This document shows, in pieces, positions 1-53,866 of a DNA stretch of 53,866 nt (position 1 is the stretch's first letter; each line of letters begins with the position of its first letter). A model generated the notes under the pieces. That model worked only from the letters and a program-made list of their open reading frames with translations. It ran no database searches and was not told the origin of the DNA. A program made the translations under genes and the position numbers. Origin of the DNA: Thaumarchaeota archaeon casp-thauma3 (GTDB lineage: Archaea; Thermoproteota; Nitrososphaeria; Nitrososphaerales; Nitrosopumilaceae); NCBI GenBank assembly GCA_001510275.1, contig LFEY01000024.1, positions 1-53,866 of the forward strand. Reading direction: 5' to 3'.

Positions 1-487
1 TGATAGAAATTCAAGATATTCTAGTAATGATAGAAATTCAAGATATTCTAGTAATGATAGAAATTCAAGATATTCTAGTAATGATAGAATCTCACGTTCA
101 AGTATAGATGATTCTAGACCTCGAAAATCAAGAAATGATAAATTTTTAAGAAAACAGGAAAGCTTTTTTTCTGATGGTTCAGAAAAATTCTATGCATCTC
201 TAAAAGAAAAATTATTTGAAATTTTGGGAGGAAAAGTTTGTTCTAGTTGCGGATTTAAAGATGAAAAAGCATTAGGATTTAGTCACAAATTTGATGATGA
301 ATCTTTTGATAATATTAGACGTGGAGGCGCAGCATCTTCATGGGGAAAATATATCTCAGAACCAGAACTTGCTAAGGAAGAACTTGATGTGCTATGCTTG
401 AATTGTAATGAAATTCGACAACCTACATCAAAACCAAAAGAATATGGTTCAAAACCTACTAAGAAAAATAGGCGCTTCCCTAGATAA
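1..487 (+). CDS. HNH-like zinc-binding protein with Ser/Arg/Asn repeats (5' end outside window)
   Basis: The reading frame is open from base 2 and continues upstream of the window, so the true start is not visible. The visible part has a hydrophilic, probably disordered region with three copies of the nonapeptide DRNSRYSSN and an Arg/Ser/Lys-rich stretch, then a compact C-terminal domain. That domain carries CSSC at about visible residue 80, GFSHKF about 12 residues later, and CLNC at about residue 132. The spacing resembles HNH-family nucleases, in which two CxxC pairs bind zinc and a central His is catalytic, but the usual DH is replaced by SH, so activity is uncertain. A TTG inside the frame at 224 is probably not the start because the repeat region is continuous with it. 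DNA binding or cleavage is an inference. Confidence 0.6.
   Translation, partial: DRNSRYSSNDRNSRYSSNDRNSRYSSNDRISRSSIDDSRPRKSRNDKFLRKQESFFSDGSEKFYASLKEKLFEILGGKVCSSCGFKDEKALGFSHKFDDESFDNIRRGGAASSWGKYISEPELAKEELDVLCLNCNEIRQPTSKPKEYGSKPTKKNRRFPR
2..82 (+). repeat. Three perfect 27-bp tandem repeats in coding sequence
   Basis: Three identical 27-base units run head to tail at 2-28, 29-55 and 56-82, followed by a degenerate fourth unit. They lie in frame with the HNH-like gene and each encodes DRNSRYSSN. More units may lie upstream of the window. With no spacers between them they are coding minisatellite repeats, not CRISPR. Confidence 0.9.
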
Positions 488-549
488 TCTTTAAAATCAT
501 CTTTGAGAATTTATTAACACTTTAATAATAATAATTTTGAAATCAAATT

Positions 550-630
550 ATGAATGGTGACTTTAAGGCATTAGGAATTTGTCTAATTATAATGGTTGGA
601 ATTACAGCACTATATGCCGCATTTGGTTAA
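550..630 (+). CDS. 26-residue single-pass membrane microprotein
   Basis: A short frame starts at ATG 550 and ends with TAA at 630. It encodes MNGDFKALG followed by a hydrophobic stretch of about 17 residues (roughly residues 8-25), enough for one membrane span, and ends in AAFG. It lies alone between the HNH-like gene and a convergent minus-strand gene. No function can be assigned. Hydrophobic proteins of this size are common in marine ammonia-oxidising archaea, but this one rests only on composition and a clean start and stop. Confidence 0.45.
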   Translation: MNGDFKALGICLIIMVGITALYAAFG

Positions 631-635
631 TAGAT

Positions 636-917
636 TCACTCCTTCGCAATTTCTACACTGTATTCTGAAATTTTAGTAGAAACCAGTCTGTGTTCTTTAT
701 CAATTACTGACTGAATGAAATCTGCAAATTTCTCAACATTTACCTTATCCTTTAGCAAGACACTGTGAGCAGACTTATCCTTTAGTGAAATCACTAGTTC
801 ATTTTCAATCACATTTAGGATTGATGTAATGTAGGTTTCTTTTCCATCCTTTATGAAAATTAAACTAGCAAATTTCTGAGCTTCATATTTATCGTCAAAT
901 GCAATACTAATTTTCAT
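636..917 (-). CDS. Conserved-looking 93-residue protein downstream of trpS
   Basis: This small soluble protein starts with ATG at 917, overlapping the trpS stop codon by four bases (ATGA), so the two are very likely co-transcribed. It has an alternating beta/alpha pattern: a beta strand at the N-terminus (MKISIAF), a helix rich in Ala/Lys, strands around residues 27-50, and a C-terminal helix with a final strand. Its size and pattern are reminiscent of the Pcc1 subunit of KEOPS, but the conserved Pcc1 residues are not evident, so this is only a guess. No catalytic motif is seen. Confidence 0.7.
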   Translation of the reverse strand: MKISIAFDDKYEAQKFASLIFIKDGKETYITSILNVIENELVISLKDKSAHSVLLKDKVNVEKFADFIQSVIDKEHRLVSTKISEYSVEIAKE

Positions 918-2026
918 TTATTCTCAAAAAGAAATTGGTCTATCTGGCTTTTTGCTTTTTCTCTTTTTTCTTGATGGACCGCAAGAAAATCATTAATTTT
1001 TTCAATTAAAATTGCTTTTAGCTCCCCTGAAAGCAATTTTCCAGATTTGTAATCTTCATAGATTGACTTTAACTTGTTGTCATCTGGTTCAAAAAATATT
1101 CTTAGATATTGAAATGATACATCGATATCTGGATTTCCTCCAAGTTTTCTATGTTCTTCAATATCTGGTTGTCCTCCTGAAAATGCATACTTGTTAATTT
1201 TCTTTTTTACTATATTTGGTGCATCAGTTGTGTAAACTGTACCATTTTCATCTGAAGCTGACATTTTTCCACCAGGCCCTTCCAAGCTTGGAATCATAAT
1301 ATTATGAATCAGTGCAGGCTTTGGTTTTCCAATCTTTGGTGCGATATCTCTTGTTAATCTAAAGTGAGGATCTTGGTCTACTCCTAATGGAATCAAAACT
1401 GGTTTATCTTCAATAAAACATGGTGCAGATTGTAATGCTGTATAAAAAATCATACCAATATTTGTTTCATTGGTAAATCCAAATGTTGCTTTTGTATTTG
1501 AAAAATTAATTTTCTTGGCTACTTGAGCAGCAATTGGATAGAGAGTTTGAATATTTCTTGTATTGATAATAATTTTTGTTTTTTCTGGTTTGAAACCTAA
1601 TGCAATAAAGTCTAGTGCATTTTCGTATGCAAATTTACTGGTATCTTCTAAAGTTAAGTTAGGTTTTGCATAAAATTTCTCATCATCTGTTAATTGAAAA
1701 TACATATTGACATCAAATTTTTCTTGTAACCATTTTGCAAAAACCCAAGGTATCAAATGTCCAATATGAGTATGACCAGATGGCCCCCTTCCAGTATATA
1801 GAAAGAATTTGTTACCTTTTTCATAATCATCAAGAATTCTATTCATTTCTCTATGGGAGAAGAAAATCCCCCTTCTAAGCATGAAATGGTCCTCACCCGC
1901 AACTTTCTTGATTCTCTCAGATAATACTGAAGAAATTTTTTCAGTACCAAACCTCTTGACTAATTTATCATAGTCGATATCCCCTTCAACGTGCCAAGGA
2001 GTTACAATAAAGTCATCAGCTGACAT
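914..2026 (-). CDS. trpS: Tryptophanyl-tRNA synthetase
   Basis: This 370-residue class I aminoacyl-tRNA synthetase charges tRNA-Trp with tryptophan. The HIGH signature is GHTHIGH at residues 84-90 and the KMSKS signature is KMSAS at 254-258. The N-terminal extension and 'YTGRGPSG' context are those of archaeal/eukaryotic TrpRS. The ATG at 2026 fits a TATA-like element about 25 bases upstream that is shared with the divergent pheS. Its cognate tRNA-Trp gene appears to lie at 9706-9858 in this window. Confidence 0.96.
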   Translation of the reverse strand: MSADDFIVTPWHVEGDIDYDKLVKRFGTEKISSVLSERIKKVAGEDHFMLRRGIFFSHREMNRILDDYEKGNKFFLYTGRGPSGHTHIGHLIPWVFAKWLQEKFDVNMYFQLTDDEKFYAKPNLTLEDTSKFAYENALDFIALGFKPEKTKIIINTRNIQTLYPIAAQVAKKINFSNTKATFGFTNETNIGMIFYTALQSAPCFIEDKPVLIPLGVDQDPHFRLTRDIAPKIGKPKPALIHNIMIPSLEGPGGKMSASDENGTVYTTDAPNIVKKKINKYAFSGGQPDIEEHRKLGGNPDIDVSFQYLRIFFEPDDNKLKSIYEDYKSGKLLSGELKAILIEKINDFLAVHQEKREKAKSQIDQFLFENK

Positions 2027-2045
2027 TCAAATTGACTTAGGTTAA

Positions 2046-2058
2046 GGTTTAAAAAGTC
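2046..2058. promoter_or_regulatory. Shared bidirectional TATA element for trpS and pheS
   Basis: The only TATA-like sequence in the 50-base divergent gap is TTTAAAAA (2048-2055), whose TTTAAA core reads the same on both strands. Its centre is about 25 bases from the trpS ATG (2026) and about 26 bases from the pheS TTG (2077). That is the spacing expected of an archaeal TATA box serving leaderless transcripts in both directions. Confidence 0.6.
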
Positions 2059-2076
2059 TTTTTCGAACTTTTACTA

Positions 2077-3465
2077 TTGTCACAAGTCTTTCATGAAATT
2101 GAAAAAAAAATTATCATCTCTCTAAAAGACAATCCAAAGCAAACCCCTGAGATTCTTGAAAAATCTACAAAACTTTTACCAGATCAGATTAGACGAGGAA
2201 TTGAATGGCTTAAACTTAAAGATCTAGCAATTGTCAATGAATCAAAAACAAGTATTATTAGTTTAGGTAAAAATGGTATTGAATCTTTTCAAAAAGGATT
2301 ACCTGAAAGAAGATTACTAAATTTACTAAAAGATGGCCCTAGAAATTTATCTGATTTGCAAAAAGAACTTGGACCTGTTTTTGGACCTGCTATGGGGTTA
2401 GCTAGAAAAAATAATTGGGTTGAAGCATCTTCAGAACAAATATCCCTTAAGAATTCACCTTCTGAACTTCCTGGTGAAAAAACCCTCAAACAAATTGGAG
2501 AAAAGAAACTTCAACAAGATAAAATTGATAAAAGTGATTTATCAGGACTTTTGAAAAGACCTGATTTTATAATTGAGGATATTGTAAAAACCAAAGAAAT
2601 TAGTTTAACTGATTCTGCAAAGTCTATAGACCTTTCAGATTCTTTTGGAGCAATAGATGTTGAAGCAAAAGTACCTGAAGTTTTTGTTGCAAGAACTCAT
2701 CCATTAAAAGACACTATTGATGAAATTCGTGAAATTTTTGTTACATTGGGATTTTCAGAAATCAATGGAAATATGACTCAATCAAGCTTTTGGAATTTTG
2801 ATGCTCTATTTACTCCACAAGATCATCCTGCAAGAGAATTACAAGATACATTCTATCTAGATGGTATCTCTGCCAAAAAAATTGCAACTCCAGAACAAAT
2901 TCGAAAAGTTTCTGAATCTCACAAGAAAAATTGGAGATATCATTGGGATATTAATGAAGCAAGAAAAATGGTTCTAAGAACTCATACTACTTGTGTTACC
3001 ATCAAATATCTAGCTGAAAACAAACCTGATGAATCTAGAGTTTTTTCATTAGGACGTGTGTTTAGAAATGAAAAGGTTAGTTACAAACATCTTGTAGAAT
3101 TTAATCAAATTGAAGGAGTTGTTGTAGGAAAAGATGCTAACCTGAGAAATTTAATGGGAATTCAACGAGAATTCTATAAACGAATTGGAATTACAAAAAT
3201 AAAATTCTGGCCAACATTTTTCCCATACACCGAACCATCACTACAAACTATGGTGTACAATGAAAGATTAGGAAAATGGGTAGAATTATTTGGAATGGGA
3301 ATTTTCAGACCTGAAGTAACTAAACCTCTTGGAATCACTAAACCTGTTTTAGCATGGGGAGGAGGTATTGAAAGAATTGCAATGCTAAAGTATGGCATTG
3401 ATGATGTAAGAGAATTTTACAATAACAATTTAGGTTGGTTAAGGAGTGCTAGAAAATGCCAGTAG
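2077..3465 (+). CDS. pheS: Phenylalanyl-tRNA synthetase alpha subunit
   Basis: This is the 462-residue catalytic alpha chain of the alpha2-beta2 PheRS, a class II synthetase. The N-terminal ~100 residues are winged-helix-like repeats as in archaeal/eukaryotic PheRS. The catalytic domain (about 200-460) contains the motif FDALFTPQDHPARE, the segment FSLGRVFRNE (motif 2) and the C-terminal GGGIERIAML (motif 3). The start is a TTG at 2077, set by the TATA-like element about 26 bases upstream and the absence of an earlier start. It overlaps pheT by 10 bases, indicating translational coupling of the two subunits. Confidence 0.96.
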   Translation: MSQVFHEIEKKIIISLKDNPKQTPEILEKSTKLLPDQIRRGIEWLKLKDLAIVNESKTSIISLGKNGIESFQKGLPERRLLNLLKDGPRNLSDLQKELGPVFGPAMGLARKNNWVEASSEQISLKNSPSELPGEKTLKQIGEKKLQQDKIDKSDLSGLLKRPDFIIEDIVKTKEISLTDSAKSIDLSDSFGAIDVEAKVPEVFVARTHPLKDTIDEIREIFVTLGFSEINGNMTQSSFWNFDALFTPQDHPARELQDTFYLDGISAKKIATPEQIRKVSESHKKNWRYHWDINEARKMVLRTHTTCVTIKYLAENKPDESRVFSLGRVFRNEKVSYKHLVEFNQIEGVVVGKDANLRNLMGIQREFYKRIGITKIKFWPTFFPYTEPSLQTMVYNERLGKWVELFGMGIFRPEVTKPLGITKPVLAWGGGIERIAMLKYGIDDVREFYNNNLGWLRSARKCQ

Positions 3466-5081
3466 TTGAATTATCATATACTCGTCTTCAAAAATTAATT
3501 GGCAAAGTTACAAAAAAACAAATTTCTGATTCCTTACCCTTTCTTGGATTGGATATTGAATCTGAAGATAAAGATCTAATCCGAATTGAATACAGCCCAA
3601 ACAGACCTGATTATTCAACAGATTTTGGAATTGCACTTGGATTACAAGGATTGCTTCGAATCAAAACTGGGGCAATTAAACTGAATATCAAAAAATCAAA
3701 CAAATATTCAATATCTGTAAAATCTGATGTATCAAAAATTCGTCCGTTTGTAACTGGTATTATTGCAAAAAATGGAAGAATTGATGATAAAACAATTAAG
3801 CAGTTTATGACCATGCAAGAAGATCTTCATTTTGGAATAGGACGAAAGAGAAAGAAATCATCAATAGGGATTCATGACTTAGATGTGATTTCATTTCCTT
3901 TAGTTTACAGAACCACAAATCGAAATCATAAATTCATTCCATTAAACTCTAAAAAAGAACTTTCAATTTCTGAAATCCTCAAAAACACTGATGTAGGAAA
4001 GAATTATGGTTCTATACTTGGAAATTCTCCACAAGTTCCTCTGATTTTAGATGCAAAACAAAATACCATTTCTTTTCCTCCAATAATTAACGCAGCAGTA
4101 ACTACTGTTACAACTAAAACAAAAAATCTCTTTGTTGAAGTAACTGGAATCAATAAAGAAGATGCTGAAGATATGCTTTCAGTTGTTGCGACTATTTTAC
4201 AAAGTGCTGGATTCACTTTAGAATCAGTTCAAATTTCTGGTGCAAAAAACTCTTCCCCAAAACTTGAACAAAAGAAAATGTCTGTAAATCCTTCCTTGAT
4301 TAATCAAATCCTTGGGTTGAATCTTAACACTTCAAAGATTATTTCATCATTAAAAAAATCTAGGTTAGATGCATTAACTAAAGGCAAAAATATCATTTGT
4401 ACAATTCCTGCATACAGATTTGATATTTTTGGACCAATGGATTTGGTAGAAGAAGTTGCTTTAGGGTATGGAATTCAAAATCTTGAACCTACATTGTCCC
4501 CTTCTCAAACAGTTGGCCAAAAACATCCCAATTCAGTTAATTTACAATTAATTTCTTCTATAATGACTGGATTAAGCTATATGGAATCTCTAAATTCTAG
4601 CTTAACAAGTAAACAAATTCTTTATGATAATACAAAAAGAGACTCATCAAAAATTATCTCAGTTTTAGATTCTAAAAGTATTGAACATACTATTCTTAGA
4701 GATTCATTACTTCCAGGATTAATTGATAGCCTAGCAAAAAATATTCATGAATCATACCCTCAAAAATTATTTGAGATAGGAACCATTTTTAATAAAACGA
4801 GTTCTGTAACTGAAGAAACTCATCTTTGTGCAGTAAGTTCTCATAAAGATGCAAACTTTAGTGAGATAAAATCTATTTTACAATCTGTTATTCAATCAAT
4901 ATTTGGAAAAACTTGTGAAACTAAAACCACCACTCATCCAACTTTTAAAAAAGGGCATGTTGCAAACATCGTTGTTGATGGAAAAGTTATTGGAATAATT
5001 GGTGAAATCAGCAAATCTATTAAAGATAACTTTAAGCTTAGAGAACCAATAGTTTCTTTTGAAGTAAAACTACCTGGTTAA
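3456..5081 (+). CDS. pheT: Phenylalanyl-tRNA synthetase beta subunit
   Basis: This 541-residue beta chain partners PheS. The archaeal/eukaryotic-type layout is visible: the N-terminal domain with the EYSPNRPD motif (about residues 47-54), a B3/B4 editing-type region (about 90-260), a B5 domain ending in PAYRFDIFGPMDLVEE (about 320-335), and a catalytic-like C-terminal core ending in a conserved strand (FEVKL). The length matches archaeal PheT (about 540-560), shorter than the bacterial form. The ATG at 3456 lies inside the end of pheS. Confidence 0.95.
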   Translation: MPVVELSYTRLQKLIGKVTKKQISDSLPFLGLDIESEDKDLIRIEYSPNRPDYSTDFGIALGLQGLLRIKTGAIKLNIKKSNKYSISVKSDVSKIRPFVTGIIAKNGRIDDKTIKQFMTMQEDLHFGIGRKRKKSSIGIHDLDVISFPLVYRTTNRNHKFIPLNSKKELSISEILKNTDVGKNYGSILGNSPQVPLILDAKQNTISFPPIINAAVTTVTTKTKNLFVEVTGINKEDAEDMLSVVATILQSAGFTLESVQISGAKNSSPKLEQKKMSVNPSLINQILGLNLNTSKIISSLKKSRLDALTKGKNIICTIPAYRFDIFGPMDLVEEVALGYGIQNLEPTLSPSQTVGQKHPNSVNLQLISSIMTGLSYMESLNSSLTSKQILYDNTKRDSSKIISVLDSKSIEHTILRDSLLPGLIDSLAKNIHESYPQKLFEIGTIFNKTSSVTEETHLCAVSSHKDANFSEIKSILQSVIQSIFGKTCETKTTTHPTFKKGHVANIVVDGKVIGIIGEISKSIKDNFKLREPIVSFEVKLPG

Positions 5082-5103
5082 TATTTGACTAAGTATACTA
5101 TTG

Positions 5104-5275
5104 TATGCCCTAAGAGCAACCATGCAGACGGATTGGGATGATGTCGATCGTATTGATACCAATGATTTCCAATTCACCCAGGCATGGCACATTAAGGGCG
5201 CCCCGGTTTCAGAACCCAAGGAGGTTTTGGCTAAAATACCAATGATCTTGTGCGAGTCAGAACCGGGGAACAATT
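5104..5275 (+). ncRNA. Structured non-coding RNA candidate, possibly tandem H/ACA guide
   Basis: This stretch between pheT and the EVE gene is much richer in G and C than its AT-rich surroundings and contains long complementary arms. First hairpin: lower stem 5120-5125 with 5182-5187, upper stem 5132-5136 with 5169-5173 (or 5159-5163), and an ACA at 5189-5191. There are 15 bases between the upper stem and the ACA, as in archaeal H/ACA guides. The apical part holds a GATGATG/TTGA pair resembling a kink-turn. Second hairpin: perfect 8-bp stem 5201-5208 with 5261-5268, again followed one base later by ACA (5270-5272). A TATA-like TTAATATTT at 5078-5086 fits a start near 5105. One caveat is that GCCCT 5107-5111 could pair with AGGGC 5195-5199 and bury the first ACA, so another RNA class is possible. 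Confidence 0.6.
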
Positions 5276-5332
5276 TCATTTAACAAAAATTGAAAAACCA
5301 TAAAACATCCATTACTGATACAGAAAACTGAA

Positions 5333-5752
5333 ATGGTAAATTATTGGTTAGCAAAACAAGAACCTAATGGACCAAGGGGATATAATTTTGAACAACTGAA
5401 AAAAGAAAAAACAACTATTTGGGATGGAGTTCATAATAATCTTGCATTAAAACATATGAGAGAAATGAAACCAAGTGATCTTGTTTTGTTTTATCATACA
5501 GGTGATGAAAGACAAGCTGTAGGTATAATGCAAGTTATTTCAAAACCATATCCCAACCCAAAAGAAGAAAATGAACGTTTTATTGTTGTTGATGTAAAAT
5601 ACAAAAAACCATTAAAACATCCAGTTACACTTGATGAAATGAAAAAAGAAAAGAAATTCAAAGATTGGGAACTTATTCGAATTTCAAGACTATCTGTAAT
5701 GCCTGTTCCAAAGCCAATTTGGGATACAATCTTAAAGATTTCTCAAAATTGA
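5333..5752 (+). CDS. EVE-domain protein
   Basis: This 139-residue protein is a stand-alone EVE domain, a PUA-like fold that binds modified bases in DNA or RNA. The family hallmarks are NYWLAKQEP at the N-terminus, WDGVHNN at about residues 30-36, 'MKPSDLVLFYHTGDERQAVGI' spread over about 45-65, and the closing RLSVMPVP segment. The length and order match thymocyte nuclear protein 1 relatives. It starts at ATG 5333 with no partner gene in an obvious operon. Its ligand is not known. Confidence 0.9.
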   Translation: MVNYWLAKQEPNGPRGYNFEQLKKEKTTIWDGVHNNLALKHMREMKPSDLVLFYHTGDERQAVGIMQVISKPYPNPKEENERFIVVDVKYKKPLKHPVTLDEMKKEKKFKDWELIRISRLSVMPVPKPIWDTILKISQN

Positions 5753-5795
5753 GTATAATCGCTTTATTGATATAGTCGATTTTTTTAATTAATGT

Positions 5796-6035
5796 ATGGC
5801 AACAGCTTATGTTTTAATAAACTGTGAACTAGGTTCAGAAGAAGCTATTATTCAGCAACTAAAGGGCTTGGAAGGTGTTAAAGAAGTTCATGGAACTTTT
5901 GGTGCATATGATATTTTGGCCAAGATTGAATCTGATACTGTAGAAAAACTCCGAGAAACCATTACTTGGAAAATCAGAAAAATTGAAAAGATTCGTTCAA
6001 CTCTTACCCTAATGGGTATTGAAGGTCAAACATAA
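5796..6035 (+). CDS. Stand-alone Lrp/AsnC ligand-binding (RAM) domain protein
   Basis: The 79 residues are a single AsnC/Lrp C-terminal domain: beta-alpha-beta-beta-alpha-beta with the typical 'GVKEVHGTFGAYDILAKIE' core (residues 28-46). There is no N-terminal helix-turn-helix. Such proteins oligomerise and sense amino acids or modulate full-length Lrp regulators. Here a regulatory role is inferred from the family only. Confidence 0.9.
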   Translation: MATAYVLINCELGSEEAIIQQLKGLEGVKEVHGTFGAYDILAKIESDTVEKLRETITWKIRKIEKIRSTLTLMGIEGQT

Positions 6036-6053
6036 ACACCATTTTTTCTTAAT

Positions 6054-6623
6054 ATGATTTTACATTTTATTTTCGTTGTTAAAGAAGAAGATCGTAAAAA
6101 ACGACAATTTGAGTTTGAATATATCCAAAAAATGAGTCAGTTTTACAAAGTATGGATTAAAGAAAAATTTGGAAAAGATTATGAAATTCAATGCGATGAG
6201 TTAATTACAAAACCTAGAAGTATTTTTCAAAAACTTGATACACACACTCTTTTGCAAGATCATGAACAGAGAGGAAAAGATACTTACCATTTCTATCTAA
6301 CTCATTTTAGACCATTCTGGACTGATTGTGCTGGTTGTGAAGGATATCATGCTGAAAATTTTGGAATGGTATTTTGGCAACCTCTTAAAGAATCAAATGA
6401 TACATTATTTCTTGCAGAAAAAAATTGTACAACTGTATCTCATGAATTACTCCATGAGCTATTACGAATTTCTGGACATAAAAAATTCATTGAAGAAATT
6501 CATGACATCTGGACAAAACATCTCTTTGACCAATTAGAATTTGAACAATACGGTGAAGATTTTCAAAAAACTGATGGCAAGCCAATGTTTCTAACAATGA
6601 ATACTTCACAATTAAACTTGTAA
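6054..6623 (+). CDS. Putative zinc metallopeptidase-like protein (HELLH motif)
   Basis: This 189-residue soluble protein is of unknown family. A zincin-type motif is plain: HELLH at residues 130-134, followed by GH at 141-142, inside a predicted helix preceded by a strand-like segment. Two cysteines (C92, C95) and several aromatic residues precede it. It has no signal peptide, so any activity would be cytoplasmic. HExxH strongly suggests a metal site, but the third ligand is not identified and proteolysis is not demonstrated. It starts 18 bases after the RAM-domain gene and ends facing the convergent gene at 6638. Confidence 0.7.
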   Translation: MILHFIFVVKEEDRKKRQFEFEYIQKMSQFYKVWIKEKFGKDYEIQCDELITKPRSIFQKLDTHTLLQDHEQRGKDTYHFYLTHFRPFWTDCAGCEGYHAENFGMVFWQPLKESNDTLFLAEKNCTTVSHELLHELLRISGHKKFIEEIHDIWTKHLFDQLEFEQYGEDFQKTDGKPMFLTMNTSQLNL

Positions 6624-6637
6624 AATGATTTTTAAAA

Positions 6638-7276
6638 TTAACACTTTGTAACAGAATAAATATTATTTTCAAAGTTTGCTGTTTTGAAATTTAACATATT
6701 TTCAGGATCATCATTTCTTGATTTACTCAAGTTTTCAAGTTCTACTAATGCATCCCCTCTAAAACCTACTGAAGATCCATAAATTGCATCTGTTAACATT
6801 GTTCCATGTTCACCTTTCTTGATATCATCTACCATTTCATAAAATCTAGTGGTTTCTTTTTTGTTAACAGGATTACCAGTTGCTTTGTTGTATGCAACTG
6901 CAATATACATTCCATTATTTTTTACTGCAACAGGAATTTTATGATTTTTATTTGTTGCACCTGGAATTGTTTCATTAACTAATACTTCGCATTTATGATA
7001 CATACTTGAAACATATGCATAGAATCTATACTGTGCATATTTCCCTGCGTCATCCTCTTTACAACCAACAAAAACCCTATGTAACAGTTCCAAAGCATCA
7101 TCATTCATGCTTTGTAATCTATCATCAATTCTACCTCTTTCAAGAAGATCTGATTTGCATTCTTTTGCAATTAATACTAAAATGAAATCAGGTAAATTGT
7201 AATTTTTAAGAGCGGCAACAAATGCACCTGCTTGTGACATGCCAAATTTTGGAAAACCCTTATTGACCATACTCAA
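6638..7276 (-). CDS. Unknown 212-residue protein
   Basis: This protein has mixed alpha/beta character with no signal peptide or membrane span. The N-terminal half is helical. The C-terminal half has two clear strands (HKIPVAVK, MYIAVAY) followed by a helix (TTRFYEMVDDIKKGE), a pattern seen in restriction-endonuclease-like folds, but the catalytic D..ExK set is not evident. I do not recognise the family. It is convergent with the zincin-like gene and divergent from aconitase, with separate promoters likely in the 150-base gap at 7277-7426. Confidence 0.75.
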   Translation of the reverse strand: MSMVNKGFPKFGMSQAGAFVAALKNYNLPDFILVLIAKECKSDLLERGRIDDRLQSMNDDALELLHRVFVGCKEDDAGKYAQYRFYAYVSSMYHKCEVLVNETIPGATNKNHKIPVAVKNNGMYIAVAYNKATGNPVNKKETTRFYEMVDDIKKGEHGTMLTDAIYGSSVGFRGDALVELENLSKSRNDDPENMLNFKTANFENNIYSVTKC

Positions 7277-7426
7277 ACCTCATTTTAGAAAATTTACAAC
7301 TCCCCACTATTTAATTAAAAAGCTGCTTTTCGTTTATAATTGTTAAGAAATTTGCATGCCTATTGAAATAATTTTCCTAATTTTTACATTGTAAATATTA
7401 AATTCAGGATAAATTCATCGTATCGT

Positions 7427-9694
7427 ATGGAAATTGATACTACTCCTGAACTTGTTTCTCAAGTTTATTTGAAATTAAAAGAAAATATTACTAAATATAG
7501 AAACATAGTTGGAAAACCACTTACACTTACTGAGAAGATTTTATCTGGGCATTTTAATGAAATTAATGACAGAAGTTTTATTGGTGGAAAGGATTATGTT
7601 TTTCTAAAACCTGATAGAGTTGCATTACAAGATGTTACAGGACAGATGGTAATGCTTCAATTTATGCAAGCTGGACTTAAACAAACATCTTTACCAACAA
7701 CTGTACATTGTGATCATCTCATTAGAGCTGAAATTCAAGGCGATACTGACATGAAAGTTTCTCTTGATGAAAATAGTGAAGTTTTCAAGTTCTTACAATC
7801 TGCTGCAGCAAAATTTGGATGTGGTTTTTGGAAACCTGGTGCTGGAATTATTCATCAAGTAGTTCTTGAAAATTACGCATTTCCTGGTGGTTTAATGATT
7901 GGTACAGATTCTCATACTCCAAATGCTGGTGGTCTTGGAATGATTGCTATTGGAGTTGGTGGATTGGATGCAGCTGAAACCATGGCAGATATGCCTTGGG
8001 AATTACTCTATCCTAAACGAATTGGTGTTAAACTAACTGGGGAATTAAATGGATGGACTGCACCTAAAGATGTCATACTCAAAGTTGCTAAGGAATTAAC
8101 GGTTTCTGGAGGTACTAATGCAATAGTTGAGTACTTTGGACCTGGAACAAAATCTATCAGCTCTACTGGTAAGGCAACAATTACTAATATGGGAGCTGAA
8201 ATTGGTGCAACTTGTTCAGTTTTTCCATATGACGAAAGAATGGAAACTTATCTGAAATATACAAACAGAGGAGATATAGCTGAATTAGCAAATCAAAATA
8301 AAGAATTACTTGTTGCAGATCCTGAAATTGAAACAAGTCCAGAAAACTTCTTTGATAAAGTAATTGAAATCAATCTTTCAACATTAGAGCCTCTTATTGT
8401 TGGACCTCACACTCCTGATTTGGCAAGGACCATTTCTAAACTATCAGATGATGTAAAATCTAATAATTATGTTGATCAAATTTCTGTTGCACTAATTGGT
8501 AGTTGTACAAATTCATCTTATGAGGATATGTCAAGAGCTGCAAGCTTAGCTGAACAAGCAATAGCAAAAGGAATTAAAGCAAAAATTCCATTATTAGTTA
8601 CTCCTGGTTCTGAACAAATTCGAGCAACTATTGAAAGAGATGGACAAATGAATTCACTTAAAGAAATTGGTGCAACTGTTTTAGCAAATGCATGTGGTCC
8701 TTGCATTGGACAATGGAATAGACCTGAATTAGAAAAAGATCAAAGAAATACTATTGTTACAACGTTTAACAGAAATTTCCCTGGAAGAAATGACGGTCAT
8801 AGAAGTACTCTAAACTTCATTGGAAGTCCTGAAATGATTATTGCCTTATCTTTAGGAGGAAAACTCTCCTTTAACCCATTAAAAGATGAACTAATTGCAG
8901 CTGATGGAACAAAATTCAAACTTGAACCACCAAAACCTGCACCCGAAGTTCCTGAAGAAGGTTTCATGAGACCTGAGGGTGTTTTTGTTATGCCTCCTAA
9001 AACTTCTGATGATATTGATGTCATAATTGATCCTAATAGTAAAAGACTACAACGTTTAGAGCCTTTTCCAAAATGGAATGGAAAAGACTTTGAAGAAATT
9101 CCAATAATGGTAAAAGCCAAGGGCAAATGTACAACTGATCATATCTCTCCTGCAGGTGCATGGTTGTCCCTTCGAGGACATTTGGATAATCTAAGCGATA
9201 ACATGCTCCTAGGAGCAGTTAATGCATTTAATGATGAAGTAGGTCAAGGTAAGAATACTCTTAACAATCAACTTGAACCATTTTCAAAAATTGCAAGACA
9301 GTATAAAGAAAAACAAATGAACTGGGTGATAATTGGTGATAATAATTATGGTGAAGGCAGCAGCCGAGAACATGCTGCAATGACTCCAAGATATTTAGGA
9401 TGTGTTGCAGTTATTACCAAAAGTTTAGCTAGAATACATGAAACTAATCTAAAAAAACAAGGTGTATTGGCTTTGACCTTCAACAACACTGATGATTACG
9501 ACAAAATTCTTGAAGATGACAAAATTAGTTTAATAGATTTAGATGTTTTAGAACCATACAAACAAGTCAAATGTATTATTTCACATAGTGATGGAAGTAA
9601 AGATAAAATTTTGTTAAATCATTCATACAATAAATCTCAAATTGAATGGTTCAAAGCTGGCTCTGCACTAAATATTTTGAAAAATAACCAATAG
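7427..9694 (+). CDS. acn: Aconitate hydratase (mitochondrial-type)
   Basis: This 755-residue aconitase interconverts citrate and isocitrate with a [4Fe-4S] cluster. The cluster cysteines are in GSCTNSS (C360) and ACGPC (C423, C426). Other family segments are TVHCDHLI (about 97-104), GTDSHTPNAGGL (about 162-173) and the C-terminal swivelling domain with GDNNYGEGSSREHAA (about 640-654). Sequence and length match the mitochondrial ACO2-type rather than bacterial AcnA/IRP1. It serves the citric-acid-cycle steps that feed 2-oxoglutarate synthesis in autotrophic ammonia-oxidising archaea. It is a single gene, with a likely TATA-like AAATATTAAA about 30 bases upstream of the ATG. Confidence 0.96.
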   Translation: MEIDTTPELVSQVYLKLKENITKYRNIVGKPLTLTEKILSGHFNEINDRSFIGGKDYVFLKPDRVALQDVTGQMVMLQFMQAGLKQTSLPTTVHCDHLIRAEIQGDTDMKVSLDENSEVFKFLQSAAAKFGCGFWKPGAGIIHQVVLENYAFPGGLMIGTDSHTPNAGGLGMIAIGVGGLDAAETMADMPWELLYPKRIGVKLTGELNGWTAPKDVILKVAKELTVSGGTNAIVEYFGPGTKSISSTGKATITNMGAEIGATCSVFPYDERMETYLKYTNRGDIAELANQNKELLVADPEIETSPENFFDKVIEINLSTLEPLIVGPHTPDLARTISKLSDDVKSNNYVDQISVALIGSCTNSSYEDMSRAASLAEQAIAKGIKAKIPLLVTPGSEQIRATIERDGQMNSLKEIGATVLANACGPCIGQWNRPELEKDQRNTIVTTFNRNFPGRNDGHRSTLNFIGSPEMIIALSLGGKLSFNPLKDELIAADGTKFKLEPPKPAPEVPEEGFMRPEGVFVMPPKTSDDIDVIIDPNSKRLQRLEPFPKWNGKDFEEIPIMVKAKGKCTTDHISPAGAWLSLRGHLDNLSDNMLLGAVNAFNDEVGQGKNTLNNQLEPFSKIARQYKEKQMNWVIIGDNNYGEGSSREHAAMTPRYLGCVAVITKSLARIHETNLKKQGVLALTFNNTDDYDKILEDDKISLIDLDVLEPYKQVKCIISHSDGSKDKILLNHSYNKSQIEWFKAGSALNILKNNQ

Positions 9695-9705
9695 AATTTT
9701 TAACG

Positions 9706-9858
9706 TGGGGCCGACCGGAATTGAACCGGCGACCTACGGGTCACTACAGCTCCAAACTTACATCATCCGTGAGTCAGTTTAGCTTAGTTTACCTCTGGAG
9801 CCCTTAGCGGTGATCTAATCGTAGACACTGTCGCCCTACCAGGCTAGGCTACGACCCC
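9706..9858 (-). tRNA. tRNA-Trp(CCA) with two predicted introns
   Basis: The minus strand folds as a tRNA only when two inserts are removed. Acceptor GGGGTCG (9858-9852) pairs with CGGCCCC (9713-9707) with discriminator A at 9706. The D arm is normal, and the T loop TTCAATT is closed by GCCGG/CCGGT. Exons 9858-9830, 9803-9795 and 9741-9706 join to a 74-base tRNA with a perfect ACGGG/CCCGT anticodon stem and loop CTCCAGA, giving anticodon CCA (Trp). Intron 1 (9829-9804, 26 bases) lies in the anticodon stem and sits in a good bulge-helix-bulge: helix GGCG/CGCT, bulges ACA and AAG. Intron 2 (9794-9742, 53 bases) is at the canonical 37/38 site with a weaker motif. The 3' CCA is not encoded. Confidence 0.88.
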
Positions 9859-9880
9859 ACGAACAAGAATGAATTGGACC

Positions 9881-9891
9881 TGAATTTTAAG
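9881..9891 (-). promoter_or_regulatory. TATA-like element of tRNA-Trp
   Basis: On the minus strand CTTAAAATTCA is centred about 28 bases upstream of the tRNA 5' end, the normal archaeal TATA position. Confidence 0.5.
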
Positions 9892-9948
9892 TTATTTTTA
9901 ACCAAGATTTATTTGCGATTGACATGAATTTGTAATTGTTCATCGATC

Positions 9949-10482
9949 ATGGTAAAACCAATTCATTATGCGTTAGGTGCTATTCCTATAATTATAGCAC
10001 TCTTAATTTCAGTTCCATTAATTACAAAAAATGAAATTCCAATTTCTGCAGCAAACTCTTTTGATAATATTGAAATTGAATATACAAAACATCAATTAAT
10101 GAAAATTTCTAATGGTGTTACAGAAAGAGTTGGTGCTCAAAAAACTGAAATTCTTTTCATTAAAAATGATGGTACACTAAAATATTCTGTAACTGAACTG
10201 GGGTATCTTCAGCCTGACATTAGGTCAAAATTAGATGAAACGAAACTTAACAAAATAAAAGCATTGATAAAAGAAACTGGTTTCATAGCCATTCCATCAG
10301 AATCATTTTCAATTCTAGAAAATATAACTGAATATCAAAAATCAAATGTTAAAGTAACTCTTAATGGACGAACCAATCAAATTCATTGGCCTGAACAAAA
10401 TGCTACAACACAATTTATTCCTCCGATAATTACTATGGTTGAATCTGAACTGGATCAGATCATAACTGAAATTAGTGAATAG
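9949..10482 (+). CDS. Membrane-anchored extracytoplasmic protein, unknown
   Basis: This 177-residue protein has a short basic N-terminus and one hydrophobic segment (about residues 8-25, LGAIPIIIALLISVPLI), followed by a hydrophilic domain of about 150 residues. The domain has alternating strands and ends with a helix after a Trp/Pro motif (IHWPEQ). It is predicted to be tethered to the membrane with the domain outside. No family is recognised. It stands alone between tRNA-Trp and pdxS. Confidence 0.75.
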   Translation: MVKPIHYALGAIPIIIALLISVPLITKNEIPISAANSFDNIEIEYTKHQLMKISNGVTERVGAQKTEILFIKNDGTLKYSVTELGYLQPDIRSKLDETKLNKIKALIKETGFIAIPSESFSILENITEYQKSNVKVTLNGRTNQIHWPEQNATTQFIPPIITMVESELDQIITEISE

Positions 10483-10512
10483 GTACAAATAACCTCTAGT
10501 AAAAATTAGAAC

Positions 10513-11481
10513 ATGCTTTCGTTATCTGGTGACCGACATGATGCTAAAGGTATAGTTTCTGAAAAAATAAACTCTGTTGATATTTTACGTGGTTCATCTA
10601 CCCTTAAACGAGGGTTTGCTCACATGTTAAAGAATGGGGTTGTAATGGATGTTACAACTGTTGAACAAGCTCAAATTGCTGAAGAAGCAGGAGCAGTTTC
10701 TGTAATGGTTTTAGATAAACTCCCATCTGAAGTTAGAAAAGCAGGAGGTGTTGCAAGAACTGCAAGCATTAGAATTATTGAGGACATTATGAATTCAGTA
10801 ACAATTCCAGTAATGGCTAAATGTAGAATTGGTCACGTCAATGAAGCATTAGTTCTACAAGAAACTGATGTTGATATGATTGATGAATCTGAAGTTCTAA
10901 CACCTGCTGATGAACTTCATCATATTTGGAAATGGGATTTTACAACACCAGTTGTAAATGGTGCAAGATCTTTGGCTGAAGCTTTACGAAGAATTGAAGA
11001 AGGTGCTGCAATGATTAGAACAAAAGGTGAACCTGGAACTGGAAATGTTGCAGAAGCTATTACTCATATTAAAAAAGTTAATGATGAATTAAGAACAATT
11101 AAGGCAATTTATGATTCTGGAGATAATCAGGATTTAGTTAGAATGGCACGAGAATTCAAAGTATCCTATGATATTGTTGAACAAACTGCAAAACTTGGAA
11201 GATTACCAGTTGTAAATTTTGCCGCTGGTGGAATTGCAACACCTGCTGATGCAGCATATCTTATGTCTCTTGGCTGTGATGGAATCTTTGTTGGTTCTGG
11301 AATTTTTAACGCAGATGATGCAAAAGAAAGAGCAAGAGCAATAGTTTTGGCAACAACTTTTTGGAATGAATCTGACAAAGTAAAAGAGGCTCAAAAAATG
11401 ATTGATGAAAGACAATCTATGGTGGGATTAGATGTTAATACACTAGAATTACGTATGCAAGAACGTGGTGGCACTGCATGA
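10513..11481 (+). CDS. pdxS: Pyridoxal 5'-phosphate synthase lyase subunit PdxS
   Basis: This 322-residue TIM-barrel enzyme makes pyridoxal phosphate from ribose 5-phosphate, glyceraldehyde 3-phosphate and ammonia supplied by PdxT. Family landmarks are [12 protein letters not shown], the lysine of [22 protein letters not shown] and the phosphate-binding [13 protein letters not shown]. The upstream ATG at 10513 gives a length within the usual 290-330 range. It overlaps pdxT by four bases (ATGA), so the two subunits are translationally coupled. Confidence 0.97.
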
Positions 11482-12095
11482 GTCTTAATGTTGGAATTTT
11501 AGCTATACAGGGCGATGTTCAAGAAAATCTACTTTCTGTTAAATCTGCTATTGATGAATTAGGTATTGATGGAAAAGTAACTGCTGTAAAAACCCCTGAT
11601 GAAATATCTCAATTAGATGGTTTGATAATCCCTGGTGGTGAAAGTACTACCATTGGGCAGCTTTCTTTGGTAAATGGCTCTTTGAAGGTTTTAAAAGAAA
11701 AAATTGAAAATGGAATGCCTGTCCTTGGAATTTGTGCTGGTATGATAATGCTATCTAAGACAGCTAATGATAGAGTTATTGGAAAAACTGATCAGCCACT
11801 TTTAGATATTCTTGATATTAAATTAGAAAGAAATTCTTTTGGACGACAACGAGAATCCTTTGAAGCAAATGTTTCTATGGAGTCCATTAACATTCCGAAA
11901 TTTAATGGAGTTTTCATTAGAGCACCATCTGTTTCTGATGTTGGCTCTGATATTGAAATCCTATCAAAATTTAATGGACGGATAGTTGCAGTCAAAAAAG
12001 GTAATGTAATTGGTACTTCATTCCACCCTGAGCTTACTGAAGATATTTCATTACACAAGTATTTTCTCAATCTTGTCAATACGTTGAAAAACTAA
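11478..12095 (+). CDS. pdxT: Pyridoxal 5'-phosphate synthase glutaminase subunit PdxT
   Basis: This 205-residue class I glutamine amidotransferase releases ammonia for PdxS. It shows the GGESTTIG substrate motif (about 47-54), the nucleophile motif GICAGM with catalytic Cys (about 80), and the His-Glu pair in SFHPELTED near the C-terminus. It forms the standard PdxS-PdxT operon. Confidence 0.97.
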
Positions 12096-12117
12096 TTTAC
12101 AACGTATAATCCTAGAC

Positions 12118-14436
12118 TCAATCTGCTAAATTATGCATCGATTTCAAATCTTTTTTGAATGACTCTAGTATTTCAGGAATTTCTATTTTAATTGAGTCTT
12201 TCAATGAAAGGCCTTGATCTTTTTTCTTATTCCACACTTTGGAATTAAATTCAGTAATTTCTTTTGTGATATTATTTTGCTCTTCAATATTTTCAGATTC
12301 AACTTGTTTTTGATTATGAATGCTTTCTTCTGAATACAAAACCTTCCAAAGATGTTCAGTGATAAATGGAGTAATTGGTGCTAATAATTTTAAAATTGTT
12401 GATAATGTCTTATGCAGTGTAAATATTGCACCGTCTCTTTCCTCCTCAGAGAAATTAATACCATAAGCTCTTGTTTTTACCATTTCAATATAATGTGCTG
12501 CAAACAAATTCCAAGTGAATTCCCTTATTGCAATTGCAGGAATAAAAAAGTTGTATTCCTCATATCCTTTTTTACATTCTTTAACTAATTTATCTAATTC
12601 TGATAAAATCCATTTATCAGATGCGTTAGGTGTTCCTGACTCAATTACTGGAAAACTAGACAAGAATCTTGACACATTCCACAATTTACTAAGAAATTTT
12701 TTGGTTGATTCAATTTTTTGTTCATTACATCTAAAGTCATATCCATGATTAATCTCACTTGCACTCCAAAATCTAAAAGTATCTGCACCTAATTTTTCAA
12801 TTACTGGTAAAGGATCTATCGCATTCCCCTTACTCTTACTCATCTTCATTCCTTTTTCATCAAGACCATATCCCATAATCCATGCTTCAGACCATGGTTT
12901 CTTTCCTGTAATCTGTTCACATCTTAGAAGCGTATAGTATAACCATGTTCTAACAATATCTTTTGCTTGAGGTCTGATTGATACAGGATATACTTTTTTG
13001 AAAAATTCATCATCTCTGTTAAATTTGCTAATGAAAAGTGGAGATATACTTGAATCCATCCATGTGTCAAATGTTCGTTCTTCACCAACAAATTCAGTAG
13101 AGTCGCATTTTGTACAATTACTAATTGGGCATTCTTCATTCCAAGGTTTGTAATACTTTCCAGGCTCAGGAACATGAGGTTCTGAGCAGTTTTTACAATA
13201 CCAAATTGGGATTTCTGTACCATAATACCTTCTCCTTGAGATTGGCCAATCAATACTTATGGATTCCAACCAATTCATCAGAATTTGTTTGTGCATGGCT
13301 GGATAAAATGTAATCTCTTCTCCTAGCTTTTTTATTTTTTCAATTGATCCTTTTTGTTTAAGATAATATTCTTCCATCGAAATAATTTCAATTGGAGTTT
13401 TACTTCTCTCTGAAACTGGTGTTCTGTGAACAATATCTTCAATTTTTTCTACAAATCCCTTAGATTCTAGATCTTCAATGATTTTTGTTCTTGCTTGTTT
13501 TGGTTTTAGTCCTGTATATTCTCCTGCAACTTCTGTCATTCTTCCGTCTAGTCCAATTGCGACAATCTCTTCTAATTCCAATTCTCTGAATAGTGCTACA
13601 TCGTTTTGATCACCATAACTACATACCATTACTGCCCCTGAACCAAATTCTTGTTGAGCAGAATGATGTGTTCTTAATTCAACTTCTGCACCAGTAATTG
13701 GAACAATCACTTTCTTTCCAATATACTGTGTATATCTATCATCTTCTGGGTTTACAATAATTGTTTTACATGCACAAACTAGTTCAGGTCTTGTACTTGC
13801 AATAATTATTTCTTGATCTGTATCCTTTATTTTGAATTTCATGTAAACTAGTTTAGTTGGTAAATCTTCGTATGTAATTTCTGCATCTGCAATAGTTGTT
13901 CCTGACACCCAATCATAGTTGTTAGGTCTATTTGCTAAATACACTTGACCTTTTTTCCATAATTCAATGAATGTTGATTGTGTAAGTGTTCTGTATTCTT
14001 TTGAATCTGTTCTATAGTAATTTGCAAAATCCCCACTAATTCCTAGATTTTTCATAATGAGAATCATTTCAGCTTCTAAATCATCTAGTGCATCTCTGCA
14101 TAGATTCAAAAATTCTCCTCTATCTGTTTCTCTCATTCTAATTTTGTGTTTTTTCTCAGTGTACAGTTCTACTGGAAGTCCGTTTCTATCAATCCCTATT
14201 GGGAAATACACATTTTTTCCAGCCATTCTTGCAGTACGTGCAATCATATCAATTTGTGAATAATGTGCCGCTGCTCCAATATGCCATGGTCTTCCTGATG
14301 GATATGGTGGAGGAGTATCTATGGTATAGTTGTCTTCTTGTGGTGTAAAATCATAAATTTTTTCTTCTTGCCATTGTTCAAGAATTTTCTTTTCTAACTT
14401 TGGATTCCATGCTTTTTCTGATATTTTTGGGTCCAT
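12118..14436 (-). CDS. valS: Valyl-tRNA synthetase
   Basis: This 772-residue class I synthetase has an editing (CP1) domain. The HIGH motif appears as WHIGAAAHY (about 51-59), and KMSKSKGNAIDP marks the second signature (about 525-536). A Cys-rich zinc knob is visible (WYCKNC ... CPISNCTKC). The C-terminal anticodon-binding part is short and the protein lacks the long bacterial coiled-coil tail, as in compact archaeal ValRS. It lies eight bases after the QueD-like fusion gene on the same strand, so the two may be co-transcribed. Confidence 0.95.
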   Translation of the reverse strand: MDPKISEKAWNPKLEKKILEQWQEEKIYDFTPQEDNYTIDTPPPYPSGRPWHIGAAAHYSQIDMIARTARMAGKNVYFPIGIDRNGLPVELYTEKKHKIRMRETDRGEFLNLCRDALDDLEAEMILIMKNLGISGDFANYYRTDSKEYRTLTQSTFIELWKKGQVYLANRPNNYDWVSGTTIADAEITYEDLPTKLVYMKFKIKDTDQEIIIASTRPELVCACKTIIVNPEDDRYTQYIGKKVIVPITGAEVELRTHHSAQQEFGSGAVMVCSYGDQNDVALFRELELEEIVAIGLDGRMTEVAGEYTGLKPKQARTKIIEDLESKGFVEKIEDIVHRTPVSERSKTPIEIISMEEYYLKQKGSIEKIKKLGEEITFYPAMHKQILMNWLESISIDWPISRRRYYGTEIPIWYCKNCSEPHVPEPGKYYKPWNEECPISNCTKCDSTEFVGEERTFDTWMDSSISPLFISKFNRDDEFFKKVYPVSIRPQAKDIVRTWLYYTLLRCEQITGKKPWSEAWIMGYGLDEKGMKMSKSKGNAIDPLPVIEKLGADTFRFWSASEINHGYDFRCNEQKIESTKKFLSKLWNVSRFLSSFPVIESGTPNASDKWILSELDKLVKECKKGYEEYNFFIPAIAIREFTWNLFAAHYIEMVKTRAYGINFSEEERDGAIFTLHKTLSTILKLLAPITPFITEHLWKVLYSEESIHNQKQVESENIEEQNNITKEITEFNSKVWNKKKDQGLSLKDSIKIEIPEILESFKKDLKSMHNLAD

Positions 14437-14443
14437 TTCTCAA

Positions 14444-15259
14444 TTATCTTGAAATATTTGAAATAATGTGGGACCCTTTGTTATAGCCCTCATAGATGTA
14501 AACTCCTACTGCTTCTACATTTGATGGCATTTTTGGTGCTAATAGATTGATAATTTCACTTGAAAGATTCTCTACAGTGGCTTCTCCCTCTAAAAGATAA
14601 GTAGTATTTTTTGGAAGTTGTAATTCAAACATTCCTTTAGGACCTTCAAATGAAATTACATAATGTGAATCATCTTCTGTTTTTAGATATTTCCTATTAA
14701 TGAAAAATTTATGATCAAATATGTTAACAACTTCTTTGATAATTTTTTTTGCTACGCCAAAATCTAAAAGTAGGTTATCTTTCATCTGTCCTACAAGTTC
14801 TACCATTACAGAAGATGTATGCCCATGTAAAATAGAACATTTTTCAACTAATGGAAGTATATGTGCATAATCAAATGAGAATGATGCATCTTCTAAAAAT
14901 ATGGATCCTGTTTGTGGTGTTTTGTCATAAAATACTATATCTTGTAATTCTTTAATCTGTGCAACATATTTTCCATGTCCTATTGCCATCACTTTATCTT
15001 CAGGAAAATCTTCTTTGATTTGTTTGTATTTTTCAATGTCTTCATCATTATCAATTACCTCGATCAATCCTTTCTTTGTTTTAAAATCAATAGTGACATC
15101 ATTTCCATTTTTTAAAGTAAGTTTGTGATTGTATTGGTATTCTTCTTCAAGAAAAGTAAGCATTTGTGCAACTGTTAGCTCTGTTCTTGTTCTAAGCAAG
15201 TTTCCATTTTTATCAATATATTTAAAGTCTGAATCTAGAACTGTAGGACTTGAAGCCAT
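14444..15259 (-). CDS. QueD/6-pyruvoyl-tetrahydropterin synthase with extra N-terminal nuclease-like domain
   Basis: Residues about 120-271 form a PTPS/QueD domain: zinc His in DYAHILP (H133), catalytic Cys plus zinc His pair in CSILHGH (C141, H145, H147), DHKFFIN, and the substrate Glu in VYIYEG. CxxxHGH is the pattern of QueD (CPH4 synthase), which in archaea supplies the 7-deazaguanine precursor of archaeosine in tRNA. Residues about 1-115 are not part of that family. They read RTRTELTVAQ (E27), a strand pair ending VTIDF (D58), then LIEVID (E67, D70), an arrangement like PD-(D/E)xK nucleases but with the catalytic Lys missing. Total length (271) is about twice a normal QueD. A pterin carbinolamine dehydratase follows upstream, so a pterin role is the alternative. 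Confidence 0.85.
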   Translation of the reverse strand: MASSPTVLDSDFKYIDKNGNLLRTRTELTVAQMLTFLEEEYQYNHKLTLKNGNDVTIDFKTKKGLIEVIDNDEDIEKYKQIKEDFPEDKVMAIGHGKYVAQIKELQDIVFYDKTPQTGSIFLEDASFSFDYAHILPLVEKCSILHGHTSSVMVELVGQMKDNLLLDFGVAKKIIKEVVNIFDHKFFINRKYLKTEDDSHYVISFEGPKGMFELQLPKNTTYLLEGEATVENLSSEIINLLAPKMPSNVEAVGVYIYEGYNKGSHIISNISR

Positions 15260-15329
15260 GTGAAGTCATCTGACCTTGGTTCATAATATAAATTCTGTAA
15301 TGATTGTGCCTAAAATTTTTCTTTGGCAC

Positions 15330-15608
15330 TTATACCAAAGAATTTAGAATTCTGGCTAGATTGATGTCATTTTCTGTAATGCCTCCAGCGTCATGAGTTG
15401 TTAATTCTATGGTGATTTTGTTGTATACGTTAAACCACTCTGGATGGTGATTCATTTTTTCAATTTCCATAGCTGCTCTGGTCATAAAACCAAATGCCTG
15501 GGTAAAACTCTCAAATTGAAATTCTTTGTGAAGTTTCTCATTTACAATACTCCAGCCTGGTAAATTCTCTAATTCTTCATCAATGTCTGTTTGTGATAAT
15601 CTAATCAT
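15330..15608 (-). CDS. Pterin-4a-carbinolamine dehydratase
   Basis: This 92-residue PCD/DCoH family protein dehydrates 4a-hydroxy-tetrahydropterins. The signature is clear: [12 protein letters not shown] (paired His and Pro-Glu-Trp, about 52-63) followed by TTHDAGGIT and the helix NDINLA. It is full length and has no fusion. Its position next to the QueD/PTPS-like gene suggests a pterin-related pair, although ammonia-oxidising archaea have no visible aromatic-amino-acid hydroxylase here, so the substrate is unclear. Confidence 0.92.
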
Positions 15609-15678
15609 ACTGTTTCATATTTAATGTTAAATTAATAGTTAAAGGGTTTGATTCATTACCCTTTCTATAGAATCTATA

Positions 15679-16446
15679 ATGTCTGCAAAAATGGAACAGT
15701 CTAATAAAGAATTACTTGAAAATATAAAAAATTCTATTTCTGAAACTGTTAAGGAAAAAAAAATTGGAATTGCTTTTTCTGGAGGTGTTGATAGCACATT
15801 AATTTCAAAAATTTGCTCAGACATGAATTACAATATCACACTATTGACAATTGGTTTTCCAGAATCTCATGATATTTTATTTGCAAAACAAGTCAATGAA
15901 TTTCTCAACTATCCACATCATATTCTAGAAATTGATTCAGAAACTTTTCTTGACGTTTCATCAAAGATTAATCAAATAATAAAAACAGAAAATTTATCAT
16001 GGAATGAAAATTGTATTGCATTTCATTATGTTTCTAAACTAGCAAAAAGTTTAGATCTAAATACTGTGATTACTGCAAATGGAATCGATGAATTATTTTG
16101 TGGTTACAATGCATATAGAGAAGCATTTTCTGAAGGAGAATCAAAAATTCATGAAGTTATGACCTCTAAATTAGATAACGAACTAAAAATGATGGAGGCT
16201 GTAAATCTAATTGCATCTGAGTTTGGAGTAAAAATCCTTCAGCCTTTACTATCTTCTAAGTTCATAGATTATGCCAAAACTATTCCTGTATCTGAAAAAA
16301 TTCATGATTCTGAAGATTTGTATCGTAAACATATCATAAGAAAATTAGCCAGTCAAATCAATGTCCCAGAAATCTCTTGTACAAAAAGAAAAAAGGCCTT
16401 ACAATATGGTTCTAAAATCCATAAAGCATTAATGAAAACTAGATAA
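15679..16446 (+). CDS. Asparagine-synthase-domain (PP-loop) protein
   Basis: This 255-residue N-type ATP pyrophosphatase has the PP-loop SGGVDST (34-40) and the Asn-synthase-like segment TANGIDELFCGYNAYRE (about 135-151), ending in a Lys-rich KRKKALQYGS. It corresponds to the C-terminal synthetase half of AsnB, while the N-terminal glutaminase half is absent. It could therefore use free ammonia, plausible in an ammonia oxidiser, or make another amide or adenylate. It lacks the zinc cysteines of QueC. It is convergent with purB, overlapping by eight bases. Confidence 0.82.
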   Translation: MSAKMEQSNKELLENIKNSISETVKEKKIGIAFSGGVDSTLISKICSDMNYNITLLTIGFPESHDILFAKQVNEFLNYPHHILEIDSETFLDVSSKINQIIKTENLSWNENCIAFHYVSKLAKSLDLNTVITANGIDELFCGYNAYREAFSEGESKIHEVMTSKLDNELKMMEAVNLIASEFGVKILQPLLSSKFIDYAKTIPVSEKIHDSEDLYRKHIIRKLASQINVPEISCTKRKKALQYGSKIHKALMKTR

Positions 16447-17800
16447 ATTTTTTAACTGCCTTTTGAACAGATTTTTTTACATTGCTAATAATTGCAGATG
16501 ATGCACCAAGATGTTTCTCTGGTGAAAATATTGAATCAATTTCTTTGTTAGTTAACTTTGAAGAAAATGCTTTATCATTTTTGATGGCATCTATGTACTG
16601 AATTTCTTTATCATTTGCCTCAAATGCAACTCTTTGCACATCTTTGTATGCTACAAATCTTGGAATGCCTTTTTTGATTAGTGCTTCTAAAACAAATTCT
16701 GCAAAGATTTGCCCCTTTGTGATGTAAAGATTATCTACAATTCTTTTCTCATTTACCATTAGGTTTGAAATAACCCTAGTCATAGTTTCTAACATTTCAT
16801 CAACTAGAATGGAAACTGTTGGGATTACAAATCTCTCGTTTGCTGAATTTGAAAGATCTCGTTCATGCCATAATGGAATATTTTCAAATGAAACAGCTAC
16901 TTGACTTCGTACCATTTTAGATAGTGATGATACTCGTTCACTTTTGATTGGATTTCTTTTAACTGGAACTGCACTGCTTCCCATTTGTCCCTTCTTGAAT
17001 TGCTCTGCAACTTCTCCAATCTCTGTTCTTTGCAAGTTTCTAATCTCTATTGCAATTTTTTCTAAAGTTGCACCAATCAATGCTAATTCAAACACATATT
17101 CTGCATATCTCTCTCTTGGTACAACTTGAGTGGCAACTTCTGCTGGGTAAAGCTTTAGACGTTTTGCAACTCTTTTTTGTACTTCAAGTGATCTTGCTCC
17201 CATTAAAGAACCAGTTCCTACAACACCAAGTGTCTTACAAATTAGAATTCTTTTCTTAATTTCCTCGATTCTTTCTACATGTTTTGCCATCTCTGCAGCC
17301 CAATTTGCAAATTTTAATCCAAATGAAATAATGCTTGCATGTTGTCCATGAGTTCTACCAACTGCTGGAATTTTTCCATGTTTGACAGCTTTTTGTGCTA
17401 GAATTAATGCCATCTTTGCAACTTTTGGTTCAATAATTTTTAATGAATCGCGCATTTGCATTGAATTACTGGTATCTACTAAATCATTACTTGTTAATCC
17501 ATAATGAATCCATGGCTTGGCATCATTTGTACATTTTTCACTTAGTGATTCAACTAGTGCTGCAGTGTCGTGATCACTTTTTGCTTCAAGCTGTTTGATT
17601 CTTTTTACCGTGATCTTTCCTGATATTGCAGCTTTGAGAATTTTTTTCCCAACTGTTTTTGGAATTATCCCTATTTCACTTTGTGAAATAGCAGTTGCAC
17701 CTTCAATCTCTAATTGATAATTAATTTTCTTTTGTTCACTGAAAATTTCCATCATTTCTTTAGTGCCATAACGACCACTGTCTATAGGTAATATTGCCAA
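16439..17800 (-). CDS. purB: Adenylosuccinate lyase
   Basis: This 453-residue fumarase/aspartase-superfamily enzyme carries out two fumarate-releasing steps of purine synthesis (SAICAR to AICAR, adenylosuccinate to AMP). Signatures are GRTHGQHA (catalytic His, about 143-150) and GSSAVPVKRNPIKSER (flexible signature loop, about 277-292). Its pathway partner purA is at 34034-35035. It is expressed as a single gene with an ATG at 17800. Confidence 0.96.
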   Translation of the reverse strand: MAILPIDSGRYGTKEMMEIFSEQKKINYQLEIEGATAISQSEIGIIPKTVGKKILKAAISGKITVKRIKQLEAKSDHDTAALVESLSEKCTNDAKPWIHYGLTSNDLVDTSNSMQMRDSLKIIEPKVAKMALILAQKAVKHGKIPAVGRTHGQHASIISFGLKFANWAAEMAKHVERIEEIKKRILICKTLGVVGTGSLMGARSLEVQKRVAKRLKLYPAEVATQVVPRERYAEYVFELALIGATLEKIAIEIRNLQRTEIGEVAEQFKKGQMGSSAVPVKRNPIKSERVSSLSKMVRSQVAVSFENIPLWHERDLSNSANERFVIPTVSILVDEMLETMTRVISNLMVNEKRIVDNLYITKGQIFAEFVLEALIKKGIPRFVAYKDVQRVAFEANDKEIQYIDAIKNDKAFSSKLTNKEIDSIFSPEKHLGASSAIISNVKKSVQKAVKKFI

Positions 17801-17916
17801 CGTTATGACTTTCTATCTATGGAAAATAAATCTACTTCTTTATCCTAATTTTGTGTGTATTCTGTATTTTGCCATATCTAGCCTCAAAAAATTACTCTTT
17901 TTGAGATATTATCTCT

Positions 17917-18114
17917 TTAATAACGTGATTTTTTTACTGTAGCTATTTTCTTTTGTGATCTTGGTGTTTTTGTTTTAGCCTTTGATTTTTCAACCTTACC
18001 TTCTTTTTTAGTAATCTTTCCACTTCTTCTTGCTGCCCTAGAAGCTTTTGCTCTCATTTTTTGTTGTTGTTTTTGTTCTTCTATCTCTTCTTTAGTTGGT
18101 TTTCTTTTTAACAC
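17917..18114 (-). CDS. Small, very basic lysine-rich protein
   Basis: A 65-residue protein is made mostly of Lys, Arg, Glu, Gln and Ala, with a charged helix (KEEIEEQKQQQKMRAK) and a Lys/Thr/Ser tail ending KKSRY. It is probably nucleic-acid- or ribosome-associated. I chose the GTG at 18114 rather than the TTG at 18132 because a TATA-like AATTTATC on the minus strand (18138-18145) lies about 26 bases upstream of it. No family is recognised. A ribosomal protein identity was considered but no motif supports it. Confidence 0.7.
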   Translation of the reverse strand: MLKRKPTKEEIEEQKQQQKMRAKASRAARRSGKITKKEGKVEKSKAKTKTPRSQKKIATVKKSRY

Positions 18115-18256
18115 AATTCTAAAGATTATCAATCATAGATAAATTAGATCCTTATTTTCATTACTGAATGCATTTTTATTTTTAAAAATTCTATATCAAA
18201 ACTGATTATTATGATCAGTTCATAAACAAAAATATTTTTTGAATTTAATTTGTAAA

Positions 18257-18412
18257 TTATTTTTGTTTAATTCCTGTTTCTGATAATGCCCATTCTAAAG
18301 CTTTGAAATATCCCTGTTTGAAATTTCTTTCATCAATTGCCCAATCAGGATTTGCTCTTAATTCTGCAAGTAATTGATTTGCTTTTTGTTTGATAATATC
18401 TTCATCTAGCAT
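18257..18412 (-). CDS. 51-residue acidic-helical small protein
   Basis: ATG at 18412 opens a 51-codon frame ending TAA at 18257, with helix-forming composition (MLDEDIIKQKANQLLAELRAN...). It contains PDWAIDERNFKQGYFKALEWAL, here split by the proline into two helices, and ends ETGIKQK. Coding potential is good (Trp, no rare codons, clean start). Function is unknown. It is divergent from rtcB, sharing the 90-base gap. Confidence 0.6.
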   Translation of the reverse strand: MLDEDIIKQKANQLLAELRANPDWAIDERNFKQGYFKALEWALSETGIKQK

Positions 18413-18501
18413 GTTTTTTAAATGATTTTGATCAATTTAAAATTATTTTTCAATTCTTCTGATGATTTAAATTGGATTGAAAGGAAATTTTACCGATACT
18501 T

Positions 18502-19950
18502 ATGTCTACTAACACTCCAAAGAAAATTGGAGAAAATCAATATCAAATTGATCCTGATTCCAATCTTGGAATGAAAGTCCCTGTAAGGATCTATGCTGAT
18601 GAGCCCTTGCTACAGAAAATGTTATCAGATAGAACAATTATGCAGGCACGAAATGTTTCTTGTATTCCTGGTATAGTTGGTCATAGTATTGTTTTGCCTG
18701 ATGGTCATGAGGGTTATGGTTTTCCTGTAGGTGGTGTTGCAGCTATGGATGCTGAAGAAGGAATGATTAGTCCTGGTGGTGTCGGATATGATATCAATTG
18801 TGGAGTTAGGTTACTTCGTTCAAATTTAACTGAACAGACAGTCCGTTCAAAACTAAAAGAACTTGTTAATGATCTTTTTATCTCTATTCCTTCAGGTGTT
18901 GGGTCTAAAGGTGCAGTCAAACTTAGTCCTTCAGAACTTGATGAAGTTTTGGTAAAAGGAGTCAATTGGGCAATTGAACATGGTTATGGTTCATCAGATG
19001 ACTCTGATGTTTGTGAAGAGAATGGCCAAATTCAAAATGCTGATCCAAACAAAGTTTCTGATAAGGCAAGAAAAAGGGGGGCACCTCAACTTGGAAGTTT
19101 AGGTTCTGGAAATCATTTTCTTGAAGTGCAAAAAGTTACAGAAATCCATGATGAAGAAGCAGCAAATAGAATGGGAATTAAAGAAGGAACTATTACAGTT
19201 TTAATTCATTGTGGCTCTAGAGGATTTGGTCATCAAGTCTGTAGTGATTATCTTAGAGTTTCAGAACAAGCAATGGAAAAATATGATATCAATTTACCTG
19301 ATAGGGAACTTGCATGTGTTCCAAATACTTCTGAGGAAGGTGAATCTTACAGAAAAGCAATGTTTACAGCATTAAATTTTGCATGGAGTAATAGACAAAT
19401 GATTACTCATTGGACAAGAAAATCTTTTGAACGTGTATTTAATCAAACAGAATCTGATCTTGACATGAAATTAGTTTATGATGTTGCTCATAACATTGCA
19501 AAAGTAGAAAAACACAAAGTTAATGGAAAAGAACGAAAACTTGTTGTTCATAGAAAAGGAGCAACAAGAGCATTTCCTGCAAATCGTGATGAAGTACCTT
19601 TAAGATATCGTGACTTAGGACAGCCTGTTTTAGTTCCAGGCTCTATGGGAACTGCAAGTTGGATTTTACTTGGACAACCAAATTCTATGAATTTGAGTTT
19701 TGGTTCAACTGCACATGGCGCTGGAAGGACAATGTCAAGATCAAAGGCTAGAAGAAATTATACTGAAGATGACGTCAAAAAAGATCTTAATGAGAAGGGC
19801 ATATTTATCAAGGCATTGACAAGAGATGGAGTTGTGGAAGAAACTCCTCAAGCATACAAAGACGTTGATGCTGTAGTTGATGTATCTCACAATCTAGGAA
19901 TTGCCACAAAAGTTGCAAAATTAGTGCCTATAGGTGTGATTAAGGGTTGA
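18502..19950 (+). CDS. rtcB: tRNA-splicing ligase RtcB
   Basis: This 482-residue RNA ligase joins 2',3'-cyclic phosphate and 5'-OH ends using GTP and Mn2+, sealing tRNA exons after intron excision. Metal and catalytic motifs are visible: LPDGHEGYGFPVGG, the Cys of DINCGVR, HCGSRGFGHQV, HRKGATRAFP, and the guanylylated His in STAHGAGR. It directly overlaps a PDCD5-like gene. Functionally it fits with the two-intron tRNA-Trp in this window. Confidence 0.97.
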   Translation: MSTNTPKKIGENQYQIDPDSNLGMKVPVRIYADEPLLQKMLSDRTIMQARNVSCIPGIVGHSIVLPDGHEGYGFPVGGVAAMDAEEGMISPGGVGYDINCGVRLLRSNLTEQTVRSKLKELVNDLFISIPSGVGSKGAVKLSPSELDEVLVKGVNWAIEHGYGSSDDSDVCEENGQIQNADPNKVSDKARKRGAPQLGSLGSGNHFLEVQKVTEIHDEEAANRMGIKEGTITVLIHCGSRGFGHQVCSDYLRVSEQAMEKYDINLPDRELACVPNTSEEGESYRKAMFTALNFAWSNRQMITHWTRKSFERVFNQTESDLDMKLVYDVAHNIAKVEKHKVNGKERKLVVHRKGATRAFPANRDEVPLRYRDLGQPVLVPGSMGTASWILLGQPNSMNLSFGSTAHGAGRTMSRSKARRNYTEDDVKKDLNEKGIFIKALTRDGVVEETPQAYKDVDAVVDVSHNLGIATKVAKLVPIGVIKG

Positions 19951-20363
19951 GTGAAGAAGATTCCGAACTTGAAAGATTAAAGGCAAAAAGACTTGCTGAA
20001 ATGCAAAAAAACATCTCCTCAAAACAAGAAATTGAAAAAACTCCAGAACTTATCAAAGAAAAACCACTTGAAAACCCACGAGATTTACTAGTTAATAGAT
20101 TGGGTTTTAGAGGATTAGAAGTTTTAGAAAATGCAGAATCTCAATTTCCAAATGAAACTAAAATTATTATAGAAAAATTATCTGAATTAATTAAAACAGG
20201 TGAAATTGATGAAATTATTGATGGGGGAAAATTATTGGCATTATTTAGATCAATTGGACTAAGTATTAGAATGGCAACAAAAATCAATGTTGAACAAGAT
20301 GGGAAATTTATATCTTTAAGTGACAAACTTAGTGGTCAGTCATCTCACGATAGTGATGAATAA
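19947..20363 (+). CDS. PDCD5-like DNA-binding protein (tentative)
   Basis: The 138-residue protein starts at TTG 19947, overlapping the rtcB stop. Its N-terminus (DSELERLKAKRLAEMQ) is the charged helix typical of the archaeal PDCD5/TF-19-like family. After a disordered Lys/Glu/Pro linker comes a helical bundle-like region (about 45-110) matching the PDCD5 fold pattern (leucine-rich helices ending GLSIRMATKI). The C-terminal tail is polar. The PDCD5 assignment rests on the N-terminal pattern and size, and the core is divergent. Confidence 0.6.
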   Translation: MSEEDSELERLKAKRLAEMQKNISSKQEIEKTPELIKEKPLENPRDLLVNRLGFRGLEVLENAESQFPNETKIIIEKLSELIKTGEIDEIIDGGKLLALFRSIGLSIRMATKINVEQDGKFISLSDKLSGQSSHDSDE

Positions 20364-20674
20364 TGAGTATGGTTTTAGAAGTTGGAACAAAAAATTACAT
20401 TGATGATTTACTATCTATAAAAAAAGCACTTTCTCATATGGAGAGTCTCGTTGGTGGTTATAATGGATATGTTCTTAGTGAACCATCATCAAAGTTTGGA
20501 TGGACATTTTTTAAATTAGTCTTTAAACCAAATTTACAAAATGGTATAGAAGAAAAATTTTCTGACATGTTAGCAAAATATCAATGGAGTGATCAACCAC
20601 AAAAATTTGCAAAATTTATGACAGATTATTTACATTCTAGAGGCTGTGATGTAACTATAAAGACAGCTGATTAA
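20363..20674 (+). CDS. Unknown 103-residue protein in the rtcB operon
   Basis: The start ATG at 20363 overlaps the previous stop codon by one base (TAATG), so it is translated as the third gene after rtcB. It is an alpha/beta protein with several aromatic residues ([15 protein letters not shown]), no Cys motif and no membrane span. No family is recognised. Its stop overlaps that of the convergent uS11 gene by four bases (TTAA). Confidence 0.75.
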
Positions 20675-21198
20675 ACTCTTCTTCCTCTTTTTCCACCTTT
20701 CTTTCTAGTGGTATCATGAGGAATAGGTGTTACATCATCAATTCTTCCAATCTTAAATCCGCCTCTTGCTAATGCTCTAATAGAAGCTTGTGCACCTGGA
20801 CCAGGTACTCTAGAACCCATTCCACCTACTGCACGAACTCTGATGTGGAATCCATTGAATCCTTTGTTTCTTGCAGATTCAACTACTGCATTTGCAGCTT
20901 TCATTGCAGCAAATGGTGATGATTCGTATCTATCAGCAGTAACATGTACTCCACCAGAACTGATGGCAACGGTTTCTCCACCAGTAAGATCAGTCAGGTG
21001 AATAATTGTATTATTGTAACTACTGTAAATGTGAACAATTCCCCATTTTTCAGGACCTTCTTTTTTTAGCTCTGGTTGAGATTTTGTTTCTACTTTAGCC
21101 TCGGATTTTACTTCCTCGACTGATGCCTCAGACTCCTCTACTGAAACTTCCTCTATTGGTGCTTCAGTCTCCTCTACTTGGACTTCGGTTTCTGACAA
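20671..21198 (-). CDS. rps11: 30S ribosomal protein uS11 with acidic N-terminal extension
   Basis: The core from about residue 49 is canonical uS11 ([19 protein letters not shown] ... [18 protein letters not shown] ... DVTPIPHD and a basic tail [10 protein letters not shown]), which binds 16S rRNA in the platform. Residues 1-48 are a low-complexity Glu/Val/Ser extension not found in most archaeal uS11 proteins. The start is TTG at 21198, supported by a TATA-like TTTTTTAAA about 25 bases upstream. It is monocistronic in this window, not in a ribosomal operon. Confidence 0.95.
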
Positions 21199-21219
21199 TG
21201 ACTACTCACATCTTAAAGG

Positions 21220-21229
21220 GTTTAAAAAA
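21220..21229 (-). promoter_or_regulatory. TATA-like element of rps11
   Basis: Minus-strand TTTTTTAAA lies about 25 bases upstream of the TTG start at 21198 and supports that start for the acidic N-terminal extension. It resembles the trpS/pheS element at 2048-2055. Confidence 0.5.
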
Positions 21230-21311
21230 CATTGATTTTCTAACCTCACCTTAATTTGGTCACTTGGCATGAAATTAATGATTATTCATATACGTAATCA
21301 ACTGGATTCTT

Positions 21312-21635
21312 TTGTTGGCATCAATTCTACTGTTGATTATTGGAATTGGAATTACAACTGCTTTACTTGGCTCTATATCCTTCCAATTTCTAACACCGAT
21401 CAATGATGTAATTTTATCCCCTTTGGAACAAAAATGTCAACAAATTGCCAATGAAGGATACGAAATTCACACAATTTATCCAGAATCAAATCCTGATGAA
21501 CTTCCTGAGGGTGATATGAAACGATTGATGTATCTAGATGAAAAATGGATGAAAGAATGTGTTTCTGCTCTTCCAGCTGATTCAATAATTAATATTGTAA
21601 ATAATGTAGATAGAAATTTTTCTTATGGGGAATAA
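21312..21635 (+). CDS. Small membrane-anchored protein, unknown
   Basis: This 107-residue protein has an N-terminal hydrophobic segment (about residues 1-25, LLLIIGIGITTALLG) and a hydrophilic domain of about 75 residues containing two Cys (about 42 and 83) that could form an external disulphide. The first start is TTG 21312, immediately followed by a second TTG. The stop abuts the convergent thiL stop with no gap. Function is unknown. Confidence 0.65.
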   Translation: MLASILLLIIGIGITTALLGSISFQFLTPINDVILSPLEQKCQQIANEGYEIHTIYPESNPDELPEGDMKRLMYLDEKWMKECVSALPADSIINIVNNVDRNFSYGE

Positions 21636-22586
21636 TTATCTGAAATGTTTCCATCCTAAATCTTTCAAACGAGTGTAATTATTGTTCTCTTGAACAAAAA
21701 CTCCTTTACCTGATGTAACGTATCCAATTTCAATAATTGGTGTTTTAAGCAATCTTGCATTTTTTTTAATTATTTGTCTATGTTTGGGTGATACTGTAAA
21801 TACAATTTCATATTCTTCTCCTCCATGAAAAATTAATGTGTTTAAATCAAATTTTTGAGATTTTGCATAATATTGTAAATCTTCCTTCAAAGGGATATTG
21901 TTGATGATAAATTTCTTTTTACTTTGTTTTGACATTTCATTTAAAGTGGTAGATAATCCATCACTGGAATCCATTGATGATGAAAAATATTTTTTATTCT
22001 TTATTCCAAATTTTAGTTTTGGTTTCGGTTTTAATACCGATTTGATAGATTTTTTAACAAAATTATTTTTTCCTTTTTTCTTACCAAGAAGCATATTCAG
22101 TCCTGCAGAAGTATAACCAAATGGCCCTGTTACAAATATCAGATCATCCTTTTTAGATCCTTTTCTTCTAACTATGTTGTCAGTTTTTCCAAAAATACAG
22201 ACATTAAACACAATTTCTTTGCCTGCATTTGTGTCGCCGCCCAGAATTGAAATACCATATTCATCACATGCTTTTCTGAAACCCTTTGCAATCTCATCAA
22301 CTTTTGAGCGTGAAATAGTCTTTGGTAGATTTACAGAAATAATTCCATATTGAGGTTTGATACCCTTTGCAGCAAAATCACTTACACATGCAACAATACT
22401 TTTTCTTGCAGCATCTGCTAATTTCATTTTAGATGGAATATCCGTACTTTCTACTAGGGTGTCTGTTTTAGCTACGATTTTTGTTTTACCTGAATTGAAA
22501 ATTTCTACATCCTCAGAAATAAATTTCTCCTTTCCTAATTTACTCTGAAAAATTTTGATTATTGAAGATTCATCTAACTTGGTCAT
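21636..22586 (-). CDS. thiL: Thiamine-monophosphate kinase
   Basis: This 316-residue ThiL phosphorylates thiamine monophosphate to thiamine diphosphate. PurM/ThiL-superfamily signatures are present: TDTLVE..DIP (about 40-50), the Asp of VSDFAAKG, GGDTNAG (about 116-122), FVTGPFGYTSAGL and SSMDSSDGLSTTL. It starts within the 3' end of the preceding phosphohexomutase gene (17-base overlap), indicating co-transcription. Confidence 0.93.
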   Translation of the reverse strand: MTKLDESSIIKIFQSKLGKEKFISEDVEIFNSGKTKIVAKTDTLVESTDIPSKMKLADAARKSIVACVSDFAAKGIKPQYGIISVNLPKTISRSKVDEIAKGFRKACDEYGISILGGDTNAGKEIVFNVCIFGKTDNIVRRKGSKKDDLIFVTGPFGYTSAGLNMLLGKKKGKNNFVKKSIKSVLKPKPKLKFGIKNKKYFSSSMDSSDGLSTTLNEMSKQSKKKFIINNIPLKEDLQYYAKSQKFDLNTLIFHGGEEYEIVFTVSPKHRQIIKKNARLLKTPIIEIGYVTSGKGVFVQENNNYTRLKDLGWKHFR

Positions 22587-23868
22587 AGCTTTCTTTTACT
22601 AGTTCTATTGTATCTTTAATAATTTTTTTACATTTTTCTTGATCATTTGATTCTGCTGAAACTCTTATGATATCTTCAGTGTTTGATTTTCTAATCAAAA
22701 CCCAACTATCTTCATCAATAATTCCTTTAATTCCATCTAGTGTACTTGTTTCTGAATATTCTTTTGAAAATTTAGACTTGACCTCTTCAATTACTTTGTC
22801 ATGAAAATTTGAATCAACTTCAGTTTTTTCTCTTATTTGATAATAATTTCCCATGTAGTTCAAAATTTCATCAAATTTTGGATTTCCCAACATAGAACAA
22901 ATTAAACCACTAGTAAGAATCCCCTCTCTACAATAATTGAACTCTGGTAAAATAAAACCTCCACTGCTTCCTTCTCCTCCTGCTTGAGAATTAGTTTTTA
23001 ACATGAGATCTATGACATTTGCTTCTCCTACTTTTGATCTTTGAATCGTACCACCTTTCTCTATGATGAATTTTTCAATTGACATACTTGTGTCTATACT
23101 TAAAACAAATTTTTTGTATCCTAACTCTAAAGATTTTGCAACACCTAATCCTAGTGTTACATCAGGAGACTGCTTCTTTCCTTTTCTAACTACTACTAGA
23201 CGATCTCCATCCAAGTCAAATGCAAACCCGATCTCTTTTTTACTAGATGCTGAAATTAATTCAGATAACTCATCAGATGTAGGATCAGGACCTCTAGAGC
23301 ATCCTGAAAGTTCTTCATTTATTACTTCAACCTTACACCCTATCTTTTTTAACAAATCTGCTGCAAAGCTCTTTGCAGCACCTCCTCCAATATCCACTAC
23401 TACTTCTGGCTGATTTTCGATATTCCCTATGATTTTTCCTGCATCATCAATATATGATGATTCTATATCTTGCTCAGTTCCAATTTTTGAGTTTAAAATT
23501 TCGTGATGCTCAATAATTTGTGCTAATTCTTTTTCATTAATCCCTCTTCCTTCAATAATGAATTTCATTCCGTTCCATTTTATTGGATTGTGAGATGAAG
23601 AAATTACTAATCCAGCACCATACTTTCTTGCTTCTCTAAAAATCACAGGAGTTGGTACGGTTTCTAAATTGAATATATCAATTCCATTTTTCATTAATGC
23701 AGCACTGGCAGTATCTTTCATCATAGAACCTGAAGGTCTAGTATCTTTTCCAATAACACATTTTTGTGATTTAATTAAAGATGAAAAATTATTACAAAAT
23801 TCTAATACATCTTTTAGGTTAAGTTCTTCTTCAAATATACCCCTAATTCCAGAAATTGTTTTCTTCAA
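22570..23868 (-). CDS. Phosphohexomutase (phosphoglucosamine/phosphomannomutase family)
   Basis: This 432-residue alpha-D-phosphohexomutase has the phosphoserine motif SSSHNP (catalytic S92), the Mg-binding DLDGDRL (about 215-221), the sugar-binding GEGSSGGF (about 304-311) and a phosphate-binding C-terminal domain (RVSAESND). It isomerises hexose or hexosamine 1-/6-phosphates for glycan or UDP-sugar synthesis. The GEGSSGG loop favours phosphoglucosamine mutase (GlmM), but substrate cannot be fixed from sequence. It is first gene of a two-gene unit with thiL. Confidence 0.9.
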   Translation of the reverse strand: MKKTISGIRGIFEEELNLKDVLEFCNNFSSLIKSQKCVIGKDTRPSGSMMKDTASAALMKNGIDIFNLETVPTPVIFREARKYGAGLVISSSHNPIKWNGMKFIIEGRGINEKELAQIIEHHEILNSKIGTEQDIESSYIDDAGKIIGNIENQPEVVVDIGGGAAKSFAADLLKKIGCKVEVINEELSGCSRGPDPTSDELSELISASSKKEIGFAFDLDGDRLVVVRKGKKQSPDVTLGLGVAKSLELGYKKFVLSIDTSMSIEKFIIEKGGTIQRSKVGEANVIDLMLKTNSQAGGEGSSGGFILPEFNYCREGILTSGLICSMLGNPKFDEILNYMGNYYQIREKTEVDSNFHDKVIEEVKSKFSKEYSETSTLDGIKGIIDEDSWVLIRKSNTEDIIRVSAESNDQEKCKKIIKDTIELVKESYDQVR

Positions 23869-23888
23869 TTAATCCAACTCGGAAAGAC

Positions 23889-23898
23889 TTTTTATTAA
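23889..23898 (+). promoter_or_regulatory. TATA-like element of tRNA-Thr
   Basis: TTTTTATTAA is centred about 28 bases upstream of the tRNA-Thr 5' end. Confidence 0.5.
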
Positions 23899-23921
23899 CT
23901 CTGATGGATTTATCCAAACGT

Positions 23922-23995
23922 GCCTTGGTAGCTCAGTCTGGTAGAGCGAACGCCTCGTAAGCGTTAGGTCGTGGGTTCGTACCCCACCCGAGGCT
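23922..23995 (+). tRNA. tRNA-Thr(CGU)
   Basis: An intronless 74-base cloverleaf. Acceptor GCCTTGG pairs with CCGAGGC (one G-U), discriminator T. The anticodon stem AACGC/GCGTT closes loop CTCGTAA, giving anticodon CGT, which reads the threonine codon ACG. The T arm is GTGGG-TTCGTAC-CCCAC. CCA is not encoded. A T-rich stretch follows. Confidence 0.97.
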
Positions 23996-24041
23996 TTATT
24001 TTGTAAAATTTTTAAAATCACGTAGAAAATTCTTAAGAACT

Positions 24042-24131
24042 TTACTCATCGAAGGTTTCAATATCCACTTCTAACTTTTTTCCTAAACCTTCCCACCATT
24101 GTTTACTTTGCCCTGTCATAATCCCCTTCAT
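24042..24131 (-). CDS. 29-residue amphipathic microprotein
   Basis: A short frame opens with ATG at 24131 (a second ATG at 24119) and ends TAA at 24042. It encodes a Trp-containing helix-like peptide (SKQWWEGLGKKLEVDIETFDE at its C-terminal part). The amino-acid make-up is protein-like and it fills the otherwise empty space after tRNA-Thr, but no homology or ribosome-binding site supports it. Confidence 0.4.
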   Translation of the reverse strand: MKGIMTGQSKQWWEGLGKKLEVDIETFDE

Positions 24132-24218
24132 ACTTTACCTAGAATTCTCCTTTATAGATCTGTCGGTTGGTTAATGGTTGATCATTTGACAATACATTCT
24201 AAAATATTTCTAACTTTC

Positions 24219-24386
24219 TTATTTTCTTTTCATTTTTCTATAAATAATTATCATAAGAGTGCCGCCTGCACAACCCCAAAATAATGGTGATAACCCAGGT
24301 TCGATGGTTGGTTGAAGTAATCCCATAAACCCTAATGACATTATTGCTACAAAAACTAATCCCAGTACTTCAAGCATTTTTGCCAT
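24219..24386 (-). CDS. Two-span small membrane protein
   Basis: With the ATG at 24386 the protein has 55 residues and two hydrophobic segments (about 5-24 and 30-48) separated by a short Pro/Gly loop, ending in a basic tail (YRKMKRK) that should lie in the cytoplasm. A TTG 10 codons upstream would add a polar extension and is less likely. It is divergent from a second two-span protein at 24449. Confidence 0.6.
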   Translation of the reverse strand: MAKMLEVLGLVFVAIMSLGFMGLLQPTIEPGLSPLFWGCAGGTLMIIIYRKMKRK

Positions 24387-24448
24387 AATTTTTCTATTAT
24401 CATTTTGTAAAATCAAAAAGATATATGGTTTTGTAAACTATACAATTT

Positions 24449-24661
24449 ATGGACAAATATCTTACAGTAATCCTAATTTTTATGATTGTAGGTATACCAA
24501 TATCATTTGTATCTCCAACTACAGGAGAAATTCGAGAACAGCCACTGATTCTATTATTTTATGCTTCAATTGCAGGAATGTCTATCATCATTGTTTATAG
24601 TTCCTATAAAGAAAGAAAAGAACGACAAAAAGCAAATGCTAAGCGAAGAGCTAAAAAATAG
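24449..24661 (+). CDS. Two-span small membrane protein with basic tail
   Basis: 70 residues: hydrophobic helices at about 5-22 and 32-50, a short polar loop (SPTTGEIREQP), and a strongly basic C-terminus (KERKERQKANAKRRAKK) probably facing the cytoplasm or contacting nucleic acid. A TATA-like GATATATG at 24420-24427 sits about 25 bases before the ATG, indicating a leaderless gene. No family is recognised. Confidence 0.75.
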   Translation: MDKYLTVILIFMIVGIPISFVSPTTGEIREQPLILLFYASIAGMSIIIVYSSYKERKERQKANAKRRAKK

Positions 24662-24664
24662 AAT

Positions 24665-24946
24665 CTAAAGCTCTAATCCAAATGATTCAGCAATACTGGA
24701 GAATTTTACATAAGAGTCCAAGTATTGTCTACCTTTTACAGTAATTACAAAAGTATTCTTTCCATCAAACTCAATTCTGTTAATTAGACCTGCACCAGTC
24801 AAGTTCTCTAAGAATTTAGATAATCTTGAATGTGATAAGTTTGCCTTGGTTAGAAGAGATGTTGTTTTGATGCCTTCCTGTCCAGACTGTTCAGTAACAG
24901 TCAGCAAGTCTGCAACTATCTGCATACTAGTTCTATAGGAAACCAT
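24665..24946 (-). CDS. Winged-helix transcription regulator
   Basis: This 93-residue single-domain winged helix of the archaeal HTH_45 type has helix-turn-helix residues about 30-55 (TSLLTKANLSHSRLSKFLE), a wing with FDGKNTFVIT, and a C-terminal helix for dimerisation. It is clearly paralogous to the gene at 31818-32105, sharing YRTxMxIxxDxL, ANxSHSRxS, GLxx and FGL near the end. Target genes are unknown. Confidence 0.88.
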   Translation of the reverse strand: MVSYRTSMQIVADLLTVTEQSGQEGIKTTSLLTKANLSHSRLSKFLENLTGAGLINRIEFDGKNTFVITVKGRQYLDSYVKFSSIAESFGLEL

Positions 24947-25029
24947 ATAATTTTGTTATAAAACTCAGATATAAGGGTATTACCATCAATTCAGATCAGA
25001 TAAATAAGCTCTGGTCTGATTTTTCTGCA

Positions 25030-25620
25030 TTGTCTTCTCAATCTTCTATTCCATGGTTTGATGATTTTATGGGCGTTGCGTATAGATACTATGACCTTAG
25101 AATGAATGTTGTCCCATTAATTACTGACAGAAAAGAATCTGCATCTATTTGGCATGATACTATTCATTGGTGGGTAGATCCATCAATTAAAATCCGATTT
25201 GTAGAAACTGGTGATAAATATTGGTTTATCATGGGTGCTGATTCCCAAAAACCTACTACTAATCTGTCTTTTTTTAAAGTGTTACAAAAATCTGAAAATT
25301 ATGAACGATTTAAGAAAGGTCATGGGGGAGAAGCATATCTTCGATTAGGAGTATATGTAAAAAAATCACTTAATGATGTAAAAAAGAATGCTTTGTGTAA
25401 TTGTACTCATGAAGCTATAGATCATGATGAAGGTGATAATGATGTATGCTTGTATAATGACTGTGATTGCAAAAAATTTTCTAGTTTCCAAGTAAACTTA
25501 CTAAAAAGAAAAAAAACAATTACTGATATTGCATTTTTAGAAGAAAAAGATGTAAAAGATGATTCTCTTGCATGGAATTGTCTTAATGTAAATAAATATT
25601 CAAAATCAGAACAAAACTAA
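25030..25620 (+). CDS. Unknown protein with C-terminal Cys/His cluster
   Basis: This 196-residue soluble protein has an N-terminal domain of about 120 residues, aromatic-rich (WFDDFMGVAYRYYD, IHWWVD). A likely zinc site follows at about 122-148: CNCTHEAIDH then CLYNDCDCKKF, i.e. CxC-H-H-C-C-CxC. I do not recognise the N-terminal domain. The start TTG at 25030 is the first in-frame option. It converges on the zinc-ribbon gene with a four-base stop overlap (CTAA). Confidence 0.75.
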   Translation: MSSQSSIPWFDDFMGVAYRYYDLRMNVVPLITDRKESASIWHDTIHWWVDPSIKIRFVETGDKYWFIMGADSQKPTTNLSFFKVLQKSENYERFKKGHGGEAYLRLGVYVKKSLNDVKKNALCNCTHEAIDHDEGDNDVCLYNDCDCKKFSSFQVNLLKRKKTITDIAFLEEKDVKDDSLAWNCLNVNKYSKSEQN

Positions 25621-25820
25621 TCTAACTGCTTGTTTACTCTGGCATGTTCACCTGGATAGTGATCACTAAGTTTTTTTGAATAACATTTTCCACATATTGA
25701 ACCCTCTATACTCCATTCTTCCATAGGGCTGTAACGAAGTTCAATTTTTTCACTACAAATTGCACATTTGTCATCTGATCCCAAAGTGTTTTTTCTCTTT
25801 TTAATCGATATAAAAAACAT
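25617..25820 (-). CDS. Small CxxC zinc-ribbon protein
   Basis: 67 residues with a basic N-terminus (SIKKRKNTLG), CAIC at about 19-22 and CGKC at about 43-46, a spacing compatible with one zinc-binding ribbon, and a charged C-terminal helix. There is no other domain. Such stand-alone ribbons often bind RNA, ribosome or polymerase in archaea, but the partner is unknown. Confidence 0.75.
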   Translation of the reverse strand: MFFISIKKRKNTLGSDDKCAICSEKIELRYSPMEEWSIEGSICGKCYSKKLSDHYPGEHARVNKQLD

Positions 25821-25947
25821 TCTGGAATAAACTATACTTGAAAAATCATGTTAAATATCACTTGTTTATATTGAATTCAGGTAGGTAGTCTGACCAATGT
25901 AAACCTCCTGCAAGATTTTTACTTGGTTGGACTTCTACCTTTTAAAA

Positions 25948-27699
25948 TTAAAATAAACTGTTTGTTAGTTTTTTCAATGCCATGATTTCATCTTCCTCTT
26001 GTCTAATCTTCTTATCAATTACACGAAGCATTATGTTATTCCAAACATGCTGAGAGAAGAAATTATGTTTTGTGTTGGCCAACTCAATTTCATCATCTAC
26101 TACAGTATCTTCCAGAAACTTAGTCACAATTACATCTGTAAGTTTTAAAATTCTGGAATTAAGTTTGAAACTGCGAAAAATTGGCTCTAATTTTCTTACA
26201 TCTCCTTTAAAATCCCCTTTTGATTCAAGGATTTTTTTATGTAGTATTCTAAAGTAGACTGCTACAAAAAATAAAGTTGCATATCTTTTTGTTTTGTGAC
26301 CACCTTGTTTTCCATATTTTAATGATTTTTTTGCAAATTCTTTTACAAGATATGGATATAGTAAAATTCTGTAATCATCTTTTAGATTATCATTGAAAAC
26401 ATCGTCATATTTACTTCCCCTTGGAAGAAATTGTGCTGGCGAACTATATGCTTCTGTTGGTCTTTGTTCAATTCCTGCAACTAGTGATTGAATTGCGTCT
26501 TTAGCAACAATGACTTTCTTATGATTATCTGGAAGATAGTAATTGTATGTTGCATCTCCTTCATATTCACACTGTTTTGATTTTGTTTTTGTGTCAAAAG
26601 AACCCGCTTGGATTTCATAAAAATAACCACAATTTTTCAATTGTGATTTAATTGATTTATGAAAATCCATCAGTGAAACTAGATCTTTTCCTCTTACTGA
26701 GTTTTGAGAATTTCTATACTTTGTAATGTTATTTTGTTCTTCTTCATCATCTGCTTTGATTATTGTAACTGTCATGGAACCTTCCATGTTTTTTGTTCTC
26801 TTTGAATGATCAAGAATGGAGTTTGATGTTTGTGCCCCATTGACAATTTGTGGAGCATAAAGCTCAATTATGTTTCCTTCTAATTCTAAAAAGTCACTAA
26901 CTACAATCGTAATTCCATTGTTATAATAGAAAAATTTGCCTGGGTCACTTTGTAATGTTTCACGTAATCCTTTGTTAACTGTAGTCTTAAATTGCATCCA
27001 TTGTCTAATGTTTGATTCAAAAACATAATTTTTATTCTTACTTACAAACTCGGTAAGCTCTCGTAACTTCAAAATTCCTAAAATGGTATTCTCATGTTTG
27101 AGCATTCTTTCCAGTTTAATTGAGGATTTTTTGCCTGCTGCAGGTTTTTTAATTCTATCCCATAATTTTTGAATTATTTTCTCTCCATCTATAATCTCAA
27201 CAAATTCATCCTCATATTCTACTTGCTGATCTGTAACATAACAACATTTTATCTTGAGATTTTTTTCTTTAATTTTTGTGACAAGTTGAGCTAGTTCAGG
27301 TCTCATTTTTGTAACATCTTTTGTAAGTAATCGTTTTACATCTTCTTTGAATTTGGCAATTGCTTCTAGTGAATGTGATGTACCGTATTTTGATTGGAAT
27401 AACCTAATTGTATTATCTGAAAAATCCACTGGAAGATAGGCATCAATCCCCAGATCATTTGCCCCATCAACAATTGCATCTGCTGCATCATCTTCAGTAG
27501 CCTCAAAAACTCTTGTTAATACCCATTGAAGAAAATTATTTCCTTTCTCTACATCACTTTTAGAATTTTCAGCATATTCTTGAATGCTTTCTTGAATATT
27601 TTCTACAAATCCTTCTAGAGGCAGACTAGATTTTTTTTGTATTAGTAGTGCATGTGAACCTGGTATGTATTCTAATAACCCATTTCTGTTTTGCGACAA
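25948..27699 (-). CDS. AIPR-family protein with N-terminal Mrr-like nuclease domain
   Basis: 583 residues. The central part shows the AIPR (abortive infection phage resistance) family pattern: FFYYNNGITIVV (about 250-261), IVNGAQTSNSI (about 280-290), and a helical C-terminal half. The N-terminal ~110 residues have a restriction-endonuclease-like arrangement: E66 in a helix, GIDAY (D86), then a strand ending FQSK (Q102, K104), the D..QxK form seen in Mrr-type nucleases. AIPR proteins are associated with phage resistance and with restriction loci, but no methyltransferase or toxin-antitoxin partner is adjacent here. A nuclease used in cell defence is the best inference. It is expressed alone on the minus strand. 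Confidence 0.85.
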   Translation of the reverse strand: MSQNRNGLLEYIPGSHALLIQKKSSLPLEGFVENIQESIQEYAENSKSDVEKGNNFLQWVLTRVFEATEDDAADAIVDGANDLGIDAYLPVDFSDNTIRLFQSKYGTSHSLEAIAKFKEDVKRLLTKDVTKMRPELAQLVTKIKEKNLKIKCCYVTDQQVEYEDEFVEIIDGEKIIQKLWDRIKKPAAGKKSSIKLERMLKHENTILGILKLRELTEFVSKNKNYVFESNIRQWMQFKTTVNKGLRETLQSDPGKFFYYNNGITIVVSDFLELEGNIIELYAPQIVNGAQTSNSILDHSKRTKNMEGSMTVTIIKADDEEEQNNITKYRNSQNSVRGKDLVSLMDFHKSIKSQLKNCGYFYEIQAGSFDTKTKSKQCEYEGDATYNYYLPDNHKKVIVAKDAIQSLVAGIEQRPTEAYSSPAQFLPRGSKYDDVFNDNLKDDYRILLYPYLVKEFAKKSLKYGKQGGHKTKRYATLFFVAVYFRILHKKILESKGDFKGDVRKLEPIFRSFKLNSRILKLTDVIVTKFLEDTVVDDEIELANTKHNFFSQHVWNNIMLRVIDKKIRQEEDEIMALKKLTNSLF

Positions 27700-27773
27700 T
27701 TATTTTTCTAATATGTTATATATTTAGAGAACTTGGTAATTATATAATAACTCTATACTGGATGTGATGTGAT

Positions 27774-28184
27774 TTGCTAAAAAAATTAACTGCTTTAGGG
27801 GTAATTGGAATAATAATTCTTGTAACTATCAGTTTATCTTTTTCTAATCATTCTATTGAAGAAAATATTGAAGAAACTGATTTGACTGTTCAAGGCGATG
27901 TGATAATGTCTACAAAAGTTTCTCGTCCAGGCTGTGAAAAGAATGATAATTGCTATACTCCATCTCTGTTTGTCATTGGAAAAGGAAATTATGTAACATG
28001 GGTGAATGAAGATTCAGCTTTCCATAGTGTAACTTCAGGTTTTTACGATGCACCAACTAATCTTTTTGACAGTGGACATTTAGATCCATTTGAATCTTAC
28101 ACTGTTACTTTTGATGAAACAGGTACCTATGATTATTTTTGCACTCTTCACCCTTGGATGAAGGGGAAAATAATTGTTGAATAA
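27774..28184 (+). CDS. Membrane-anchored blue copper (plastocyanin-like) protein
   Basis: 136 residues: an N-terminal hydrophobic anchor (about 7-25) then one cupredoxin domain. The type-1 copper ligands are all present: H84 (AFHSV), C123, H126 and M129 (YFCTLHPWM). Two extra Cys (54, 60) probably form a disulphide. It likely carries electrons outside the membrane, the role such proteins are thought to fill in ammonia-oxidising archaea, which rely on copper proteins rather than cytochrome c. The start is TTG 27774. Its last stop-codon base coincides with the discriminator position of the convergent tRNA-Cys. Confidence 0.93.
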   Translation: MLKKLTALGVIGIIILVTISLSFSNHSIEENIEETDLTVQGDVIMSTKVSRPGCEKNDNCYTPSLFVIGKGNYVTWVNEDSAFHSVTSGFYDAPTNLFDSGHLDPFESYTVTFDETGTYDYFCTLHPWMKGKIIVE

Positions 28185-28255
28185 GGTACCCGAGGGAGTC
28201 GAACCCCCTTGTATAAGCTTTGCAGGCTCACGCATAACCGTTCTGCCAGAGTACC
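28184..28255 (-). tRNA. tRNA-Cys(GCA)
   Basis: An intronless cloverleaf of 72 bases. Acceptor GGTACTC (28255-28249) pairs with GGGTACC (28191-28185), discriminator U73 at 28184, the expected identity base for Cys. Anticodon stem TGAGC/GCTTA closes loop CTGCAAA, giving GCA. The T arm is GGGGG-TTCGACT-CCCTC. CCA is not encoded. Confidence 0.96.
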
Positions 28256-28276
28256 ATGTTGAAAAACACAAAATGA

Positions 28277-28288
28277 ATAATTAAACTC
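28277..28288 (-). promoter_or_regulatory. TATA-like element of tRNA-Cys
   Basis: Minus-strand AGTTTAATTATT is centred about 27 bases upstream of the tRNA-Cys 5' end. Confidence 0.45.
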
Positions 28289-28293
28289 TTAGA

Positions 28294-28515
28294 TTAGAAT
28301 TTGTTAAAGGGTTTTGAAGCCAATTTTATATCTTCTCCTTTTACAGTTTTTCTACCTGCATGAGAAGCCATATCGACTGCACTTTTTGCAATACCATCGG
28401 CAAGTTCTTCAATTACTCTTCTTAATTCATCTGCTGATTCGTCACTAACTCTTTCTGCTCCTGCCTTCTTCAAAATTCTATACATAGCAGATAGTCCTAG
28501 TTCTGAAGATTTCAT
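28294..28515 (-). CDS. Archaeal histone
   Basis: 73 residues forming a single histone fold: helix 1 ([14 protein letters not shown]), loop 1 (AERVS), long helix 2 ([27 protein letters not shown]), loop 2 with the RKTVKGEDI motif, and helix 3 (DIKLASK). It should dimerise and wrap DNA. There is no C-terminal tail beyond a few residues. It is divergent from the TatD gene across a 33-base gap. Confidence 0.95.
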
Positions 28516-28548
28516 GAATTCTATTTTAGTTTTTTCCGAAAAAAGATA

Positions 28549-29367
28549 ATGAGTGAAAAAATATCACTAAGGAATCGATTTATACAGACTATTTTAAGAA
28601 TTGATAAAGAAATGACATGGTATTTTGATTCTCACATACACTTGTCTGATCCTATCTATTCTTGTGACATGCAATTCATCTTAAAGGAAATGGAATATTT
28701 GAAAATTAAAGCATGTTGTGTCTCAATGGATAATGAAAATTCTTTACAAACTTTAGAATTAGCAAAAAAAAGTGATCTTGTTTTACCTTTCATTGGAATT
28801 CATCCTGAATGTGCAAATGATGAACTTGAACAAATTACTAATATGATTGAAGAGAATCATCAAAGTCTTTCTGGAATAGGCGAAATAGGATTAGATCCAA
28901 CATATGTCAACAGTAATGAAGATTCTAAAAGACAAATCCATGTATTTGAAACATTATTGTCATTTGCAGAAAAATTTAACAAACCAGTTTCTATTCATTC
29001 AAGAAAAAGTCTTGATGATATTTTTCAAATAATGAACTCCTATAATACTAAACATGCCTTGCTTCATTGGTTTGATGGTAGTAAAAAACAACTTCAAAAA
29101 GCCATGGATATGGGATTTTTTGTGTCATTTGGACCTGTAATGGTTTATGCAAATGACAAGCAGACACTATTGTCTAAAACAGATGAATCAAAAATCCTTG
29201 TTGAAACTGATGGCCCTGTAAGATTTTCCAGGTGTTTTGAAATGAAGTCTGGACAAATTAGCTTTATTCCTAGTGTGATTTTTTGTGCTTCAAAAATTCT
29301 AGGAAAAACGTTTGATGAAATGACAATCCTGCTTGAAAACAATTCTAAATCATTCCTTGGAATATAG
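28549..29367 (+). CDS. TatD-family metal-dependent hydrolase
   Basis: A TIM-barrel amidohydrolase-type enzyme with probable DNase activity. Metal ligands are visible in order: FDSHIHLSD (HxH), GEIGLD (Glu), VSIHSR (His), ALLHWF (His) and VETDGP (Asp). From the ATG at 28549 it is 272 residues. An in-frame ATG at 28612 (TWYFDSHIH) would remove a 21-residue leader and is closer to the usual TatD start, so the start is uncertain. Confidence 0.88.
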
Positions 29368-29376
29368 ATATAAAAT
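29366..29376 (+). promoter_or_regulatory. TATA-like element of eS17
   Basis: AGATATAAAAT lies about 27 bases before GTG 29399, inside the end of the upstream TatD gene and just past it. It supports a leaderless transcript and the GTG start for eS17. Confidence 0.55.
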
Positions 29377-29398
29377 ACCCCCTTCATTAGAACGAGAA

Positions 29399-29740
29399 GT
29401 GGATAGAATAAAGCGTCTCTCATATGAGGTCTTAGGCAAATACAAATCTGAGTTTGGTGTAGATTTTGCCGACAACAAGAAAGCCTTAGATCAAATTTCT
29501 ATTATACGTTCTAAAAGCCTAAAAAACAAAATTGCAGGATATATCACTAAATTCATCAAAAAAGAGATTCGTGAAGAAAAAACCAAACAAACACGAATTG
29601 CATCTTCACAATTTGAGGAATTTGTAGAGAATGAAGTTCTAGAAATTCCTGAATCCACTACTGGATCTGAAGAATCTATAACTGAAACCATTACAGAAAC
29701 AACTCCTGTAGAAGAAACTACAGAAGCGAAAACTGAATAA
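29399..29740 (+). CDS. rps17e: 30S ribosomal protein eS17 with acidic tail
   Basis: From GTG 29399 the protein has 113 residues and begins DRIKRLSYEVLGKY, the normal eS17 N-terminus. The family core continues with DFADNKKALDQI and SKSLKNKIAGYITK. From about residue 70 a Thr/Glu-rich acidic tail follows, not part of the eS17 domain. An upstream TTG (29333) would add 22 residues of the overlapping TatD region and lacks eS17 similarity, while a TATA-like box at 29366-29376 fits the GTG. Confidence 0.9.
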   Translation: MDRIKRLSYEVLGKYKSEFGVDFADNKKALDQISIIRSKSLKNKIAGYITKFIKKEIREEKTKQTRIASSQFEEFVENEVLEIPESTTGSEESITETITETTPVEETTEAKTE

Positions 29741-29780
29741 TAAATAAAACATTATTTTCTAAATTTTGAATTAGATTAAT

Positions 29781-30554
29781 ATGATAACTGTAAAATTTGT
29801 AGGTGGCACAAAAAAATCTTTTTCAACAGAACAATTACAGATTGAAAAATCTGATATCTCTATTCAAGAACTAATTAATTTATTGTTAGAATTAAAACCT
29901 GCTAATACACCTGGTATAGATCCTAAAAATATCTTGATTGCAATAAATGGAATTGATTCTTCTGCAATGGAAGGAAATTCTACTAAGATAAAAAATAACG
30001 ATCTTGTAAGCATTATACCTGTAATTCATGGCGGTTCTCCCAAAAAACTAACTTTTCAAGTATTAAAAAAACAAATTCAAATAATTGAGATTATGGGTCA
30101 AAAAGCAATTGATGTAAAGTTCCTTGATAATTTGAGAAAAAGATATCCAAAAATTCGACTTCAAGCGGTATCCAGTAATTTTATCTTGAATTATTATCAT
30201 TTAAAAAAAATTTTATCTTTATCTTTAGAATCTGAAAAAAGTAATATTTTATTATCAAATAAACTTGAAACTGATATTTTGATGCGTTTTGCATTAACAA
30301 AACAAATTTCTAATGCAATAATAAATACTGGAATAACACCAAAAACTAATTTTATTTTAATTGCAATTGGAAATAAAAAAATAATAAATTCATTATACAA
30401 GGAATTATTACCATTATCTGTAAATCTGTTTTCAAAAAATAATGATTTGTTTCTCAAAAAATATTTTAAGATTACAAAAAAACAACTTGATTCAGTTTAT
30501 TCAAAAAATCCTCTGGATGATATTTTGATAGAAAAGGCAGCAATTTTACTCTGA
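29781..30554 (+). CDS. Fusion of MoaD/ThiS-like beta-grasp domain and KEOPS Cgi121-like domain
   Basis: Residues 1-85 read as a ubiquitin-like MoaD/ThiS domain: MITVKFVG start, ILIAINGID (about 51-59), LVSIIPVIHGG with the diglycine at 84-85. Instead of ending there, the chain continues with about 170 residues that resemble Cgi121, a KEOPS subunit that binds the tRNA 3' end in t6A synthesis: ETDILMRFALTKQISNAI (about 160-180) and a helical C-terminus ending in ILIEKAAILL. The diglycine is therefore internal unless the chain is cleaved. It is convergent with the Tan1-Sua5 pair, which also serves tRNA modification. Confidence 0.78.
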   Translation: MITVKFVGGTKKSFSTEQLQIEKSDISIQELINLLLELKPANTPGIDPKNILIAINGIDSSAMEGNSTKIKNNDLVSIIPVIHGGSPKKLTFQVLKKQIQIIEIMGQKAIDVKFLDNLRKRYPKIRLQAVSSNFILNYYHLKKILSLSLESEKSNILLSNKLETDILMRFALTKQISNAIINTGITPKTNFILIAIGNKKIINSLYKELLPLSVNLFSKNNDLFLKKYFKITKKQLDSVYSKNPLDDILIEKAAILL

Positions 30555-31067
30555 GATACTACGTTTAGTCTTTTCTACGCTTAATACATCTGTTTTTTTT
30601 AATATAGAAATCCCTGTTTTATCACCTAAAATTTCAATTAAGACAATTTTGTCTGGAAATTCAAGTGATACTTTATTTTTTATTTTGTTTGCTATTTTTG
30701 AAATAATTTCTTGACTAGATAAATCTGAATTTCTTTTTTCTATTGATATTCTATATGTTTCTCCATCAGAAATTTGTTCAGACATGTATGTAATCATTTT
30801 TTCTATCTCTTCAATTTTTGTTTCAATGATTTTTTGAATTGGTATGATTCTTAGGCAATATCTGATACTCCAAGGTTCATCAAGAAGCATTTCTTTAATT
30901 TTCCTTACGACTTCAATTGGTTCGAGTTTTGTTTCAGCAGTCAATATTCCTGACATATTTGTAATTGAAACTTTTGCATCAGAATCTCCAAATTCTTCTA
31001 GAATTCTACTTAATTCTTCTTCAGTTTCAGGTTCAAAATGCCTGGCACAAGTGATGATCAAATTCAT
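30546..31067 (-). CDS. THUMP-domain protein (Tan1/THUMPD1-like)
   Basis: 173 residues made essentially of one THUMP RNA-binding domain with its N-terminal ferredoxin-like part: NLIITCARHFEPETEEEL start, GILTAETKLEP, WSIRYCLRIIPIQ, RISIEKRNSDLSS. Eukaryotic Tan1/THUMPD1 delivers tRNA to the ac4C acetyltransferase. The archaeal homologue is presumed to act the same way, though no acetyltransferase gene is in the window. It starts inside the sua5 stop (four-base overlap), so the two are co-expressed. Confidence 0.87.
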   Translation of the reverse strand: MNLIITCARHFEPETEEELSRILEEFGDSDAKVSITNMSGILTAETKLEPIEVVRKIKEMLLDEPWSIRYCLRIIPIQKIIETKIEEIEKMITYMSEQISDGETYRISIEKRNSDLSSQEIISKIANKIKNKVSLEFPDKIVLIEILGDKTGISILKKTDVLSVEKTKRSISE

Positions 31068-31663
31068 GATCTTATAATCTCATTATGACTTATTGAGCCT
31101 TCTCGAATAATTTTGATCTCTTCATTTTCTATTTCAATTATGGTTGATTCTGTTTTACTAGTAATTATTCCCCCATCAACAAAAACATCATAGTTTTGTA
31201 TATTTTTGAAACATTCATCAGGATTTGTAAATGATGAGTATCCCGAAATATTTGCACTAGTGCCTACTAGAAAATTACATTCCTTCAATAATTCTAGTGT
31301 ACATTTATGATTAGGAACTCTTATGGCAATTTTATTGGTTACATTTAATGATTCTTTTAGATTTTTATCAGTTAATTTCAAAATTATTGTTAATGGTCCT
31401 GGCCAAAATCTTTCCACAATTTTTTTAGTAAATTCATCAAAAAAAGCAATCTTCTCTGCAATCTCTTTTGAATATGCTAAAACTGGAAATGGCTTTAAAA
31501 TATTTCTAGATTTAATTTCATAAATTTTTTTCACTGAATCTTTGTTGTATGGATTACATCCTATTCCATATACTGTATCTGTTGGAAAAACAGCAATTCC
31601 TCCTTGATTAATTATTTGAACTGTTTTTTTAATTCCTTCATTATCACAATTTACTTTCATCAC
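31064..31663 (-). CDS. Threonylcarbamoyl-AMP synthase (Sua5/YrdC/TsaC family)
   Basis: 199 residues spanning only the YrdC domain, without the C-terminal Sua5 domain. Family motifs are PTDTVYGIGC (about 27-36), KSRNILKPFP, WPGPLTII, AIRVPNH and VGTSANISG. It makes threonylcarbamoyl-AMP from Thr, bicarbonate and ATP, the first step of t6A37 in tRNA. KEOPS uses the product, and a Cgi121-like protein is encoded just downstream. It is the first gene of a pair with Tan1. Confidence 0.94.
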   Translation of the reverse strand: MMKVNCDNEGIKKTVQIINQGGIAVFPTDTVYGIGCNPYNKDSVKKIYEIKSRNILKPFPVLAYSKEIAEKIAFFDEFTKKIVERFWPGPLTIILKLTDKNLKESLNVTNKIAIRVPNHKCTLELLKECNFLVGTSANISGYSSFTNPDECFKNIQNYDVFVDGGIITSKTESTIIEIENEEIKIIREGSISHNEIIRS

Positions 31664-31740
31664 TGTTCTATTTTTTTTTGTTTAATTACCATTTACTTTT
31701 AAATAAGTTTTTAACACTAGTAAATTTTCATTTGTAAAGC

Positions 31741-31821
31741 ATGCTTAAATTTTCTTCTGATTATGAGGACACAGATTTTGAAGATGATTTTGATGATGAA
31801 TTTGATGAAACAGAAGACTAG
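31741..31821 (+). CDS. Acidic 26-residue microprotein
   Basis: ATG 31741 opens a frame encoding MLKFSSDY followed by an Asp/Glu/Phe repeat-like stretch (EDTDFEDDFDDEFDETED) and ending TAG at 31821. Its composition is extremely acidic. A TATA-like TTTTAAATAAG at about 31694-31704 could drive it with a short leader. The stop shares CTAG with the convergent winged-helix gene stop, an arrangement seen at other real gene pairs in this window, which supports it. Function is unknown. Confidence 0.5.
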   Translation: MLKFSSDYEDTDFEDDFDDEFDETED

Positions 31822-32105
31822 ATGTTCAGTCCAAAATTATCTGCAAAGTCTGTAAATGTATAGTATGCTTGAAGAAATTCTCTACCTGATTGGCTAATTT
31901 TATATTTGTTTGATCCTTGAGTATCTAATTGTTCTAAAAGTCCTTGTGACACTAGAGTTTTCAAAATTCTTGAAATTCTAGAATGAGAAATATTTGCTTT
32001 TCTAATTAGATAAGTAACTGATGCCCCATTTTCATCTTGTAGTTCATCACGAGTCGTTGCTAAAATATCTCCAATAATTTTCATATGAGTTCTATATTCT
32101 GCCAT
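31818..32105 (-). CDS. Winged-helix transcription regulator (paralogue of 24665-24946)
   Basis: A 95-residue stand-alone winged-helix protein. The recognition region is VTYLIRKANISHSRISRIL (about 30-48), followed by a wing (DTQGSNKYKIS) and a C-terminal helix with ADNFGLNI. Sequence similarity to the other small regulator in the window is obvious along its whole length. It is probably a dimeric DNA-binding protein. Confidence 0.88.
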   Translation of the reverse strand: MAEYRTHMKIIGDILATTRDELQDENGASVTYLIRKANISHSRISRILKTLVSQGLLEQLDTQGSNKYKISQSGREFLQAYYTFTDFADNFGLNI

Positions 32106-32224
32106 TTTCTCATAGATTGTTCTTCTAATTTCTATGATAGCACAATGATATTTTCCAATATACTAAAAAGATAAAAGAAATTGACAAATTTTCAATTACT
32201 TCAAATTCTGAGCCTGTGTTGAAA

Positions 32225-32866
32225 TTATTCTAATCCTTCATCAAATTTTATCTTAGTTAATGGTACTTTACTCACTGGAATGAATAATGCAATTAATCCT
32301 CCGATTTTGATTGTCATTGATGCAGAATATAGGATTGATTCTGGGAACACAAAGGAATACCATCCTAAAAATTCTCCTAATGCTAAGAGTGCTAATCCAA
32401 CAGCAACTGAAATTGCACCTTTGTTTTTATTTTCAAAATATGATAACATTGTTTCAATAGCACCATATGCCAATAAAATAAATGAAACTGATCTAAAGAT
32501 ATGTTCTAACTGAACAGAAGAAATTAGGAATAATGGAAAAACTCCAATTGATCTAAAGTATCTAGATTTTGGGAAAAATGATTTTATGCTATGTGAAAAT
32601 GCAATAAAAAAATACCCAACTGTTTGAATAGCAATTCCTAAAGTTTGAACCCATCTTTCTATACTTCCTGATTTTATAACAAAATCCTCTACCATGTATC
32701 CTGCCCATACTACAAAAAATCCTAAACTTATTGAAAAAAATGCAATTGTTAATCTAAATAATGTTGGACTTCCTGTATTTCTAAATCCAATAATTGCCAT
32801 TATCCCTATGACAAGACCTACCAAAAACCCTATCAAGTTAAGTATATTTTCTAATAAAAATTCCAA
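32225..32866 (-). CDS. Polytopic membrane protein, unknown
   Basis: 213 residues with about seven hydrophobic segments (near 8-27, 37-60, 75-95, 105-130, 135-143, 152-170, 180-200) and short loops, leaving a charged C-terminus. The pattern recalls the sensor-like seven-helix proteins of archaea, but no conserved motif or attached signalling domain is present. It is transcribed alone. Confidence 0.75.
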   Translation of the reverse strand: MEFLLENILNLIGFLVGLVIGIMAIIGFRNTGSPTLFRLTIAFFSISLGFFVVWAGYMVEDFVIKSGSIERWVQTLGIAIQTVGYFFIAFSHSIKSFFPKSRYFRSIGVFPLFLISSVQLEHIFRSVSFILLAYGAIETMLSYFENKNKGAISVAVGLALLALGEFLGWYSFVFPESILYSASMTIKIGGLIALFIPVSKVPLTKIKFDEGLE

Positions 32867-32926
32867 TGATGTTTAGACACTTGTCAATCTAATTATTTTA
32901 ATCTGATGAATGATTTTACTAGATTG

Positions 32927-33136
32927 TTAATCCCATTCATCTAATGAACCTGAAGTTTGACCTTCTGTACTGCCTGTATAATCTCCAAGAATATCTGAGT
33001 ATTTAGCTTCATTATGTGCTACAAATTTAACATATTCTCCATAACTCATTTCTAAATCACAAGAACCACATTTTACAAGAGAAAAATCCATTGCCAATTC
33101 AGCAACCTCTTTGCATTTTGGACATTTTATCTTCAT
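32927..33136 (-). CDS. Small double-CxxC zinc-ribbon protein
   Basis: 69 residues: CPKC at 5-8 and CGSC at about 23-26 form a zinc ribbon at the N-terminus. The remainder is a helical, acidic tail rich in Gly/Ser/Thr (about 45-69). No further domain. A role in transcription, translation or metal handling is possible but not shown. Confidence 0.75.
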   Translation of the reverse strand: MKIKCPKCKEVAELAMDFSLVKCGSCDLEMSYGEYVKFVAHNEAKYSDILGDYTGSTEGQTSGSLDEWD

Positions 33137-33213
33137 GAAGCCTTTGGTCTTTTTTAATTATTATTACTTTACCTTCAAAAAAAGATAAAAGGAGTTCATT
33201 ATTGTTAATTTCT

Positions 33214-33495
33214 ATGAGTCGTATTTGTACCAAATGTAAAAACTCTATTCCTGATACTGAGGAACTTGGAATTGTTGCTGAAAAATATCCTACTTGCAAT
33301 AAATGTTGGGCTGAATGGAAAGAATATCAAATAATGGTAATGAATGAAATGAAACTTGATATGTCGATGCCCGATCATAGAAAATTATTAAAAAAACATG
33401 AAAAAATCTTTGTAGGCGTATTGTCTCCTGAAGGGGAAATAATAGATTATACAAATGAGGATAATAGAAAACCTGAGAAACCTACAGACGTCTAA
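33214..33495 (+). CDS. YggX-like Fe(2+)-trafficking domain with N-terminal zinc ribbon
   Basis: 93 residues from ATG 33214 (a TTG four codons upstream is less likely). Residues about 5-36 contain CTKC and CNKC. From about 36 the segment WAEWKEYQIMVMNEMKLD ... DHRKLLKKHEKIFVG matches the YggX/Fe(2+)-trafficking pattern (W..Q..NE..L...R..L). In bacteria YggX protects iron-sulphur proteins from oxidative damage. The CxxC pair is not in bacterial YggX. The stop is shared (CTAA) with the convergent gene. Confidence 0.7.
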   Translation: MSRICTKCKNSIPDTEELGIVAEKYPTCNKCWAEWKEYQIMVMNEMKLDMSMPDHRKLLKKHEKIFVGVLSPEGEIIDYTNEDNRKPEKPTDV

Positions 33496-33953
33496 AACTT
33501 CAAGTGTTTTTTAGCATTATCTGGAATTACTATCATAATTTTTCTTTTTTTCACTTCATCCAGATTATTGATAATTTTTTTAATTGTACTGGAAAGTATT
33601 TCTTTCTCATTTTCCTCTAATGTTAAAAAAATTTCTAGAATTCCATCTAAATTGAAAGTGATTAATTTTTGTGGTGATTCTGACACTTCAATAATATATG
33701 CTGAAAATAATCCTTCTCTTTGTTCCTCTGAAAGAGTTGTTAAAATTTTAAGCCATGTTTTGAATAGCTTTGAAAAGTTGGGAAATGGAATAGTTGGACC
33801 TGCTTCTAGTGCATTGTTTATAACCTCTTTTCTTTCCGATTCAGACAATGAAAAAAATTCCATCATCCTTTTTTTCAAAATTGGGTTTCTTAGAAAATCT
33901 GGAAGACTTGCTAAGTTAATTATGATGTTTCCTGCAAAATTTTCTCCTACCAT
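33492..33953 (-). CDS. Unknown all-helical 153-residue protein
   Basis: The protein is predicted mostly alpha-helical, with repeated helix starts (SLSESERKEVINNALEAG, TLSEEQREGLFSAY, TLEENEKEILSSTI) that give three roughly similar 40-45-residue repeats. There is no membrane span or metal motif. A 146-codon frame on the opposite strand overlaps it, but its composition (Ser, Phe, Ile-rich) looks like an antisense shadow. Function is unknown. Confidence 0.75.
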   Translation of the reverse strand: MVGENFAGNIIINLASLPDFLRNPILKKRMMEFFSLSESERKEVINNALEAGPTIPFPNFSKLFKTWLKILTTLSEEQREGLFSAYIIEVSESPQKLITFNLDGILEIFLTLEENEKEILSSTIKKIINNLDEVKKRKIMIVIPDNAKKHLKF

Positions 33954-34033
33954 CGATCTAAAAGAATTATTGTTAGATATAAAATCATATGAAAATACTT
34001 TAGCTTAAATAAACGAAATAGAATCTCAACAAC

Positions 34034-35035
34034 ATGACATCAACTGTAGTTGTTGGCGGATTTTTTGGAGATGAGGGTAAAGGAAAAATTATCTCATATT
34101 TAGCAATCAAAGACAATCCAAAAATCATAGTTCGTGGTGGTGCTGGCCCAAATGCTGGTCATACAATTAGAGATGGTGATAAAGTGTATAAAGTTAGAAT
34201 GCTCCCAAGTGGATTTCTTAATAAAGATGCTAAACTTATGATTGGTCCTGGAGTTGTTATCAATCCAGATATTCTAAAAAAAGAAATTCAAGATTTTAAT
34301 GCGTCAGGACGTTCATTTATTGACAAACATTGTGGTATTATTGAAGAAACTCATCTAGTACGAGATTCTAAAGGTGAATTAAAAGAAAAAATTGGAAGTA
34401 CTGGATCTGGTACAGGCCCTGCTAATGCAGATAGGGCTATGAGAGTTTTAAAATTAGCAAAAGATATTGATTCTTTATCTTCACTTATTGTAGATGTCCC
34501 ACAGGAGATAAATTCTGCACTTTCTGCAAATGAGCATGTATTAGTAGAGGGCACACAAGGAACTTTTCTTTCCTTATGGCATGGAACATATCCATTTGTG
34601 ACCTCAAAAGATGTCACTGCATCTGGAATATGTGCTGATGTTGGCCTTGGTCCAACCAAAGTTGATGAGGTAATTGTTGTTTTCAAATCATATGTCACAC
34701 GGGTTGGAACTGGTCCTCTTGAAAATGAACTCTCACTTGAAGAGGCAGAAAAAAAAGGATGGTCTGAATTTGGTACTGTTACTGGCCGTCAGAGACGTGC
34801 TGCTGATTTTGATTTTGATTTAGCTAGGCGTGCAATCATGCTTAATGGTGCAACACAAATCTCTATAACAAAATTAGATGTTCTTTTTCCTGATTGTGCT
34901 GGTAAAACTTCATTTGATGAAATTTCTAACGATGCAAAAGCATTCATAAAAAATATTGAAGATAAGTTAAACACGCCTGTAACAATCATTGGAACTGGTC
35001 CATCTATTAATGATATCATTGATAGAAGAAACTAG
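34034..35035 (+). CDS. purA: Adenylosuccinate synthetase
   Basis: This 333-residue archaeal short-form PurA condenses IMP with aspartate using GTP. Motifs are the GTP loop GDEGKGK (11-17), GPNAGHT (about 37-43), GTGPANADR, and the aspartate/GTP region TGRQRRAADFD (about 248-258). The C-terminus is about 100 residues shorter than in bacteria, as in other archaea. It acts directly before PurB (16439-17800) in AMP synthesis. Confidence 0.96.
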   Translation: MTSTVVVGGFFGDEGKGKIISYLAIKDNPKIIVRGGAGPNAGHTIRDGDKVYKVRMLPSGFLNKDAKLMIGPGVVINPDILKKEIQDFNASGRSFIDKHCGIIEETHLVRDSKGELKEKIGSTGSGTGPANADRAMRVLKLAKDIDSLSSLIVDVPQEINSALSANEHVLVEGTQGTFLSLWHGTYPFVTSKDVTASGICADVGLGPTKVDEVIVVFKSYVTRVGTGPLENELSLEEAEKKGWSEFGTVTGRQRRAADFDFDLARRAIMLNGATQISITKLDVLFPDCAGKTSFDEISNDAKAFIKNIEDKLNTPVTIIGTGPSINDIIDRRN

Positions 35036-35084
35036 GCTCCAAAGTTTTGGATAAGTTTAATTTGATAATCTACAAAAAATCTTT

Positions 35085-35771
35085 GTGGACAAATTACAAA
35101 ATTCTTCTAGTGATAAATTACCACGTTACATTCAAGTAAATTCAACTTTAGAATTTTCTAGACTCGTTTGTGCACTTGAGCGTGCACCCCGTGTATCTTT
35201 CTTACATGATTATAATGGCCAAAAAATTTTATCCGTACAAATGGATATCCTAAAAGAAAAACCAATTGTATATTACACTCCTCTGGAACATGTTGGTCAT
35301 TATCTTTGTTATGAATTAAAAGGAGGAAAAGAAAAATCTGAAATTGTTAACACTACTTCTGATGCTAGTAAACTTTATTCTCCTATAGTTCGAATTAAAT
35401 CTCTTCCAAAAACTTTGAGACCAGGTAACGGAACTCTTGATAGATATCAACCAATTGAATTAGAAGATATATCTAGTCTTGCCAAACTTACTTGGGGTTT
35501 TGATGAAATTCCTTTTCCATTATTTTTATTTCCACATAATGATAAATGGCTCATTGGGGTTTTCATGAATTTCAATGATGAAGGAACATCTTATTTTTGT
35601 CATGTAGTTCTAGATCACGATCCACAAAAACCTTTCATGAAATTTTCATCAACTAATGGTATTGAACCCGTTTTTGTAGAAAATCCATCTGAACATGGTT
35701 ATTCATATGTTAAAATAATAAAATTAAAAAACACACATCCGTTAGTTGATTATGGCCACCTTCAAAACTAG
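35085..35771 (+). CDS. Unknown 228-residue protein upstream of pyrF
   Basis: A soluble alpha/beta protein starting at GTG 35085. No signal peptide, membrane span or metal motif is seen. Recognisable segments such as HDYNGQKILSVQMD, HVGHYLCYELKGG and DKWLIGVFMNFNDEG suggest a beta-rich fold. It overlaps pyrF by 20 bases, so the two are likely co-transcribed. The family is not recognised. Confidence 0.78.
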   Translation: MDKLQNSSSDKLPRYIQVNSTLEFSRLVCALERAPRVSFLHDYNGQKILSVQMDILKEKPIVYYTPLEHVGHYLCYELKGGKEKSEIVNTTSDASKLYSPIVRIKSLPKTLRPGNGTLDRYQPIELEDISSLAKLTWGFDEIPFPLFLFPHNDKWLIGVFMNFNDEGTSYFCHVVLDHDPQKPFMKFSSTNGIEPVFVENPSEHGYSYVKIIKLKNTHPLVDYGHLQN

Positions 35772-36492
35772 ACTTTTAAAATCTTCCAAAACACATGGAA
35801 ACGTAATTCTTGCAAATGATTATGATTTCTCAGTTAAAAATCTAGAAACAAAAACTATCAAAAATATAAAACAATTACATCCTTTTCTATGCGGAATTAA
35901 ACTAAATTTTCATTTACTTCTTCCTCTTGGTGGTAAAGAAATTCTCAAAATTAACAAAACAGCTCATAGGTATGGTTTGCAAACAATTGCAGACATCAAA
36001 CTTAATGATATTGGAAATACTAATCGAGTAACAACTGAGAATCTTTGGAATTTAGGATTTGATGCAGTTATTGCAAATCCAATAATGGGTCTTGATAGTC
36101 TGAAAAATCTTGTAATATCTGCTCATAAACATGACAAAGGTGTCATTACTTTATGTCATATGAGTGCCCCAGAAGCTAAATTATCTTATGATATGGAGGT
36201 AAAAATTGGAAAAAAACAGCACCTATATCAATTATTTTTGAATTGGGCTCTAACTGCCAAAGTTGATGGTATTGTAGTGGGAGCTACTTTCCCAAAAATT
36301 ATACAATATTGTGCTAAAAAAGCAGGAAAAAACTTGAGTATATTCTCTCCAGGTGTTGGTACTCAAGGTGGAAATGCAAGTGAAATAATGTCAGCTGGAA
36401 CTAATTATCTTATTGTTGGTAGAACTATCCTTAATGCTAAAAATCCTGTTAGTGTAGCACAGAAATTACAATTACAGAGTTTTGGTAAGTAG
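35752..36492 (+). CDS. pyrF: Orotidine 5'-phosphate decarboxylase
   Basis: 246 residues from ATG 35752 (an in-frame TTG lies two codons earlier). The catalytic DxKxxD motif is DIKLNDI (about 81-87), followed by GNTN. SPGVGTQGG and YLIVGRTI form the phosphate-binding end of the TIM barrel. It makes UMP from OMP, the last step of de novo pyrimidine synthesis. Its end overlaps the convergent Nudix gene by 21 bases. Confidence 0.93.
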   Translation: MATFKTRLLKSSKTHGNVILANDYDFSVKNLETKTIKNIKQLHPFLCGIKLNFHLLLPLGGKEILKINKTAHRYGLQTIADIKLNDIGNTNRVTTENLWNLGFDAVIANPIMGLDSLKNLVISAHKHDKGVITLCHMSAPEAKLSYDMEVKIGKKQHLYQLFLNWALTAKVDGIVVGATFPKIIQYCAKKAGKNLSIFSPGVGTQGGNASEIMSAGTNYLIVGRTILNAKNPVSVAQKLQLQSFGK

Positions 36493-36891
36493 AGATTGTG
36501 CTCTTGTTAACACTGTTTTTGCATTATCAAATGTAGTTTTTTCCATCGATGTATTATAATCCATCCAAGTATAATCAAGATGTTCATGTGAAATCATAAC
36601 TTCCTCAGTTTTTGTCTCAGCCAAGAAAAATACAACCTTCTTGTGCACTGATTCTCCCTGATATTGAAAATCATATTTAATCCATTCTTCGAAATTTTCT
36701 AAAAATGTAATATCTGTAATTCCAGTTTCTTCTTTAGCTTCTCTGATTGCAGTTTCATGAGTTGATTCCCCTTTCTCCATTTTCCCCTTTATAAAATCCC
36801 AATGTCCAGAAGGATAATGTAAAAGTAAAAATAAAATTTTTGAATCCTCTTTTCTAAATAATACTATTCCAGCTGAAGTCTCTTCTATCAT
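36472..36891 (-). CDS. Nudix hydrolase (Ap4A-type)
   Basis: A 139-residue protein with a full Nudix box, G-x5-E-x7-REAxEETG (about 35-57: GKMEKGEST...REAKEETG). Small size and the HYPSGHWDFIKG context resemble diadenosine tetraphosphate hydrolases. Substrate is not fixed by sequence. Its ATG overlaps the uppS stop by four bases, so it is second in a two-gene unit. Confidence 0.92.
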   Translation of the reverse strand: MIEETSAGIVLFRKEDSKILFLLLHYPSGHWDFIKGKMEKGESTHETAIREAKEETGITDITFLENFEEWIKYDFQYQGESVHKKVVFFLAETKTEEVMISHEHLDYTWMDYNTSMEKTTFDNAKTVLTRAQSLLTKTL

Positions 36892-37679
36892 TTTCCTATT
36901 CTCCTTTTTCTTTCTTGAAAAGTTCTAATTGCTCTCATTAAATCAATTTTTCTAAACTCTGGCCAAAAAATATCCATAAAGACCAATTCACTATACGCAC
37001 TTTGCCACATAAGAAAACCACTTAATCTTTTTTCACCTGATGTTCTTAAAATCATATCTGGAGATGATTGTGGTAAGTGTGATGTGTAAAGATTTGATTC
37101 AATCTCTTTTTTATCAATATCCTCTATCTTCAAAGAGCCATCTTTGATTTTTACTCCCATTTTTTTAACTGCATCAACTAACTCATTTTGTCCTCCATAT
37201 GCTAATGCAATATTTAGAAAATGATTATCATAATTTTTTGTAGCATCATCTAATCTTTTCAAAACATCTTTGATAGAATCTGGTAGTAACTCAATTCTTC
37301 CAATACCTTTGACTCTCATTTTGCATCTGTGGATTCTAGGATCATTGTATAATTTTTCGAGTCTCATACGAATTAATTCATAGATGTATTCTAATTCCTC
37401 ATCATTTCTATCCAAATTCTCTGCTGAAAGTGCGTATAATGTTACAATTTTGATATCAAATTCTTCACACCAATCAAGAAGATTTTCTACTGCATCAGCT
37501 CCTCTCCAATGTCCTTCTTTTGGTACTGTTAGATGCCTCTTGGCCCATCTTCTATTTCCATCTAAAATCAGTGCAACGTGATTTGGAATGTCTCCATTCT
37601 GAATTTCATTTTCAAGTCTCTTCCCATAGATCTTGTAGATTCCTGATAATTGAAAGATTAGATCTTTTATTTTACTAAT
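36888..37679 (-). CDS. uppS: cis-Prenyltransferase (UppS family) with no standard start codon
   Basis: The family's essential N-terminal sequence is encoded in frame: LILDGNRRWA (catalytic Asp about 40), LYALSAEN, and later RTSGEKRLSGF and ELVFMDIFWPEF. It condenses isopentenyl diphosphate into long cis-polyprenyl lipid carriers for glycosylation. The frame is open from just after a TGA at 37686-37688, and the first ATG/GTG/TTG in frame is a TTG at 37415, far past the catalytic Asp. The best start is therefore ATT at 37679 (263 residues, usual length), with ATA 37670 or ATC 37661 as alternatives. A sequencing error upstream cannot be excluded. Confidence 0.88.
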   Translation of the reverse strand: MSKIKDLIFQLSGIYKIYGKRLENEIQNGDIPNHVALILDGNRRWAKRHLTVPKEGHWRGADAVENLLDWCEEFDIKIVTLYALSAENLDRNDEELEYIYELIRMRLEKLYNDPRIHRCKMRVKGIGRIELLPDSIKDVLKRLDDATKNYDNHFLNIALAYGGQNELVDAVKKMGVKIKDGSLKIEDIDKKEIESNLYTSHLPQSSPDMILRTSGEKRLSGFLMWQSAYSELVFMDIFWPEFRKIDLMRAIRTFQERKRRIGK

Positions 37680-37765
37680 GTCTTGTCACCTTTGATGATT
37701 AACACATAATTGAAGATATCAGTGTTTTTCTAAAATTCATGTTTATGATGGATTTATGACTGAAT

Positions 37766-38911
37766 TTAGTCTGAAACCATCTCTTGATCTTTATGTTTTC
37801 TATATTTCTTAAAGAGAATTGTAGCTGAAACCAAAGTTGCAGCTAGTCCTCCTAACAAAGGTGGAATCAAAGTAAATGAACTTTCATCGTAAATCATTAT
37901 GTTGGTAAACTGTGCTAAAGTAGGATAAAGTGCTATCAAAACAATAATTCTTAGAATATCGCTTATTTGTCTTGGAATTCCTCCAATCCAATTACTAAGT
38001 AATGTTCCAGCAAATATTGCTCCCATTCCAATCCATAAAATTGGTAATGCTCCTGCAACAAATTGGCCAATTATTATTTTATCTGTAATCTTTGTAATTA
38101 ATTCTGTATCCGCTCCAATTAATTCTGAATCTACTGTACTAACTCCAGCTGGTACTGAAGAAAGAATTAGTAATATTCCTGCAACCATTGTAAAAATTCT
38201 GATAAAACCCATTGGAGTTGGTTTTGACCAACTTGACCATGCTCTATCAACATCAAATGCTCTAATCACAAATGCTCCACCTAAAATACTTACAAGAACA
38301 GCAAATATTTCTGCAGTATAATCAAATATAGTTGCAATTCCACCAATTAACAAAAGAATTCCTGGAACTCCTAAAAAGAATTTTGAATATTTTGAATCAT
38401 AAGCAATCATTTTTAGATATTTTCCAAAAACTGCATAAGAATACTCTACACTTCTACTCACTTTCATTACAACACGTTGTACAGAGACAACTGCTAGTAC
38501 ATTTTGAATTACTGGAATTACACTTTCATCGTCTTCTCCATCAGAAACTATAACGGCCCCATTAGCAGCAAATGTTTCTAAAATTTTTTTTGTCTCAGCA
38601 AGAATTTTTTCATCAGCTTCTACTCCTCTACTCTTTACTCCTGCAACAATTGCTACTTCAACTTGGTAACCTTTACTGATTAAATCCTCATATGTTTTGA
38701 TTGCTGAAAAAATTGAATTTGAATCTGCATCTTCAGGATCTTCTAAAGCCAATCTTTGGGCTGCTTCAATACATACATCTCTTCCTACTACTGGTGTGAT
38801 AATTCCTGCTTTTTCTCCCACATCATTGTCTCTATCAATACAAATTACAAGTAATTTATTGGCTGTAGATGCGTTGACATCTTTTTCTACCTTATCTGGT
38901 CGTTGAGACAT
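37766..38911 (-). CDS. DUF373-family membrane protein
   Basis: 381 residues. Residues about 1-165 are a soluble alpha/beta domain (LLVICIDRDNDVGEKAG, EVAIVAGVKSRGVEAD, AVIVSDGEDDE) typical of DUF373. About six hydrophobic segments follow from residue 180 to 365, then a short basic tail. The family is restricted mainly to archaea and has no assigned function. The Asp-rich loops of the soluble domain suggest metal or nucleotide binding. Confidence 0.9.
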   Translation of the reverse strand: MSQRPDKVEKDVNASTANKLLVICIDRDNDVGEKAGIITPVVGRDVCIEAAQRLALEDPEDADSNSIFSAIKTYEDLISKGYQVEVAIVAGVKSRGVEADEKILAETKKILETFAANGAVIVSDGEDDESVIPVIQNVLAVVSVQRVVMKVSRSVEYSYAVFGKYLKMIAYDSKYSKFFLGVPGILLLIGGIATIFDYTAEIFAVLVSILGGAFVIRAFDVDRAWSSWSKPTPMGFIRIFTMVAGILLILSSVPAGVSTVDSELIGADTELITKITDKIIIGQFVAGALPILWIGMGAIFAGTLLSNWIGGIPRQISDILRIIVLIALYPTLAQFTNIMIYDESSFTLIPPLLGGLAATLVSATILFKKYRKHKDQEMVSD

Positions 38912-38981
38912 TCTATTCTTATTGCATAATTACTTTTTAACGATTTCCAACAATTCTAATTAGTAAAATTCGGTTTTGAGG

Positions 38982-39479
38982 CTAGGGTCTTAGTTCATCA
39001 GAAATTTTGACATATTCCAAAGATTCAACTTTTAATGACTCTATTTTTTGTAAAGTTTCAACCATTTCATCAGCTGTACTTCCTTTTTCAATCATATTGG
39101 CTAAAACTTTAGTTTCCCCAATCCATGAATTGAATTTTTTCATTGCATCCATGTAACTGATATAACTATCTGTCCACTCTTCAGGCGGTTTTGATGTTAC
39201 AAATTCACTTATTTGAGCAGTTACTTGTGATGATGTTACTTCTGTAATTGTGATGTAATCTTCTGGCGAAATTCCACCATTTCGTAGATTTTGATATTCA
39301 ATACCCGTTGATTCTTGTAATACTTCATGGATATTTTTTACCCCATCAATATATTCTTCATAATTTGATATCACAAATGTTGTTTCATTATTTTGTGGAA
39401 CTATCCATAACAGAAAGCTTGCACCAGTGATTGTAGCTAATATTATGCCAGTTATTACAATTCCTTTTTTTGATGCCAT
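38982..39479 (-). CDS. Membrane-anchored extracytoplasmic helical protein, unknown
   Basis: 165 residues: Lys-rich start, one hydrophobic anchor (about 6-27), then a helical external domain with Glu/Ser/Thr-rich segments and Trp residues. No Cys or catalytic motif. The 250 bases between it and the zinc-ribbon gene at 39730 hold only AT-rich spacer and likely two divergent promoters. Confidence 0.72.
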   Translation of the reverse strand: MASKKGIVITGIILATITGASFLLWIVPQNNETTFVISNYEEYIDGVKNIHEVLQESTGIEYQNLRNGGISPEDYITITEVTSSQVTAQISEFVTSKPPEEWTDSYISYMDAMKKFNSWIGETKVLANMIEKGSTADEMVETLQKIESLKVESLEYVKISDELRP

Positions 39480-39729
39480 TTTGTATCTTAATAATTAAGG
39501 AGTTTATAACTGGTAATCTCTCAAAAAATCACCACTTGTTACATAAACATTAGAAAAAATCACTTTTTGTATAATCTTGACCATAATTTTTTAAAAAACA
39601 CTCACATTCATTGAAATTTTTTAGAATTATTGTTTTTTAATACATAAAAAAATTTACGCACATCTAGTCTATAGCTAAATAATTTTCACAGCCTCTTCCT
39701 AAATACCACAAAGTTTGACAAATTTTAGA

Positions 39730-39882
39730 ATGGTTACAGCATATTGCGTAAAATGCAGAGAAAAAAGGGACATTAAAAATCCCCAAGAAACTAAACTAAA
39801 AAACGGACGTCCTGCCGTAAAAGGCATATGTCCTACATGTGGAACTAATGTATTCCGTATTGGTGCAATGCCAAAAGAATAG
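39730..39882 (+). CDS. DUF5679-type small zinc-ribbon protein
   Basis: ATG 39730 to TAG 39882 encodes 50 residues: AYCVKCREKRDIKNP, a basic loop with NGRPAVKG, then ICPTCGTNVFRIG. Two CxxC pairs 31 residues apart and the GRPAVKG loop match the DUF5679 family, which also occurs as a C-terminal module in some topoisomerases. It begins the information-processing run of genes on the + strand. Confidence 0.85.
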   Translation: MVTAYCVKCREKRDIKNPQETKLKNGRPAVKGICPTCGTNVFRIGAMPKE

Positions 39883-39948
39883 TCTTAAAAAAGTCCACAC
39901 GACTCTCTTTTTCAAAACCCATATAGGGTCTAGTATGCACTGTTTTTT

Positions 39949-40371
39949 GTGACCAAAGCAGAATATGAAAATCTACTCAAACGTATTCAAGATAAACTAG
40001 ATGATGGCAAAAAAGAATCTTCAACCAGATTCGAACTTCCTGTTGTAGATGTTATGTGGGAAGGCCAAAAGACTTTCTTGCGTAATTTTTCAGAATTTCC
40101 AAAGGTTCTACGAAGAGATCCAGATAAAGTTCTTCAATACCTCTCAAAAGAGTTTGCAGTTCCTGCTGAAAGACTAGGTGATAAGGCAATGTTTGTTGGA
40201 AGACGAGCTCCTGATGATTTTACAAGATTATTCCAAATTTATGTAAAAGATTATCTTGAATGCTCTACATGCAAAAGTCCTGATACCAAAATTGTTAAAG
40301 AAAATCGTATCTCATTTTTAATTTGTGAAGCGTGTGGTGCAAAATCTGCCCTAAAAGGTAAATATGCATAA
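39949..40371 (+). CDS. Translation initiation factor aIF2 beta
   Basis: 140 residues: N-terminal helix, the alpha/beta domain containing RNFSEFPKVLRRDPDKVLQY, and a C-terminal C4 zinc ribbon (CSTC and CEAC, about 113 and 130). It is part of the heterotrimer that brings initiator Met-tRNA to the small subunit. The start is GTG 39949. Its TAA overlaps the ATG of DUF424 (TAATG). Confidence 0.94.
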   Translation: MTKAEYENLLKRIQDKLDDGKKESSTRFELPVVDVMWEGQKTFLRNFSEFPKVLRRDPDKVLQYLSKEFAVPAERLGDKAMFVGRRAPDDFTRLFQIYVKDYLECSTCKSPDTKIVKENRISFLICEACGAKSALKGKYA

Positions 40372-40667
40372 TGCAGTTTTCAGTACGAGTAAATAATTAT
40401 CAAAAAAATATGATGCTCAATATTTGTGATGCTAAACTGTTAGGGAAAAAACTTGTTCAAGATGAATTAAATGTACATATCAGTGAAAGTTATTATGGTG
40501 AAAAATTAGTTGAAAAAGAAGAAGCAAAAATATTATTAAAAAATTCTTCAGTTATCAACATGGTTGGAAAAGATACAGTTTCTCTATCAATAGAACTTGG
40601 AATTGGTTCTGAAAATGGCATTAAAACAATTTCAGATATTCCTTTTCTGATTGTCTTCAAAATATAA
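40371..40667 (+). CDS. DUF424 family protein
   Basis: 98 residues with the typical DUF424 segments LNICDAKLLGKKL, HISESYYGE and the C-terminal 'I..IPFLIVFKI' strand. This family is found directly after aIF2 beta in many archaea, as here, and is thought to be linked to translation, but no biochemical role is known. Confidence 0.88.
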   Translation: MQFSVRVNNYQKNMMLNICDAKLLGKKLVQDELNVHISESYYGEKLVEKEEAKILLKNSSVINMVGKDTVSLSIELGIGSENGIKTISDIPFLIVFKI

Positions 40668-40753
40668 AATGATGTTTGATTTTCTCTTTACTTCATATGT
40701 TACTTTTCATTCCAAAAGAAATCCATTTTATCTAGTAGGAGTAAAATTCTTTA

Positions 40754-41533
40754 ATGACTGATACAATTAGTAAAAAATTAGAATCTAAAATCGATAATAA
40801 ACTGGCATCAAAATCTAAACGGAAACATTTGGAAGATGGTTTCAAAAAAGGAAAAGTTATCAACGAAGTTTTAGATAAACCCACTGTCATGACTCTTTAC
40901 AAAATGATCACAGATCATATCATTGCATACGTTAATGGATCTGTAAGTGCTGGAAAGGAGTCTGTTCTTTTTTGGGGTGTTGATGAAAATGATATTGATA
41001 TTGCTTTAAAAATTTATTTGGTGACTACTTCAAATTTTAAAAAACGTGAACCCTATATCACTGGAGATCCAAGATTTTCAAATTTAAAAAAAGGCACAAA
41101 GAATCTAGTTTATCTGTGGGCAAAAAAGGAATTTCGTAACTTATCTCAGTGTTATGCTGCTGGAATTCCTGTTCCTCGTCCATTATATCTCACAAAAAAC
41201 GTGCTTGCGATGGATTTTGTAGGTAAAAACGGAGCTCCTTGCAAATCTCTGTTAACTTCAGAGGTAGATGAAAATGACTACAATCAAGCGATCTCAATAA
41301 TCAAAGATCTCTATAATAAAGCAAAACTGGTACATGGTGATTATTCAGAATACAATATTTTCAAAACAGAAAATGGTTTAGTGGTTTTTGATATGGGGTC
41401 TGCAGTTGATCTTAGACATCCTAATGCTCAAGAATTTCTTAAGAGAGATATTAATAACATTACAAGATTCTTCAATAAAAGAGGAATTTCTGTTGACGAT
41501 CCAACTATCTTATTTGAGGATATTGTAAAATGA
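40754..41533 (+). CDS. rio1: RIO1-type protein kinase/ATPase
   Basis: 259 residues. The RIO1 nucleotide-binding loop is SVSAGKES (about 60-67), the catalytic loop is LVHGDYSEYN (about 193-202), and the metal-binding region is FDMGSAVD. RIO1 acts in late 40S/30S maturation. It overlaps the KH gene by four bases, and both act on the small ribosomal subunit. The ATG at 40754 is preceded by a TATA-like stretch. Confidence 0.94.
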   Translation: MTDTISKKLESKIDNKLASKSKRKHLEDGFKKGKVINEVLDKPTVMTLYKMITDHIIAYVNGSVSAGKESVLFWGVDENDIDIALKIYLVTTSNFKKREPYITGDPRFSNLKKGTKNLVYLWAKKEFRNLSQCYAAGIPVPRPLYLTKNVLAMDFVGKNGAPCKSLLTSEVDENDYNQAISIIKDLYNKAKLVHGDYSEYNIFKTENGLVVFDMGSAVDLRHPNAQEFLKRDINNITRFFNKRGISVDDPTILFEDIVK

Positions 41534-42087
41534 GCTTTGAAAAACTAATCCGTATCCCAAATGATAGAATCGCTGTTTTAATTGGAAAATCAGGTAATGT
41601 AAAATCAAAAATTGAAATGTTATGTCATGTCTCTTTGGATATTGACGGTGATACAGGAGAAGTTTTCATAAAATCTCAAGGCGATGTTGAAAAAATTCAA
41701 CCATTCAAAGCAATGGAAATTGTTACAGCAATTGGTAGAGGTTTTTCGCCTGAAAATGCTATGACTCTGTTAAATGGTGAAAATACATTGCACGTAATAG
41801 ATCTTAGAGAATTTGCTGGAAAATCTAATGCCAATGTTGAAAGGATAAAAGGGAGAATTATTGGAGAAGGTGGTAGAGCAAGACAAAACATGGAAAATCT
41901 TACTGGTACTCATATCTCAGTTTATGGAAGAACTGTTTCAATTATTGGGGATTCAAGTAAATTACGATCAGCTGTTGATGCAATATCTTCAATCTCAAGT
42001 GGAAGTAATCACGGTCCAGTTTATACTAAATTAGAAGCTGCAAATAGAAAAGAAAAACAAGAAAAAATGAAATTGTGGGAAGATTAA
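41530..42087 (+). CDS. Double-KH RNA-binding protein (Dim2/Pno1-like)
   Basis: 185 residues with two KH domains, GxxG loops GKSG (about 19-22) and GEGG (about 114-117). Dim2/Pno1 binds near the 3' end of small-subunit rRNA and assists its cleavage. The archaeal version next to rio1 fits such a role. The next gene (top6B) starts two bases after it. Confidence 0.92.
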   Translation: MSFEKLIRIPNDRIAVLIGKSGNVKSKIEMLCHVSLDIDGDTGEVFIKSQGDVEKIQPFKAMEIVTAIGRGFSPENAMTLLNGENTLHVIDLREFAGKSNANVERIKGRIIGEGGRARQNMENLTGTHISVYGRTVSIIGDSSKLRSAVDAISSISSGSNHGPVYTKLEAANRKEKQEKMKLWED

Positions 42088-42088
42088 G

Positions 42089-43963
42089 ATGTCTTCTATT
42101 AAAGAACAGTTTAATCAAATATCTCCCAGTGAATTCTTTTACAGTAATCGTGATTTAGCCGGTTTTAGTAATCCGACACGTTCTCTTTATACTGCTGTCC
42201 GAGAATTTGTTGAAAATGCATTAGATGCATGTGATCAAAAAGGAATTCTTCCAGATGTTCATTTAATTATTAAGGCTGTTGATCCTGAAAAACCAGATCC
42301 TAAACCCTATATTTTGACTGTAAAGGATAATGGTCCTGGAATAGATGCAGATCATGTGCCTCTTGCATTTGGAACTGTACTTTATGGTTCAAAATTTGGA
42401 CTTAAACAAGCTAGGGGGATGTTTGGACTTGGTGCAACCATGGCAATTTTGTATGGGCAAATTACAACTAACAAACCTGTTACAGTGAAAAGTTCCGTAG
42501 ATGGGAAAATTCAAGATCAGTTTGAAGTATTATTAGATATTCAAAAAAATAAACCTGTGATTGTAAAACACACTACCAAAGAAGTTTCTAAAAAAGGGCT
42601 TTCTATTAGTATTTGTTTAGAGGGAGATTATTCAAAAGCAGGTAACAAAATTCGAGATTATGTGTATGAAACTTCTTTGATTACTCCTTATGCATCAATA
42701 ACTTTCGATGATCCTAAAGGAGAAAAGTTTTCTCATCCAAGATTTGTAAAAGACATACCTCCACCTCCAACAATAATTAGACCACACCCTCATGGTATTG
42801 ATGTTGAAAGAATACGAAGGATGATAGTTGAATCACAATTCGAAATTCCAAATATTGATGACGCAATGATTGAAAAAGTTAGAAAAGATTTAGGATTATC
42901 AAAGAAAAGTCTTAGTTTTACTGCAATCATGGAAAAAGCAAAGAAAAAATGGAAAAATCTTCCACGTCAAGTACGTGTAGTGATTTCTTTAATGTCTTTT
43001 CTAAAAATGGATTTTGAAAAATTAAATAAAATTAAAATTGAGGATATTGATGTACCTAACAAAAAATTGTTCTACTGGGATTTTGGTGATTCACAATCAA
43101 AATCAGTTGAGATGGATCCTGAAAGTCTGTATTACAAGCAATTAACTAATACTGTTCAAGGTGAACCTCTCACTACATTTTTGACTAAACGATTCCAACG
43201 TATAGGTCCTAACACTGCAGTCAAATTTGCAGAATTTGCAGGATTCAAGCCTGAAAAACGAATTGGTACTTTGACAAACCAAGAATTAGTTAATCTGAGT
43301 GACTCACTTCAAAAATTTGATGATTTTATGGCACCTGATTCAAGTTGCCTTGCACCATTAGGAGAAGAACCTCTAGAAAAAGGAATCAAGAAATTCTTTA
43401 ATCCTGATTTTACTGCTGTAGTTCAACGTCCAGCTTCTGCATATTCTGGGTTTCCTTTCATAATTGAGATGGGTATTGCCTATGGTGGTGAAATCAAATC
43501 TGGTGGACCACATGTTTACAGATATGCCAACAGAATTCCATTACTTTATGATGAAGGTAGCGATGTAGTTCTCAAAGTCGTTAATGAGACTGATTGGGGT
43601 AGATACAAGATAAAGGGTGAACCCCCATTCATTATTGTGTCTCATATTTGCTCTACTAGAATTCCTTACAAAACTGCAGGAAAAGAAAATGTTGCTGATA
43701 GGCCCGAAATAGAACGAGAGTTACGATTAGCATTGCAATTCTTATCACGAAAGTTAGCGTCATACATGTCAAAAAGAGGTCAAGCTGAAATGGCAAAAAA
43801 GAGATCCAATCTTTATGCAAAATATATTCCAATGATTGCAGAGTTTTGTACAGAATTAGCTGGCAAGAAAAAAGAACCTAATTACAAGAAAATATTAGAC
43901 GAAGAAACTGCAATTGAATCTAAAAAACCAGAAGAGGAGGAAAACCAAATTGAAAACCAGTAA
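42089..43963 (+). CDS. top6B: DNA topoisomerase VI subunit B
   Basis: 624 residues, the GHKL ATPase subunit that with Top6A relaxes and decatenates DNA. Bergerat motifs: EFVENALDA (N box, about 37-45), KDNGPGID (about 77-84), MFGLGA (about 110-115). A helix-two-turn-helix and transducer domain follow (about 230-500). It ends with a Lys/Glu-rich tail within which top6A starts. Confidence 0.96.
   Translation: MSSIKEQFNQISPSEFFYSNRDLAGFSNPTRSLYTAVREFVENALDACDQKGILPDVHLIIKAVDPEKPDPKPYILTVKDNGPGIDADHVPLAFGTVLYGSKFGLKQARGMFGLGATMAILYGQITTNKPVTVKSSVDGKIQDQFEVLLDIQKNKPVIVKHTTKEVSKKGLSISICLEGDYSKAGNKIRDYVYETSLITPYASITFDDPKGEKFSHPRFVKDIPPPPTIIRPHPHGIDVERIRRMIVESQFEIPNIDDAMIEKVRKDLGLSKKSLSFTAIMEKAKKKWKNLPRQVRVVISLMSFLKMDFEKLNKIKIEDIDVPNKKLFYWDFGDSQSKSVEMDPESLYYKQLTNTVQGEPLTTFLTKRFQRIGPNTAVKFAEFAGFKPEKRIGTLTNQELVNLSDSLQKFDDFMAPDSSCLAPLGEEPLEKGIKKFFNPDFTAVVQRPASAYSGFPFIIEMGIAYGGEIKSGGPHVYRYANRIPLLYDEGSDVVLKVVNETDWGRYKIKGEPPFIIVSHICSTRIPYKTAGKENVADRPEIERELRLALQFLSRKLASYMSKRGQAEMAKKRSNLYAKYIPMIAEFCTELAGKKKEPNYKKILDEETAIESKKPEEEENQIENQ
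43934..43940 (+). promoter_or_regulatory. Likely ribosome-binding site of top6A
   Basis: GAGGAGG, a strong Shine-Dalgarno-type match, sits nine bases before TTG 43950 inside the end of top6B. It marks the preferred start for top6A; such sites are rare in this largely leaderless genome. Confidence 0.6.
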
Positions 43964-45056
43964 ATCAAAAGAACGAAGCAAGAAAGCAGAAGAAAAACAA
44001 AAAAATATTCTTGAGATGCTTAAAAGTCATGGCGCAAAAGTATATGATGACTTAGATAATGGACGATTTCCGAAATTCTCTATACCCAGTAGATCTGTAA
44101 GCAATATAGTTTATGATAAACAACTTAGACAATACATTCTAGGTAGTAACTCTGCTTTGAGAAGTGCAAAAAATTCAGCTCAATTAAGATCTTTTACACA
44201 ATTAATGTGGCTTGCATTTTTTGCAAATAGGTTAACACAAGAGAAAAAATCATCTACTTTAAGAGATGTTTATTATTCATCACAAGCATTCGCTGTAGAA
44301 TTTGAGGATCAATCAGAATCCGATAATATTATTGTAGATTTAGAAGCTGTAACATCTAAACCTCGTGAAGATTTTCACATATATCCTGAAGAGAGAAGTT
44401 CTATCTTTGGTGATTTGAACATAGAGTATACAATTCCTGGATATGAAGGCAAAACAATGAATTTGTCTAACCACCCTGATGGATATTCAATTGGTCCTAG
44501 TTTAACTACTGCGGAATTAGTTGATACAAGTGCCGAAATTGTGATTGCTATTGAAAAAGGCGGTCTTTTTACCAGATTTGTTGAAGAACAAATTGATAAA
44601 AAATTTAAATCTATTATAATCAATACTGGTGGACAGGCACCTCGTTCAACTAGAACTTTGTTAAAAAGACTTCATGATGAAATGAGATTACCTGTTATTG
44701 TCCTTACTGATGGTGATGTGTATGGAGAACATATTGCAATGGTTATTAAATCTGGTTCAGCAAACGCTGCACATCTAAGAGAATTAACTGTCCCTGATGC
44801 AAAATGGGTTGGAGTTTGGGCTACTGATATTGAAAAATATAAACTACCAACGATTCCTATGACTGAATCTGACATTAAGAGATGTTATGATCTTCAAAAG
44901 GATCCGAGATATGAATCTGGAATTTGGAAAAAAGAACTAGATGTATTTTTGCGACTTAAAAGAAAGGCTGAGTTGGAGGCTTTTTCAAAATATGGTCTTA
45001 CAAATATTACTGACAAATATTTACCACAAAAATTAGAACTAGCAAAAAGTCTCTAG
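43950..45056 (+). CDS. top6A: DNA topoisomerase VI subunit A
   Basis: The DNA-cleaving subunit, Spo11-related. From TTG 43950 it has 368 residues. The catalytic tyrosine lies in LRDVYYSSQ (about 107-115) and the TOPRIM metal site in AIEKGGLF (Glu) and LTDGDVYG (DxD). The upstream TTG 43914 is possible but would lie deep in top6B and lacks an RBS, whereas 43950 has a purine-rich GAGGAGG. It overlaps top6B by 14 bases. Confidence 0.95.
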   Translation: MKTSKSKERSKKAEEKQKNILEMLKSHGAKVYDDLDNGRFPKFSIPSRSVSNIVYDKQLRQYILGSNSALRSAKNSAQLRSFTQLMWLAFFANRLTQEKKSSTLRDVYYSSQAFAVEFEDQSESDNIIVDLEAVTSKPREDFHIYPEERSSIFGDLNIEYTIPGYEGKTMNLSNHPDGYSIGPSLTTAELVDTSAEIVIAIEKGGLFTRFVEEQIDKKFKSIIINTGGQAPRSTRTLLKRLHDEMRLPVIVLTDGDVYGEHIAMVIKSGSANAAHLRELTVPDAKWVGVWATDIEKYKLPTIPMTESDIKRCYDLQKDPRYESGIWKKELDVFLRLKRKAELEAFSKYGLTNITDKYLPQKLELAKSL

Positions 45057-45515
45057 CTATTTTATTCTAAGTGTTAGTACGCCGTTTCTGTATTTGAAAT
45101 CTGATATCTGCATGTTGTCTGCTCCTTCTATTGGAACTTCTTTTGAAAACCCTGCAGTTCCACGTATGTATAAAATTCCATCTATTAATCTGACTGCAAT
45201 TTTATCTTCAGGACCTGGCACTTCAGATACAAAAACAAATTCCCCTTCACTTTTAATCAGATCATAAACCCAATTCTTTGTTTCTTGCTCTCTTGCTTGA
45301 GAGTATAATGGTTTTTGTTCCTTTGTCATTTTCTTTAGAACTTTAACCCAGTAAAACATTGTTAGTGCAGCTACCCCAATTAAGATAAAACTTGTAAAAC
45401 CTGAATCTGCCCTTTGTGTCATGATATAGATTATTCCTAAAAATAGAAGTACAATTATTGGTATTACAAAATTTAATGATTGTTCATTTGAGTATGCTCC
45501 CTTATAACTTGCCAA
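45057..45515 (-). CDS. Membrane-anchored Hsp20/alpha-crystallin-like protein
   Basis: 152 residues. Two hydrophobic segments (about 15-32 and 40-58) are followed by a charged linker and a C-terminal beta-sandwich domain of about 65 residues: FVFVSEVPGPEDKIAVRLI, LYIRGTAGFSKEVPI, NGVLTLRIK, i.e. the core strands of an Hsp20/CS domain including the closing NGVLTLRI motif. It would place a small chaperone domain at the cytoplasmic membrane face. It abuts the convergent top6A stop. Confidence 0.75.
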   Translation of the reverse strand: MASYKGAYSNEQSLNFVIPIIVLLFLGIIYIMTQRADSGFTSFILIGVAALTMFYWVKVLKKMTKEQKPLYSQAREQETKNWVYDLIKSEGEFVFVSEVPGPEDKIAVRLIDGILYIRGTAGFSKEVPIEGADNMQISDFKYRNGVLTLRIK

Positions 45516-45668
45516 ACAACATCAAACTACGTTTACCAAATATAAAGTATCTTTGGAAATTCATCCAATTTTGTGTTTAATTATAAGTTGTAATAAATAA
45601 AAAAAAGAGACTTTGAATATCTGTGATATAATTTAGTTCAAAATTAATTAAACAAAACTAGTCTGAAA

Positions 45669-45800
45669 TCACTTGCTACGATGTTTTGATAAACATTCTT
45701 TGCAATAGACTGGTCTATCTGGTTTTGGTTCAAAAGGTACCTCTGAATCTGTTCCACAATCGGAACATTTCATAGGATACATTTTTCTATCTTCTGACAT
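45669..45800 (-). CDS. Small zinc-ribbon protein (CxxC...PVYCxxC)
   Basis: ATG 45800 to TGA 45669 encodes 43 residues with CSDCG, PFEPKPDRPVYC and CKEC, the compact zinc-binding fold seen in many short archaeal and bacterial proteins. A perfect palindromic TATA-like CTTATATAAG lies at 45818-45827, about 22 bases upstream, so it is expressed from its own promoter without a leader. Partner unknown. Confidence 0.82.
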   Translation of the reverse strand: MSEDRKMYPMKCSDCGTDSEVPFEPKPDRPVYCKECLSKHRSK

Positions 45801-45817
45801 GAATTTTTACTAATCAC

Positions 45818-45827
45818 CTTATATAAG
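45818..45827 (-). promoter_or_regulatory. Palindromic TATA element of the 43-residue zinc-ribbon gene
   Basis: CTTATATAAG is a perfect palindrome centred about 22 bases upstream of ATG 45800. It is one of the cleanest TATA boxes in the window. Confidence 0.55.
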
Positions 45828-45980
45828 AATCAATTAAATTAAGACATTCCAAACTTATGTCATACAATTCATTACTGAAAAAACTATTTTTTTAAAATTT
45901 AGACTCAAATTAGAAACTAAAACTAACAAATATTGGTAAAGTATATTTGGTTTTTATTACCATTTTTCAAAATTTAGTTA

Positions 45981-46202
45981 TTGAATGATGATGAAATATC
46001 TACAAAACTCACAATACGAGAAATTATACTGAAAGGAACTCTCATTACCATAATTATTACAATTCCATCCCTTATTGCATTTATTCTTACTTGGACTCTT
46101 CTTGATGATTTGATTTATGGGGTAATTTTTGGTGTAATGGTTTATTTCATTGCTATGGTAGTTTCCTTGAAAATTTCTAAAAAATTTTTGGTTAAAAAAT
46201 AA
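45981..46202 (+). CDS. Two-span small membrane protein
   Basis: 73 residues starting at TTG 45981: a charged N-terminus, hydrophobic helices at about 19-40 and 45-63, and a basic tail (KISKKFLVKK). A cytoplasmic N- and C-terminus is likely. No motif. It precedes a regulator-like gene by 41 bases on the same strand. Confidence 0.65.
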   Translation: MNDDEISTKLTIREIILKGTLITIIITIPSLIAFILTWTLLDDLIYGVIFGVMVYFIAMVVSLKISKKFLVKK

Positions 46203-46243
46203 CTATATGGATCATTTTTATTTCATTACAATTAATTTGGAAA

Positions 46244-46600
46244 ATGATGGATTCATCTAGAATTGAAAATGATCTGGTTTCTGAAATCAGATTAGAACAT
46301 GTACAGGCTAAAGTGTATTTGTTAGTTACCTGTTACGGAAAAATGTCTTCAATACAAATTGCAGAAAAATTAACGATCTCATTAGATGATGCCCAAAAGG
46401 CAGCTAAAACCCTAGTTACTTTTGGTGCTTTCATAGACTTTTCTGAAACTGAATTTGAGGCAATGCACCCTAGATTTACGGCAGTTAACATGTATAGAAA
46501 GATGTGTGAACGAGAAAATATTGAATTTAAACGAAACAAAATTGTTGATAATATGGGTGCAATTTTAGAAAAACCCTATGATGATGCAAGGACTAAATAA
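46244..46600 (+). CDS. TrmB-like winged-helix protein (small)
   Basis: 118 residues. The segment AKVYLLVTCYGKMSSIQIAEKLTISLDDAQKAAKTLVTFGAF (about 22-63), here given across its helices, has the TrmB-type pattern of a tri-helix winged helix starting with AKVYL. The remainder is a short C-terminal region without the large sugar-binding domain of full TrmB proteins. It could be a transcription regulator or a basal-factor-like protein. Confidence 0.65.
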   Translation: MMDSSRIENDLVSEIRLEHVQAKVYLLVTCYGKMSSIQIAEKLTISLDDAQKAAKTLVTFGAFIDFSETEFEAMHPRFTAVNMYRKMCERENIEFKRNKIVDNMGAILEKPYDDARTK

Positions 46601-46622
46601 TACTGCTGATGGGTGAACAGCA

Positions 46623-47021
46623 ATGAGTGTTGACACTGAAACTTGTAACCATCAACCTGTTTACTATGGGGTAATAAACATCAACATAGATGAGAAAACA
46701 ATTGGTTCCGTTGATGTTTGGAGATGTGGTGTTTGCAAGAAACGATTCTGTGAAGAAAAACAACTTGGAATTGAAGAGATAGCTGATCTAGTAGGAATGC
46801 CAAAAATTGATCCTGATGCTAAATGGGCAGTTACAGTATGTAAATTACAACAAGGAAAATACAAATGGAAATTAGTTAAACTAAAAGAAAATGGTGAAAT
46901 CAAACATGAATGTTTAGATGAACAAATAATTCCGCTAAAAATTAATAATTTTAAAGTTGAAGATGATAAACATTGGAGCTTTTTAGTTGATGACAATATT
47001 AACAAGGCTGTCGAAATTTAG
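46623..47021 (+). CDS. Unknown protein with N-terminal Cys/His zinc site
   Basis: 132 residues. Near the N-terminus lie CNH (about 8-10), WRCGVCKKRFC (about 33-43), enough ligands for one zinc. The C-terminal half is beta-rich (WAVTVCKLQQGKYKWKLVKL). The start ATG is 22 bases after the previous gene, so it is probably co-transcribed with the TrmB-like gene. Family not recognised. Confidence 0.7.
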   Translation: MSVDTETCNHQPVYYGVININIDEKTIGSVDVWRCGVCKKRFCEEKQLGIEEIADLVGMPKIDPDAKWAVTVCKLQQGKYKWKLVKLKENGEIKHECLDEQIIPLKINNFKVEDDKHWSFLVDDNINKAVEI

Positions 47022-47029
47022 TTTCTGAA

Positions 47030-47314
47030 ATGGATCTTAAAGTTCACATTAATAATATTCATGGAAGCCAGATGGCTGCAAAGATTACTGGAAAATTTAC
47101 TTTAGATAGTAATGAATTTCGTTTTAATGCAATAGCATTTGGTAGAATAGGTGGACAAAATATTGGTGCAAATATTTCTAAAACCACTGAGAAAGAATTG
47201 GAAAAATTAGGATATGATGTTGAAGAAGTTATAATTTTACTTCAGAAAAATCTACTTCAAGGCGATTTGACCCTTCCAGAAGGACTTACAAAAGAATCAT
47301 TTGTAGATGATTAA
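47030..47314 (+). CDS. Unknown 94-residue protein
   Basis: A soluble alpha/beta protein: strands at the N-terminus ([26 protein letters not shown]), then a helix and an acidic C-terminal tail. It starts nine bases after the upstream gene and shares its stop (TTAA) with the convergent mtnP gene. No motif or family is evident. Confidence 0.68.
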
Positions 47315-48102
47315 AATTCTGCTTCTTCTAATGCCTTAGCACAAGAACAATTTCTAGTTTTAGGAATTTTGTCAATTAATTCTGTTAATATTGTCTTTGT
47401 CTTTTCTATGTTTTTTGAAAGTGTCTCTAAGACTTCTTTAGCAGTTACAGGTTTTTCAGCCCAAACATCATAATCTGTAACTGTTGAGATTGATGCATAA
47501 CACATCTGTGCCTCTCTTGCTAACTGACATTCTGGAACAAGTGTCATTCCAATAATATCTGCTCCAGTTGATCTGAAGAATTTTGATTCTGCTTTAGTTG
47601 AAAAACGTGGGCCTTCAATACAGACATAAGTACAATCTCTATGAATTTTCAAATCTTGTTTATCTGTTACTTGAAGGATTGATGATTGTAATTCCGGACA
47701 AAAAGGATCTGCTACTGAAATATGAATTACTTTTCCTTCTTCTGAAAATGTTCCTTTTCTTGATTTTGTAAAATCTAAAAATTGTGATGGTAATGCAAAG
47801 TGTCCTGGTGCTAATTCTTCTTTTAGACTTCCAACTGCTGATGGTGCTATAATCCTTGTAACTCCTAATTCTTTGAATGCCCAAATGTTTGCTTTGAAAT
47901 TAATCATATGTGGTGGAATGGTATGTTTTTTTCCATGCCTTGGAAGAAAAGCAATTTTTCTTTCTTTGAAAATTCCAACTGTTATGGTATCTGATGGTTT
48001 TCCATAAGGTGTGTCTATATCTACTTCTTGTGCATTTTCAAGTAAATCTGAATCATAGATTCCTGTTCCTCCAAAAATTCCAATCTCTACGTCTCTTTCC
48101 AT
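47311..48102 (-). CDS. mtnP: S-methyl-5'-thioadenosine phosphorylase
   Basis: 263 residues from ATG 48102, which overlaps the apt stop (TAATG). PNP-family motifs: GGTGIYDS (about 11-18), [16 protein letters not shown] (about 55-70), [11 protein letters not shown] and [13 protein letters not shown]. The C-terminus carries a CSC pair like the disulphide reported in archaeal MTAP II enzymes. It cleaves methylthioadenosine to adenine and methylthioribose 1-phosphate. Adenine is then reused by Apt, encoded directly upstream. Confidence 0.94.
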
Positions 48103-48614
48103 TAATACTTCACCAGTGACTTGCAATCATATTTGCTGATTCCTTTCATTCCATTTAGTTCTGTTAACTCTATGATAAACGCAAAACCTACAATTTTCCC
48201 TCCAACTTTCTCAATTAATCTTGCAGATGCTTTTGCTGTACCTCCAGTTGCAAGTAAATCATCACAAATGAGTATTCTTTGTCCTTCTTTGATAATGTCT
48301 TTTTGAATCTCTATTGTGTCCTTGCCATATTCAATTGTGTATGATAATTTTACAGTTTTTCCAGGCAATTTTCCTGCTTTTCTAATCATCATCATGCCCT
48401 TGTTGTATCTTGAGGCTAAAACACACGCTAAAATGAATCCTCTTGATTCAATTCCAGCAAGCAAATCAAAATCTTTTGAATGAAAATGTTTTGAAAACTC
48501 ATCTGCAATTAAAGACAAGGCTGCTGGATCTTTTAAAATTGGGCTAAAGTCTCTAAACAATATACCTTTTTTAGGAAAATTAGGATATTCAGCAATTTTT
48601 TCTCTAAGATTCAT
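48102..48614 (-). CDS. apt: Adenine phosphoribosyltransferase
   Basis: 170 residues. The PRPP-binding motif is [15 protein letters not shown] (about 121-135), preceded by a type I PRTase core ([11 protein letters not shown]). It converts adenine and PRPP to AMP. It heads a two-gene unit with mtnP, a salvage pair that recovers adenine from polyamine or methionine metabolism by-products. Confidence 0.94.
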
Positions 48615-48653
48615 GATGATTAAGATTTAATGGTAAAATAAAATTGTTTGAAA

Positions 48654-50804
48654 TTATTCTTGATCCACTATGAAGGTGGCTTCTGCAAAATCAGTTGCAT
48701 CTGTTACTCTGACTGTATAAATTCCAGGCTCTGTTTCTTTAGGAATTACCCAAGGTAGATTGACTTCCCCTTGGCTTGATGCCTGGGTTTCTAAATTATA
48801 GATGACTTTGCCATTATCTGCTAGTATTTTAATTGTTACACTTTGATTGGCACCAAACGCTTTGATTATGATTGTTTTTCCAACTGAAGCCATTTTTTCT
48901 CCTTTTTCAACTGTTACCTGCATTCCTTCAGTTAATGTTGCTAAAACTTTTAGTTCGGCATTATCAAAGTTTGAACCACTTTTTACATTAATTGTCCACA
49001 TTCCATATTTTGCATCACTTGGAATTCTAAAACCACTTTCTGAAATCTTTCCATTTTTGTCTGAGAAAGTTTCTCTTACTTTAACTACATTTCCATCAGG
49101 ATCAAGTAAAGTAACAGTAAGTAGAACATTTGGAGAACTATCTCCTAAAACCAAAATAGCATCCCCTGGTAGATAATTTATTTTTGTAGTGTTGATTTTA
49201 ATCTGGCCAGAACCTGTCAGGAGACCTACTGTAAAGATCTCTGTACTTTCAGTATCGCCCCTGGTAATTACGGCTGTATATGCCCCAGATGCATATCCTT
49301 CTAGATCAAGTGAATATGTTCCTCTACCATCTGGTTGTAATGTTATGGATATTGTTGCTTCTTTTGGTCTATCAGACGGATCAACAATTAACAAACTAAC
49401 AGTATCTGATCCTTTTCCTGTAAGTGAAATTATAGCTGTTTCTCCTGCTTTGTAACTTAACTTGTCTAATTCAAAGTTGACTGGAATTGAGGGTAATTGT
49501 CCGACTCCTGCAAAAATAAATTCTTTTTCCTTTTCTTGTGTTGCAATTAATGTGTATGTTCCTTTTGTTGAACTTAATACTGTTGGAAACTCAAATTCTA
49601 CAAAACCAGAATCATCTGTCTGAATAATATCTGAAAAAATCTCTTTTCCAAGAGGATCTTCTAATATTACTTCAATTGACTTGTTTGGTAATGCTGTTCC
49701 ATTAAATCTCATGATTTCGCCTTGATCAAACTTCAACTTATTTGGAATTATTATTATTACTTTATCTGATTCAACTGTCCATTGCTTTAGAATCTTTTCT
49801 CTTCCATCAGTAATTGTTGTACTGTATTTTCCAAATGGGGTATCTAATGCTACAACTATTGGCTCACCTAATTTCCAATTCCCTTTTGAGTCTATGTCGG
49901 CTGTTCTTGAATTGATAATTTCTCCTTCTTCATTTGTAATCTTTGCTGTTATTGCACTACCTGGTTTCCCCGTTCCAAAAATCTCTAAAAAGTCGCCTCT
50001 ATGTATCGCCTCTGGAATTCCTTTAATTGTAAGTTTGATATTTTCTGATTCTGGAATTCTATTATTTCCTTCTCCTATTCTAAGGCTGATCTTTTTTTCG
50101 TCACCATCTTTGTCTTTTATTATAAAATCTGCCCTGTCAGCTTTTTGGTGTTCAGGAATATGCATTGTAGTTATAAAGTAACCATTTCCATCTGTTTCAA
50201 AACTACCGATTTTTTTTGTATCAATATAAAAATCAAATTCTTGAGATGCACCAAATTTATCTCCTGTAACCCTAATTGATGAACCAATATTTGGACTCTC
50301 TGGGATTATTCTAAAGACTGATTCTGTAACTATCCCTGCACCTGTGTTCTCTGTGGTTTGTTTTTGCGTGGGCTTTGTATTTTGAATTACTTTAGGCAAT
50401 TCTCCTGATAACACTTTTCCAATACCAATCTGATTATCTCCTTTTAGTGCCTTCCAATTAATTCCATCATTTGCTTTATCTAATTTAACACCAAACTTTA
50501 CAGATTCATCTGGTTTAATTGTTTCAGATGATGTGAAAATTATAACTCCCTGTGGGTTTTTTTCACCTATCCATCCTTTTTCTGTTTTAAAAGATTTAAA
50601 ACTAAAATCACTTCCAAGCCAAATTCTAAAAGTATTAACATCTTCGTTTGAATTATTTGTAAATTCAATAATTGCTGTTTCTTCAAATGCAAAACTTTCC
50701 ACATCAATTTCTTCTGCATATACACTTGATGGAATTGTGATAAGCGCTAATGAAAATAATAATGTAATTGAAAGGAAAATCCCTCTCGTCGAGGACTCAC
50801 TCAT
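48654..50804 (-). CDS. Large secreted multi-domain Ig-like surface protein
   Basis: About 716 residues from ATG 50804. A signal peptide is clear (ISLSITLLFSLALIT-like hydrophobic core, then VYAEE, cleavage near residue 30). The rest is a series of about six to seven beta-sandwich repeats (starts such as GSSIRVTGDKFG, GDFLEIFGTGKPG, GEIMRFNGTALPN, GETAIISLTGKGS, GDAILVLGDSSPN, GKTIIIKAFGANQ). It has no Cys and no C-terminal anchor or sorting helix. It likely lies at the S-layer or is secreted, perhaps for adhesion. A longer start at 50822 adds only six residues. Confidence 0.82.
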   Translation of the reverse strand: MSESSTRGIFLSITLLFSLALITIPSSVYAEEIDVESFAFEETAIIEFTNNSNEDVNTFRIWLGSDFSFKSFKTEKGWIGEKNPQGVIIFTSSETIKPDESVKFGVKLDKANDGINWKALKGDNQIGIGKVLSGELPKVIQNTKPTQKQTTENTGAGIVTESVFRIIPESPNIGSSIRVTGDKFGASQEFDFYIDTKKIGSFETDGNGYFITTMHIPEHQKADRADFIIKDKDGDEKKISLRIGEGNNRIPESENIKLTIKGIPEAIHRGDFLEIFGTGKPGSAITAKITNEEGEIINSRTADIDSKGNWKLGEPIVVALDTPFGKYSTTITDGREKILKQWTVESDKVIIIIPNKLKFDQGEIMRFNGTALPNKSIEVILEDPLGKEIFSDIIQTDDSGFVEFEFPTVLSSTKGTYTLIATQEKEKEFIFAGVGQLPSIPVNFELDKLSYKAGETAIISLTGKGSDTVSLLIVDPSDRPKEATISITLQPDGRGTYSLDLEGYASGAYTAVITRGDTESTEIFTVGLLTGSGQIKINTTKINYLPGDAILVLGDSSPNVLLTVTLLDPDGNVVKVRETFSDKNGKISESGFRIPSDAKYGMWTINVKSGSNFDNAELKVLATLTEGMQVTVEKGEKMASVGKTIIIKAFGANQSVTIKILADNGKVIYNLETQASSQGEVNLPWVIPKETEPGIYTVRVTDATDFAEATFIVDQE

Positions 50805-50902
50805 ATAATTCAAATTTCTCATCTCTCACTTAAACCTTGAAGAGTTTTTCCTACTCTACTATTTCTTACTTCAGTATTTTTCATGAGAAACCTTCTTAAA
50901 TC

Positions 50903-52996
50903 TTAAGCCTTGGCCTTTTGAAATTTGTCCAAGTCTGGTTTTTTAACTACATTTTGATATTGTCTAATTCTTTCAGCAATTAATCTATACAATGATCTGA
51001 ATTGATCTTTTGTCTTGTCTGATAGGAAACTAGTCTCTTCGAGTGTAATTTTTTCACAGATATATCTAGTAATCTCTTCATTGTTAAATTCTCCCCAATC
51101 ATCTTCTCTATGCTCTTGCCATATTTTTCTCAATTTTTCTAAGACTCCTTTACTTTCTTTAGAATCTACATCTTGAGGTGTGAGATTTAAAAATCCTTCC
51201 TGTCTTAATTTTATTTCATAAGTCTGATTTACTACATGTAAATAATCTTCAAGAACGATATAATCTTCAATTGATTCTAACTTTTTCCCTTCCCTCTCAA
51301 AAAAGATGGTCTGAACTGGTGAGAATTCGTTTGAGATTAATTGTGCAGAAATTTGTTTGGATTCTTCAGAATTATCTAATAAAATAAATGTCTTGTAACC
51401 ATGATTTCTGTAAAATATCGCTAAAGGTAAAACTGAATTTTTGTTGTATGCTGCTATAATGTTAAGTGGGTTCATTGATATATTTGGATCCTGCAAGAAT
51501 TTGTCAAAAGCATTTAGATACATTGAATCAGACATTGTCTCTACAATAATTACTGGTCTGGAATTTGTTCCTATTTCTCTATCTACAATAGATTCAACTT
51601 GACCTCTGGATAGTCCATACAAAATTGGTGTTAATGTTTTATCATCTGCATTCCAATAATCATAAAATATTCTACTAAGGTGTTTTCTTTTGTCTAACTC
51701 TACGACAAGTAAATTTCCTGGAGTGTAGTCAAAGATCATAAATGGTGAATGTGTTGCATACAATACTTGGTTAGAACCAGCTAAATTTTTCAATAAATCT
51801 GAAATTCCCATTTGTTGTGTAGGATGAAGATTTCTTGCAGGTTCATCTAAAAGCAATATTGCTTCTTTTAATTCTGATCTTTGTGTTTCAGCTGCAAAGT
51901 TTACAATAAAAGAAAATGTCCATTTGAAACCTTCTGCTCTTCTGTTTAACAAGCCTGTGTTTGTAATTGTTCCATCTTTGTGAACATCTGAAATTACAAC
52001 ACTCATGATATTTCCTGGATTATATCTCAAGTCTACATGGATAGGGTCTCCTTTCCATGCTGGATTTAATTTACTAGTCAATCTATTACTTGCAGCATTA
52101 AGGAGTTTGATACATTTTGAGGGGCTTTCTTTTACTTCATCTAATCCTTTCATATCTAATTCAGCTAGATAGAAGAGATTTCTTACTGTCTCTGCCTTGT
52201 CAAATTCTTCAACATATTCAATAGAACCTGTTCTTTCCCCTTTCTCTTCTTTAAGATACTCATTGAGGTTGATATTTCCATAGATTTTTTTATAATCTGA
52301 AAAGTAAACAAATCTTGGATGTAATTCAGATTCAATAAAATTCTCCAAGGCTGTTTTTTGACTTTTGCCACTTAGAAGATTTGAAAATTGGTTCTCTGGA
52401 CTTTCATAGATTTTTTCCCATTCCTCCATAACTTTGGATTCTTGAATGGCTATGACATGAAATTGATTACTAAATTCTGCCATTTCACTATCGAATGCTT
52501 CTTGGTTCTTTGGAACTGGTCCATCAAAGAATTTTGTCTCAATTTGTATTCTAAGGTGATTTGGAATAGTGTCTAAAAATCCAAGAATTTGTTTTGAGAA
52601 ATTTTCCCATGAGTTTAGTCCATTATCCTCCTCTTCACCAAGTTCAAGTTCTTCAAATTCGTATTGAACTTTTGGGTTTCTATTTGTTCTAAATAATTTT
52701 ATTTTTTTTATTTCTGGCAAGCCATGAAATTTTTCTTTTATTAAACTAATTTCATTTTGGTTTAGTTCAAATTCTCCCTCTGCTAGTCTCATTTCATCTT
52801 TAAGCTCTTCATCCATTTCGTCACAAAGATCTAATTCTGAAACCTGTTCATCCTTATTCAATAAGGTTAATGCTTCAAGGATAGTGGTTTTTCCACTTTC
52901 ATTTCTTCCAATAAAAGCTGCTAAATCTCCAACTGTAATTTCTCCAGAATCATGAATACAGCGATATGCTCTAACTCTAAATTTTCTAAGTCGCAT
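50903..52996 (-). CDS. OLD-family ATPase-TOPRIM endonuclease
   Basis: 697 residues. ABC-type ATPase: Walker A GRNESGKTT (30-38), signature-like RRAEGFKWTFSF (about 350), Walker B LLLDEPARNLHP (about 380), and the H-loop ATHSPFM (about 410). A TOPRIM nuclease domain follows, with VETMSD (Glu, about 484) and LLDNSEE (Asp, about 537), and a C-terminal helical region. This domain order is the overcoming-lysogenization-defect family, used in phage defence and DNA processing. No UvrD/GajB-type helicase is adjacent, so it is a class 1 single-gene system rather than Gabija. Confidence 0.88.
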   Translation of the reverse strand: MRLRKFRVRAYRCIHDSGEITVGDLAAFIGRNESGKTTILEALTLLNKDEQVSELDLCDEMDEELKDEMRLAEGEFELNQNEISLIKEKFHGLPEIKKIKLFRTNRNPKVQYEFEELELGEEEDNGLNSWENFSKQILGFLDTIPNHLRIQIETKFFDGPVPKNQEAFDSEMAEFSNQFHVIAIQESKVMEEWEKIYESPENQFSNLLSGKSQKTALENFIESELHPRFVYFSDYKKIYGNINLNEYLKEEKGERTGSIEYVEEFDKAETVRNLFYLAELDMKGLDEVKESPSKCIKLLNAASNRLTSKLNPAWKGDPIHVDLRYNPGNIMSVVISDVHKDGTITNTGLLNRRAEGFKWTFSFIVNFAAETQRSELKEAILLLDEPARNLHPTQQMGISDLLKNLAGSNQVLYATHSPFMIFDYTPGNLLVVELDKRKHLSRIFYDYWNADDKTLTPILYGLSRGQVESIVDREIGTNSRPVIIVETMSDSMYLNAFDKFLQDPNISMNPLNIIAAYNKNSVLPLAIFYRNHGYKTFILLDNSEESKQISAQLISNEFSPVQTIFFEREGKKLESIEDYIVLEDYLHVVNQTYEIKLRQEGFLNLTPQDVDSKESKGVLEKLRKIWQEHREDDWGEFNNEEITRYICEKITLEETSFLSDKTKDQFRSLYRLIAERIRQYQNVVKKPDLDKFQKAKA

Positions 52997-53100
52997 CTAG
53001 CGATATTTAGTCGGCTACGATTTAACTCATTCGTCAAATTGATCTCTAGTTTTCTGATTTTGCTAAATAAATATAAGGGAATTACAAATTTTAAAACAAA

Positions 53101-53565
53101 ATGGTATCTAAGAAAGTTTTTGTTGTATTTGTATTACCTGTAATTTTTTCACTAGTTTTTGGCTCTACAGTAATGGCTGACATTCTCCAGAAACCAGATA
53201 GAGAATTAAACATGTGGCAAATATCTTCCTCAGAAGGAAATTCTTCTCATAATGCACCAATTGAGATCATTGGTCTATCTAAGCAATATTCCACTTCTGA
53301 ACCTATAGAAATTCGAGTCAAAATTGATGATTCTTCCTTTAATTGTGGAGATCTCTATGTTACAATTTATTCTGCTGGCAAACATGATGTAATCACTCAA
53401 GGTGGATTCTTTGAACAATGCTTTGAAAAAGGAAGTAATATAATTCCTGTAGGAGATGAGTTCTCTAGAATAATTGATATCACCGGTTCTTATGAACTAG
53501 TCGTGGAAATGGTTTCAAAAAAACTTACGAATATCTCAACTAGTGAGGTATTTACTATTAAATAG
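53101..53565 (+). CDS. Small secreted Ig-like protein
   Basis: 154 residues with a signal peptide (residues 5-25, VFVVFVLPVIFSLVFG then VMADI), followed by a single beta-sandwich-like domain with strands (PIEIIGLSKQYSTSEPIEIRVKI) and two Cys (about 81 and 105) that could form an external disulphide. Its ending (ELVVEMVSKKLTNISTSEVFTIK in parts) resembles the repeats of the larger secreted protein at 48654-50804. No anchor. Confidence 0.78.
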   Translation: MVSKKVFVVFVLPVIFSLVFGSTVMADILQKPDRELNMWQISSSEGNSSHNAPIEIIGLSKQYSTSEPIEIRVKIDDSSFNCGDLYVTIYSAGKHDVITQGGFFEQCFEKGSNIIPVGDEFSRIIDITGSYELVVEMVSKKLTNISTSEVFTIK

Positions 53566-53620
53566 GAATGAAATATTGAATGATAAATAAGAAATTGAAT
53601 TTAAAAAATAGGGTGATTTG

Positions 53621-53866
53621 ATGGCAAAGAAAAAAGATACTTTAATTGATGAAGCAAAAAAAATTAAATTAGAACTTGATGAATTAAAAAAGAAAAAGAA
53701 AATTCTAGATTCATCATTAACAAAGAAAGCTGAACCAAAACCAGCAAAGAAATCTGAACCAAAACCAGCAAAGAAAGCTGAACCAAAACCAGCAAAGAAA
53801 TCTGAACCAAAACCAGCAAAGAAATCTGAACCAAAACCAGCAAAGAAATCTGAACCAAAACCAGCA
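53621..53866 (+). CDS. Lysine-rich repeat protein (3' end outside window)
   Basis: Starting at ATG 53621, preceded by a GGTGAT ribosome-binding-like element at 53612-53617, the visible 82 residues consist of a Lys/Glu coiled-coil-like helix (KKIKLELDELKKKKKIL) and then a Lys-Pro-Ala repeat tail that continues beyond the window. The tail resembles the C-terminal domain of histone H1-type or bacterial HC-like DNA-binding proteins. A chromatin or surface role is possible; the missing C-terminus prevents a firm call. Confidence 0.8.
   Translation, partial: MAKKKDTLIDEAKKIKLELDELKKKKKILDSSLTKKAEPKPAKKSEPKPAKKAEPKPAKKSEPKPAKKSEPKPAKKSEPKPA
53723..53866 (+). repeat. 24-bp tandem repeat encoding KK(A/S)EPKPA
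   Basis: Six consecutive 24-base units (53723, 53747, 53771, 53795, 53819, 53843) reach the window end. Each encodes KK(A/S)EPKPA, with the Ala/Ser choice differing by one or two bases between units. There are no spacers. The repeat number beyond the window is unknown. Confidence 0.92.

Follow-up and report, generated by a model that had tools for sequence, protein, structure and literature searches.

The window analysed here, a stretch of 53,866 nucleotides from Thaumarchaeota archaeon casp-thauma3 (contig LFEY01000024.1, positions 1 to 53,866 of the forward strand), carries pheT at 3456–5081 (+), as located by tblastn, and directly downstream of it a conserved block at 5107–5272 (+) in which the 5′ strand of an enclosing helix, hereafter the clamp, a first hairpin and its ACA box, and a second hairpin and its ACA box can be recognized. 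A preliminary description, made from the letters alone, had singled out this locus as G+C-rich in AT-rich surroundings, which agrees with its 47.7% G+C vs. 31.7% for the whole window; only two stretches of equal length reach 47.7% in the 53.9 kb, the RNA locus itself and an intron-containing tRNA gene around 9.7 kb. The latter (9705–9858, minus strand) is missed by Rfam and by a default ARAGORN run and is called tRNA-Gln(ttg) with a 69-base intron when introns are allowed, but its CUCCA and UUUGGAG halves point instead to a tRNA-Trp interrupted by two introns. At the RNA locus, the two hairpins lie where that description had put them, with ACA boxes at 5189–5191 and 5270–5272, each beginning in the source genome one base past its lower stem. 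The fold has a minimum free energy of −55.8 kcal/mol; relative to dinucleotide shuffles, its z is −2.4, a modest value on its own, and it is covariation that backs the fold.

Within the genus, a nucleotide search detected the RNA gene in 81 of 95 genomes, and in 54 of 56 when only the best assemblies are counted, as one copy each and with conserved edges running from about 5107–5109 to 5272. A covariance model (R1) built from 66 distinct congeneric sequences (alignment A1) recovered it throughout the 20 genera of the family (161 of 167 genomes), including such hosts as Nitrosarchaeum and Nitrosotalea. Beyond the family, weaker matches came from other families within the order and class. The hairpins taken singly reach further: among the 161 genomes sampled within the order, a model of hairpin 2 matches 123, in 36 of 46 genera, and it also matches other classes of the phylum, where a model of hairpin 1 likewise detects relatives. 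At such distant loci, hairpins 1 and 2 lie next to each other with order and strand preserved, often immediately downstream of pheT, and in the sampled members of one family (f3), hairpin 2 is matched and hairpin 1 is not. Two RNA copies each were seen in G128 (L145, L146) and G129, which belong to the same genus; one of the G128 copies resembles another genus, so that mixed assemblies are possible.

According to tblastn, the RNA usually starts 25–30 nt past pheT on the same strand in most genera, and this close linkage suggests that the two are cotranscribed there. In many Nitrosopumilus genomes, roughly 100–360 bases separate the matched PheT end from the RNA, and in most genomes of this genus (L007–L030), where the pheT end is further upstream, a conserved TTTTTAGTA-like element precedes the RNA by roughly 30 bases. 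This element, absent upstream of the RNA in the source genome's own clade, may be the RNA gene's own promoter where pheT is further away. The short spacing found in most genera would also suit a structured RNA of some other type, for instance an element acting in cis at the 3′ end of pheT or the EVE gene's leader, yet we hold such a reading to be very improbable, because of the longer distances found in many Nitrosopumilus genomes, because many genera have no adjoining EVE gene, because other classes have hairpin 2 with no PheT match nearby, and because the H/ACA anatomy and rRNA complementarity presented below would be left unaccounted for. As for a short protein-coding gene, both strands are indeed open in the source genome (ORFs at 5101–5283 on the plus and 5070–5279 on the minus strand), but the comparison with relatives refutes it and reduces its probability to a negligible one: stops occur in 52 to 66 of the 66 congeneric sequences in every frame and strand, indels do not come in threes, and changes track base pairing. 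Rfam 15 has no family above its gathering threshold at the RNA locus; when the search was extended down to E = 10, snR75 and mir-77 alone appeared, which we regard as noise, and 12 distant loci searched against Rfam matched only tRNAs.

The conservation among relatives on which the preliminary description had staked its proposal is found in nearly the whole family, and covariation accompanies it. Standard pairs fill 96.8% of pair cells across the 66 congeneric sequences; double changes occur in 127 cells, against 41 in shuffles, and sliding the structure along the same sequences lowers pairing to 30–52%. In an alignment of 45 divergent sequences (A2), double changes affect 34 of 43 pairs, and the distant alignments of single hairpins covary as well. 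Published geometry offers a yardstick for this structure: in productive archaeal guides, 10 layers are stacked between the closing pair and the second G.A pair, and ACA follows the closing pair at a distance of 14–16 bases, best 14–15 (PMC4652768, PMC7991803).

Hairpin 1 (5119–5191 with its ACA box; 75.5 bits with model R3, relatives across the phylum) has a lower stem of 6–7 pairs, whose 5′ strand at 5120–5125 pairs with 5182–5187 (98.7% of cells paired, three doubly changed pairs) and which is followed by the first ACA box (5189–5191), invariant in A1. Its pocket, AGACGG/YYACCCAG, exposes a 5′ guide GACGG (5127–5131), present in every row of alignment A7, and a 3′ guide ACCCAG (5176–5181), invariant in the family and kept as ACCCA in all A7 rows. 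The upper stem (5132–5141, paired with 5164–5173) includes one U.U and two G.A pairs, the latter belonging to a kink-turn formed by UGA (5139–5141) and AAUGAU (5161–5166), with a typical three-base bulge, tandem G.A pairs and an invariant UGA. Between A5132–U5173 and the second G.A pair, 10 layers are stacked, and the 15-base distance from upper stem to ACA noticed at the outset is confirmed as bases 5174–5188, counted from this closing pair. Above the kink-turn, an apical extension AUC-loop-GAU (5146–5157) reads ACC/GGU or GCC/GGC in relatives, and in several genera hairpin 1 is without this apical part, its kink-turn being replaced by a K-loop of 7–8 bases. A GAGCA motif (5114–5118), which sits on the 5′ side of the loop separating the clamp from the lower stem, is invariant in the 66 congeneric sequences and absent in the K-loop forms. 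In the rows of A2, GAGCA and the apical AUC-GUNNN-GAU extension are lost together across genera, suggesting that the two may be in tertiary contact.

Hairpin 2 (5201–5272 with its ACA box; 84.2 bits with model R2) stands on a lower stem of 8 pairs, CCCCGGUU (5201–5208) with AACCGGGG (5261–5268), in which 99.8% of cells are paired and double changes appear in alignment A4; this length falls within the usual 7–9 pairs, and the second ACA box (5270–5272), which is invariant in A1 and forms the 3′ end of the conserved block, follows after one base. The pocket holds a 5′ guide AGA (5211–5213), 1–3 bases longer in other lineages, and a 3′ guide GUCAG (5256–5260). The upper stem (5215–5220, paired with 5247–5252) is doubly changed at 6 of 6 pairs and, past a single bulged base that precedes the G.A pairs, leads into the second kink-turn, in which GA and GG (5221–5224) face CCAAUGA (5239–5245); CC.AUGA is invariant there and GAGG nearly so. 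Kink-turn motifs, at first described as possible, are present in both hairpins, here GA (5221–5222) with AAUGA (5241–5245). From the closing pair (columns 117–156 of A1) onward, the GA stem of hairpin 2 counts 9 layers plus the bulged base, with RUGA/GA conserved, which is an allowed form of this stem (PMC4652768). In the source genome, 16 bases separate the closing pair from ACA; relatives in other classes are without two of the pocket bases and have 14.

The preliminary description had also noticed that a pairing of 5107–5111 with 5195–5199 would hide the first ACA, and had seen in it a reason to doubt an H/ACA identity. The pairing itself is conserved and covaries; as an objection it falls, since what it forms is a conserved clamp helix. 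Its strands, GCCCU (5107–5111) and AGGGC (5195–5199), enclose hairpin 1 and its ACA box with a GCCC/GGGC core that is doubly changed at 4 of 4 pairs in A2. In other families across the phylum, pairing is kept but the clamp is replaced by entirely different sequences, among them GGCCTCTGC/GCAGAGGCC, GGCTTTCGTC/GACGAAAGCC, TTGTGGTT/GACCACAA, CCCACCG/CGGTGGG, and TGCCCAC/GTGGGCA. The 3′ strand starts immediately past ACA in 23 of 26 sequences, and three bases past it in the source genome. For the shorter clamps, single-sequence shuffle tests are weak, and the evidence is this turnover of sequence with position kept. The ACA box of hairpin 1 is thereby found neither at an open 3′ end nor in a single-stranded linker but inside a loop closed by the clamp, and the RNA is, as comparison of sequences tells, an H/ACA guide of a clamped variety. 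At five distant loci (L397, L398, L402, L403, L408), an outer helix such as GGGCGC/GCGCCC appears to enclose hairpin 2, and clamping may apply to both hairpins in several distant lineages.

The guide bases of both hairpins are unpaired yet conserved across the phylum, and we looked for their complements in rRNA. Free-register scans returned many sites that were no better than those in shuffled rRNA, and were replaced by scans with a fixed geometry taken from the literature; target positions are given in Escherichia coli 23S numbers, assigned by hand from conserved sequence. In its canonical register, hairpin 2 matches helix 69 of 23S rRNA at CUGAC-UC-UCUU, with U1921 as the predicted site and two bases of the form U-N left in the pocket. 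In 10 of 13 genomes, this uridine comes first for hairpin 2 among all uridines of the 23S rRNA; in the other 3 it is not top-ranked. The duplexes count 6+3 pairs in Nitrosopumilus and 6+6 in two distant genomes, and in four tests, 0, 0, 1, and 6 of 400 shuffled rRNAs did as well. Moreover, the unpaired AGA and GU(C/U)AG of hairpin 2 are conserved, and the C/U change leaves the pairing with the rRNA intact, as G-C or G.U. A candidate site at position 914 of the L071 23S rRNA was discarded, as the rRNA varies there and the guide does not change to match.

The 3′ pocket of hairpin 2 is longer by two bases (GR) in Nitrosopumilus and its order, and these could pair with U1921–C1922 and move the site to U1923. 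The source lineage would then guide U1923 through a 3′ guide GAGUCAGA pairing with U1915–C1922 (8 pairs) and leaving U1923–C1924 unpaired. Such a register finds its best match here with 8+2 pairs, the 16 bases to ACA are still allowed, and the base at column 158 of A1, opposite a U, varies between A and G only. It has, however, just two pairs on the 5′ side. The conserved AGA is put to use in the U1921 register, which is also the sole one possible in those relatives from other classes that are without the two extra bases, so that we consider guidance of U1923 decidedly improbable.

By far the best 23S match of hairpin 1 lies in the peptidyl-transferase loop, at CUGGGU-UUAGA-CCGUC, where the 3′ guide is complementary to 2579–2584 and the 5′ guide to 2590–2594 through 6+5 Watson–Crick pairs. 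This match ranks first within the genome's own 23S rRNA in 4 of 4 genomes tested, and is equalled in 0–1 of 400 shuffles when gaps of 2–6 are allowed. It leaves five target bases unpaired (UUAGA, 2585–2589) instead of the usual two, and a canonical two-base site for hairpin 1 was found neither in 16S nor in 23S rRNA, even with bulges allowed by hand. One 16S candidate, GGUGAA-UA-CGUC, was dropped: it calls for U at alignment column 72, some relatives carry C there, and the base in this column pairs inside the upper stem.

The absence of a canonical 16S or 23S site, the five-base gap and the clamp around hairpin 1 would all be in keeping with a hairpin that grips the peptidyl-transferase loop while the ribosome is being assembled and modifies nothing, hairpin 2 alone guiding pseudouridylation. 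Some eukaryotic H/ACA RNAs (snR30/U17) likewise act without modifying. Against this stand the features of a working guide that hairpin 1 keeps, namely its 10-layer GA stem, its 15-base distance to ACA, its kink-turn or K-loop and its ACA box, and the fact that haloarchaeal Hvo1 targets L2621, which we take to lie in the same loop; a purely structural role for hairpin 1 appears unlikely to us.

We favor instead the reading of 5107–5272 as an archaeal double-hairpin H/ACA guide RNA with helix 69 and the peptidyl-transferase loop as targets, which the conservation, structure, rRNA complementarity, and synteny established above make highly probable. This identity is what the preliminary description had proposed, with the reservation that the family might be unnamed; the conservation, covariation, kink-turns, ACA distance and guide–target complementarity argue for the first, and the lack of an Rfam match is consistent with the second. 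Once transcribed, as we presume it to be, the RNA would bind L7Ae at the kink-turn of each hairpin and Cbf5–Nop10–Gar1 at each pocket and ACA box, by analogy with the family. In hairpin 2, GUCAG would pair with C1916–C1920 and AGA(N) with U1923–U1925(U1926), leaving U1921–C1922 unpaired, and U1921 is predicted to be converted to pseudouridine. In hairpin 1, closed below its ACA box by the clamp helix, ACCCAG would pair with CUGGGU and GACGG with CCGUC, presenting U2585/U2586 within the five-base unpaired segment as candidates for modification. Hairpin 2 is ordinary in kind; the clamp and the target geometry of hairpin 1 are unusual. A more specific version, in which a phylum-wide clamped RNA grips the flanks of 2585–2589 with hairpin 1, either as an assembly chaperone or as a non-canonical modifier of U2585/U2586, while hairpin 2 modifies helix 69, is tentative, and we find it possible but would not yet call it probable.

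From a comparative perspective, the closest counterpart is haloarchaeal, the Hvo1 and Hvo2 motifs being both part of one double H/ACA RNA. We take their targets, L2621 and L1956/L1958, to be E. coli 2586 and 1915/1917, which would place them in the two regions predicted here and in matching order, so that both RNAs would have two H/ACA motifs with the peptidyl-transferase loop served first and helix 69 second. Compared by described targets rather than by sequences, they differ in that the helix 69 site predicted here is U1921 (or 1923), the peptidyl-transferase duplexes leave five bases unpaired, and a clamp encloses hairpin 1. The haloarchaeal motifs and targets are described together with the Pyrococcus guides Pa35.1-L2672, of fold type 10/8/7, and Pa40.3-L2016 (PMC4652768). 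The RNA shares with the Pyrococcus guides a GA stem of 10, 14–16 bases to ACA and a kink-turn, and hairpin 1 has the 10/8/7 fold of the Pa35.1-L2672 model, a likeness in fold type and not in sequence or target position. Several of the canonical and H/ACA-like RNAs sR201–sR210 of Pyrobaculum resemble hairpin 2 in having a base bulged out close to the G.A pairs (PMC4652768), but these crenarchaeal RNAs are single hairpins, most without the lower stem that is strong here. The literature searched yielded no H/ACA guide from ammonia-oxidising archaea. The double H/ACA RNA found here is real, phylum-wide and absent from Rfam, and a single gene adjoining pheT would explain guided modification both at the peptidyl-transferase loop and at helix 69, an inter-subunit bridge, throughout the phylum. 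In this regard, the clamp around an ACA box and the five-base gap offer a probe of how strict the accepted geometric rules of H/ACA guides are.

In Trypanosoma brucei, helix 69 has five guided pseudouridines (518/522/524/528/530), of which position 528 is guided by TB3Cs2H1 and 530 by TB11Cs6H1 (PMC10662448). The spacing of these sites would fit U1911/1915/1917/1921/1923, in which case the site predicted for hairpin 2 would be 528 and the alternative one 530, although the trypanosome guides are eukaryotic RNAs without kink-turns, on a different scaffold. As a side observation on this helix, 23S rRNA genes of several distant genomes (L336, L339, L341, L342, L344) appear to bear introns inside helix 69, beside the predicted target site, as indicated by an interruption of the usual sequence before AAGGTAGC.
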